Assembly: GCA_024279115.1 (NCBI GenBank)
Contig: JAJRRW010000011.1
Location: 1-41,743 of the forward strand
Direction: 5' to 3'
From: Alphaproteobacteria bacterium
Lineage (GTDB): Bacteria; Pseudomonadota; Alphaproteobacteria; Rhizobiales; JAKIUO01
DNA: 41,743 nucleotides
The notes under the pieces are model-generated. The model did no database searches, had not been told where the DNA came from, and saw only the letters and a list, made by a program, of their open reading frames with translations. The translations under genes and the position numbers were made by a program. Positions 1 through 41,743 of the stretch are shown in pieces; position 1 is the stretch's first letter; each line of letters begins with the position of its first letter.

Positions 1-345
1 AATCGCCGTTTGCTGCGTCGCGTTGGTCGCCGTATTAGCCGCAGCCGCCGTGGCATTGGCATCAATCGCCGTCTGCTGCGTCGCGTTGGTCGCCGTATTG
101 GCGCTCGCCGCCGTGGCATTGGCATCAATAGCCGTTTGCTGTGTCACGTTGGTCGCCGTATTAGCCGCAGCCGCCGTGGCGTTCGCACCAATCGCCGTTT
201 GCTGCGTCGCGTTGGTCGCCGTATTAGCAGTAGCAGCCGTGGCATTGGCATCAATCGCCGTTTGCTGGGTCACGTTGGTCGCCGTATTAGCCGCAGCCGC
301 CGTGGCGTTCGCATCAATCGCCGTCTGCTGCGTCGCATTGGTTGC
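1..345. repeat. 63-bp tandem repeat array (about 5.5 copies in window)
   Basis: The same 63-bp unit recurs in exact register: the trinucleotide aat that ends each unit falls at 1, 64, 127, 190, 253 and 316. Copies differ by a few substitutions and never by an indel. On the minus strand each copy encodes one 21-residue stalk repeat. The array continues beyond the left edge. Confidence 0.95.
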
Positions 346-807
346 CGTATTGGCATCTACTTGCGTTTGCAGCGCGCCACCATCTGAGGCAATATTGCCA
401 TCTGCATCAGTTGTGACCAAGCCTTGAACTGCCCCCTGAGCAGCCGTGCTTGCACCGCCGGTCAAGCCCGAAAAAGTATGGGTACTGGACGGCGTGCCAA
501 AAATAATCTGGTCATCTCTTGTTGTCGTGGCGTCAATGCCAATGGCTGTCGCATTATCATGGGCCGCTGTGGCATTCGCTCCCAAAGCCGACGCCCCGTC
601 TCCACTGGCATCCGCCCCGTCTCCACACTCGATAGACAAGGCTCCCGCACCGCTAACACACGCCGCGGTGCCATCTGCATAAGCCCGTTCCCAGCCCGAA
701 ATCGAAGAAAACAGATATACAGAAAAAAACAAAGCCCTGTTCGACCGGAAGGGTATTATCAACCACGGCAATAACCGCGCATTCGCGATGTGCGTATGGC
801 TGCTCAT
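1..807 (-). CDS. Trimeric-autotransporter-like adhesin, N-terminal part (cut by window edge)
   Basis: A reading frame open from an ATG at 807 to the left edge (269 codons) encodes a secreted, low-complexity protein of the YadA/Hia-like class. Residues 1 to about 44 look like an extended signal peptide ending near ERAYA/DG. Next come head-type repeats (GDGASALGANATA and similar, the SxALGxNA motif of YadA heads) and a connector containing TFSGLTGGAS and LVTTDADGNIAS. The rest is a 21-residue repeat, consensus DANATAAAANTATNATQQTAI broken by Ala/Val, Asp/Gly and Ala/Thr swaps, as in coiled-coil stalks. An AAAAGGGA ribosome site lies 8 bases before the ATG. The C-terminal beta-barrel anchor should lie outside the window, so surface anchoring is inferred. 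The open frames on the plus strand here are artefacts of the 63-bp periodicity. Confidence 0.8.
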   Translation of the reverse strand, partial: MSSHTHIANARLLPWLIIPFRSNRALFFSVYLFSSISGWERAYADGTAACVSGAGALSIECGDGADASGDGASALGANATAAHDNATAIGIDATTTRDDQIIFGTPSSTHTFSGLTGGASTAAQGAVQGLVTTDADGNIASDGGALQTQVDANTATNATQQTAIDANATAAAANTATNVTQQTAIDANATAATANTATNATQQTAIGANATAAAANTATNVTQQTAIDANATAASANTATNATQQTAIDANATAAAANTATNATQQTAI

Positions 808-1056
808 TGATTGTTTCCCTTTTCATGCAATATCAATTCAAATATAATTTTTTTTAATATTCAGCCTACAAACGTTAAAATAATGTAAATAACTCATCGA
901 CTGGGCATAACCGCATTATCACGCGCTTTTGATCCTCTCATCCCCGCACGAAAGTACGAAATTTTCAGAATAAACAGAATATTTCCTTCCAATATCAGCA
1001 CCTTCCTTCCGGCACTGCCCCCCCCCTTTCCTGTCGGATCGACACATCACGCCCCC
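808..1056. other. AT-rich intergenic stretch upstream of the adhesin
   Basis: No plausible gene. Positions 838-900 are very AT-rich and should hold the minus-strand promoter of the adhesin, but no convincing -35/-10 pair stands out. A C-rich run lies at 1018-1027. Otherwise nothing is recognised. Confidence 0.4.
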
Positions 1057-1085
1057 TTGACAGACCAACTGGTCTGTTTTAGCAT
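1057..1085 (+). promoter_or_regulatory. Sigma-70-type promoter with a TetR-like operator in its spacer
   Basis: TTGACA (1057-1062) and TAGCAT (1080-1085) are separated by 17 bases. The spacer holds the inverted repeat CAGACCA-AC-TGGTCTG (1061-1076), with perfect 7-base arms. This layout resembles TetR-family operators of electrophile-response genes such as the NemR box. A bound repressor would block RNA polymerase. The start codon of the MAPEG gene is 30 bases downstream of the -10. The promoter is seen; the repressor family is inferred. Confidence 0.7.
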
Positions 1086-1114
1086 CTGTGACATAATAAC
1101 CAAAGGGGAAAAAC

Positions 1115-1513
1115 ATGACCTATCCAGTGATCACCGCCATCGCAGCAGGCATCATCATCAATCTGCAAATGATCCTGATGATGATTTGTGGCAAGAGCCG
1201 CTATAAACACAAGCAGGGCCTTGGAGACAGCGGCCAGCCCGAATTGCTGGCGCGCATCCGCTCTCATGGCAATCTGGCCGAGAATTCCGCCATCGTCCTG
1301 CTGATGCTTGGCCTGCTCGAAATGGCTGGCATCAACCAGATGATCATCATCGTCGCGGCCTCCGCATTTGTCATTGGTCGCCTCTTGCATCCCATCGGCC
1401 TGTTCAAAACACCCGGCACCAGCATCCCCCGGGCTGTGGGCGTCGCTGCAACAGGCATTGTTGGCATGACTGGTGGTCTTTATTTGATCTACACCGCCCT
1501 TGATAAGCTGTAG
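1115..1513 (+). CDS. MAPEG family membrane protein (YecN-like)
   Basis: This is a 132-residue integral membrane protein with about four hydrophobic helices (roughly residues 5-25, 55-72, 75-95 and 108-127). The segment RIRSHGNLAENSAIVLL matches the MAPEG hallmark (R-x-R-x-H-G-N-x-x-E). MAPEG proteins use or bind glutathione in membranes, and bacterial members are linked to detoxification of lipophilic electrophiles. A GGGGA ribosome site precedes the ATG. A soluble glutathione transferase follows 72 bases downstream, so the pair probably shares the upstream TetR-type promoter. The exact substrate is unknown. Confidence 0.85.
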   Translation: MTYPVITAIAAGIIINLQMILMMICGKSRYKHKQGLGDSGQPELLARIRSHGNLAENSAIVLLMLGLLEMAGINQMIIIVAASAFVIGRLLHPIGLFKTPGTSIPRAVGVAATGIVGMTGGLYLIYTALDKL

Positions 1514-1585
1514 GATATCCAAACATACCCATCGACCGGCATTTTCCATGCATCTCTTGCCAATATCTCTTGAAAGGCTCCAGAC

Positions 1586-2245
1586 ATGATTGATTTTTTC
1601 ACCGCCCCTACACCCAACGGTCACAAGATATCGATTGCGCTTGAAGAGATGCAATTGCCCTACGAGCTTCGTGAGATCAATTTCGATCAAGAGGACCAGA
1701 AAAAACCGGACTATGTGAAATTTAGTCCAAACGGCAGAATCCCTACCATTATTGATCGCGACGAGGGGGATTTCGCCGTATTTGAATCCGGGGCAATTCT
1801 CATTTATCTGGCGGAAAAAACCGGACAATTCATGCCATCTGACATTAAAGGCCGTTCCTTGGTCATGCAATGGCTGATGCTGCAAATGGCGGGCGTTGGT
1901 CCAATGATGGGACAGGCCTTTGTCTTTCTCAACTATTTTCCCGAGAAAATTCCCTCTGTGATCGATCGCTACAAGAACGAAAGCGCCCGCCTGCTCGGCG
2001 TCCTCGACAAGCGCCTGGGAGAAGCCGAATACTTGGCCGGGGACTATTCCATTGCCGATATGGCCACCTACCCATGGGCAGCGCGCTTTGACATGCTTGG
2101 TCTTGATGGACAAGGCCTGCCCAACCTGTTGCGCTGGCTGGATCTGGTGGGAGATCGCCCGGCGGTCGAGACTGGCATGGAATTGCCACCAATGATCAGT
2201 GCGGACGAACGCATCGAACGCGCCAAGAAAATGCTGGTGAAATAA
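1586..2245 (+). CDS. Glutathione S-transferase family protein (YfcG/Nu-class-like)
   Basis: A 219-residue soluble protein with an N-terminal thioredoxin-fold GST domain (about 1-85) and an all-helical C-terminal domain (about 90-210). The start [20 protein letters not shown], the motif SPNGRIPTI and the [14 protein letters not shown] stretch closely follow E. coli YfcG, a Nu-class GST with disulfide-bond oxidoreductase activity; its key Thr and Asn fall in the APTPNG turn. Later motifs LGPMMGQ-like (VGPMMGQ) and [11 protein letters not shown] also fit. An AAAGG ribosome site precedes the ATG. It follows the MAPEG gene in the same direction, which supports a joint role in thiol-dependent detoxification. 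Confidence 0.9.
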
Positions 2246-2281
2246 ATGCCATCGGCCAGTCGGAGCAACGTTTGCCACGCG

Positions 2282-2560
2282 CTATGGCAAGCGCTCAAGC
2301 TCTTTGTCGATCATGCGTTTTTGCCAATCTCGCGTAGAGAATTGGGAAAATACCAGAATGAAATGCAATAATAGCCCAAGCCCCCATCCCCCCAGGGGAT
2401 AGATAAACCAGTACTCGCCTGGGGACGTGCTTAAATTGATCGCGATGAGCAGGACATTCACAAGCAGATAAATCCCTGCATGAATGTAAAAACCGATCTT
2501 TGCTTCGACCCGCGCGCGCGCTATCTTGTATTTTTGCTGCTTATCCATGTCTTGCACCAT
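2282..2560 (-). CDS. 2TM-domain protein
   Basis: A 92-residue protein of the 2TM domain type. It has a charged N-terminus with KIARARVEAKIGFYIHAGIY, two membrane helices (about residues 25-45 and 55-75) and a basic C-terminal tail. The function of the family is unknown. The ATG lies 3 bases after the TAG of ilvA, so translation is probably coupled. A second in-frame ATG at 2548, with GGTG six bases upstream, is an equally reasonable start and would give 88 residues. Confidence 0.75.
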   Translation of the reverse strand: MVQDMDKQQKYKIARARVEAKIGFYIHAGIYLLVNVLLIAINLSTSPGEYWFIYPLGGWGLGLLLHFILVFSQFSTRDWQKRMIDKELERLP

Positions 2561-2563
2561 AGC

Positions 2564-3838
2564 CTAAATAATGAAACTGGCAATCAGATCATCGTCGGTG
2601 ATGTCTTCAAAATGGATACCCGCTTTGTTCATATTTTTGGTCAACACCGCAAAATTCTTGGCGTCTTTGGTTTCCACACCCAGCAAGATGGAGCCAAAAT
2701 TGCGCGCCGATTTTTTCAAATATTCAAAGCGGGCCACATCATCATCTGGTCCAAACAGGGCCAGAAAGTCGCGCAGCGCCCCCGGGCGCTGTGGTAGTCT
2801 GATGATATAATATTTCTTGCGCCCCGCCGCTTTCATGGCGCGTTCTTTCACCTCTGGCAGACGTTCAAAATCGAAATTGCCACCCGATGTCACGCAGACA
2901 ATTTTTTTGCCCTTAAGCTCACTGGCGGGAAGCGATCGCAAGGCCTCGATGGCCAGCGCCCCGGCGGGCTCCAGCACGATCCCCTCATGATTGAGCATCA
3001 AGATGATGGTTTCGCAAAGCTTGTCTTCTGACACCAGTACGACTTTTTTCGGATCAACCTTTTTAAGGCGTTTAAAATTGACCGCGCCCACCCGCGCCAC
3101 GGCGGCGCCATCGACAAAATTGTCGACCTGATCGAGCTGAACCCGCTTGCCAGCCTCCAGCGAGCGTTTTAAACTTGGTGCACCTGCTGGCTCCACATAA
3201 AGCAGTTTGGTGCCGGGAGACACTTCCGCAAAGACCTGGCTGACCCCCGCCGACAAGCCGCCACCGCCCACCGGCATGATCAGCAGATCAATCGCGCCAC
3301 CGCTCTTGGTGGCCTGCGACGCCATTTCAACCCCGACACTGGCCTGACCTTCAATAATATCGGCGTGATCAAAGGGCGGCACCAGCATCGCTCCGGTGTC
3401 TTTGGCAAAAGCAATCGCCGCTTTGTTGCTTTCATCAAAAATATCGCCAATCAGTTCAATCCGCACGCGCTCGCCGCCAAAAATACGGGTCTTGTCTATT
3501 TTTTGCTGTGGCGTTGTCACTGGCATGAAGATGACGCCCTCGACGCCAAATAGCTGACAGGCATAGGCAAAGCCCTGAGCATGATTGCCAGCCGAGGAGC
3601 ATACAAATTTACTATTGTCCGGGTTGGCCAGCATGGCCTTGCGGAAAAAATTGTAGGCTCCGCGCAATTTATAGCTGCGAACGGGTCCCAGATCTTCACG
3701 CTTTAGATAAATCTGTGCGCCATAGCGGTCGCTCAAATTGGCATTATACTGCAAAGCTGTTGCCTCGAAGACGTCGCGAAGGGCACTGGTCGCCGTTTCC
3801 ACACCGGCCAGATAGCTTGATTTTTTTGGTTTGCTCAT
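2564..3838 (-). CDS. ilvA: Threonine ammonia-lyase (threonine dehydratase)
   Basis: A 424-residue PLP enzyme of the IlvA type that deaminates threonine to 2-oxobutanoate, the first step towards isoleucine. The PLP lysine is in RSYKLRGAYN (Lys57). The substrate loop SSAGNHAQG and the phosphate-binding GGGGLSAG follow in the expected order. After about residue 340 a single ACT-like regulatory domain begins with YYIIRLPQRPGALRDF, the short form of about 420 residues also seen in Bacillus and Corynebacterium rather than the 514-residue E. coli form. Feedback control by isoleucine through this domain is likely from family knowledge. It is followed by the 2TM gene with almost no gap. Confidence 0.95.
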   Translation of the reverse strand: MSKPKKSSYLAGVETATSALRDVFEATALQYNANLSDRYGAQIYLKREDLGPVRSYKLRGAYNFFRKAMLANPDNSKFVCSSAGNHAQGFAYACQLFGVEGVIFMPVTTPQQKIDKTRIFGGERVRIELIGDIFDESNKAAIAFAKDTGAMLVPPFDHADIIEGQASVGVEMASQATKSGGAIDLLIMPVGGGGLSAGVSQVFAEVSPGTKLLYVEPAGAPSLKRSLEAGKRVQLDQVDNFVDGAAVARVGAVNFKRLKKVDPKKVVLVSEDKLCETIILMLNHEGIVLEPAGALAIEALRSLPASELKGKKIVCVTSGGNFDFERLPEVKERAMKAAGRKKYYIIRLPQRPGALRDFLALFGPDDDVARFEYLKKSARNFGSILLGVETKDAKNFAVLTKNMNKAGIHFEDITDDDLIASFII

Positions 3839-3901
3839 GGCAAAACTTATCGCGCCAAATCCACATGGATTGCAAGCGGTTTATAGCCTTTGAGAGTCCT
3901 G

Positions 3902-3966
3902 TTCAAACCTCATTGCTTGATTTTATTGCGTTTTTTCCGGTTCAGAATCAAGCAATGAGTTTTGAA
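3902..3966. repeat. Inverted repeat, 21-bp arms (extragenic hairpin)
   Basis: TTCAAACCTCATTGCTTGATT (3902-3922) faces its reverse complement at 3946-3966 with one mismatch and a 23-base loop. It lies just after the GNAT stop codon and upstream of ilvA. No U-run follows on either strand, so it is not a textbook terminator. It may still protect the 3' end of the rluD-GNAT message. Confidence 0.8.
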
Positions 3967-3973
3967 TTGGGCT

Positions 3974-4453
3974 CTAAGGCAGGGTCTTTTGCCAGAACTG
4001 CGCCACACCCGTCGCTGCATCGAGAATATACGGGGCAAAACCGTTGCGTGCATAGACTTTGCGGGCTGGTTCGTTACCGCTCAAAACCTCAAGGGTGAGC
4101 TTCACACATCCACGCGCAATGGCTTCTTGTTGTGCTGCCTCAAGCAGCTCGTCCGCAATATTGCGGCCGCGATATTCAGCGCTGACGATGACATCATGAA
4201 TATTGAGCAAGGGCTGGCAGGCAAAGGTCGAAAAGCCCTCCATACAGGTCAACAGACCAGCGGGCTTGCCATCAACATGGGCGATAAAACTCACGCAATG
4301 GTCTCGGGCAGCAAGCGCCGCTGGTAAATCTGCCTTGATCTGCGCGCTCAAATCTTTGCCGCCCCCCATCGGGTCCAGGGCATATTGGCTCATCAAACAG
4401 ATGAAATCAGCGGCCTGTGCGTGGTCATTGAGGTCTGCTTTGAGAATGTTCAT
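3974..4453 (-). CDS. GNAT family N-acetyltransferase
   Basis: A 159-residue single-domain acetyltransferase. The acetyl-CoA pyrophosphate loop is the R-G-R-N-I-A stretch in VSAEYRGRNIADELLEAA (motif A). The later KLTLEVLSGNEPARKVYARNGF is the usual beta5-alpha4 region with the conserved N-x-x-A-x-x-x-Y. The substrate cannot be read from sequence. Its start is 11 bases after the rluD stop, so the two genes form an operon. Confidence 0.85.
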   Translation of the reverse strand: MNILKADLNDHAQAADFICLMSQYALDPMGGGKDLSAQIKADLPAALAARDHCVSFIAHVDGKPAGLLTCMEGFSTFACQPLLNIHDVIVSAEYRGRNIADELLEAAQQEAIARGCVKLTLEVLSGNEPARKVYARNGFAPYILDAATGVAQFWQKTLP

Positions 4454-4464
4454 ATCTCTCCCGC

Positions 4465-5481
4465 CTATTCCAGCTCATCGAGTAAAGCCTGCAGCTTTTT
4501 TGGTAGCGCACTATTGAAACTTATCTCTTCACCCGTTATCGGGTGCGCGAAGCCAAGTTCCGAGGCGTGCAGGGCCTGGCGATTGAGGTTTTGCAGCGCT
4601 TGTTGCGCCTGTTCCGGCAGGTTGCGAGCGCTGGCTTTGTAGCCAGCTCCATAGGCATCATCGCCGAGTAGCGGGTGATGGATATGAGCCAGATGAACCC
4701 TGATTTGATGGGTGCGGCCAGTTTCCAGCTTACAGCGCACAAGGCCCACGCGCACCATGCCGTCCGTATCGAAATAGGTCTCTAACAGCTCATAATGGGT
4801 GATGGCGAATTTGCCCTGGCCCGCGTTAAATTTCGCCTCGGGAACAACGGCTATCTTCAGACGGTTCTTGGTTGAACGAGCCAGCGGCACATTGATCGTG
4901 CCATGCTTGCGGGCTGGCGCTCCCCATATCAGCGCCAGATAGGCGCGCGTCAGGGGACCAGTGCGGCCATGATCGGCAAATTGCGCCGACAATCCTTTGT
5001 GGGCGGCATCGCTTTTGGCCACCACCAGCAGGCCGCTGGTATCTTTATCAATGCGGTGCACAATGCCCGGGCGGCGCACCCCGCCAATGCCCGACAGGCT
5101 GTCGCCGCAATGATGCAACAAGGCATTGACCAGCGTGCCATCCCAATTGCCAGCGGCGGGATGTACCACCATGCCAGCTGGTTTATCGACAACAATCAGA
5201 TGCTCATCCTCATAGATCACATCAAGCGGAATATTTTCAGGCTGCGGCAACGGATCTTCGAGGGCGGGAATGCTTAACTCAAACTGCTGGCCGCATTTGA
5301 CCCGGTGGTTCGGCTCCTCTATCGTGGTGCCTTTGAAGCATACCTGGCCGTCCTTGATCAGCATTTTCAAACGCGAGCGGCTTAGCCCATCGATTTGTGC
5401 CGCAAGGAATTGATCAAGACGCTTGTTTTCATCCTCGGCCTCAACGGTCAGGACATGTTTTTGGCTAGAGGACGAACTCAT
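4465..5481 (-). CDS. rluD: RluA-family 23S rRNA pseudouridine synthase (RluD-like)
   Basis: A 338-residue RNA-modifying enzyme. An N-terminal S4-like RNA-binding domain (KRLDQFLAAQIDGLSRSRLKMLI, about residues 17-80) is followed by the catalytic domain. The active-site Asp sits in VHRIDKDTSGLLVVAKSD, and the RTHQIRVHLAHIHHPLLGD motif is present. By homology it makes pseudouridines in helix 69 of 23S rRNA, although other RluA-family targets are possible. The start was set at 5481: GGAG lies five bases upstream, whereas the open frame further upstream is antisense to the neighbouring gene. That ATG shares a CATATG with the divergent gene's start. Confidence 0.92.
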   Translation of the reverse strand: MSSSSSQKHVLTVEAEDENKRLDQFLAAQIDGLSRSRLKMLIKDGQVCFKGTTIEEPNHRVKCGQQFELSIPALEDPLPQPENIPLDVIYEDEHLIVVDKPAGMVVHPAAGNWDGTLVNALLHHCGDSLSGIGGVRRPGIVHRIDKDTSGLLVVAKSDAAHKGLSAQFADHGRTGPLTRAYLALIWGAPARKHGTINVPLARSTKNRLKIAVVPEAKFNAGQGKFAITHYELLETYFDTDGMVRVGLVRCKLETGRTHQIRVHLAHIHHPLLGDDAYGAGYKASARNLPEQAQQALQNLNRQALHASELGFAHPITGEEISFNSALPKKLQALLDELE

Positions 5482-5484
5482 ATG
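5479..5484. promoter_or_regulatory. Shared CATATG: back-to-back start codons
   Basis: The palindrome CATATG supplies the ATG of rluD on the minus strand (5481-5479) and the ATG of the DUF6476-like gene on the plus strand (5482-5484). Each gene's ribosome site (GGAG on minus, AGAGGA at 5467-5472 on plus) lies inside the other gene's coding sequence, so both promoters must too. Confidence 0.8.
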
Positions 5485-5931
5485 AACTCCATTGACGACC
5501 CGGTTAAGGACGAAATCGACGACGATAACACCCCTATTCCGGGTACCGTTTTTAACAAACGCCAAGCACGTATGTTGAAATATCTGGTTATTACCATGGG
5601 CCTGATGCTGATCTTTGGTTTTGCCCTGTTGGTTGGTATCATTGCCTACCGCGCCTCGCAACCCGCTAAACCTCTCATCCCCATGGTGCCAGCCGGCGTC
5701 AGCGCCCCAACGGTCAAAATTTTGACACCGACCAACCCGTTGGAGCCAGCTGTCGAAGCTAAAACCATCCAGGCAATCATCCCAAAGGGCGCCAGTTATC
5801 TTGACAGCACCATTGAGGGACGCCGCCTGATCATAACCTTGAAAACCAAAGACAAGGGCCTGCAACTCTTGTTAATTGATCTCAAAAACTGGCAGATTGT
5901 CGGACAGGCATCCCTTACTCCGGGAAAATAG
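5482..5931 (+). CDS. Single-pass membrane protein, DUF6476-like
   Basis: A 149-residue protein with an acidic N-terminus (SIDDPVKDEIDDDN), one strong membrane helix (about residues 33-54, LVITMGLMLIFGFALLVGII) and a periplasmic C-terminal domain of about 90 residues containing GRRLIITLKTK and LLLIDLKNWQIVG. It resembles the small DUF6476 proteins that sit beside rluD in many alphaproteobacteria; the function is unknown. AGAGGA lies nine bases before the ATG. An upstream in-frame ATG at 5395 would overlap rluD by 87 bases and is less likely. Confidence 0.8.
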   Translation: MNSIDDPVKDEIDDDNTPIPGTVFNKRQARMLKYLVITMGLMLIFGFALLVGIIAYRASQPAKPLIPMVPAGVSAPTVKILTPTNPLEPAVEAKTIQAIIPKGASYLDSTIEGRRLIITLKTKDKGLQLLLIDLKNWQIVGQASLTPGK

Positions 5932-5983
5932 CAATTCTGGTGCTCTGCATTTGTGTTATCTATTGAAGCGCTTGGGGAGCATT

Positions 5984-6847
5984 TCAAACGAAGGCGAAAT
6001 CAGCCCGTTCAAACTCACCGGCATATTCAAGCTCAATGGCACCGGTCATCATGATATGATCATCGCTTTGGCGCCACTCCATCGCCAAGGCACCGCCGGG
6101 CAGATTGACCGCAATGGCCCGATTGGTGAGCTTGCGGCGCACCGCGCACACCACCGTTGCGCAGGCCGCCGTCCCGCAGGCTTTGGTCAGCCCCGCGCCC
6201 CGCTCCCAGACACGGATCGTCACCTCCTCCTCGCTCTCCACCTTGGCGAGGGTAATATTGGCCTGCTCTGGAAACAAAAAGTGATTTTCAAGGAACGGTC
6301 CAAGCGTGGCCAGGTCATGAGCGTCCAGATCCTCAACCCAGAAAATGCAATGAGGATTGCCCACATTGACCACACACGGGCTGTGCAGCACCGGATTATC
6401 AATGGGACCTAATTGCAATTCGATACGGCTGGTATCATAAAATTCTTCCGACAGGGGAATTTGCTCCCATCCCAAACGCGGCACTCCCATATCGACGCTG
6501 ACATCGCCGCCATCGCGAACGGTCGCGCCAAGCAGTCCGGCATTGGTTTCGATCACCGAACCGGGCCGCCCCAGTTCCGCTTGCAACAAATAGCCAACAC
6601 AGCGCGTGGCGTTACCGCACGCATCCACCTCCCCACCTTGGCTATTATAGATGCGCATGAAAATATCGGCCCGCTTTGACACCTCGAGCACGATCAACTG
6701 GTCACAGCCTATGCCGGTCTGGCGATTGGCGAGTTCGCGCACCTGCTTTACTGCGAACGAAAGTTGCAGCGTGCGATTGTCAATGATGATGAAATCATTG
6801 CCAAGGCCATTCATTTTCAAAAAAGGTATGGGGCTGTTTTGGGTCAT
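5984..6847 (-). CDS. dapF: Diaminopimelate epimerase
   Basis: A 287-residue PLP-independent epimerase that interconverts LL- and meso-diaminopimelate for lysine and peptidoglycan synthesis. Both catalytic cysteines are visible, in EVDACGNATRC (Cys77) and in LTKACGTAACA (about residue 232), one in each pseudo-symmetric half. Other family motifs are KMNGLGNDF at the N-terminus and NVGNPHCIFWVED. The length is standard. It stands alone, convergent with the DUF6476-like gene across a 52-base gap. Confidence 0.96.
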   Translation of the reverse strand: MTQNSPIPFLKMNGLGNDFIIIDNRTLQLSFAVKQVRELANRQTGIGCDQLIVLEVSKRADIFMRIYNSQGGEVDACGNATRCVGYLLQAELGRPGSVIETNAGLLGATVRDGGDVSVDMGVPRLGWEQIPLSEEFYDTSRIELQLGPIDNPVLHSPCVVNVGNPHCIFWVEDLDAHDLATLGPFLENHFLFPEQANITLAKVESEEEVTIRVWERGAGLTKACGTAACATVVCAVRRKLTNRAIAVNLPGGALAMEWRQSDDHIMMTGAIELEYAGEFERADFAFV

Positions 6848-6915
6848 GGGGCTACTGATAGGCCTTCAATTGAATGGATGCAATAAGCATCAAGCCGATA
6901 CCAATGCCCTGCTCC

Positions 6916-7596
6916 CTATTTATCCCAAAGTTCGACAGGCTTGCCTTGCTCGCGCAATTTATCGCCTTTTTCCTGTACAAAGCGCTGAAAGCTGATTTCT
7001 TCGCTGCGATCAGAGCTCATATATTCGAACATGGCGACAAAATGGAAGGGGTTTAAATAGCCGGGCATACGGATGACTTCCGCCTGGCGCCCGGTTTTAC
7101 CAAGGCTTCTAACGGGATCCTTGGGGAAAAAATTCATGGTCGGTGTGAAATTGATCCCCCAGCGACTGGCCAGTTCGCGTTCGCCCATTTCCTTGCCGTC
7201 AAAATCGGTGACCTTGCGCGGTCCCCACAGATCAAGCTGCAAGATGTTGAAATTGGCTTTGATATATTTGCGGATGGCTGGCTGGGCGAAATTCACGCGG
7301 TGCAATTCCCGGCAATAAGGACAGCCCCTTTGCTCCCACACAATGGCAAAATGCTTGCCCGCATCAGCCGCTTCCTTGATGTCATCGCGCAAATCAAGAA
7401 AACTTTGCACAAACCAGTCCTGATGATAGAGCCCGTCTTCGCCGATTGTATAACCCTTGTTTTTTGCGCTCGCAGACGGGTCTTTTGCGCTCGCAGGTGA
7501 GGGGGCCGCGCTGGCAATTTCGCTGGCAAGTCCAAAGGCCGTAACACCTCCCACAGCACTCAAACCACCAAGTAATGTTCGCCTTGTGAGGGTCAT
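6916..7596 (-). CDS. Tat-exported thioredoxin-like protein (SoxW-like)
   Basis: A 226-residue protein with a twin-arginine signal (MTLTRRTLLGG, cleavage probably near ASA-AP), an Ala/Ser/Lys-rich linker with a short internal duplication (PSASAK twice) and a thioredoxin fold. The redox motif is CPYC in WEQRGCPYCRELH, and the cis-proline region is INFTPTMNFF. SoxW-type proteins reduce periplasmic disulfides, but no sox genes are nearby, so the partner is unknown. The start at 7596 has AAGGAG seven bases upstream and puts the RR motif at the N-terminus; the longer frame up to 7638 is not supported. Confidence 0.85.
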   Translation of the reverse strand: MTLTRRTLLGGLSAVGGVTAFGLASEIASAAPSPASAKDPSASAKNKGYTIGEDGLYHQDWFVQSFLDLRDDIKEAADAGKHFAIVWEQRGCPYCRELHRVNFAQPAIRKYIKANFNILQLDLWGPRKVTDFDGKEMGERELASRWGINFTPTMNFFPKDPVRSLGKTGRQAEVIRMPGYLNPFHFVAMFEYMSSDRSEEISFQRFVQEKGDKLREQGKPVELWDK

Positions 7597-7718
7597 CTTT
7601 GCGTCTCCTTCGCGGTTGCGTGAGTACTGGCTTGCCATCCCTCACCCAGTATAACACAAAATGCCCGGCAAACTGACACGATGATGTGAACAATAAGCGC
7701 AGTGCGGCGCTCAATCCC

Positions 7719-9692
7719 CTATTTGAAGAAACGGCTTTTGGATCGCAGCGCTTCGCGTATACGTTCTTTTTCTGCCATCGCCGCCGCAATCGGGCCTTTG
7801 CTCACTGGCTCGTCAGGCACCGCTTCTGCCACGTCTGGAGCCTCCCCCACCAAAGGCTGCAACTCTGGCGCTGGCGGCGTTTCCATCGCCGCCATGGAGG
7901 CCTGCATTTGCAAAGCCTGTTCCAGATTATCTTGTGGAGCCGTGACCATCCGCGGCGGGCTGCTGGCGACATCGCTTGGCATGGCGATCGCCTCGGCGAT
8001 TTTGGCGTCCCCTGTCGTATTGGCCGTTGGTGTCCCCGCAGCGCGCCAACGCCTGACGACATTTTCCAAAAACTCGTCATTATCCTCGATGGTTTCGCGC
8101 CAGCTTTCCGTAAATTTGGCGGTCGAGCTGCGCGGCAGATATTTATCATCCAGACGGTCAAACCGCATGCGCACCGGCAAGGTCACACCATCGCCAAAGA
8201 CGATACATTCGCCCATACCAAGGGAGGGCAGAAATTCCAGCAGCGAACTGGCGGCATCCGATATGGCCGACAAGACGATTTTTTGGTCCAGATCATTGGC
8301 CATGCGCATCACAAACAAGGTGTTGCACTGTGACAGAATGGTCGAATCGATTTCCGAGGGCCGTTGCGATATGACGCCAAGCGACACCCCGTATTTGCGC
8401 CCTTCCTTGGCAATCTTTGCCAGCGAACGCTTGGTAGGCTCAAAGCCCATTTTACTATCGGCAGGAATATAGCGATGAGCCTCTTCGCAAACGATGGTAA
8501 TCGGCACCTTGCCGCCACTCCACAGCGCGAAATCAAAGGCCATGCGAGCGATCACCGAGACCACCACATTAATCACTTCAGAGGGCAGACCTGTCATTTC
8601 GATAATGGTGATGGGCCGACCATTGACCGGGATGCGGAACAAGCGCCCAAGGATCGCCGCCATTTGATCTTGTACGGTGGTTGACCCGAACATGAACGAG
8701 TAGCGCACATCAGATGTCACGGCTTCAATGCGGGCCTTGAGGACCTTGTAGGGACCGATCGAATTTTTCATATCGAGGCGGCCCATATGCTCGTTGAGCA
8801 GATCATTAATATCGGAAATACGATAGGGCAACGGCGCATCTACAGAAAAATTGGCATTGTCCGTCGTGCGCATCGCCAAACGCCCCCCCCGCTTGCCATT
8901 CGCGTAACGGGCTTTGGCCATGGGAATAAGGTCGGCAAGAATTTCGATTTCCTTGGAGCGCCCCTTGCGATCTCCCACCAGCACTTCGACAATTTCCTCG
9001 AAGGTCAAGAACCAGAACGGCAATTGCAGCTCATTGACGGAAATGACCTCCGCCATATTGCCAAAGCATTTGGTATATTCATTATGCGGGTCGATGAGAA
9101 CAACATGACCTTCCGGATTTTTTTCAAGGATCTGGCGTAGCAACAGAGCCGTCGAACAAGATTTACCGGTGCCAGTAGAGCCAAGGACCGCAAAATGCTT
9201 TCCCAGCATTTCATTGACCCGGATCACCGCATTAATGCTTTGATCCTGGTGTATTTTACCGATCCGTATGGTTTCCTCATTGTCCCATGAATAAGCCTTT
9301 TTCAGCTCTTCGTGCGAACATTTATAGATAAAGTCGCCAAGCGCTGGATAGGCCATCACCCCGCGACGGAATTTATCGGGAACGCCTTGTTCATTTTTGA
9401 ACAGCTCTCCCACCAGCTCAATCTCGGCAATCCACAGCTCTTGTTCGCTATCGACTTCTGTGGGAGCGGGAGCGCTCAGCGCCGAGACCAGGCAAAGAAC
9501 CACGGAAATCGGCGTATCGACCTTCAACAAAGTGCCCATTTCCGGTTGCTGGGCCTTGCTTTTGGCTGATCCATCGGAGCTATGAAAGACCAGGGCGATG
9601 GCCTGCGAGCCCGTGACCGAGACAATCCGGCCAACCGGCTCGCCTTTTGTGGCATCTGCGACGGGGGTCGTGCTGTGCGGCTGTTGTGTCAT
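7719..9692 (-). CDS. HerA-type DUF87 ATPase
   Basis: A 657-residue P-loop ATPase of the HerA/FtsK superfamily. An N-terminal HAS-barrel-like region (VGRIVSVTGSQAIALV) precedes Walker A GSTGTGKS (about residues 171-178), DPHNEY, Walker B ITIVCEEAH and an arginine-rich ISQRPSEID segment. The C-terminal 130 residues are Ala/Pro-rich and end in a basic tail (REALRSKSRFFK). HerA proteins are hexameric DNA translocases; in archaea they act with NurA, and bacterial ones are often linked to nucleases or defence. No nuclease gene is adjacent here. The start at 9692 has GGGA seven bases upstream. A histidine kinase gene ends 49 bases upstream and is probably co-transcribed. Confidence 0.85.
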   Translation of the reverse strand: MTQQPHSTTPVADATKGEPVGRIVSVTGSQAIALVFHSSDGSAKSKAQQPEMGTLLKVDTPISVVLCLVSALSAPAPTEVDSEQELWIAEIELVGELFKNEQGVPDKFRRGVMAYPALGDFIYKCSHEELKKAYSWDNEETIRIGKIHQDQSINAVIRVNEMLGKHFAVLGSTGTGKSCSTALLLRQILEKNPEGHVVLIDPHNEYTKCFGNMAEVISVNELQLPFWFLTFEEIVEVLVGDRKGRSKEIEILADLIPMAKARYANGKRGGRLAMRTTDNANFSVDAPLPYRISDINDLLNEHMGRLDMKNSIGPYKVLKARIEAVTSDVRYSFMFGSTTVQDQMAAILGRLFRIPVNGRPITIIEMTGLPSEVINVVVSVIARMAFDFALWSGGKVPITIVCEEAHRYIPADSKMGFEPTKRSLAKIAKEGRKYGVSLGVISQRPSEIDSTILSQCNTLFVMRMANDLDQKIVLSAISDAASSLLEFLPSLGMGECIVFGDGVTLPVRMRFDRLDDKYLPRSSTAKFTESWRETIEDNDEFLENVVRRWRAAGTPTANTTGDAKIAEAIAMPSDVASSPPRMVTAPQDNLEQALQMQASMAAMETPPAPELQPLVGEAPDVAEAVPDEPVSKGPIAAAMAEKERIREALRSKSRFFK

Positions 9693-9741
9693 CGTCATTT
9701 CCCAATTCAAGTATAATTTATTGGCTCATGCAGGCCGCAAA

Positions 9742-10608
9742 CTATGCGGCTACTTTTTCTGCCCGTTTTTGTTTTTGTTCGCACACATCCACCGGTAAAA
9801 CAGTGGCGATAATCGTTCCTTCACCGCGTGCGCTGGAAATTTCCATTTTGCCGCCATGCTGTTCGATCAGCCCCTTGGCAATGGCCAGTCCAAGACCGGT
9901 GCCCTCTTGTTCGCGCGACAATTTGTTGTCAAGCTGACCAAACGGGCTCATGGCGACCTCGATCTCGGACTGGTCCATGCCAATGCCGGTATCCCCAATT
10001 GTCACCATCAGTTTTGTGTTTTCAAAGCTTTTGACACAAACCGAAACACTGCCGCCAGCAGGCGTAAATTTGACCGCATTGGACAACAGATTGGTGTAAA
10101 TCTGTTTCAGTCGCATCGGGTCTCCTCGCATCACTGCCAGGTCAGTCTCATATTCCTCATGCAACAAAATATTGTTCTCTTTCGCCTTCAGCTCAATAAG
10201 ACAAATGGCGGATCGGATAATTTCGCAAATGGCAACATCTTGAACATCCAGCATGGTCGCGCCGCTCTCAATCTTTGATATATTGAGGATGGAATTGACA
10301 ACGCCAAGCAGATGATCGGCGGCCTCATGAATATAGCCCGAAAACTCGGCCACCTGTTCTGGTGCAAGCTCCGTGCTCTCTGCTTTTTTGAGTATTCTTG
10401 AAAATCCCAGAATGGCGTTCAAAGGGGTGCGCAATTCATGGCTCATATTGGCAATGAAAGCAGACTTCATTTTACTGGCCTGCTCCGCCTCAACACGCGC
10501 CGCACGCTCGGCAATCTTGGCCTGTTGACGCGACAATGCGCTGCCCAGATTTTGGCTGTAGCTGGACAGAGCCCCGTTTGGCGAACCTTTTTTGAACCGA
10601 GATCCCAT
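9742..10608 (-). CDS. Soluble sensor histidine kinase (PleC/DivJ-like core)
   Basis: A 288-residue kinase with no membrane helix and no recognisable sensor domain. About 45 residues of coiled-coil-prone sequence lead into HisKA (FIANMSHELRTPLNAILGFS, phospho-His57) and HATPase_c, with N-box NLLSNAVKFT, G1 DTGIGM and G2 GTGLGLAIAKGL. The H-box wording is that of the alphaproteobacterial PleC/DivJ/PdhS group, which act on DivK/PleD-like receivers, so this is a candidate input to that network. GGGG seven bases before 10608 supports this start over an ATG further upstream. It is followed by the HerA-type ATPase gene. Confidence 0.85.
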   Translation of the reverse strand: MGSRFKKGSPNGALSSYSQNLGSALSRQQAKIAERAARVEAEQASKMKSAFIANMSHELRTPLNAILGFSRILKKAESTELAPEQVAEFSGYIHEAADHLLGVVNSILNISKIESGATMLDVQDVAICEIIRSAICLIELKAKENNILLHEEYETDLAVMRGDPMRLKQIYTNLLSNAVKFTPAGGSVSVCVKSFENTKLMVTIGDTGIGMDQSEIEVAMSPFGQLDNKLSREQEGTGLGLAIAKGLIEQHGGKMEISSARGEGTIIATVLPVDVCEQKQKRAEKVAA

Positions 10609-10751
10609 GTAAAAACCCCATAAATCGCATTCATAAACCATTTGAATTTGTATACGGTGGAAGTGAACAAGAAATTAATCACTGTATGACAATGGTACCA
10701 GGCTGCATAATTGACTTGCACTCCCCTTCAGAAAACCCCAAAATGAGCACA

Positions 10752-10846
10752 ACATCTGAGGGGTGCCCTTTGCAACAAGGGCTGAGATACCTGTTTGAGG
10801 TAAACCCTTTGAACCTGATCCGGGTCATGCCGGCGAAGGGACGGGA
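10752..10846 (+). promoter_or_regulatory. TPP riboswitch (THI element)
   Basis: All conserved blocks are present in order: CTGAGGGGTGCCC, the GGGCTGAGAT pyrimidine-sensing bulge, ACCCTTTGAACCTGATC and CCGGGTCATGCCGGCGAAGGGA. It lies upstream of a small membrane protein gene and thiC and should switch them off when thiamine pyrophosphate is abundant. No clear terminator follows, so control may be at translation. Confidence 0.97.
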
Positions 10847-10923
10847 TTTTGATACTGCGCACCCCCTTGTGGGCACCGTTTTCGTGCAGCCTCCCTATTC
10901 CGGCCTGTGCTGACACCATTTTA

Positions 10924-11013
10924 ATCTGCGAAATGACCCTGATCTGCAAAAGGACATTGATCTGTGAAAGGACATTGATCTGTGAAAGGACATCGATCTG
11001 TGAAATCACTTGG
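10924..11013 (+). repeat. Array A: five 18-bp tandem repeats in the thi leader
   Basis: Five units start at 10924, 10942, 10960, 10978 and 10996, consensus ATCTGTGAAAGGACATTG; the middle units are nearly identical. It sits between the riboswitch and the first gene. The consensus can base-pair with array B downstream. Confidence 0.9.
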
Positions 11014-11031
11014 CTGCCCCTATCCAGATAG

Positions 11032-11085
11032 CAGATTGATGACAGGGGCCAGATTGATGACAGGGCCCAGATCAACGACAGGGGA
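11032..11085 (+). repeat. Array B: three 18-bp tandem repeats over the ribosome site
   Basis: Units start at 11032, 11050 and 11068, consensus CAGATTGATGACAGGGGC. They share array A's 18-bp period and are roughly its reverse complement over the first 10 bases (CATTGATCTG pairs with CAGATTGATG with two G-U pairs). The last unit contains the AGGGGA of the next gene's ribosome site. Confidence 0.88.
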
Positions 11086-11091
11086 AGTCCC

Positions 11092-11478
11092 ATGGAAACA
11101 TCACACTTGCTGGCACGCATCATCGGCCCCTATATACTGATCGCTGGACTGAGCCTGATGATCAATCGGGCCGGTTACCAAAAACTGCTTGATGAGTTGC
11201 GCGGCCAGGCATTGCTACTGCTCGCCATGGGGGCGTTCACCTTGATATTGGGCCTGATGATGGTGCAATTCCACAATATATGGGTTTTTGACTGGCCTGT
11301 GCTGGTCACTCTTATTGGCTGGATCATGATCATCAAAGGAGCCATGGCAATGCTCGCTCCAGACGCAATGATGCGCGTTGCCGAGCGCTTTAGCGCCAAC
11401 AATACCGCATTGAGCATACAGGCCGTGATGGCCATTTTGTTCGGTGTTTATATGAGCTATATGGGCTATGTCGCCTGA
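11092..11478 (+). CDS. Small integral membrane protein in the thiC operon
   Basis: A 128-residue protein with about four membrane helices (roughly 8-24, 40-60, 66-88 and 107-125) and very short loops. No domain is recognised with certainty. AGGGGAAG, six to seven bases before the ATG, lies inside the last 18-bp repeat of the leader. It sits between a TPP riboswitch and thiC with only 36 bases to thiC, so it belongs to the thiamine regulon. A part in uptake of a thiamine precursor is possible but unproven; a chance neighbour with a housekeeping role cannot be excluded. Confidence 0.8.
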   Translation: METSHLLARIIGPYILIAGLSLMINRAGYQKLLDELRGQALLLLAMGAFTLILGLMMVQFHNIWVFDWPVLVTLIGWIMIIKGAMAMLAPDAMMRVAERFSANNTALSIQAVMAILFGVYMSYMGYVA

Positions 11479-13380
<1,902 letters not shown>

Positions 13381-13394
13381 AAAATACACTCGCC

Positions 13395-13412
13395 GCCCTC
13401 TTTTTCGAGGGC
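13395..13412 (+). terminator. Short hairpin after thiC
   Basis: GCCCTC-TTTTTC-GAGGGC forms a perfect six-base-pair stem 15 bases after the thiC stop. There is no U-run behind it, so it is at best a weak terminator or an mRNA end stabiliser. Confidence 0.4.
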
Positions 13413-13487
13413 AATTCAAACTGAAAAGTTGGTTCTAAATTGTCGTTGGGCGGGGCTTGCAATCTCGCCCGACAATTCATACAAAAA

Positions 13488-13504
13488 CTGTCATCCCCGC
13501 GAAG
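13488..13504 (+). repeat. Half copy of the ATCCCCGCGAAG extragenic repeat
   Basis: CTGTCATCCCCGCGAAG matches the first half of the full palindromic repeats at 15971 and 16071, then diverges. It looks like a decayed or truncated member of the same extragenic family. Confidence 0.6.
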
Positions 13505-13580
13505 ATGCCGTCCTCAATGCGGCCTTGCGCAAACATATCGAACATCTTCACTGATCCCCCGACAAGGACCCGAAACCTTT

Positions 13581-14147
13581 ATGAGATTTTTGACATATAG
13601 CGCTTTGCTCCTCACCATCCCGTTCGTCTGCGGCCCGGCCTTTGCCCAGCAAAAACCAGCCCTCAAAAACGAGAACCTGCTGGTTAGCTTGCCCGTGGGA
13701 TATAAGACCGCCTATCAAACGCGCCTCAAAAATATGCAGATGACAGAGATGATCCCCCAATCCCAGTCTTTGAAAAACTGGTCGGACATGGTCACGGTGC
13801 AGATTTTTCTCAATGACAAGAAGCTGACGCCGATCAGTTTTTTTCAACTCATGCGCTCAACTCATCGCAAGGCCTGCAAGGGAAGCCTCTCCACATTGAT
13901 CAAGAAGGGAGTTGAGAATGGCTATGCTTTTTCTTTCTTTCTTCTGATTTGTCCGCGAAACAAGAAAACCAATAAATCGGAATATACCTGGTTCAAAACC
14001 ATCCGCGGCAAGGACAGTTTTTATGTGGTGCAAAAAGCCTGGAAGAAAGCGCCCCGCAAGCAGAGCATTGTAAAATGGACAAGATTTCTGCGCCAGATTT
14101 CGGTCTGTGATACACGTAGCGCCCGACATAAATGTCCCAATAAATAA
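13581..14147 (+). CDS. Exported protein of unknown function
   Basis: A 188-residue protein with a clear Sec signal (MRFLTYSALLLTIPFVCGPAFA, cleaved before QQK). The mature part begins NENLLVSLPVGYKTAYQ and contains LKNWSDMVTVQIF, several cysteines (CKGS, LICPRN, SVCDT, HKCPN) that could form two disulfides, and a basic tail. Similar short secreted proteins with a W-x-x-M-V/I-T-V-Q signature occur in alphaproteobacteria without assigned function. The start was placed at the signal peptide; AAGGA lies 12 bases upstream. It has its own transcription unit, between thiC and the caspase gene. Confidence 0.75.
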   Translation: MRFLTYSALLLTIPFVCGPAFAQQKPALKNENLLVSLPVGYKTAYQTRLKNMQMTEMIPQSQSLKNWSDMVTVQIFLNDKKLTPISFFQLMRSTHRKACKGSLSTLIKKGVENGYAFSFFLLICPRNKKTNKSEYTWFKTIRGKDSFYVVQKAWKKAPRKQSIVKWTRFLRQISVCDTRSARHKCPNK

Positions 14148-14337
14148 CCCCAAAACACGGTACCAAAATAAGCGCCATGCGAACCGGGGAGTGAGGCGGG
14201 GAGGCATCTATCCTCAATTTATAACATTCGCGGCACAGCAACGGCGCAAAGCGCCCCGTATTTTCTCGCGCCGATTGCGCTTGGCCGTGTTTCTTGTCAC
14301 CACCGCGCTCTTCTCAATCGGAACGAAAAAAATCCAC

Positions 14338-14365
14338 TTGAGACAATGCCCAACTCTGGTACTCT
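14338..14365 (+). promoter_or_regulatory. Candidate promoter of the caspase-like gene
   Basis: TTGAGA (14338-14343) and TACTCT (14360-14365) are 16 bases apart and about 55 bases upstream of the start codon. The rest of the gap 14148-14337 shows no gene, only a GC-rich stretch near 14250-14290. Confidence 0.45.
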
Positions 14366-14419
14366 GTTAATAGAATCCCATATATCGCATAGGGGTACGT
14401 CTTTTGAGGGAGTAAAACT

Positions 14420-15802
14420 TTGAAATTTTTCAAGAAAATTATGGCACTGTCGGCCCTTAGTCTGGCCCTTGCCACCTCCGGGTTTGTGTCAACGGCGATC
14501 GCCCAAAAGCGCCTGGCACTGGTGCTGGGAAATGATATCTATGCGGAAGTTCCCAGCCTGCAAAAGGCTGTCAATGACGCGGTATCGCTCGATAAAAAAC
14601 TCACGAGCCTTGGGTTTGAGGTCATTAGCGGTATCAATCTTACCCGTCGGCAAATGGTGCAAAAAATTCAGGACCTGGCCTCGCGCATCTCGATTGGCGA
14701 TCAGGTGGTGTTCTTTTATGCCGGTCACGGCGTGCAGATAGATCGCTCCAATCTGTTGCTCGCCACAGACATTCCCGCCACCGGTGGCATCGAAGAAGAA
14801 TATGTGCGTTTTGAAGGGTTCGACGTGCAAAAAATCCTCGATATGATCCAGGGACGCGGCGCCCAGACCACCATCATGATCCTCGATGCCTGCCGCAACA
14901 ACCCATTCAAAAAAAGCAAGAAGACCCGCGCCATCGGGGGACTGACAAGAGGGCTGGTGCCAATCCGTTCAACGGCAAGCGGCACCTTCATTCTGTATTC
15001 GGCCGACGAGGGACAAGAAGCCTTTGACAGTCTTGGCGCCGATGACACGAATAATAATTCCGTTTTTACCAGAAGCTTGCTGATGCAACTGGATAATCCT
15101 GAGCTTGAGATCACCCAACTTGCCAAGAATATCCAGGTATCGGTCCTGCAGACCGTTGAAAGTAAAATCGAAAACCAGTCACAGGCTCCCTTTTATGTGG
15201 ACCGCCTGTTTGGAAAATTCTTTTTTCACAAAAAGAAAAAAAGTGATGAAGAGCTGTTTTGGAATAGCATCAAGAACAATTCCAATTCTGCCGCCTTCAA
15301 AATATATCTACAGGTCTATCCGCAAGGAAAATTCAAAACCTCAGCAGAACAAAAAGTTCAGCAATTTGGATCGCTCGAGTTGAACAAGAAACCCTCGGTC
15401 ATGCATGCCGGCTTCCTTACCCTTGGTGCTCTTGGCACAAATATCGCCAGCCTAGCCGGAGCATCAATGGCGAAAACCAACAACCACAATGCAGCCAGCT
15501 CCTCGCCAGTACCGCTCATCAAAGTGGGGGTCAGGGACAAAAAACCGGTATTTTCAGATAGTTCACAAAGGCCCTTATTGCCTCGGGATGTCAAACAGTT
15601 AAGCTGCCTAGAGCTATGGCGGGCGCGCAATGAAATCTTTGATCGCAACGGCTATTGCTTCGTGACACCATTGGGAATTCAGTATTTCGACAATGCGACC
15701 TGCAAGACCACCAGCTCGGATATTTTGAAAAAACCGCTGGAATATCTCAATGTCAAACTGATCCAGCTATGGGAAAACAAAAAGCGCTGCAAGGCACAAT
15801 AA
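14420..15802 (+). CDS. Secreted caspase-like peptidase (C14) with C-terminal YARHG-like domain
   Basis: A 460-residue protein with a Sec signal (cleavage near AIA/QK, residue 29). The caspase p20-like domain spans about 30-265: RLALVLGNDIY opens it, the catalytic His103 is in FFYAGHGVQ and Cys158 in ILDACRNNPF, so the dyad is intact. A Lys-rich stretch (about 275-282) and a low-complexity segment follow. From about residue 395 a YARHG-like domain appears (LSCLELWRARNEIFDRNGYCF), with several cysteines. YARHG domains are thought to bind peptidoglycan or other envelope material. Expected to act in the periplasm or envelope; substrate unknown. A TTG start at 14420 after GGGAG is used. Confidence 0.9.
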   Translation: MKFFKKIMALSALSLALATSGFVSTAIAQKRLALVLGNDIYAEVPSLQKAVNDAVSLDKKLTSLGFEVISGINLTRRQMVQKIQDLASRISIGDQVVFFYAGHGVQIDRSNLLLATDIPATGGIEEEYVRFEGFDVQKILDMIQGRGAQTTIMILDACRNNPFKKSKKTRAIGGLTRGLVPIRSTASGTFILYSADEGQEAFDSLGADDTNNNSVFTRSLLMQLDNPELEITQLAKNIQVSVLQTVESKIENQSQAPFYVDRLFGKFFFHKKKKSDEELFWNSIKNNSNSAAFKIYLQVYPQGKFKTSAEQKVQQFGSLELNKKPSVMHAGFLTLGALGTNIASLAGASMAKTNNHNAASSSPVPLIKVGVRDKKPVFSDSSQRPLLPRDVKQLSCLELWRARNEIFDRNGYCFVTPLGIQYFDNATCKTTSSDILKKPLEYLNVKLIQLWENKKRCKAQ

Positions 15803-15970
15803 AAACGTAAGGGCGAGGGGTGGCGCTCGGCCCCTCCTCCTCTACTTTATCGGCCAGATATCGCGTGTCTGGGTCTTGTCAGGCCGCGACTTTGCAACCT
15901 AAGAACGCTCTTGTTAACCCGAATAATTGATAGGCAGAAATATTAGCTATTGATTTACAACAATAAATGT

Positions 15971-16000
15971 CTGTCATCCCCGCGAAGGCGGGGATCCATA
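15971..16000 (+). repeat. Extragenic palindromic repeat, copy 1
   Basis: CTGTCATCCCCGCGAAGGCG continues as GGGATCCATA. The core ATCCCCGCGAAGGCGGGGAT is a hairpin of a type scattered through many proteobacterial genomes. It faces copy 2 in inverted orientation. Confidence 0.85.
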
Positions 16001-16070
16001 CTCCTTGGCTTTGCAATTTGGAACGGGAGTCTGTTGATGGATTTGTACGTAAAAATGACAGGTCAGGGGT

Positions 16071-16103
16071 TATGGCTCCCCGCCTTCGCGGGGATGACAC
16101 TGA
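16071..16103 (-). repeat. Extragenic palindromic repeat, copy 2
   Basis: GGCTCCCCGCCTTCGCGGGG continues as ATGACACTG, the reverse complement of copy 1 over the core. The two copies are 70 bases apart and together could fold into a long cruciform. Confidence 0.85.
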
Positions 16104-16170
16104 TGTATAAGGCTAAATCAACGCGTATTCTTTAAAGCCGGAGATATTCCCTATCCATTGTTCGGGTTAA

Positions 16171-17685
16171 TTAAGAACTCTTGTGCTCGCCGCTACCGTT
16201 TTCGCGGACTTTATCCCCCGCAGTCACCACTGCCGTTGGCTTGGACGCCTCTAGCTTTGCACTTTGAGTTTTCGCTTTCGCCGCAGAACGCGCCGCCTGC
16301 GACAAATGTCCCGACGGGTCGGCGTTTTTGCTGTTGAGGTGCTCGATCATTTGCTCGGTCTTGTTGCGAATGTGATCCAGTTTGCGCCGTACGCCCGTGC
16401 TCCAGCCAACCGGATTGCGGCGCAACCAGACGGATCTGAACCATCTGGTGTTTTTATCAAACGCGGCTCCCAGATCACCAACATCCTCGTCCCCAAGGCC
16501 CTTGTTATAAACAGAGGCAAAGGCACGCCTGGCCAGATAATGACCGCCAATAAAGGTCGCAAGCGCCCCGCCAATCAACGCCACCAGTTTCCAGGTGGCA
16601 AGCGCAAAGCCCGTTTTAAACCACACAATAAGCGCCACCAGCGCGATCAAAGCCAGCAATACAAGGTCGGTGATACGCACACTATTGCGCCATTTTCCCA
16701 GCGCCGTTTTGAGCCGCGGAATGACTTCCCCTTCAATATCATTGGCAAGCAGTTTGAGATTGCCGACAATGCGATAGGTGCGCACCGTATTGAGCGCTTC
16801 AAGATGCCCCATGATCAGCTTGTGATCTTGATCACGCTTTCCTTTATAGCTGCTCCAGACATCCTTGTTTTCCACCGGCACGGCGATTTCATCATTGAAA
16901 TAGACATAGAACTTGCCCGCCGACAGTCCCCTTTGGGCCAGAGAAGAGCGCCACGAGGCGACGATATCTTCCAGATTATTGTCGGCCGCCGAGGTGTCGA
17001 TCTGATTGAGAATATAGATAAATTTCTCGCTATCCATACTGTCCACATGCTCTTCCACCAGATGTTTGAGCGTATCTTGCATGGCGCCACTTTCAGGATG
17101 GCGGGCATCGAAAAACACCAGCACCAGATCACTTAGGCGCACAATATGCTTGGTCAGACGCAAGGTCGACTTGCGCTGTTCGTCGGCGTCAAAACCCGGG
17201 CTGTCAATCACCAGCTTGCCGCGCAACACATCCGATGGCACCACTTTCATCTGCAAAAACTTGTCGATGCGATTGCCATCTCCAGGTGAGACGTTCTCAA
17301 TATCCTTGCTGATCTGGTAGAACGGAAAGCGCGGGTCGCTATCAAGCGCTTGTCCAGGCAGGGTTTTTATCTTTTCATCAGAGCCATAAGTGAGCACGGT
17401 AAAGCGATCATCCACCGCCTGATTACCCGAGCGCTGCACATCCTCCCCCAGCCAGGTATTGATAAAGCTGGATTTACCAGCCGAAAAAGTACCAAGGATC
17501 GACACCAGCGGCCACCAGGAAATATGGTTGGCATAAGAGATACCACGGGGCAAAAGACCCATGCGCCAGGCAATGACATCCAGCTCACTATAGCTATCGA
17601 CTGCTTCCATGAGATCCGAATTCTCATGCTGGAGATGTTCTTTCAATCTCGCCAATCGATTTTGAGAATAATTTTTACGCGACAT
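16171..17685 (-). CDS. Dynamin-like membrane GTPase
   Basis: A 504-residue GTPase of the dynamin/EHD type. G1 is GTFSAGKSS (about 65-73), the switch-I Thr lies in DDRFTVLTYG, G3 is DSPGFDAD and G4 is NQID. After the G domain a helical part leads to a hydrophobic hairpin (about 344-385) that should insert in the inner membrane, followed by a basic, Ala/Lys-rich C-terminal tail with a coiled-coil-like stretch. Bacterial dynamin-like proteins remodel or tether membranes; the role here is unknown. It lies 115 bases downstream of the PEP-carboxylase-like gene in the same direction. Its last codons abut a MITE-like element, which may have replaced the original 3' end. Confidence 0.85.
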   Translation of the reverse strand: MSRKNYSQNRLARLKEHLQHENSDLMEAVDSYSELDVIAWRMGLLPRGISYANHISWWPLVSILGTFSAGKSSFINTWLGEDVQRSGNQAVDDRFTVLTYGSDEKIKTLPGQALDSDPRFPFYQISKDIENVSPGDGNRIDKFLQMKVVPSDVLRGKLVIDSPGFDADEQRKSTLRLTKHIVRLSDLVLVFFDARHPESGAMQDTLKHLVEEHVDSMDSEKFIYILNQIDTSAADNNLEDIVASWRSSLAQRGLSAGKFYVYFNDEIAVPVENKDVWSSYKGKRDQDHKLIMGHLEALNTVRTYRIVGNLKLLANDIEGEVIPRLKTALGKWRNSVRITDLVLLALIALVALIVWFKTGFALATWKLVALIGGALATFIGGHYLARRAFASVYNKGLGDEDVGDLGAAFDKNTRWFRSVWLRRNPVGWSTGVRRKLDHIRNKTEQMIEHLNSKNADPSGHLSQAARSAAKAKTQSAKLEASKPTAVVTAGDKVRENGSGEHKSS

Positions 17686-17800
17686 GTCAATCCCTTAGAT
17701 AGGTTTACTGGTCATCAATATTTACACCAAAGCGCCAGCACAGTCTATCGACAAGCCCCCCTCAACTGGCAATAGGGTTACTGAAATGATCCGCCCCAGA

Positions 17801-20668
17801 TCAGCCATGCGCCCCGAAATTATGGGCGATACCGGCTCCAAGCAGCAAAACCAGCTCATAGGTCTGCTCCATGGGGTCAATGAGATCATTTTGAATGGAG
17901 GCGTAAGAGACCCCCTGACTGCCCAGGTCGCCTGCCTCTTCATCCATATCATAATCAAGTGGCTGCGGCATGGAAACGGGGTAAACCTCGCGCAACAGAG
18001 CCACCGCGTCGGTGATATGGAACGAGATAATGAGGCCGATCACCCGCTCTCGCGAAATGCCGTTGGCCATGGAAAAATCCGGGATTTGCGCCGCCAGCAG
18101 GTAAATATGCTGGATCAGCGCAATGCGCAGGGCATGCATCATATCAAGCCCTTCGCGCCATTGCTCATTGCTGCGATAGACCTTGATGTCAAGCTCGTCA
18201 AACACATCATGCAAACGCACCGCATCTTCACGCAAATAGGTCGCCAGATGCATAATGCCATCATGGCGCCGATCGCCGCGCAACAGATCAGCCAGATAGA
18301 TACAGGCGTTTTTGAGATGCATCTCATCATCATTGAGCGGTCTCGTCACCCAAAAGGCGTCATCAAACAAAGCCGAGTAGGAGGCCAGCGTCTTGATGCT
18401 CGACAGCGATCTGGCATGCCGGACAAGCGACATGATACGTCGCAAGCGCTCCGAGCCGTTGTACATTTCGACAAAGCGATCATGCTCTTCGCGCACGGTC
18501 TCCCCAACGCCGCTGATGACGTTTAAAACATAGCCCATCTGCTGCAATATGGCATTATGCGGTATGGCCCGCATTTCACCAAGCAAGGCGCGCTGATCGT
18601 GAGCAGCCTCGAACTGGCGAATGGACTTGCGCGATCCGGTCTTTACCAGCAAGCCGGTGCCAAAGGCTCCCAGCGCATCGCGATAGTCCTCATTGTCAAA
18701 AAGCGAGGTCTGATAGTCCATGATGTGCTCGAAAAAATCGAGGGAGAAATCAAGATCATCATAGAACAGGTCTTCAGGCTGTTTAAGCGTCGCTTCGCAA
18801 CTGCATGTCAGCATAGATACAAATGTCGTCAGCGCCAGCTTGTGCGAACCAAACAACACATAGCCATCGCCGCCTTGAAAACTCACTTCATGATGAAGGG
18901 GAATATCAAGCGAGTGATAGCGCCATCGCACCCACGGGGTCATCACATATTCAAAGCGATCGCGCAGGCTGGCGGGATGCGCGCCGCGCCCCATGCTCTC
19001 GCCATGGGTATCAAAAATCAACACGCCAAAATCGCCCTCTGGCGCTTCTTTGGCCACCACATCAGCCAGCTGCCCGTGAAAGCGCTCAATCGCTAACGCC
19101 GCCGGGATCTGGCCGATAAACCGCCCGGCATCAGAAAAACCGGTCTGCACGCAAAGACGGCCCCGTCCCTCTACATATTGACGATAAGATCTGGTTTTCA
19201 AAAGCTGTGAGATGATCCGCGCGCCGTGGTCGAGCGCCTCTTCCGTCTCCAGCAAGGGCGATACATCAATCTGGTTTTCAACCCCGTACAGCTTGGCCAG
19301 ATACACACCGGCCAGCACCGTAAACGGGTTTTCACATTCGGCGATCAACAAGCGAATAGGACTGGTGCTATCAATATGTTTGAGGATCTGCGTCATCACC
19401 AGAAACTGGCTAATGGCCGTCGCGCGCTCCAGCGCCAGCGAGGCAAAATTGATCTTTTGCGGCTTGGTCGCCATGATCAGCTCGTCAAGCTTGGTCAGCG
19501 TCACCCGCGAGCTTAGATCGACATTGCCAACAAGCTTCAATGGGGCCCGCGCCACATTATGCAGTTGCGCCGCATTGACCCGAAAATGCATCCGCGCCGT
19601 CCCCAGCCCTTGCGCCGTGATACGAGCCCGCAGCAAGACAAGTTGCAAACGCGCCTCGTCATCGCTCGCGTGATCAAGAGCTTTGTTCAGCAATGCCAGT
19701 ACTCTGGTGAGATCTCCACCAAGCCCTTTGTGGCTATTTTTCGTCAAGTGATTGGCGGCGATCGATAAGGTCCGCGGATCTTCAAGGTCCCCGGCAAACA
19801 GCTCAATATGGCGATCCAGCAGCGCCAGTTCAGTGTCAAACAATTGTTCCAGTTTTTGCAACTCGTTGGCCGCTTCGCCAGCCCCCAGATCAGCGCCCAC
19901 AACGCCGCTCATCTTGCGGGCACGTGAAATCTGCAAATGTTTTTCCGTCAGACGAAAGCGGATACTGTCATACCAGCGAATATCATTACGCCCATCCATG
20001 TCATAGCCGACCCAGCTATTGAGCTCCACGGGATTTGGATCAAGCGACATCCAGTCATCAGGATACTGCTTTTGCGCCACCTCAAGAATGGTCAGGCTCA
20101 CACGCCGATTGGCTTCCTGGGCATAATCAAGCGCCTCTTGCACCTGCCCATGCTCATTGGCCAAACTGATATCATCGTCGGGGGCATGAGAAAGACCAGT
20201 GAGTTTTTCGGCAAGCTGCTCTTGATCAAAATCATCGCCGCGACCAATCAGCTCGACCAGCATGGCGCGCAACTCGCGGGACATCATAAAGGTCGGATGA
20301 GCGGTAAAAACGGCTCCATGCAGGGGCTTGCCCCATCGATCCGCAAAATCTGCAAAATCGACTGCTTGGCCATCCTTGCTTGTCGAGGCCACAACCAGCT
20401 TGCGAAACTGCGCCAACACCTCGTCTTCATTATTGGTGCCAAGTCGCTTGCGCATCATGTGGGCGCGGTGGATCAAGGCGCGATCACAAAGCGTTGCACA
20501 AACCTTGCGCAGCTCGTTGCCACTTGTTCCCTGATTTTCGAGCCCGCGAGAAATTTCGAAGGCCAACTGCTTGATGGGGAGAAATTGCGGGTCATCTTTC
20601 ATACGCAATTTATGCTTTTTAAGCTGCTTGCGCCAACTCTCTAGCTGCTGGTGTGCCTGATCGTTCAT
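17801..20668 (-). CDS. Divergent phosphoenolpyruvate carboxylase homologue
   Basis: A 955-residue protein that aligns with PEP carboxylase along its length but with changed signatures. Preserved are VFTAHPT (His about 124), an acidic ETEEAL corresponding to the metal-binding ETLDDL of E. coli Ppc, the Asp of GFSD (Ppc: GYSD), the His and distal Arg of THGESMGRG, and RAIP. Changed are HGRGGSIGRGG to HGESMGRGA (the first Arg becomes Glu557), SAKDAG to AGRFIG (loss of the Lys), VTEQGE to FQGGDG, and the C-terminal RNTG to GAHG. Whether it fixes bicarbonate on PEP to give oxaloacetate is therefore uncertain. The start at 20668 was chosen over a TTG at 20716. No canonical ppc is in the window. Confidence 0.8.
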   Translation of the reverse strand: MNDQAHQQLESWRKQLKKHKLRMKDDPQFLPIKQLAFEISRGLENQGTSGNELRKVCATLCDRALIHRAHMMRKRLGTNNEDEVLAQFRKLVVASTSKDGQAVDFADFADRWGKPLHGAVFTAHPTFMMSRELRAMLVELIGRGDDFDQEQLAEKLTGLSHAPDDDISLANEHGQVQEALDYAQEANRRVSLTILEVAQKQYPDDWMSLDPNPVELNSWVGYDMDGRNDIRWYDSIRFRLTEKHLQISRARKMSGVVGADLGAGEAANELQKLEQLFDTELALLDRHIELFAGDLEDPRTLSIAANHLTKNSHKGLGGDLTRVLALLNKALDHASDDEARLQLVLLRARITAQGLGTARMHFRVNAAQLHNVARAPLKLVGNVDLSSRVTLTKLDELIMATKPQKINFASLALERATAISQFLVMTQILKHIDSTSPIRLLIAECENPFTVLAGVYLAKLYGVENQIDVSPLLETEEALDHGARIISQLLKTRSYRQYVEGRGRLCVQTGFSDAGRFIGQIPAALAIERFHGQLADVVAKEAPEGDFGVLIFDTHGESMGRGAHPASLRDRFEYVMTPWVRWRYHSLDIPLHHEVSFQGGDGYVLFGSHKLALTTFVSMLTCSCEATLKQPEDLFYDDLDFSLDFFEHIMDYQTSLFDNEDYRDALGAFGTGLLVKTGSRKSIRQFEAAHDQRALLGEMRAIPHNAILQQMGYVLNVISGVGETVREEHDRFVEMYNGSERLRRIMSLVRHARSLSSIKTLASYSALFDDAFWVTRPLNDDEMHLKNACIYLADLLRGDRRHDGIMHLATYLREDAVRLHDVFDELDIKVYRSNEQWREGLDMMHALRIALIQHIYLLAAQIPDFSMANGISRERVIGLIISFHITDAVALLREVYPVSMPQPLDYDMDEEAGDLGSQGVSYASIQNDLIDPMEQTYELVLLLGAGIAHNFGAHG

Positions 20669-20825
20669 ATCGCGTTTTTTCCGTGTGCGGTTACAAGCAG
20701 ATTGCCCGGCACTCAAATCAGCGCTAAACAGGCAAATGGTTGTGATCGGTGAATTTGTGTTCCATACCTAACCGGAAATGACCACACTGCCAAGCCTTGC
20801 TCGCAAACAGGATAAATCAGCTCCC

Positions 20826-21506
20826 ATGCTCTCCTCGCACAAACCAGCCATTTTGTTTGATCTGGACGGTACCCTTGTCGATACGGCGCCCGACCTCATC
20901 CATACGCTCAATCATCTGCTGGCGGCAGAAAACTGCCCGCCAGCCCCCGAGCCACTGATGCGTACCATGATAAGTCTTGGCGCAAGAGCGATGATCGACA
21001 AAGGCTTCGAGCTGGCGCAAAACCCCCGATCGGCGCCACAGCTTGACGAGCTCACCAAGCGCTTCATCGCTCATTATAGCGACCATATCGCGGTCCATAG
21101 CCAGCCTTTTCCAGGGGTCATAAAAACGCTTGAACAATTGTCGCAAAGGGGGCTCCCTTTGGGCATTTGCACCAATAAGAGTGAAGCCTTGTCGAGGCGA
21201 TTGCTCGAAAGTCTCGACATGGATCATTATTTCAGCGCCCTCATCGGGGTCGATACGCTGGCGGTAAAAAAACCCCATCCGGGGCATATTTTGGGAACCA
21301 TCAAAGCTCTTGGCATGTCCCCCGAGCAAGCCATCATGATTGGCGACAGTGAAACAGATATCAAGGCCGCACAAGCTGCCAATATACCGGTCATTGCCGT
21401 CGATTTTGGCTATTCCCCCGAACCGGTTGCCAACTTCCATCCAGATGCAATAGTCTCACACTATGATGATCTGTTAGTGATTCTTGATTCCTTTTTTGTA
21501 AAGTGA
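20826..21506 (+). CDS. gph: HAD-family phosphatase, probable phosphoglycolate phosphatase
   Basis: A 226-residue HAD hydrolase. Motif I is LFDLDGTLVDTAPDL (nucleophile and acid/base Asp), motif II is ICTNKSE, the motif III Lys is in AVKKPHPGH, and motif IV is MIGDSETDIKAA. The helical cap between motifs I and II is of the Gph/PGP type. It probably dephosphorylates 2-phosphoglycolate from DNA repair or metabolism; close HAD relatives with other substrates exist. An in-frame ATG at 20778 would add 16 residues; neither start has a strong ribosome site. It is transcribed divergently from the PEP-carboxylase-like gene. Confidence 0.85.
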   Translation: MLSSHKPAILFDLDGTLVDTAPDLIHTLNHLLAAENCPPAPEPLMRTMISLGARAMIDKGFELAQNPRSAPQLDELTKRFIAHYSDHIAVHSQPFPGVIKTLEQLSQRGLPLGICTNKSEALSRRLLESLDMDHYFSALIGVDTLAVKKPHPGHILGTIKALGMSPEQAIMIGDSETDIKAAQAANIPVIAVDFGYSPEPVANFHPDAIVSHYDDLLVILDSFFVK

Positions 21507-21545
21507 CAAACCAATAAATTAAAAAAACAGCGCCTGGACGGTGAT

Positions 21546-22514
21546 ATGATGACAGGAAAGACCAAAATATACGCTTTTGCAGCCCTGCTACTGGCTCTGC
21601 AACTGCTGATCATCACCCCCAAAGTCCAGGCCCGCTCCATTCAGGCCAATAACAGCTATGTGGTGCTCTCCTTGCCCAAAAGCTTTAAGTCCCAGCACCG
21701 GTTTGCCGGTTTTTTCTCCAGGGATGCCGGGGCAACCATCATGGTGCTGGACTTGCCCCGCGAAGCCTATAGCCAGTTTACCCACCGCTTTGAACGCGAA
21801 CTGGCCAACAAGGGCTATAGCGAAGTGCGGCGCGAGAAACTCAATGGCCGCCACGATGAGCATCTGTTTTTCTTTGCGCGCCAACATACGCCGGTTGGCC
21901 AGTTCGATAAATATCTGCTGATTTTCAGAAACCAGGAACGCGCCGCTTACGTGACCATCACCGTCAACCCGATTGAACAGGTAGAAACCCCGCTAAGCTA
22001 TATCGGTGCCAAGAATATTCTGGCCAAGGCCTCGCTTGCCAGCAAACGTGCGCGGGCTGCCAAAAACTATTATCTGGATTATATGGGGGCATTTGTCGAG
22101 CGCAGCACGATTGCTGGTTCCACCACCATATTTGCCCTCAAACAACCGCGCGCGCCAAAGAAACGTGGCAAACCCTTGTTTGTCATTGCCCCCTCTATAT
22201 CGCGCCACAAGCTCACAGGCCTCAAGGACACCGGGCGCAAGCTGATGGCAAATTTTGCGCGCTTTCGCAAGATGAAGCTGACGGCGGAAGAAGACCTGAT
22301 GGTGGACGGCATGCAAGGCTATGGACTGTCAGCCACCGCCATCAACAAATCTGATGGCAAGCCGGTCGGCATCTATCAGCTGGTGCTTGCCAATCCAAAG
22401 GGCGGCTATTTCCGCATTGTCGGCGTTGCACCACGCCCGCAATTTGCTCACTATTTGCCCGAATACCGCCGCATGGCCGCCAGTTTCCACCTGACAACGC
22501 CCCTGTCTGAATAA
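21546..22514 (+). CDS. Exported protein of unknown function
   Basis: A 322-residue protein with a Sec signal (about residues 1-29, cleavage after VQA). The mature part seems to have two similar-sized halves: SYVVLSLPKSFKSQHRFAGF with GATIMVLDLPREAY early, and a second half with EDLMVDGMQGYGLSATAI, KPVGIYQLVLANPKGGYFRIVGVAP and YRRMAASFHL at the end. That ending resembles proteins with a PsbP-like or lipocalin-like beta domain, but no family can be named. It lies 39 bases after gph in the same direction and may be co-transcribed. Confidence 0.75.
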   Translation: MMTGKTKIYAFAALLLALQLLIITPKVQARSIQANNSYVVLSLPKSFKSQHRFAGFFSRDAGATIMVLDLPREAYSQFTHRFERELANKGYSEVRREKLNGRHDEHLFFFARQHTPVGQFDKYLLIFRNQERAAYVTITVNPIEQVETPLSYIGAKNILAKASLASKRARAAKNYYLDYMGAFVERSTIAGSTTIFALKQPRAPKKRGKPLFVIAPSISRHKLTGLKDTGRKLMANFARFRKMKLTAEEDLMVDGMQGYGLSATAINKSDGKPVGIYQLVLANPKGGYFRIVGVAPRPQFAHYLPEYRRMAASFHLTTPLSE

Positions 22515-22564
22515 TCCGCAACAATATCGTGTTGAAGGAGCTGCTCAATATCTCCGCATAGTCC

Positions 22565-22593
22565 TTGACAAAAACCACTTCAATACCTAAAAA
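22565..22593 (+). promoter_or_regulatory. Candidate rpsD promoter
   Basis: TTGACA (22565-22570), a 17-base spacer and TAAAAA (22588-22593) give a good sigma-70-type promoter. It leaves a leader of about 145 bases before rpsD, long enough for autogenous control by S4, but no S4 target structure was identified. Confidence 0.6.
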
Positions 22594-22745
22594 TAGCCGA
22601 TCACCTCGACAAATTGTTGGGGGGATCACTTGCTTGTGGCTGGAAGATATGGCTTCTGGTGCTGTCGGGGCGCTCAAAAGGCCCAAAGGAGAGCAGGTTT
22701 CATCCCATAATATTTTTGCATCAAGTCTAAGGGACACGCAAATCC

Positions 22746-23366
22746 ATGACGAAAAGAATTCGCGCCAAATATAAAATCGACCGCCGCATGGGCGAAAACA
22801 TCTGGGGTCGCCCCAAGAGCCCGGTTAACCGCAAAGAATACGGCCCCGGTCAACACGGACAGGGACGCCGTCGCGGTAAACTCTCCGATTTTGGTATTCA
22901 GTTGCGCGCCAAACAAAAACTCAAAGGCTATTACGGCAATATCACCGAAAAGCAGTTCAAGCGCATCTATGGTGCCGCTGACCGCATGAAAGGCGATACC
23001 TCCGAAAATCTGATCGGTCTGCTTGAACTCCGCCTCGACGCCGTAGTCTATCGCTCCAAATTTGTGCCAACCGTATTTTCGGCGCGCCAGTTTGTCAGCC
23101 ATGGTCATGTCAAGGTCAATGGCCAACGGGTCAACATCCCGTCCTATCGCTGCAAAGAAGGCGATGTCATCGAAATTCGCGAGAAATCACGCGATCTGGC
23201 CATCGTCATCGAAGCAGCCGGCAGCCCCGAACGCGACATCCCCGATTATCTCGATGTCGATCACGGGAAGCTCAAATCTACCTTCGTGCGCACACCAGAA
23301 CTGGCCGAAGTGCCCTATCCCGTGGTCATGGAACCAAACCTTGTGGTGGAATTCTATTCACGTTAA
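22746..23366 (+). CDS. rpsD: 30S ribosomal protein S4
   Basis: A 206-residue primary 16S rRNA-binding protein. The N-terminal domain ([25 protein letters not shown]) is the alphaproteobacterial form without zinc cysteines. The S4 RNA-binding domain begins near [14 protein letters not shown] and continues with [22 protein letters not shown]. It is monocistronic here, apart from the alpha operon, as usual in alphaproteobacteria, and ends before a repeat pair and a strong terminator at 23544. Confidence 0.98.
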
Positions 23367-23369
23367 TTG

Positions 23370-23520
23370 CGCTCACGGCCATTCCAGCTAACGCTGGGCC
23401 TTCGCGGGAGCGCGCAAAGCGCGGCGCGTGGTCACGCTTGCCTCCCCTGGCGTCGGAGTTTCGCGCTCATCGCTATTCCAGCTAATGCTGGGCCTTCGCG
23501 GCAGCGCGCAAAGCGCGGCG
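23370..23520. repeat. 94-bp-period direct repeat after rpsD (two copies)
   Basis: CGCTCACGGCCATTCCAGCT... (23370-23427) returns at 23464-23520 with few differences. Each copy holds the GC-rich segment TTCGCGG(G/C)AGCGCGCAAAGC followed by GCGGCG, itself able to form a small hairpin. It is non-coding and precedes the rpsD terminator. Confidence 0.85.
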
Positions 23521-23543
23521 GATCAAGGATCTGAAAATTATAA

Positions 23544-23577
23544 AATGCCGGTGGCTTGCGTCACCGGCATTTTTTTA
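23544..23577 (+). terminator. Rho-independent terminator of rpsD
   Basis: AATGCCGGTG and CACCGGCATT form a perfect stem with an 8-base loop (GCTTGCGT), followed by a run of seven T. A textbook intrinsic terminator about 180 bases after the rpsD stop. Confidence 0.93.
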
Positions 23578-23629
23578 TTGACGATTAATGACCTCGCCGA
23601 TCAGGCGTGCTGCGCGCTCGGCGCTGGAG

Positions 23630-23778
23630 ACTAGTGGCTTGTCTCTCTTAAATTGAATGGTGTTTTATACTTGCTCCCCGGACAAGCCTGAGGAGCCGGA
23701 TGGGGGCTGCACATAAGTCATATCCAGTCCTCGCGCAGCTCACGAAACCCTATATTTAAAGTGAGGCAGGCCACTAGT
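23630..23778. mobile_element. MITE-like 149-bp element
   Basis: The ends ACTAGTGGCTTGTCTCTCTT and the reverse complement of the other end, ACTAGTGGCCTGCCTCACTT, match in 16 of 20 positions, and both run on into AAAT. There is no open gene inside. No target duplication is obvious, so a mobile origin is inferred only from the terminal inverted repeats. Confidence 0.5.
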
Positions 23779-23798
23779 CCCCAAGCCCCACTTTATGA

Positions 23799-24109
23799 CT
23801 GTCGCTATTGACACCCCACACCTTCCCCCCCACCAAACCGGGTTCCAAGGGCCCGCCCTTGGCGCCGTGCGCGCAGCACGCCCGACCGGCGAGGTCATTC
23901 CCCCTCAAGCAACCGGGCCAGCTGCAAACCACGCACAAAATTACCAAGCGAACTCAAATCGGTGCAATACGCTGTCGCTATTGACACCCCACACCTTCCC
24001 CCCCACCAAACCGGGTTCCAAGGGCGCGCCCTTGGCGCAGTGCGCGCAGCACGCCTGACCGGCGAGGTCATTCCCCCTCAAGCAACCGGGCCGGCTGCAA
24101 ACCACGCAC
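23799..24109. repeat. 138-bp direct duplication, including the pabBC 3' end
   Basis: Copies at 23799-23936 and 23972-24109 are about 97% identical (four differences). Copy 2 covers the last 14 codons and stop of the pabBC gene (24068-24109) plus downstream sequence. Copy 1 carries the same gene tail (VRGLQLARLLEGE and stop) detached from any gene body. Both contain the palindrome CCAAGGGCGCGCCCTTGG or a one-base variant, a likely terminator-like hairpin for the minus-strand gene. A third, inverted fragment lies at 23587-23617. Confidence 0.9.
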
Positions 24110-25944
24110 CGAATTTCCAAAAAATACCTTCCCCTCCTTGAGATCATCGAGCGTAAGGACTGTCTCCACGACGCGGCCCTTGGCGATCAGCTCTTCGCGC
24201 AAGGTGCCGGGCAGCAATCCGCATGTCAGCGGTGGTGTAAGCAGTTTGCCATCTCGTTCAATGAATAATGTTGAGCGAGATCCCTCGGTCAGCTCCCGGC
24301 GCTCATTTAAAAACAACACCTCATTTGCGCCCCACTGCTGGTTGGCGCTCGCCCATTGCTCATCGAACAATTCCCGTCTGGTGGTTTTGTGAGCCAGCAA
24401 TGTGTCGCCGCTTTCAACGCGCTTGTCGGATATGACAAAACGGATGCTTTTGACAGGGTCAGGCGGATCGATTTGTGTCGAGGTCAGTGTAAACTCACCG
24501 TCTGCTGACAACAATAACGCACAAGACAGGTGTGACCAGTCAACTCCCTGGCAAGCTCGCCGAGTGCTTCAACAATCGCTTGGCGAGGGTATGAAAACCC
24601 CAGCTCGGCACTTGAGTGCGCGAGGCGAGAGAGATGGCGCTCGCGTAAATAATAGCGCCCACCAGGATCGAGGCGCATGGTCTCGATAAGCTCAAAACCG
24701 GGCTGCACCACATCGGCAGGGGTCATGAATTTTGCCTTCAGCAGACATTCCTCATATTCGGCGTCCCCCTTGCTGTCCTGCACCACGCCAGAGCCGATTG
24801 CAGTTTCTCCATGGCCGTCTAGAAACAGGGTCAAGGTTCTGATCGCCACATTGAAACGAGCCGATAGCTGGCGCGACTTTGGATCGCGATCAAGCACGCC
24901 GATGGCCCCGCAATAGACGCCGCGCGGCTGCTCTTCCAAGTCGCAAATGACCTGCTGGGCGCGGATTTTTGGCGCACCCGTGATCGAACCAGCCGGCATC
25001 AGCGCATTTATAATATCATAGAGCCGCACCTCATCGCGCAAGCGGCCAGTGACGTCAGAGGTCATTTGATGGAGCGTTGGAAATGCCGTGACCTCATACA
25101 GATTACTGACTTCAACGCTGCCGACTTCGCAGATGCGCGACAAATCATTGCGCATGAGATCAACGATCATCAAGTTTTCCGCGCGGTTCTTGAGGTCTTC
25201 TTGCAGCTCTCGCGATAGCGCCTGATCTTCGCTGGATGTGGCCCCGCGCCTGATCGTGCCCTTCATGGGTCTGGTGGTGATGTGACCGTTTTTGATGTCA
25301 AAAAACAATTCGGGAGAATGGGACGGAATCGAAAAATCGGCACATTGCAGATAGGCCCCGTGGGACACGGGCTGTCGCTTTCGCAAATCCGCATACAGAG
25401 CAAAGGGCGATCCTTGATACTCAAGGCCGAGCTTTAACGCCAGATTGACCTGATAAATATCACCCGCGCCAATCAACTCCTTGACCCGCGCAAAACGGCG
25501 CAAATAGTCCCGCCTGGCCCAGGACGCATGGATATTGTTGAGTGTGGAAACGTTGCTGGTAGCATCCTCTCGTGCCAAAAATTCTGCAAGCTGCGCCGCT
25601 TGCAGATATTGCACCTTTGGAAACAGCGCGAACCAGATCAGCGGCACCCGCCTGTTTTTTGGCATCAACGGATGCAAGGAGGGCTCCAACGCGTATCCCA
25701 GCTCATAGGAAAAAAATCCAGCGGCGGTCAGCCCACTGTCAATGGCGTCAGATAATTGCTCGATGGCTGCATCAATCTGGCCTATCTGATCGGCGCGTAT
25801 GATCCCCACGCCATCTTCCAGCAACAATGCGCTGTCCGCTGAGGGGTGCTTGCCGCTATCAAATAAACACCACGCCTGGGAGAATTTGTCGAGCTCGTTG
25901 ACGCCGCTCTTTTGCCGGGAAGCCACCCTTGCAGCCTTGTTCAC
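24068..25944 (-). pseudogene. pabB: Aminodeoxychorismate synthase PabB fused to aminodeoxychorismate lyase PabC, frameshifted
   Basis: The first frame (25944-24484) encodes PabB, with IVDLMRNDL, PAGSITGAPK and the chorismate-binding core, then the beginning of a PabC domain (FELIETMRLDPGGRYYLRER). At about 24512-24519 the frame must shift by one base: the true continuation (LLSADGEFTLTS) lies in another frame that runs to 24068. That second frame holds the PabC PLP lysine in AHKTTRREL and TPPLTCGLLPGTLRE. As sequenced, PabC is cut in half while PabB is whole. The role is p-aminobenzoate synthesis for folate. The GTG start overlaps the previous gene's TGA by four bases. A sequencing error is possible. 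Confidence 0.85.
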
Positions 25945-26837
25945 GCAGCCTTCACACCAAGGCGTTTCATGCCCTCAAGGGCGGGCTTGAAATTAGGTTT
26001 TGCCTTGAGCGCTCGCCGATAGGCACGCACCGCTTTTTTGGGATCACCGAACCGCTCGGCTGACAAGCCACGATAGGTACAGGCCCGCGCATTGCCATTG
26101 CCTCGCTTGGCGGCAATATAAAAATCGTCATAGGCCGTTTCATATTGCTGCAACTCAAAACGGCTTTGCCCCCGCGCGAAATAGGGTTGCGGGGTATCAG
26201 GCTTGAGACCAATGGCAATATCAAAATCGCTGATGGCGTTTTCATGTTGCCCCATCAGCTGATAAGTGGCACCGCGCTGAAAAAAGGCGATGGCATTGGA
26301 GGGATCAAGTTTGATGGTCTGGCGAAAATCAGCCAGCGCCATGGCAAAATTCTTGTTTTTCATGTGCAAACGACCGCGCCCCAGATAGGCAGCAGTATAT
26401 TGCGGAGACAAGCGTAGAGCCTGTTCATAATCGGCTTTGGCAAGATCAATGCGCCGCATCTTGATGTAAACAAGCGCCCGATTGCCATAGGCTTGATAAT
26501 ATTGGGGGTCGATATCGATCGCAGCGTTAAAGTCTGCCAATGCCCGTCGATAATCCGCGCTCTTGGCAAAAGCCGTCCCGCGCATATTAAGAGCGTTCAC
26601 ATCGGTTGGATTACGGCGGACAACTTCCGAAAGAGAGGCCAGATTTTGGCGTGCCCCGCGGGCCAGAATTTTTGGCCGGGCCTCGTTGGCCGGGCGAAAT
26701 GAACTGCCTCTGGCAAGCGAGCCTTTTTGCCGGGGCCCCTCGTTCAGATCAGAACCAGCCAACCCGCTTATCGGGCTGGCGGACTGGCAACCACCTACCA
26801 GCAGACCACCAACGGCAATCGCGATGAGCATGCGCAT
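25941..26837 (-). CDS. TPR-repeat lipoprotein
   Basis: A 298-residue protein with a lipoprotein signal, MRMLIAIAVGGLLVGGC (lipobox LVGGC), a Ser/Gly/Arg-rich linker and about six tetratricopeptide repeats from residue 70 to the end (for example YRRALADFNAAIDIDPQYYQAYGNRA). TPRs form protein-binding superhelices; as a lipoprotein it should face the periplasm from the inner or outer membrane. The start was set to place the lipobox near the N-terminus, but in-frame starts at 26924 and 26951 (TTG) cannot be excluded and none has a strong ribosome site. It is translationally coupled to pabBC downstream (GTGA overlap). Confidence 0.8.
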   Translation of the reverse strand: MRMLIAIAVGGLLVGGCQSASPISGLAGSDLNEGPRQKGSLARGSSFRPANEARPKILARGARQNLASLSEVVRRNPTDVNALNMRGTAFAKSADYRRALADFNAAIDIDPQYYQAYGNRALVYIKMRRIDLAKADYEQALRLSPQYTAAYLGRGRLHMKNKNFAMALADFRQTIKLDPSNAIAFFQRGATYQLMGQHENAISDFDIAIGLKPDTPQPYFARGQSRFELQQYETAYDDFYIAAKRGNGNARACTYRGLSAERFGDPKKAVRAYRRALKAKPNFKPALEGMKRLGVKAA

Positions 26838-26951
26838 TTGCGTGGCTTTTGGAGCACACGATGGGGCATGATCGGTCAAGGAGACCGTGTGATTTTGTTT
26901 TGAGTAAGAAGCAATTATTTTCATCACCGCATTCGCTTGCCGTTTGATCAA

Positions 26952-27138
26952 TCCATACTCATTTATACACGCGCTATCGCCGCAAAATCATACAAGATTC
27001 TTTGGTAGTGTAAGGATGGTTGATTTTCAGACGACTTGCAAGGGCAATTAACACGCAAAGAGGCGCTATGGCCGAGTGACCGCGGCTCTTTCACCACAAT
27101 CACCTCGCAAACGGCAGGCTCCACAAGCCATAACAACA
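26952..27138. other. Intergenic stretch between the TPR gene and rpsU
   Basis: No gene is supported. A segment around 27058-27080 (GGCGCTATGGCCGAGTG) looks briefly like the D-arm of a tRNA, but no acceptor or anticodon stem can be built. Confidence 0.5.
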
Positions 27139-27160
27139 AGGGCCTGCGCCCTCATTGTCA
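27139..27160 (-). terminator. Probable rpsU terminator
   Basis: On the minus strand AGGGC-GCAG-GCCCT is followed by TGTTGTT, about 45 bases after the rpsU stop. The stem is short and the U-run imperfect. Confidence 0.4.
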
Positions 27161-27194
27161 TGGTGAAACGGCGTCAATACAAGTGGAAAATGCT

Positions 27195-27422
27195 CTAGGT
27201 CGAGCTACCACGATGTGGCAACAAACCTTCGCGCTGGGCCCGTTTCCTGAGCAATTTACGCTGACGACGAACGGCTTCGCCTTTTTCGCGCGCACGCTTT
27301 TCAGAAGGTTTTTCATAGAAATTACGCAGCTTCATTTCACGAAATACGCCTTCGCGCTGCATTTTCTTTTTCAGGGCGCGAAGCGCCTGATCGACATTAT
27401 TGTCTCTGACATGTACCAACAA
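27195..27422 (-). CDS. rpsU: 30S ribosomal protein S21
   Basis: A 75-residue basic protein with the S21 core [20 protein letters not shown] and [10 protein letters not shown]. Homologues begin with Met-Gln-Val-Leu-Val-Arg or similar just before this core, and no ATG is available in frame there. Instead two adjacent TTG codons occur (27422 and 27419), the first nine bases after AGAGGA. A TTG start is therefore proposed. A longer open frame back to 27458 would begin upstream of the ribosome site and is unlikely. It has its own promoter at 27443-27471. Confidence 0.93.
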
Positions 27423-27442
27423 GTGAGCACATCCTCTCGGGT

Positions 27443-27471
27443 TAAATATTTTGATCAATCTGTTAGGTCAA
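27443..27471 (-). promoter_or_regulatory. rpsU promoter
   Basis: On the minus strand TTGACC (27471-27466) and TATTTA (27448-27443) are separated by 17 bases, about 20 bases before the TTG start. The leader is therefore very short. Confidence 0.7.
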
Positions 27472-27611
27472 ATTTGTGCGGACTTTCAACGAGTTATGTG
27501 CCAGCGAAGTCATGCTCCACTCGCCTCGACAAGCCCAGTCGTTCAGCTATAACAAATCCGCCCGCACCTGTCCAGCCAAGCTTTGAGAGAAAAGCAATAT
27601 TAAGGCCATCC

Positions 27612-28928
27612 TCAAAACAGCGGTACAAAGCGCAATAAAAGCGCCAAAGCAGCGGCAATCGCCAGCACCGCTGGAATTCCCCAGTGGCGCCACAGCAGCA
27701 AATAGCCGCTAATGCCTGCCAGGATGATCACTCCTGTATTCAAGGTCGCCAAGTCGGGCGTCCACAAGGATAATGGCCCCTTGTGCACCAGCTCAACCTT
27801 GCCAAAGAACACATGCAGGGCGAACCACAACGAGAGATTGAGAATAACGCCGACAACAGCAGCGGTAATACCGGTAAGTGCCCCTTTCAAGCGGGGTTGG
27901 GCACTAATCCACTCAATATAGGGAGCACCGGCAAAAATCCACAAAAAGCACGGAGCAAAGGTCGCCCACAGGGCCACAGTAGCCCCGGCAATCCCCATTA
28001 ACAGGGCCGATTGCCCGCCTTGCTGATAAGCCGCCATATAGCCGACAAATTCGGTCACCAGGATCAACGGGCCAGGAGTGGTTTCCGCCAGTCCCAGACC
28101 ATCCATCATCTGCCCCGCCTCTAGCCAGCCAAATGAGGTCACCACGTCTTGCCCCATATAGGCCAGCACCGCATAAGCGCCGCCAAATGTCACGACCGCC
28201 AGTTTGGAGAAAAACCAACCAATTTGGGACAGGATCTGCCCTTCTCCCAGAGCGCTGGAAAGGGCGATCAGGGGTAGCAGCCAGATGGCCAGCCAAAGCG
28301 CCACGGTCTTGATGGTGGCAGCTGGCTTGATCGAGATGGCGACATGATGCTCTGGCTCTTCGCTTGAGGTCACACGCATAAAGCCATAGAGGCCAGCCAG
28401 CAATACAATCAGCGGAAACGGCAAGGCGAAGAAGAAAATCGCCACAAATGAAGCACCCGCCAGCCACCAGTGTTCTGGCCGTTTCAGCGCTTTTTTGGCG
28501 ATGCGCAAAAGCGCCTCAATGACGATAATAAGCACCGCCGCCTTGATGCCAAAAAACAGTGCCTCGACAACAGGCACATTGCCAAAGGCCGCGTACATCA
28601 TCGCCAATATCAAAACGATGATTGCCCCGGGGATTACAAACAGCAAGCCAGCGATCAAACCGCCAATCACCCCGTGCATCCGCCATCCCGCATAGGTCGC
28701 CAGCTGCATGGCCTCGGGGCCAGGCAACAGCATGCAAAAGCTCAAGGCATTCAGGAACTGGCGCTCTCCCAGCCATTTTTTCTCATCGACAATCATCTTG
28801 TGCATCAAGGCGATTTGAGCCGCTGGCCCGCCAAATGACAAAATACCGATCTGCCACCATAGCCCAAATGCTTCGCGTAATGTCGGCTGAGCGCCTGTGA
28901 CTGCGCTGCCGTCGATATTGTGATCCAT
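27612..28928 (-). CDS. chrA: ChrA-family chromate/anion transporter
   Basis: A 438-residue inner-membrane protein made of two homologous halves of about six helices each, the long-chain CHR arrangement. Half one has LSFGGPAAQIALMH and LPGPEAMQLATYAGW; half two has VVTFGGAYAVLAYMGQDV and TTPGPLILVTEFVGY. These FGG-x-x-x and PGP motifs are characteristic of ChrA. Family members export chromate, but many chromosomal copies have untested substrates. No chrB regulator is beside it. The upstream gene encodes a universal stress protein in the same direction. Confidence 0.9.
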   Translation of the reverse strand: MDHNIDGSAVTGAQPTLREAFGLWWQIGILSFGGPAAQIALMHKMIVDEKKWLGERQFLNALSFCMLLPGPEAMQLATYAGWRMHGVIGGLIAGLLFVIPGAIIVLILAMMYAAFGNVPVVEALFFGIKAAVLIIVIEALLRIAKKALKRPEHWWLAGASFVAIFFFALPFPLIVLLAGLYGFMRVTSSEEPEHHVAISIKPAATIKTVALWLAIWLLPLIALSSALGEGQILSQIGWFFSKLAVVTFGGAYAVLAYMGQDVVTSFGWLEAGQMMDGLGLAETTPGPLILVTEFVGYMAAYQQGGQSALLMGIAGATVALWATFAPCFLWIFAGAPYIEWISAQPRLKGALTGITAAVVGVILNLSLWFALHVFFGKVELVHKGPLSLWTPDLATLNTGVIILAGISGYLLLWRHWGIPAVLAIAAALALLLRFVPLF

Positions 28929-28994
28929 GCCATCCCCTCAATCCTTGGATTTTTGAGACTATCATGGACCATAACGGGAGCGGTTGATCAAATT

Positions 28995-29837
28995 TTAATT
29001 GGACATCAGCACGGGAACGGTCATCTGGTCGAGAATTGTGCGGGTAACACCGCCAAAGGTGCGCTCCCTCAGCCGCGAATGTCCATAGGCTCCCATCACC
29101 AGCAAATCCGCCCCGGAATCGGAGATGAAGTTGAGAATGGTGTTTGAAATATCAAGCCCGCCAGAGGGCTGCTTGACGATGCTCGCCTTGATTCCGTGAC
29201 GCTCAAGATGAGCGGCTATATCAGCGCCAGGATGGTCGCCGTGAGATGTCTTGCGCTTGTCTGGATCAACAATCAGTACAACCGTTTCGCCGCGATCTTG
29301 CAAAAGAGGAATGGCATCATTGACGGCGCGCGCCGATTTGTAGCTGCCATCCCAGGCGATCACCGCCTTGCGTACGCGCGTTTGCCGCCGCCCGATATAA
29401 GGCACGATATAAACCGGTCGCCCGGTATTGAACAAAGCCCCCTCCAGCAAGGAAGACATGAGGCCGCGATTGGCGCGGTCCGGGCTGGGTTGTTCGAGAA
29501 ACGTCATATCAACATGGCGCGCCTCGAAGGCAATTTTCTCCGCCAGCTCCATGGTCGAACATTCAACAATGCGGCTTTCCACACTAATATCAAAAGTTTT
29601 GGTGCCTTGATCAAAAATATCGATGGCCGCTTGCGCCGCCTTGCGGGTGGCGTCGAAATTGCGGTCCCCCATATCAATGTCCAGCTTACCACCATAATAT
29701 TGCAGCAGCGAAGATTCCAGCGCAAACGCCAAACCTATCAGATGGGCACCCTTGCGCTTTGCCAGCAGGGCAGCGGCTTCCACGCATTGAGCGCTGGTGT
29801 CGCTGGCCTCGAGATGAACGAGAATGTCTTTGATCAT
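28995..29837 (-). CDS. Tandem universal stress protein (UspA family)
   Basis: A 280-residue protein with two Usp folds. The first (about 1-145) begins IKDILVHLEASDTSAQC but lacks the classic nucleotide loop. The second (about 155-280) begins AVIAWDGSYKSARAV and ends with the ATP-binding GAYGHSRLRERTFGGVTRTIL, so only this half should bind ATP, as in UspE-like tandem proteins. The start at 29837 has AAGGTGG upstream. Expected to be a cytoplasmic stress-response protein; partners unknown. ChrA follows 66 bases downstream. Confidence 0.9.
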   Translation of the reverse strand: MIKDILVHLEASDTSAQCVEAAALLAKRKGAHLIGLAFALESSLLQYYGGKLDIDMGDRNFDATRKAAQAAIDIFDQGTKTFDISVESRIVECSTMELAEKIAFEARHVDMTFLEQPSPDRANRGLMSSLLEGALFNTGRPVYIVPYIGRRQTRVRKAVIAWDGSYKSARAVNDAIPLLQDRGETVVLIVDPDKRKTSHGDHPGADIAAHLERHGIKASIVKQPSGGLDISNTILNFISDSGADLLVMGAYGHSRLRERTFGGVTRTILDQMTVPVLMSN

Positions 29838-29963
29838 GCTTATACCACCTTTGAAATTGGCTCCAGTAACGGCGCAAGCAGCCAGACAACCAATAGCGGG
29901 AGCATTCCGGCCATGCCAGATAATCATGGAGGGGTTTGGCAGGCTTTACCTTGATCCAGGACA

Positions 29964-30015
29964 ATTATACCAACCGCACCTGATACAGATTTCTATCAAG
30001 GGCGGTTGGCATTAT
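29964..30015 (-). repeat. Inverted repeat after livF
   Basis: ATTATACCAACCGC (29964-29977) pairs with GCGGTTGGCATTAT (30002-30015) at 12 of 14 positions plus one G-U pair. It begins eight bases after the livF stop and could end or protect the liv message; no U-run follows. Confidence 0.7.
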
Positions 30016-30022
30016 AAGGGGC

Positions 30023-30736
30023 TTAAATCGCCAGATATTGATGGCGCAATTCGGTATTGTCGAGCACCTCTTGAGCCGTGCCGTCAAAGACGATTTTACC
30101 CGTATCAAGGATCATCGCACGATCGGCCAGCTTCAACGCAGCAACGGCGTTCTGCTCGACCAGAATAGTCGTGATGCCAAGCGCCTTGATGCCTTGCAAT
30201 ATCCGCTCGATCTCTTGCACGATCACCGGTGCCAATCCTTCAAAGGGCTCGTCCAGCAACAAGAATTTAATATCCCGCGCCAGCGCTCTGGCAACGGCCA
30301 GCATTTGCTGTTCACCGCCCGACAAGGTGGTGCCATCTTGCTTGCGGCGCTCGGCAAGGCGGGGAAAATGCTCATATATTTTATCGAGCGACCAGCCAAT
30401 AGGTTCGGCGATCTGCGCCAGTTTGAGATTTTCCTCAACCGTCAGCCCCGCAATGATGCAGCGATCCTCTTGCACCAAAGAAACCCCCAGCCGCGCGGCC
30501 TCATAGGCTTTCATCTCATGCAAAGGATGGCCATCCATCCAGATTTCACCTTGCTGGAGCTGTGGATCATTGGTGCGGGCAATGGTGCGCAGCGTCGAAG
30601 TTTTGCCCGCCCCGTTGCGCCCCAAAAGAGCGAGGATTTCGCCCTCGTTAATGTCAAAACTCACCCCTTGCACAATATAGCTTTCGCCATAATAAGCGTG
30701 CAGATCGCGGGCCGAAAAAAATACTTTATCGGTCAT
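30023..30736 (-). CDS. livF: Branched-chain amino acid-type ABC transporter, ATPase LivF
   Basis: A 237-residue ABC ATPase. Walker A is GRNGAGKT, the signature is LSGGEQQ, Walker B is FLLLDEPFEGL, and an H-loop-position residue follows in ILVEQN (Gln replaces His, as usual in LivF). With LivG it energises the import channel LivHM. Its start overlaps the livG stop by four bases, so the two are translationally coupled. Confidence 0.95.
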   Translation of the reverse strand: MTDKVFFSARDLHAYYGESYIVQGVSFDINEGEILALLGRNGAGKTSTLRTIARTNDPQLQQGEIWMDGHPLHEMKAYEAARLGVSLVQEDRCIIAGLTVEENLKLAQIAEPIGWSLDKIYEHFPRLAERRKQDGTTLSGGEQQMLAVARALARDIKFLLLDEPFEGLAPVIVQEIERILQGIKALGITTILVEQNAVAALKLADRAMILDTGKIVFDGTAQEVLDNTELRHQYLAI

Positions 30737-31488
30737 TCCTGCTCACCTCCAAGATAGGCTTCTTGAACAACCCGGCTGCCCTTGATTTCCTCGGGTGTCC
30801 CCTCGGCAATGAAGGTCCCTTGCGCCAGAACGGAAATGGTACTGGCCAGTGAAAACACCACATGCATGTCATGTTCGATAATGACTTTGGTGATGCCGCG
30901 CTCGCCGATTTTCTTCAGCAGGTCGATTGTTGCATTGGTATCTGCCCTCGACATGCCAGCGGTCGGCTCATCAAGCAAAAGCAGTTTTGGATCCTGAATA
31001 AGACACATGGCCAGCTCCAGCCGCCGCTTGTCGCCGCGCGACAGACTTGAACAAACAAGATTTCTCTGATCAGCCAGCCCCACATCTTCCAGTGCATGCT
31101 CGGCTTTGGCACGGATCTTGGTGCGCGAGCCGACATGGCGCCAGGCATTGAGGCGAAAAGCACCGTCCGCCTTGGCAAAGGCCGGGATCATCACATTGTC
31201 GATGAGGCTGAGATCCTCGAATATTTCCGGGGTCTGGAACACCCGCGCCACCCCGGTTTGATTGATTTCGTACGGGTTCATGCCAATCAGCGAGGTGCCG
31301 TTGAACATCACGGTACCGCTGTCTGGCACAAGGCGCCCTACAAAGCAGTTGAGCAGCGTAGATTTACCCGCCCCGTTGGGGCCGATAATCGCGTGAACCG
31401 CGCCTTCTTTGACGGTCAGATTGACAGCCGACAAGGCGTGCAACCCACCAAAACTCTTATTGACATCCGCAACTTCAAGCATCGCCAT
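30733..31488 (-). CDS. livG: Branched-chain amino acid-type ABC transporter, ATPase LivG
   Basis: A 251-residue ABC ATPase with Walker A GPNGAGKS, Walker B LLLLDEPTAGM and H-loop IIEHDMHVV. The signature is LSRGDKRRLELA rather than LSGGQ, a variant common in the LivG/UrtD side of the family. It ends with TPEEIKGSRVVQEAYLGG, the usual LivG tail. Three bases separate it from livM. Confidence 0.95.
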   Translation of the reverse strand: MAMLEVADVNKSFGGLHALSAVNLTVKEGAVHAIIGPNGAGKSTLLNCFVGRLVPDSGTVMFNGTSLIGMNPYEINQTGVARVFQTPEIFEDLSLIDNVMIPAFAKADGAFRLNAWRHVGSRTKIRAKAEHALEDVGLADQRNLVCSSLSRGDKRRLELAMCLIQDPKLLLLDEPTAGMSRADTNATIDLLKKIGERGITKVIIEHDMHVVFSLASTISVLAQGTFIAEGTPEEIKGSRVVQEAYLGGEQE

Positions 31489-31491
31489 GAT

Positions 31492-32721
31492 CTAGCCCTC
31501 CCCACTGGTTTTTTGTTCCCGGGAAGTCTCAGTAGCAGCCTCACCCGAAGCAGCAGCCGGGGCCGCGGGGTCATTCTTGTTGCGGCGGAACAGTCCAAAA
31601 AGCCGGGCAAATCCCTCCATCATGCCACCGGGCAGGAAAATCACGATGATCATGAACAACAGGCCAAGCGTCAGATGCCAGCCGGAGCCAACAAACATGC
31701 CAACCACAACCACAAACACCTCTTGCAGTCCAGACGGCAGGAACGAAAACAGATTTTCCAATATGCCGGTATTGATGGACGAGAAAATATTTTCGAAATA
31801 TTTGATAATTGCCGCCCCGAGCACCGGACCAAGCAGCGTACCAACGCCACCCAAAATGGTCATCAGCACGACTTCACCAGATGCCGTCCATTGCATGCGC
31901 TCGGCTCCCGCCAGAGGATCTGTCACGGCCATCGACGCCCCGGCCAGCCCGGCATACATGCCCGAAATAACGAACGCCGCCAGCAGATAAGGTCTTGTAT
32001 TGATGCCGGTATAATTGAGACGGGTCTGGTTGGACTTGATGGCGCGCAGCATCATGCCAAAATTAGAGCGCGAAATCCGCATGGCAATGAAAAAGCCGAT
32101 GATCAGCAAAACGGCGCAAAAATAAAAGCCGGGATAGCCGCTCATCTTTAGGCTAAACAGATTGGTAATGGGAATGCCATGCTCGACAACCCCAAACATC
32201 TGGTCAACCAGCCGCAAATCCTCGTCCAGCAAATTCAATACATAGTCCGGCCCCCGATCAGCGGGTGCCAGCTGCCTGATCTGCAGGGCGGTTTCGCCAT
32301 TGGTCAGCGGGGTCAAAACGGAATAGGCCAGATTATAGGACATCTGGGCAAAAGCCAGCGTCAGAATGGAGAAATAAATCCCCGAGCGGCGCAGGCTGAC
32401 ATAGCCGATAACCAGCGCAAATATTCCCGCGATCAAAATAGAAAACATCACAGCTGGCAGGACATCCATGGTGAACAGCTTGAACACCCACACGGAGGCA
32501 TAAGACCCCACCCCAAGAAAGGCGGCATGGCCAAAGGACAAATAGCCGGTCAGCCCAAACAAGATGTTGAAGCCGATGGCGAACAGCCCGAAAATCGCAA
32601 ATTTTTGCAGCAGATCAGGATAAGCCGCGCCAATCGGGGCCAGGGTAATGGGCAAGGTCAGCACCACCACCGAGAACACCAACAGCAAGATCCAGTCGCC
32701 TCGTACAGAATTCCCAAACAT
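31492..32721 (-). CDS. livM: Branched-chain amino acid-type ABC transporter, permease LivM
   Basis: A 409-residue permease of the LivM type with about ten membrane helices; [21 protein letters not shown] and [19 protein letters not shown] are family motifs. The last 40 residues form an Ala/Glu-rich cytoplasmic tail ([17 protein letters not shown]). A non-conserved segment of about 50 residues (about 140-190, [19 protein letters not shown]) probably lies outside the membrane. It is sandwiched between livH and livG with gaps of five and three bases. Confidence 0.93.
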
Positions 32722-32726
32722 TGCCG

Positions 32727-33752
32727 TTAATCCTCCATCACGCCCTTGCGGCCCAGCAGACCGCGCGGTCTGACCAGCAGGATCACAACCGCAACCAGAT
32801 AGATAATGATCTGGTCAATTCCGGGAAATAAGCTTTTGACTTCATTCATCGAGGCAAAGGATTGCAAGATGCCCAGCAAAAAACCGGCAGCAACCGCGCC
32901 GCCAAGCGATCCCATGCCCCCCACCACGACAACAACAAAGGACAAGACCAAAAAGTCCATGCCAATATGATAGTCTGGAGGCAGGATGGGGGTGTACATG
33001 GCACCAGCCAGTCCGGCAACCACGGCCGCCAATCCAAAAACAATGGTAAAGCGGCGCTCGATATTAATGCCCATAAGCGCCACTGTTTCGCGGTCGCGCA
33101 TCCCAGCGCGCACTACCATGCCAAAAGTCGTGAACTGCAAAAAGGCGAACACCGAGAAAATCACAAAGGCCGAAAAACCAAAATAGACAAGCCGCCACCA
33201 AGGATAGACCACATTCTCGCCAAGGCCCAGCCACAGCCCGATATTGGCGCTGCCCGATACGATATCAGGAGCCGGCTGGGGAATCGGATTGGCTCCGAAA
33301 TAATGTTTGACGATTTCCTGCAGCACAATGGCCAGGCCAAAGGTCACAAGTATCTGGTCCGCATGAGGGCGGTTATAAAAATGCTTGATGAGCCCGCGCT
33401 CCATCACCACACCCACCAGCAGCATGAAGGGAATGACCAGTAAAATGGACATGGGGACGGAATAATTAATCAAGAAAGCGCCGAAATCGCCGAACCATGT
33501 TTCCACATAGGGCGTCCGGATTTCTATGGGTGTCCCCCAGGCGGTTTTCAAAACCGGATCGAGAACAACCTGGTCCAGATTGATCAGCTTGTTAAAGGCG
33601 ACAGCACAAAAGGCACCGAGCATAAACAAAGCCCCGTGCGCAAAGTTGACAATACCCAATGTTCCAAAAGCCAATGTCAGCCCAAGAGCAATCAGCGCAT
33701 AGGCACCGCCCTTGTCCAAGCCGTTTAGAAATTGCAAAAAAATGGCGTCCAT
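32727..33752 (-). CDS. livH: Branched-chain amino acid-type ABC transporter, permease LivH
   Basis: A 341-residue permease with about eight membrane helices. [19 protein letters not shown] opens it; [19 protein letters not shown] and the cytoplasmic coupling motif around [16 protein letters not shown] follow, and [13 protein letters not shown] is near the end. A loop of about 45 residues after the third helix ([20 protein letters not shown]) is longer than in E. coli LivH and probably faces the periplasm. The gap of 168 bases to the upstream livK-type gene contains a GC hairpin. Confidence 0.93.
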
Positions 33753-33868
33753 CAGTTCCCTATTCCCCGAGCCCCACGCTCACAATTCGCTAAAGTGTCG
33801 ATTTTCGATCTGGCCGGGCATGTTATTATTATTGTTATAACCCGGTTCAGGATCAAAGAGGGAGTTCG

Positions 33869-33896
33869 CCCCCCCGGAAAGCTAAAATCCGGGGGG
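33869..33896 (-). promoter_or_regulatory. GC-rich hairpin between livK-like gene and livH
   Basis: CCCCCCGGA and TCCGGGGGG pair perfectly around a 9-base AT-rich loop, 25 bases after the livK stop. No U-run follows. Such hairpins commonly stabilise the binding-protein message and lower read-through into the permease genes. Confidence 0.7.
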
Positions 33897-33920
33897 AGCG
33901 ATGTCAATCAGATCCTTGAA

Positions 33921-35285
33921 CTAGCAAGGCTTGGAGTTAACAGGACCAAGACTACCACCAAGCATTTTGTCATCATATTCAACCTGAGAGCGCGGTGTGA
34001 CTTCCACAACCTCGAGCAGATCGAATTTTGTTGTCGGCTTCTCATTGCCGCGCACCACCAGCACATCTTTAAAGCACTGATGATCAGCCGCACGATATTC
34101 CGTTGGACCATTGCCAAGACCATCAAACTTGAAGCCTTCAAGCGATTTGACAATACCGACAGGCGAGAAGGTTCCTGCCATTTCGGCAGCATTTGCATAG
34201 AGCAAGGTCTGCACATAGCAGGTATGAGCGGCCATGGAAGGAGGAGCACCATATTCGGCACCAAAGCTTTTGACGAAGGCTTTTGATCCTTCATCCTTCA
34301 GCGACCAGTTCCAGTTTGTCGATCCAAAGATACCCTTGATGGCATCGCCCGCACCCTGCGCCATCAAGCGAGAGAACAAAGGCACAATAATCTCGAAATT
34401 CTTGCCATTGACCTGCTTGTCACGCAGACCAAACTGCACCGCCTGGGTCAGTGAGTTGACCATATCCTTGCCGTAATGGTTGAGGATCAGAACATCTGCA
34501 CCAGAATTCAGAACCGGAGTGATATATTGCGAGAAATCACCCGCGCCCACAGGGGTTTTAACTGTTTTGGTGGTCTTCCAGCCGATGGCCTCGGTGGATT
34601 CCTTCATGGATTTTTGTTGTGACCAGCCCCAGGTATAGTCAGCGGTCAAATGATAGGCATTGCGTACCTTGCCATAGGCTTTTTCAAGCACGGGACCAAG
34701 CGCTGCGCCCGACATGTGCGTATTGAAGAAATGGCGGAAACCATTGGCACGTCTGTCCTTGCCGGTGGTGTCATTGGAATGGGTCAGACCGGCCATAAAA
34801 ATAACGCCGGCTTCTTGACAAAGACCCTGCACAGCAATGGCCACACCAGAGGAGGAACCACCGGTGATCATCACGGCATTGTCTTTTTCGATCATGCGCT
34901 TGGCAGAGGCACGTGCCGCTGGTGACTTGGTTTGTGTATCACCGGTCACGAAGGCCACTTTTTTACCCAGCACGCCGTTGCCCTTGAGGACAGACGGCTT
35001 GAAGGTAGACAGCATGCCGCCATCGCCTTCGCCGTTCAAATGCTTGACAGCCAGCTTGTAAGCGCGCAATTCATCGGCGCCTTCATCAGCATAAGCGCCG
35101 GTCTGCGGGACGTTGAAACCGAGCGTCACGGTCTTGCCGGTTGGCTTGTTGCAATAATCAGCGGCATGAGCTTCGCGAATAAAATGAAGAGGGGCGACGC
35201 CACTCGTCAGTGCAAAGGCACCAAGGCCAGCACCAGCCTTCAAGATGGTCCGCCTCGTGGCAATGTTACTTGTTTTCTTAGTCAT
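33921..35285 (-). CDS. Periplasmic substrate-binding protein, LivK type, Tat-exported
   Basis: A 454-residue type I periplasmic binding protein. The signal is twin-arginine (NIATRRTILKAGAGLG, cleaved near AHA/ADY), unlike the Sec signal of E. coli LivK. The binding fold has VTLGFNVPQTGAYADEG, ITGGSSSGVAIAVQGLCQEAG and DVLILNHYGKDM. It is longer than LivK (about 370) and has Cys near both ends (DYC and SKPC), which may form a disulfide. The ligand may be an amino acid, amide or small acid; the sequence does not tell. AGAGGA lies six bases before the ATG at 35285. First gene of the importer operon, divergent from the XRE regulator. Confidence 0.9.
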   Translation of the reverse strand: MTKKTSNIATRRTILKAGAGLGAFALTSGVAPLHFIREAHAADYCNKPTGKTVTLGFNVPQTGAYADEGADELRAYKLAVKHLNGEGDGGMLSTFKPSVLKGNGVLGKKVAFVTGDTQTKSPAARASAKRMIEKDNAVMITGGSSSGVAIAVQGLCQEAGVIFMAGLTHSNDTTGKDRRANGFRHFFNTHMSGAALGPVLEKAYGKVRNAYHLTADYTWGWSQQKSMKESTEAIGWKTTKTVKTPVGAGDFSQYITPVLNSGADVLILNHYGKDMVNSLTQAVQFGLRDKQVNGKNFEIIVPLFSRLMAQGAGDAIKGIFGSTNWNWSLKDEGSKAFVKSFGAEYGAPPSMAAHTCYVQTLLYANAAEMAGTFSPVGIVKSLEGFKFDGLGNGPTEYRAADHQCFKDVLVVRGNEKPTTKFDLLEVVEVTPRSQVEYDDKMLGGSLGPVNSKPC

Positions 35286-35424
35286 AACTGTCCTCTCTGG
35301 TTTGTTAAACACTCTTTCTCGAACAACGCCCTGGCTTCTCGAAGGAAAGCCTGTAAGGCAGCACTTCATGCGTCGACAAGACGCAGTTTACTTTTTTGAG
35401 AAACGCTAACTGATATCCGGCCCG

Positions 35425-35514
35425 TTGTAAATTTATATTTAAACTATTGTTTATTATCGGTTTTTTTGTAAAATTTACACAAGTGAAATATGTGAATTTG
35501 TAAAACTGTAAAAC
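35425..35514. promoter_or_regulatory. TGTAAA-motif cluster, probable operator
   Basis: The divergent region livK/XRE (35286-35590) holds TTGTAAATTTA (35425-35435), a perfect palindrome TGTAAA-A-TTTACA (35467-35479) and a tandem pair TGTAAAAC TGTAAAAC (35499-35514). ScfR/RamB-type regulators bind TTTGCAAA-like sites, so these may be the operator of the adjacent XRE protein. The motifs are seen; the binding is inferred. Confidence 0.55.
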
Positions 35515-35590
35515 CGTGCTATTGTGCAAGAGATTCAAGAAGATAGGTATTTCCCCCTAACCTCAAAAGGCGACATAGCAAGGAATTCTC

Positions 35591-37153
35591 GTGACCCCAC
35601 TTGGCCCCAGGCTGCGCTCGGTGCGCAAAAAAAAGGGCATCACTCAATCAGATCTTGCCCGTTCAATCGGCATTTCGGTGAGCTATTTGAACCTGATTGA
35701 GCACAATAAGCGCAATATTGGCCCCGCACTGGTCGCCAAGCTGACGCGCGCCCTCGATATTGATCCGCAGCATTTGTCCACCCCGCAGGATGCACGCCTC
35801 ATTCACGACCTTGAAAATCTTGCCGCAGAACCATTGTTTCGCCTGTCGCGGCTGGAACCCAAAGCCCCCAAAGAAATTGTCGCCAATCATCCGCGATGGG
35901 CGCAAGGTATCCTCAAATTATACCGCTCCAACCAGGCCTGCAGTGAAGCGCTGGAGGCCATGTCGCAGCGCCTCAACAGCGACCCCTATATGGTGGAGAG
36001 CTCCCACCAGATCATGAATATCATCACCTCCATCCGCTCGTTTTCCGAAATCCTGGAAGAAGTCCCCGATCTGCCCGATGACGTGCGCAACAGCATGACT
36101 ACGGGTATTTCAGCGGAAAGCCGCAAGCTTGGCATTGCCGCCAAGTCGTTGTTTGAATTCATCAATGAACCCGGCAAGTCACCGCGCTCTTCCACTCCCG
36201 CCGATCAGGTCAATGATTTCTTGATTGACCGGCACAATTATTTCGAGGAACTCGAAGACGCAGCCACCAGCCTGCGCACCCGCATCGACAAGTCAGGCCA
36301 CCGCCTCAGCGATGCCCTGTTCGACTATTTGCAAGAAAAACACGGCACCAAGATTGAATTTCGGACGCCACAGGCACGCTCAACCCCCGGCACCGCCAGT
36401 CAGTATAAATATGACCCGAAAAGCCGCTCGCTTTATCTTGCCAATACGCTGCCAGAGGCCTCCGCACGCTTTCAACTGGCGCAACATCTGTTCGAGCTGG
36501 AATATGGCGATGCCCTGGCTGGCATCCTCAAAAGTGCCGATCTGACAGGCGAAGTGTATCAAGGGGCCCTGCGCGCCTTGTTAAACTATGCGGCCAGCGC
36601 TTTCTTGTTTCCCTATGAGCCTTTTCTGGAGGCCAGCGAAAAGACGCGCTATGATATTCAGTTGCTGCGCCGCGCCTTTGGCGGCAGTTTCGAGCAGATC
36701 TGCCATCGCTTCACCACCCTCAAACGCCCAACAGCTCCCGGCGTGCCTTTTGCTTTTTTGCGGGTCGATCCAGCGGGCAATATTTCCAAGCGCTACAGCC
36801 TGCCCAATCTGCCCCTGCCGCGCGGCGATGGGGCCTGCCCCTTGCTGCTTGCCTATCGCGCCTTTTTAACGCCGGGGCAAATCTGCACACAAATTGGCGC
36901 TCTGCCCGAGGGCGAGAAAAATCTGTATATCGCCCGGACCGTCTCTAAGCATGTGGGGGCCTATGGGGAGCCGGACCGCATGTATGCGATCATGATCGCC
37001 TGCGAGGGACACTATATTGACCAGGTTTTGTATGGCGACCATTTGTCGGGGCGCGGCGACCAGCACCTCACCCCCCTTGGCCTTCACTGCCGCACCTGCT
37101 CGCGGCGCTCCTGCCAGCACCGGGCGCACGGGTCCGTGTTAGGCACCTTGTAA
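35591..37153 (+). CDS. ScfR-like XRE transcription regulator with an embedded HisKA-like helix
   Basis: A 520-residue regulator. An N-terminal Cro/CI HTH (about 6-60, LGPRLRSVRKKKGITQSDLA) is followed by about 40 residues of linker. Then residues 138-190 resemble a histidine-kinase dimerisation helix pair (SHQIMNIITSIRSFSEIL, with His139). A middle region from about 210 (RHNYFEELEDAATSLRTRI) and an IrrE/DUF955-like part (ARFQLAQHLFELEYG) lack the HExxH zinc motif. The C-terminal DUF2083-like domain has the Cys-rich end HCRTCSRRSCQHR. ScfR relatives (RamB, PrpR/PccR) sense short-chain acyl-CoA and control acetate or propionate use. GTG start with AAGGA upstream. The receiver gene follows after 83 bases. 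Confidence 0.85.
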   Translation: MTPLGPRLRSVRKKKGITQSDLARSIGISVSYLNLIEHNKRNIGPALVAKLTRALDIDPQHLSTPQDARLIHDLENLAAEPLFRLSRLEPKAPKEIVANHPRWAQGILKLYRSNQACSEALEAMSQRLNSDPYMVESSHQIMNIITSIRSFSEILEEVPDLPDDVRNSMTTGISAESRKLGIAAKSLFEFINEPGKSPRSSTPADQVNDFLIDRHNYFEELEDAATSLRTRIDKSGHRLSDALFDYLQEKHGTKIEFRTPQARSTPGTASQYKYDPKSRSLYLANTLPEASARFQLAQHLFELEYGDALAGILKSADLTGEVYQGALRALLNYAASAFLFPYEPFLEASEKTRYDIQLLRRAFGGSFEQICHRFTTLKRPTAPGVPFAFLRVDPAGNISKRYSLPNLPLPRGDGACPLLLAYRAFLTPGQICTQIGALPEGEKNLYIARTVSKHVGAYGEPDRMYAIMIACEGHYIDQVLYGDHLSGRGDQHLTPLGLHCRTCSRRSCQHRAHGSVLGTL

Positions 37154-37236
37154 GGAATGATTTTTGCGCCGCCCCCAAATCATGCTAAATTGCCTTTAAT
37201 CAAACGAAACCGATCACCATTTGAGAATGGCAGCCC

Positions 37237-37614
37237 ATGCACCGAACCGTACTAATCGCTGAAGACGAGCCCTATATTGTGCAATCGCTCAGTTTTCTAC
37301 TGGAAAAAGAAGGTCTCGATGTGGAAGTCGCGGTGGATGGACGCCAAACCCTCGACATGCTCCGCAAAAACCCCCCGGATATTTTATTGCTGGATTTGAT
37401 GATGGAGCATCTGACCGGCTTTGAGGTCCTCAAGATCCTGCGCTCCGAGGGGGAGCTAAAAGACATCAAAGTGCTCGTGCTATCGGCCAAGGGGCAAGAA
37501 AATGATCGACGCCGGGTGATGGAGCTTGGCGCAGATAAATTCATCACCAAACCCTATGCCAACAATAATGTCGTCGAAAGCGTGTTAGAACTGCTGGAAA
37601 GCATACCACACTAA
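37237..37614 (+). CDS. Stand-alone response-regulator receiver
   Basis: A 125-residue CheY-like domain with no output domain. The acidic pair is in IAEDEPY, the phosphoacceptor is Asp53 in LLLDLMM, and Ser83 and Lys105 (ITKPY) complete the active site. It sits between the XRE regulator and the symporter-kinase gene, so the kinase is its probable phosphodonor; without an output domain it must act by binding another protein. Confidence 0.92.
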   Translation: MHRTVLIAEDEPYIVQSLSFLLEKEGLDVEVAVDGRQTLDMLRKNPPDILLLDLMMEHLTGFEVLKILRSEGELKDIKVLVLSAKGQENDRRRVMELGADKFITKPYANNNVVESVLELLESIPH

Positions 37615-37633
37615 AAGGGAGCACCGATTTTAC

Positions 37634-37894
37634 ATGGATAAAGGTCGCCTCAAAGATCTTGCTACCTTGATGCCGTGGGTCGGACTGTTTTTGTTTACAC
37701 CGCCCGTGCTGTTTTTGTTTCATCCCGGCACCACGATATTTGGCGTTCCCCTGCTTCCTGTATATCTTTTTGCCATGTGGTTCGCGCTGATTTTGATCTC
37801 AAGAAAACTGACGCAGCACCTTGTTAACGACGCCACAGCTTTCAAGGCGCCCCCTGCCTCCCCCGTGCCGCCTAACCCGTCTCATAAGGGCTAG
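37634..37894 (+). CDS. Small two-helix membrane protein, symporter partner-like
   Basis: An 86-residue protein with two membrane helices (about 10-29 and 39-58; GLFLFTPPVLFLF and TIFGVPLLPVYLFAMWFALIL) and a Pro-rich C-terminal tail. Its size and the FG-x-P-L-x-x-x-Y-L-F-x-x-W motif are like the small proteins encoded next to sodium/solute symporters (DUF3311 or YjcH-like). It starts 19 bases after the receiver gene and ends ten bases before the symporter-kinase, consistent with a small subunit of that sensor. Confidence 0.75.
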   Translation: MDKGRLKDLATLMPWVGLFLFTPPVLFLFHPGTTIFGVPLLPVYLFAMWFALILISRKLTQHLVNDATAFKAPPASPVPPNPSHKG

Positions 37895-37904
37895 GCCAAC
37901 CACC

Positions 37905-40616
37905 ATGCTCAATTCAGGATTGGTGCTCATCACCTCGGCAAGCTATCTGGCGCTTTTATTTTTACTGGCCTTTTTCGTCAATCGACTGGCGGTCAATAAT
38001 AAATCGCGGATGATCAACTCGCCCTTGATCTACACCTTGTCGCTGACCGTCTATTGTACCTCCTGGACTTTTTATGGCGCTGTTGGTTCTGCGGCGCGCA
38101 ACGGGCTTGAATTCCTGACCATCTATATCGGGCCATCACTGGTGTTTTTTGGCTGGTGGTTTGTGTTGCGCAAGCTGGTGCGCATCAGCAAATCTCACCA
38201 TATCACCTCGATCGCCGACTTCATCTCGTCGCGCTATGGCAAAAGCGCCCGTCTCGCCGCCCTCGTGACCATCATGGCGGTGATCGGCACAACCCCCTAT
38301 ATTGCCTTGCAGCTCAAAGCCGTTGCCACCAGTTTCAATGTCATCACCCAAGTGCCGGGCCTGCCGATTGCCGCTTCCAGCATTGCCCACAGCTTTTATT
38401 CCGATACCGGCTTTTGGGTGGCCGCCTCAATGGGTATTTTCCTTGTGCTGTTTGGTGCCAGAACCGTTGGCGTGGAGGAACATCACCACGGGGTCGTCGC
38501 CGCCATCGCTATTGAATCGCTGGTCAAGCTGTTTGCCTTTTTGGCCGTTGGACTATTTGTGATGTTCAGCGTGCGGGCCCCTGGCGGGGGCAATATACTC
38601 TCGGCGATTGCGCTGGACCCCGCTTTGTCGCAGCGCTTTTCGTTTCCCGATCAATTTGGACCTCGCTGGCTGACCATGCTGATCCTGTCGGCCTCGGCGA
38701 TCATTTGCCTGCCGCGCCAGTTTCAAATCACCGTGGTAGAAATAGCCAATGAGCGTAATCTGCAAAAGGCCTCCTGGCTGTTCCCCTTATATCTTTTGCT
38801 GATCTCCTTGTTTGTCATCCCCCTTGCCGTTGCCGGCCTCACCATCTTGCCAGCTGGCTCCAACCCCGACCAGTTTTTGCTCACGGTTCCCATGGCGCTT
38901 GGCTATGAGGAACTATCGCTGCTGGCCTTTATTGGCGGCTTTTCGTCGGCAACATCCATGATGATGGTGGCCAGCATGGCCTTGTCTATCATGATCTCCA
39001 ATCATCTTGTCATGCCGTTACTGCTGCGGCTTCGTCACACGGAACTGGAACGAGGCGCCGATTTTACCGGTATTTTACTGACCATCCGGCGCATCAGCAT
39101 CGTCGCCATCCTTATATTGGGCTATGTCTATTATCGCTTCAGCACCGGATCTGACGCCCTGGCCTCCATTGGCCTCATCGCCTTTGCCGCCTCAGCACAA
39201 TTCCTGCCGGTGATCATTGGCGGCATCTTCTGGAAACACGGCACCGAGCTTGGTGCCTTTGCTGGTCTTTGCGCTGGTTTTATCGTCTGGGCCTTCACTC
39301 TGCTAGTACCGGTGTTCGAGCATGCTGGCCTGATCAGCGGCATACTTGAAAACGGCCTGGCCGGTATCGCCTTTTTACGCCCCGAGGCCCTGTTTGGAGC
39401 GACCGGCTGGGATCCCTTGGTACATTCCTTATTCTGGAGCTATTGCGCCAATATCGGCATTTACGTTTTCATCTCCTTGACCACCAAACCAGGGGCACTG
39501 GAGCGCTTGCAAGGCTCCTTGTTTGTCGATGCGTTCAAAACCCCGTTCAGTCCTGACGTGCCTCTTTCAGGGCGCTCGGTGCGCTCTGGCGAACTGGTCG
39601 CCCTGAGCCAGCGCATTCTTGGCACCGCTCCAACCCAAAAACTGTTCAAGGAATTTTCCACCAGGCAGGGCGTCAGTGGCTTGCCCGAACCAGATGCCTC
39701 CCTGGTCGCCGCCGTCGAGCGCCAAATGGCTGGCACCATTGGCGCCGCCTCGGCACGCATCATGGTATCACGGGTCATTGAGGGCGAAGAAATCGGCATT
39801 GATGAAATGATCGAAATTCTCGATGAGACCCAACAGGTCATTGCCTACTCGCACCAGCTCGAACAAAAATCGCAACAGCTGGAAGAAACCACGGCCCGCC
39901 TGCGCGCCGCCAATGATCAGCTCAAACGGATAGATCGACACAAGGATGATTTTTTGAGCCATGTCTCCCATGAGCTACGCACCCCCATGACATCGATCCG
40001 CTCTTTTTCGGAAATCCTGCTTGATACGGACGGTCTGGATGGAGAAAAACACGAGCAGTTTTTGAAAATCATTGTTTCTGAAAGCCAGCGCCTGACGCGA
40101 TTGCTCGACGAGATCCTTGATATTAATCTGCTGGAAAATGACTACGGCCCGTGGGAGGCCAAATCCATCAAGCCCTCCATCATCCTGCGAGAAGCGATTG
40201 CCTCTCTTGATGGCCTCGTGCAGCAAAAAAATGTCACACTGACCGATAGATCCACGGCCAGCGACTGGTCAACCCATGCCGACCCGGACCGGTTGAAACA
40301 GGTCTATATCAACATCTTGTCCAACGCCATCAAGTTCAGCGATCAAAAACAGCCGCGCGTCTCCATCGACATCAAAGTCGCCAAGGACAGCTTCAGCACC
40401 ATTATTTCTGATAATGGTCCAGGTATCGCCCCTGATGATCAAGCCGCTATCTTTGTCAAATATCAGCGCAAACAGCCAAGCGCCCAGGGCATCGGGCTTG
40501 GACTGGCGATCTCCAAACAGATTATCACCCGCATGAAAGGCTCGATTGATGTCCGCTCAAAACAGGGGCAAGGCGCCGTATTCACGGTGACCATTCCCAA
40601 TATTCAGGCAACCTAA
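37905..40616 (+). CDS. Sodium/solute-symporter-type sensor histidine kinase (CbrA/CrbS-like)
   Basis: A 903-residue hybrid of transporter and kinase. Residues 1 to about 540 form an SSS (SLC5-like) domain of about 13 helices (YCTSWTFYGAVGSAARNG, SYLALLFLLAFFV, GGFSSATSMMMVASMALS). A coiled coil (about 645-675, QLEQKSQQLEETTARLRAA) leads to HisKA (SHVSHELRTPMTSIRSFSEIL, His689) and HATPase_c (NAIKFS, DNGPGI, GIGLGLAIS). No PAS domain or receiver is visible. Similar kinases (CrbS, CbrA) control acetate or amino-acid use through a response regulator. The start at 37905 was chosen because the frame upstream overlaps the previous gene. Last gene of the four-gene cassette. Confidence 0.93.
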   Translation: MLNSGLVLITSASYLALLFLLAFFVNRLAVNNKSRMINSPLIYTLSLTVYCTSWTFYGAVGSAARNGLEFLTIYIGPSLVFFGWWFVLRKLVRISKSHHITSIADFISSRYGKSARLAALVTIMAVIGTTPYIALQLKAVATSFNVITQVPGLPIAASSIAHSFYSDTGFWVAASMGIFLVLFGARTVGVEEHHHGVVAAIAIESLVKLFAFLAVGLFVMFSVRAPGGGNILSAIALDPALSQRFSFPDQFGPRWLTMLILSASAIICLPRQFQITVVEIANERNLQKASWLFPLYLLLISLFVIPLAVAGLTILPAGSNPDQFLLTVPMALGYEELSLLAFIGGFSSATSMMMVASMALSIMISNHLVMPLLLRLRHTELERGADFTGILLTIRRISIVAILILGYVYYRFSTGSDALASIGLIAFAASAQFLPVIIGGIFWKHGTELGAFAGLCAGFIVWAFTLLVPVFEHAGLISGILENGLAGIAFLRPEALFGATGWDPLVHSLFWSYCANIGIYVFISLTTKPGALERLQGSLFVDAFKTPFSPDVPLSGRSVRSGELVALSQRILGTAPTQKLFKEFSTRQGVSGLPEPDASLVAAVERQMAGTIGAASARIMVSRVIEGEEIGIDEMIEILDETQQVIAYSHQLEQKSQQLEETTARLRAANDQLKRIDRHKDDFLSHVSHELRTPMTSIRSFSEILLDTDGLDGEKHEQFLKIIVSESQRLTRLLDEILDINLLENDYGPWEAKSIKPSIILREAIASLDGLVQQKNVTLTDRSTASDWSTHADPDRLKQVYINILSNAIKFSDQKQPRVSIDIKVAKDSFSTIISDNGPGIAPDDQAAIFVKYQRKQPSAQGIGLGLAISKQIITRMKGSIDVRSKQGQGAVFTVTIPNIQAT

Positions 40617-40631
40617 AAGCCCCCCGTTATA

Positions 40632-40826
40632 CAGGGCAATTCAATTCTCGCGCTCGTTCGCTGCGCGAGCGGGGTCCCCCCCGCACCCCGCTGGAGGGTC
40701 ACCCTCCAGACCTCCCGTTTTTTCTATTTTAAGATCAAAAGGGGGTGGGTTTGGGAGGTCTCCTCCCAAGCGGGTTCGGGTGGCATCCCGATTGCGAAGC
40801 AAATTGTCGAGAATTGAATGGCCCTG
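40632..40826. repeat. 195-bp inverted-repeat element between convergent genes
   Basis: Ends CAGGGCAATTCAATTCTCG (40632-40650) and CGAGAATTGAATGGCCCTG (40808-40826) are reverse complements with one mismatch. Inside, CGCTGGAGGGTCACCCTCCA and ACCTCCC face GGGAGGT and CCTCCCAAGCG in partly inverted order, so the whole segment can fold into a long hairpin. It may terminate both the kinase and glcB transcripts; a mobile origin is also possible. No gene inside. Confidence 0.75.
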
Positions 40827-40831
40827 CCCCG

Positions 40832-41743
40832 TTATCCTGAACGCTCATCCCGGCGCTTCGCCTCAAGGCGCATGGCGTGCAAGATCGGTTCGGTATAACC
40901 ACTGGGCTGGGCGCGCCCTTTGAAAACGAGATCGCATGCAGCTTTAAAAGCGAGACTACCCTCAAAATCATTGGCCCCATTCTTTTGATTTACAAGCGCT
41001 CGATAGGTGGGATCTCCCGCATTTTGCTCATCAACCACACTCGCCATCCGCGCCATGCTGTCCATGACCTGTTGCTCCGTGCAAATGCCATGATGCAGCC
41101 AGTTGGCTATGTGTTGCGAGGAAATCCGCAAGGTGGCCCGGTCTTCCATCAAACCGACATTATGAATATCGAGGACGCTCGAACAGCCGATGCCCGCATC
41201 AATCCAGCGCGACACATAGCCAAGAATACCTTGCGCATTATTGTCCAGCTCAAGACGAATATCTTGCGTGCTCCAATTGCGATCAGCAGCCACAGGAATA
41301 TCCAAAAGCTGCTCAAGCGCCGCGCGCCTTTGACCGGCAAGTGCCTCCTGGCGCTCACTCACCAGCACCTCGTGATAATGCAGGGCATGCAAAACGGCAG
41401 CGGTTGGCGAGGGTACCCAGGCGGTGTTGGCCCCGGCCTTTGGATGCTCGATCTTTTGCGCCAGCATATCAGACATCAAATCCGGCATGGCCCACATGCC
41501 CTTGCCGATCTGCGCATGACCGCGCAGGCCGCAAGCCAGCCCCACATCAACATTCCAGTCCTCATAGGCGGTCATCCAGCTAGCGCTTTTCATCTCGCCC
41601 TGGCGCACCATCGGCCCCGCCTCCATGCTGGTATGAATTTCATCTCCCGTGCGATCCAAAAAGCCGGTATTGATGAAAAAAACGCGCTCACGGGCCGCCC
41701 GAATACATTCCTTGAGGTTCAGCGTCGTGCGCCGTTCTTCATC
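40832..41743 (-). CDS. glcB: Malate synthase G, C-terminal part (cut by window edge)
   Basis: 303 codons open to the right edge encode the C-terminal part of malate synthase G, which joins acetyl-CoA and glyoxylate to malate in the glyoxylate shunt. The conserved stretches [51 protein letters not shown] and [20 protein letters not shown] are present, as is [30 protein letters not shown]. The catalytic Asp of the G isoform lies in the DRATLR stretch. The N-terminal 400-plus residues lie outside the window. It converges with the acetate-type sensor cassette, which suggests a shared physiological theme. Confidence 0.96.

Follow-up and report, generated by a model that had tools for sequence, protein, structure and literature searches.

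The window analysed here is a 41,743-nt stretch, taken whole, from a draft alphaproteobacterial genome (G000; 145 contigs) whose close relatives are MAGs. It carries the gene for an ScfR-type transcription regulator (P0001), followed on the same strand by genes for a stand-alone receiver (P0002), a small open reading frame (ORF) and a sensor histidine kinase (P0003), with a divergent set of ABC importer genes on the other side. The features are as follows.

30023-30736 and 30733-31488, minus strand: two ABC ATPases
31492-32721 and 32727-33752, minus strand: two ABC permeases
33921-35369, minus strand: ABC importer substrate-binding protein, divergent from the regulator, with its start as in the ORF list
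35465-35472 and 35497-35504, plus strand: two TTTGTAAA boxes, a candidate operator in the divergent promoter region, 32 bp apart
35591-37153, plus strand: ScfR-type (XRE) transcription regulator P0001, 520 aa, GTG start, assigned from its Pfam domains
35981-36166, plus strand: DHp-like hairpin, about residues 131-192 of P0001, between the HTH and the M78/ScfR domains
36005-36007, plus strand: codon of His139 in P0001, aligned with the kinase phosphoacceptor His689
36026-36055, plus strand: ten codons (TSIRSFSEIL) in P0001, protein-identical to kinase residues 696-705
37237-37614, plus strand: stand-alone receiver P0002, 125 aa, with Response_reg as its only match over cut-off
37634-37894, plus strand: small ORF, 86 aa, between receiver and kinase
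37905-40616, plus strand: SSS (transporter-like) sensor histidine kinase P0003, 903 aa, with HisKA at residues 680-744 and HATPase_c at 793-898
39969-39971, plus strand: codon of the kinase phosphoacceptor His689

P0001 has the domain set of an ScfR regulator, with each part over its Pfam cut-off: HTH_3 at residues 8-61 (50 bits against 23), a Peptidase_M78-like domain at 268-374 (47.6 against 22) and ScfRs (PF09856) at 376-515 (145.6 against 24). It falls outside the RamB equivalog NF038139 (332.5 bits against a cut-off of 700), and a Pfam search at E ≤ 1 gave no match to a HATPase_c (CA) domain in it. Its C-terminal cysteines 416, 500, 503 and 508 are each kept in 48 of 49 aligned proteins and would be expected to bind an Fe-S cluster. 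PrpR and RamB, according to excerpts of PMC10370305, bind CoA esters and carry a [4Fe-4S] cluster; by analogy, the ScfR part of P0001 points to a combined CoA-ester and redox input.

The preliminary description of this DNA had called the receiver one without an output domain, and Response_reg is indeed the only domain over cut-off in P0002. D53 and K105 are conserved in all 56 receivers of our set, so that these proteins can probably be phosphorylated. The 86-aa ORF has no match in Pfam or NCBIfam, and BLAST (E ≤ 1e-4) found relatives of it in 23 of 43 other regulator loci of the class. In P0003 no SSF domain was matched by Pfam at E ≤ 1; the SSS label comes from the preliminary description, and a gene with a matching H-box at the kinase's place in Paracoccus ferrooxidans is annotated as a sodium:solute symporter.

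The starting observation was that the regulator carries a near-copy of the phosphoacceptor helix of the kinase. Residues 138-155 of P0001 read SHQIMNIITSIRSFSEIL, and residues 688-705 of P0003 read SHELRTPMTSIRSFSEIL. Within them T146-L155 of P0001 is identical to T696-L705 of P0003, His139 aligns with His689, and further on a second-helix pattern lines up (I173/E176/S177/L180 with I723/E726/S727/L730), all as first described. The interval given at the time also holds, with 35999 opening codon 137 and 36170 lying in codon 194, except that the residue span put at 138-156 is really 138-155. The similarity reported for the DNA is confirmed at 26 of 30 bases over the ten identical residues and 38 of 54 over the 18 codons; six of the ten codons are identical, a likeness overlaid by synonymous drift. 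For the pair alone, BLASTP gives E 5e-5.

Homology to HisKA emerges at the level of the family. On P0001 itself the Pfam HisKA model aligns in register over residues 138-167 but stays below threshold (E 0.16; 12.5 bits against a cut-off of 26.9). The class survey of 385 genomes gave ScfR matches at E ≤ 1e-20 in 112, and in 30 of these the match extends over almost the full protein. A profile of 36 regulator segments compared with one of 26 kinase DHp domains gave an hhalign probability of 99.6 % and E 8.6e-24 over 61 columns, and Pfam HisKA (PF00512) matches 19 of the 36 single segments at E ≤ 0.01, P0001's own not among them. When the segment profile was searched against the PDB, HK853 was the first entry with a passing stretch (7.5e-6), and DivL followed at 5.3e-4; three protein A constructs placed above them were taken as an artefact because no stretch of theirs passes on its own.

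AlphaFold2, run on residues 98-200 with a five-sequence alignment, predicts a long helix and then a two-helix hairpin: helix 1 at 132-157, which includes His139, a loop at 158-162 and helix 2 at 163-192. Block pLDDT lies between 86 and 93 for residues 138-187 and falls to 79 and 71 in the flanking blocks; at full length the model is poor, with pLDDT averaging 54.4. Foldseek places HK853 (4jav) as the best match of the hairpin model at probability 1.00 and E 0.12, with no match at E ≤ 0.001, and the VIA Z of 9.7 lies in a range that unrelated helical proteins also reach (above 9), so that the fold search is only supportive. Homology and predicted fold together bear out the suggestion that a degenerate DHp hairpin lies between HTH and ligand domain, and on sequence grounds the hairpin is a HisKA homologue and a trait of a whole family of inserted regulators.

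Among kinases, the SSS type is the closest kin. A segment model built without P0001's own group scored the SSS kinase first of 25 HisKA places in the source genome (59.1 against 42.5 bits). In all 40 other genomes searched, the best non-self match of the segment model was likewise an SSS-type kinase DHp, at 53.9 to 76.3 bits, with every other place at 47.1 or below; that model contains the own segment of 34 of the 40 genomes and no kinase sequence, and the 40 were drawn from 43, leaving out three close relatives of included genomes. The kinship is nevertheless old. Over 45 pairs, a segment is 0.354 identical to its own kinase and 0.339 to other kinases, a small excess (permutation p 4e-4, uncorrected for kinship), and for P0001 the own kinase ranks about 20th of 45, with 19 scoring higher. 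The phrase 'near-copy of the neighbour' thus captured a real likeness but not its age: P0001 and P0003 resemble each other because both have stayed near an old consensus. Recent gene conversion or duplication from P0003 is ruled out by the 19 closer kinases and by the four codons of ten that differ within the identical stretch.

In a tree of ScfR proteins computed with the segment left out, one branch (support 0.959) divides 41 carriers from 27 segment-less proteins, P0001 lying on the carrier side, which fits a single gain of the hairpin; the tree includes no named RamB, PccR or PrpR sequence. The carriers form a single clade in this sample. The source genome also encodes an ScfR paralogue, on contig C92, which lacks the segment, as its alignment to P0001 covers only residues 4-117 and 203-513. 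Shorter regulators, with open frames of about 430-480 aa, occur in six loci (L039 and L197, from Litoreibacter and Paracoccus, and L151-L154); in these, part of the region that precedes the ScfRs domain is missing and the hairpin is retained.

We then compared 37 distinct regulator segments with 26 kinases column by column, numbering from the phosphoacceptor histidine (H). Residues specific to the kinase are largely gone. Glu at H+1, Arg at H+3 and Pro at H+5 are invariant in 26 of 26 kinases; in the segments they are found in 5, 7 and 0 of 37, respectively, proline at H+5 being absent from the seven commonest letters and from every aligned row. P0001, with Gln at H+1 and Ile at H+5, lacks the Glu and Pro of an active kinase H-box, and the end of helix 2 is mostly lost as well. 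Other positions persist: the histidine in 30 of 37 segments, Thr, Ser or Asn at H+4 in 35, the polar residues Arg +10 (31), Ser +11 (34), Glu +14 (34) and Asp +21 (33), Phe +30 (36) and, among the best kept, the hydrophobic core (Ile +15 and Leu +41, both 37). Of the positions conserved in kinases, the 16 in the receiver-facing half (H+7 to H+41) show a retention of 0.63 and the other 15, the histidine excluded, one of 0.28 (Mann-Whitney p 0.0011), with the halves having been drawn after the column counts were seen. The histidine itself occurs in 3 of the 10 genomes whose kinase gene is remote and in 34 of 34 others. In the 7 of 44 genomes that lack it, about three lineages by genus label, Gln, Phe or Tyr takes its place and the segment otherwise persists.

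At the HK853 specificity positions, those altered in the rewired structure 4jau, which we took as H+8, 11, 15, 34 and 37 from the titles of 4jau and 6rh7 by H260 numbering with no gap assumed, the P0001 segment and P0003 agree at five of five (SSIIE); the best of 12 other alignable HisKA domains of the same genome agrees at three, some of these domains being partly gapped there. Across 45 pairs, agreement is 57 % at these positions and 33 % elsewhere, a retention that is marginal against random positions (P 0.049) and indistinct from that of kinase-conserved positions (P 0.24). Of the four positions that DivL needs for DivK, two are poorly kept in the segment family (Arg H+3 in 7 of 37 and Phe H+12 in 13 of 37) and two better (Thr H+7 and Arg H+29, each in 26 of 37). 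We found no covariation of the segment with the receiver: the partial distance correlation is 0.12, against 0.21-0.25 for other parts of the regulator. Between segment and kinase DHp it is 0.26, the highest in the set.

In the genomes surveyed, the full inserted regulator always comes with the kinase. In 385 genomes of the class, an SSS-type kinase is present in 44 of 44 with an inserted regulator and in 9 of 341 others (Fisher p 2.6e-49, uncorrected for kinship). For these counts, the inserted regulator was called at a minimum of 220 of 233 model positions (44 genomes) and the kinase when its match began no later than residue 10 and reached at least residue 771 (53 genomes), a length cut of our own choosing; the candidates scored in each genome were capped at 7 for the regulator and 2 for the kinase. 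Another 32 genomes have only SSS kinases whose match is limited to the initial 620-750 residues; judged by the length of their frames, most of these are longer hybrids. Two H-box types, PMTS and PLTS, occur among the 53. In an additional genome (G064, 68 % complete) the inserted regulator is truncated where its contig ends, and no kinase was matched at E ≤ 1e-60. The survey of co-occurrence proposed earlier therefore turned up no full inserted regulator without a kinase. In a phylum-wide sample of 398 genomes, long matches to the regulator model (to position 209 or beyond) were confined to the same class, and in four genomes outside it ScfRs occur that match the model only up to a point before the hairpin.

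The order regulator, receiver, kinase is frequent. Receiver and regulator lie on the same strand no more than 1 kb apart in 31 of 44 genomes, as do kinase and regulator at up to 1.5 kb, also in 31; the kinase gene is remote in ten. In one genome (G080), no receiver scored over the 115-bit cut in the stretch around the regulator. In another (G001, locus L044) the receiver adjoins the regulator, with 16 bp between the open frames, and the kinase lies elsewhere with a receiver of its own. G335 (L047) has its receiver 2.9 kb from the regulator and again a kinase with its own receiver elsewhere, giving both genomes two receivers of the P0002 kind.

The nine genomes with the kinase and without the inserted regulator (G051, G056, G087, G131, G233, G292, G316, G348 and G370) have an arrangement of their own. 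In seven of them (L157 and L159-L164) a large protein is encoded between receiver and kinase, and a model seeded from those seven loci also finds it near the locus in L062, L064 and L065. Both of the copies scanned have an RNase_T exonuclease domain, and one has a PAS domain. The L159 protein gives a weak match to the regulator model over a pseudo-DHp stretch; in our reading of its sequence, it would have membrane helices and a pseudo-DHp that lacks the histidine. Possibly this protein serves the same receiver as another output built on a pseudo-DHp.

On the other side of the regulator, the five-gene ABC importer (30023-35369, minus strand) has an orthologue beside the regulator in 40 of 44 genomes of the class, P0001's included and also where the kinase is remote; it does not adjoin in G184, G007, G079 and G257. 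Among the other genomes the substrate-binding protein is 59-79 % identical, and NCBIfam gives only urea or branched-chain matches below cut-off for this protein and the permeases. For a lactate importer with PGA1_c126xx locus tags, considered as a counterpart, a search of open-licence PMC papers by tag returned no paper. The TTTGTAAA word occurs four times in the window, against 1.2 expected. Boxes of this type 5' of the regulator number 41 in 28 of 48 loci, against 2.5 expected, for a word chosen after inspection of the P0001 locus and with known ScfR boxes in view; an unguided count of 8-mers also puts it first (26 loci against 0.9 expected). Given these boxes and the conserved divergent importer, the regulator probably controls its own operon and the importer through the TTTGTAAA boxes. 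Convergent to the kinase lies a gene for malate synthase G (40832-41743, minus strand). In two other loci (L036, 5881-9538; L037, 5378-9022), a segment-less ScfR regulator adjoins malate synthase G, so that two ScfR systems stand together.

Taken together, homology, predicted fold, gene order and co-occurrence support the idea, put forward from this DNA alone, that a one-component metabolic regulator is tied to a two-component system. The preliminary description had offered four roles for the hairpin: to dimerise, to pair with the kinase, to dock the receiver or to be phosphorylated. Docking of the receiver appears to fit best, because the receiver-facing half is kept and the positions of kinase chemistry are lost. 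We therefore propose, at a probability of roughly 0.6, that the hairpin is a docking site, possibly also a phosphotransfer site, for the stand-alone receiver, and that the regulator is the output of the two-component system. In such a scheme an ScfR-family regulator in an alphaproteobacterial ancestor would have gained a hairpin related to the DHp of an SSS-type kinase; the hairpin would then have shed the features required of a kinase while retaining the surface by which receivers recognise it. The SSS kinase would phosphorylate the receiver, which would dock on the hairpin of the regulator (taken as a dimer) and alter its DNA binding. The output domain missing from the receiver would thus reside on a separate protein, the regulator, and because this keeps its ScfR ligand part, it would integrate a signal from the membrane with metabolic input.

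A stronger form of the docking proposal is a phosphorelay, in which the receiver (in the manner of ChpT or Spo0B, reversed towards the regulator) or the kinase would phosphorylate His139, and the phosphohistidine would control DNA binding. The retention of the histidine (30 of 37) and of Thr, Ser or Asn at H+4 (35 of 37) speaks for it, although Glu H+1 is mostly gone, as does the finding of the histidine in every linked locus (34 of 34) against 3 of 10 remote ones. Its replacement in 7 of 44 genomes, where the segment otherwise persists, implies that phosphotransfer is not essential everywhere, and we regard the phosphorelay as unlikely, at perhaps one chance in a handful. Slightly less probable still is that the hairpin has become a dimerisation or spacer helix pair and that its likeness to the kinase records ancestry without signalling function. 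A hydrophobic core kept in 37 of 37 segments at Ile +15 and Leu +41 would suit such a role, as would the missing covariation with the receiver; but polar positions are kept too (Arg +10, Ser +11, Glu +14 and Asp +21 in 31, 34, 34 and 33 of 37), all 44 genomes have the kinase, and segment-less ScfRs, some in the same genomes, indicate that an ScfR can do without the hairpin.

That the hairpin pairs with the kinase DHp, so that the regulator is tethered to the membrane or made inactive there, seems improbable to us. The segment and the kinase DHp do have the highest partial distance correlation in the set (0.26), and identity to the own kinase is slightly raised (0.354 against 0.339, p 4e-4), yet so small an excess can arise from kinship or from a composition in common, the helix halves that face away from the receiver are the diverged ones, and the kinase gene is remote in ten genomes. 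Chance resemblance of two amphipathic helices would be hard to dismiss on the BLASTP E of 5e-5 in a picked pair and a sub-threshold HisKA match, which would not suffice alone, or on a VIA Z of a size that unrelated helical proteins also reach (above 9). We regard it as refuted by the orthologue profiles (hhalign E 8.6e-24; HisKA in 19 of 36), and the SSS kinase coming first of 25 places at home and best in 40 of 40 other genomes, with the unequal retention of 0.63 in the receiver-facing half against 0.28, leaves it next to no probability. A fuller version of the receiver-docking proposal, which we put at somewhat under even odds, is a novel two-component layout with its usual parts exchanged: that this transcription factor carries a DHp, that the free receiver is a messenger between the kinase DHp and the regulator DHp, that a CoA-sensing regulator is thereby gated, perhaps by reversible histidine phosphorylation, by a transporter-like membrane kinase, and that the exonuclease-domain protein with its pseudo-DHp is another output.

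DivL is a membrane-bound protein. With DivK, it forms in Caulobacter a pair of degenerate DHp and single-domain receiver that resembles P0001 and P0002, its DHp binding DivK~P through the receiver docking interface (PMC4211667, in excerpt); for P0001, docking is proposed by likeness. The same excerpts describe DivL as a pseudokinase that has PAS and CA domains and whose action is on another kinase, whereas P0001 has its DHp without a CA domain and inside a DNA-binding protein. A DHp-like hairpin without kinase activity is also found in Spo0B, and neither of the phosphotransferases ChpT and Spo0B is known to have a DNA-binding domain. ChpT shares such an inactive hairpin with the P0001 segment (PMC12471899, in excerpt); P0001 differs from both proteins in its DNA-binding domain, and phosphotransfer by it is a proposal only. 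SSS-domain kinases are likewise part of CrbS/CrbR (MxtR/ErdR) and RpuS/RpuR, which excerpts of PMC9100948 and PMC7918813 link to carboxylate metabolism; there the kinases are hybrids and the regulators are LuxR-type with a DNA-binding domain of their own, in contrast to P0002, which has no output domain.

Within the ScfR family, P0001 shares with RamB, PccR and PrpR/MccR (PF09856) the HTH_3, M78-like and ScfRs domains, the four C-terminal cysteines and candidate paired operator boxes. Excerpts of PMC10370305 count Pden_1785 and Pden_2985 among the proteins of the ScfR network; the gene for the first clusters with two-component genes and that for the second with an isocitrate-lyase-like gene, and the excerpts make no mention of a DHp segment. 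We would guess that Pden_1785, from Paracoccus denitrificans, belongs to the same family as P0001. In Paracoccus ferrooxidans, WGR63093.1, annotated only as an XRE family transcriptional regulator, has the segment (71.3 bits), and its gene is followed by a receiver, a small ORF and an SSS gene. ScfR regulators, SSS kinases, single-domain receivers and DHp readers are each known singly. Their combination inside one regulator appears to be new: in the open-licence PMC literature, as far as its excerpts go, we found no DHp inside an ScfR regulator.

In many alphaproteobacteria, then, a worn-down DHp probably lets a membrane sensor control a metabolic regulator directly. Stand-alone receivers lack an output domain, and their targets are often unidentified. 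Here the target of a receiver can be read from the genome, in the form of a regulator with a segment akin to the partner on which that receiver docks. If the proposal is right, it would supply an alphaproteobacterial SSS-kinase system with its missing output, and the DHp would be reusable as a reading module within a transcription factor. It would also yield a rule for finding the partners of orphan receivers: to look for DHp-like hairpins in proteins that have no kinase domain.
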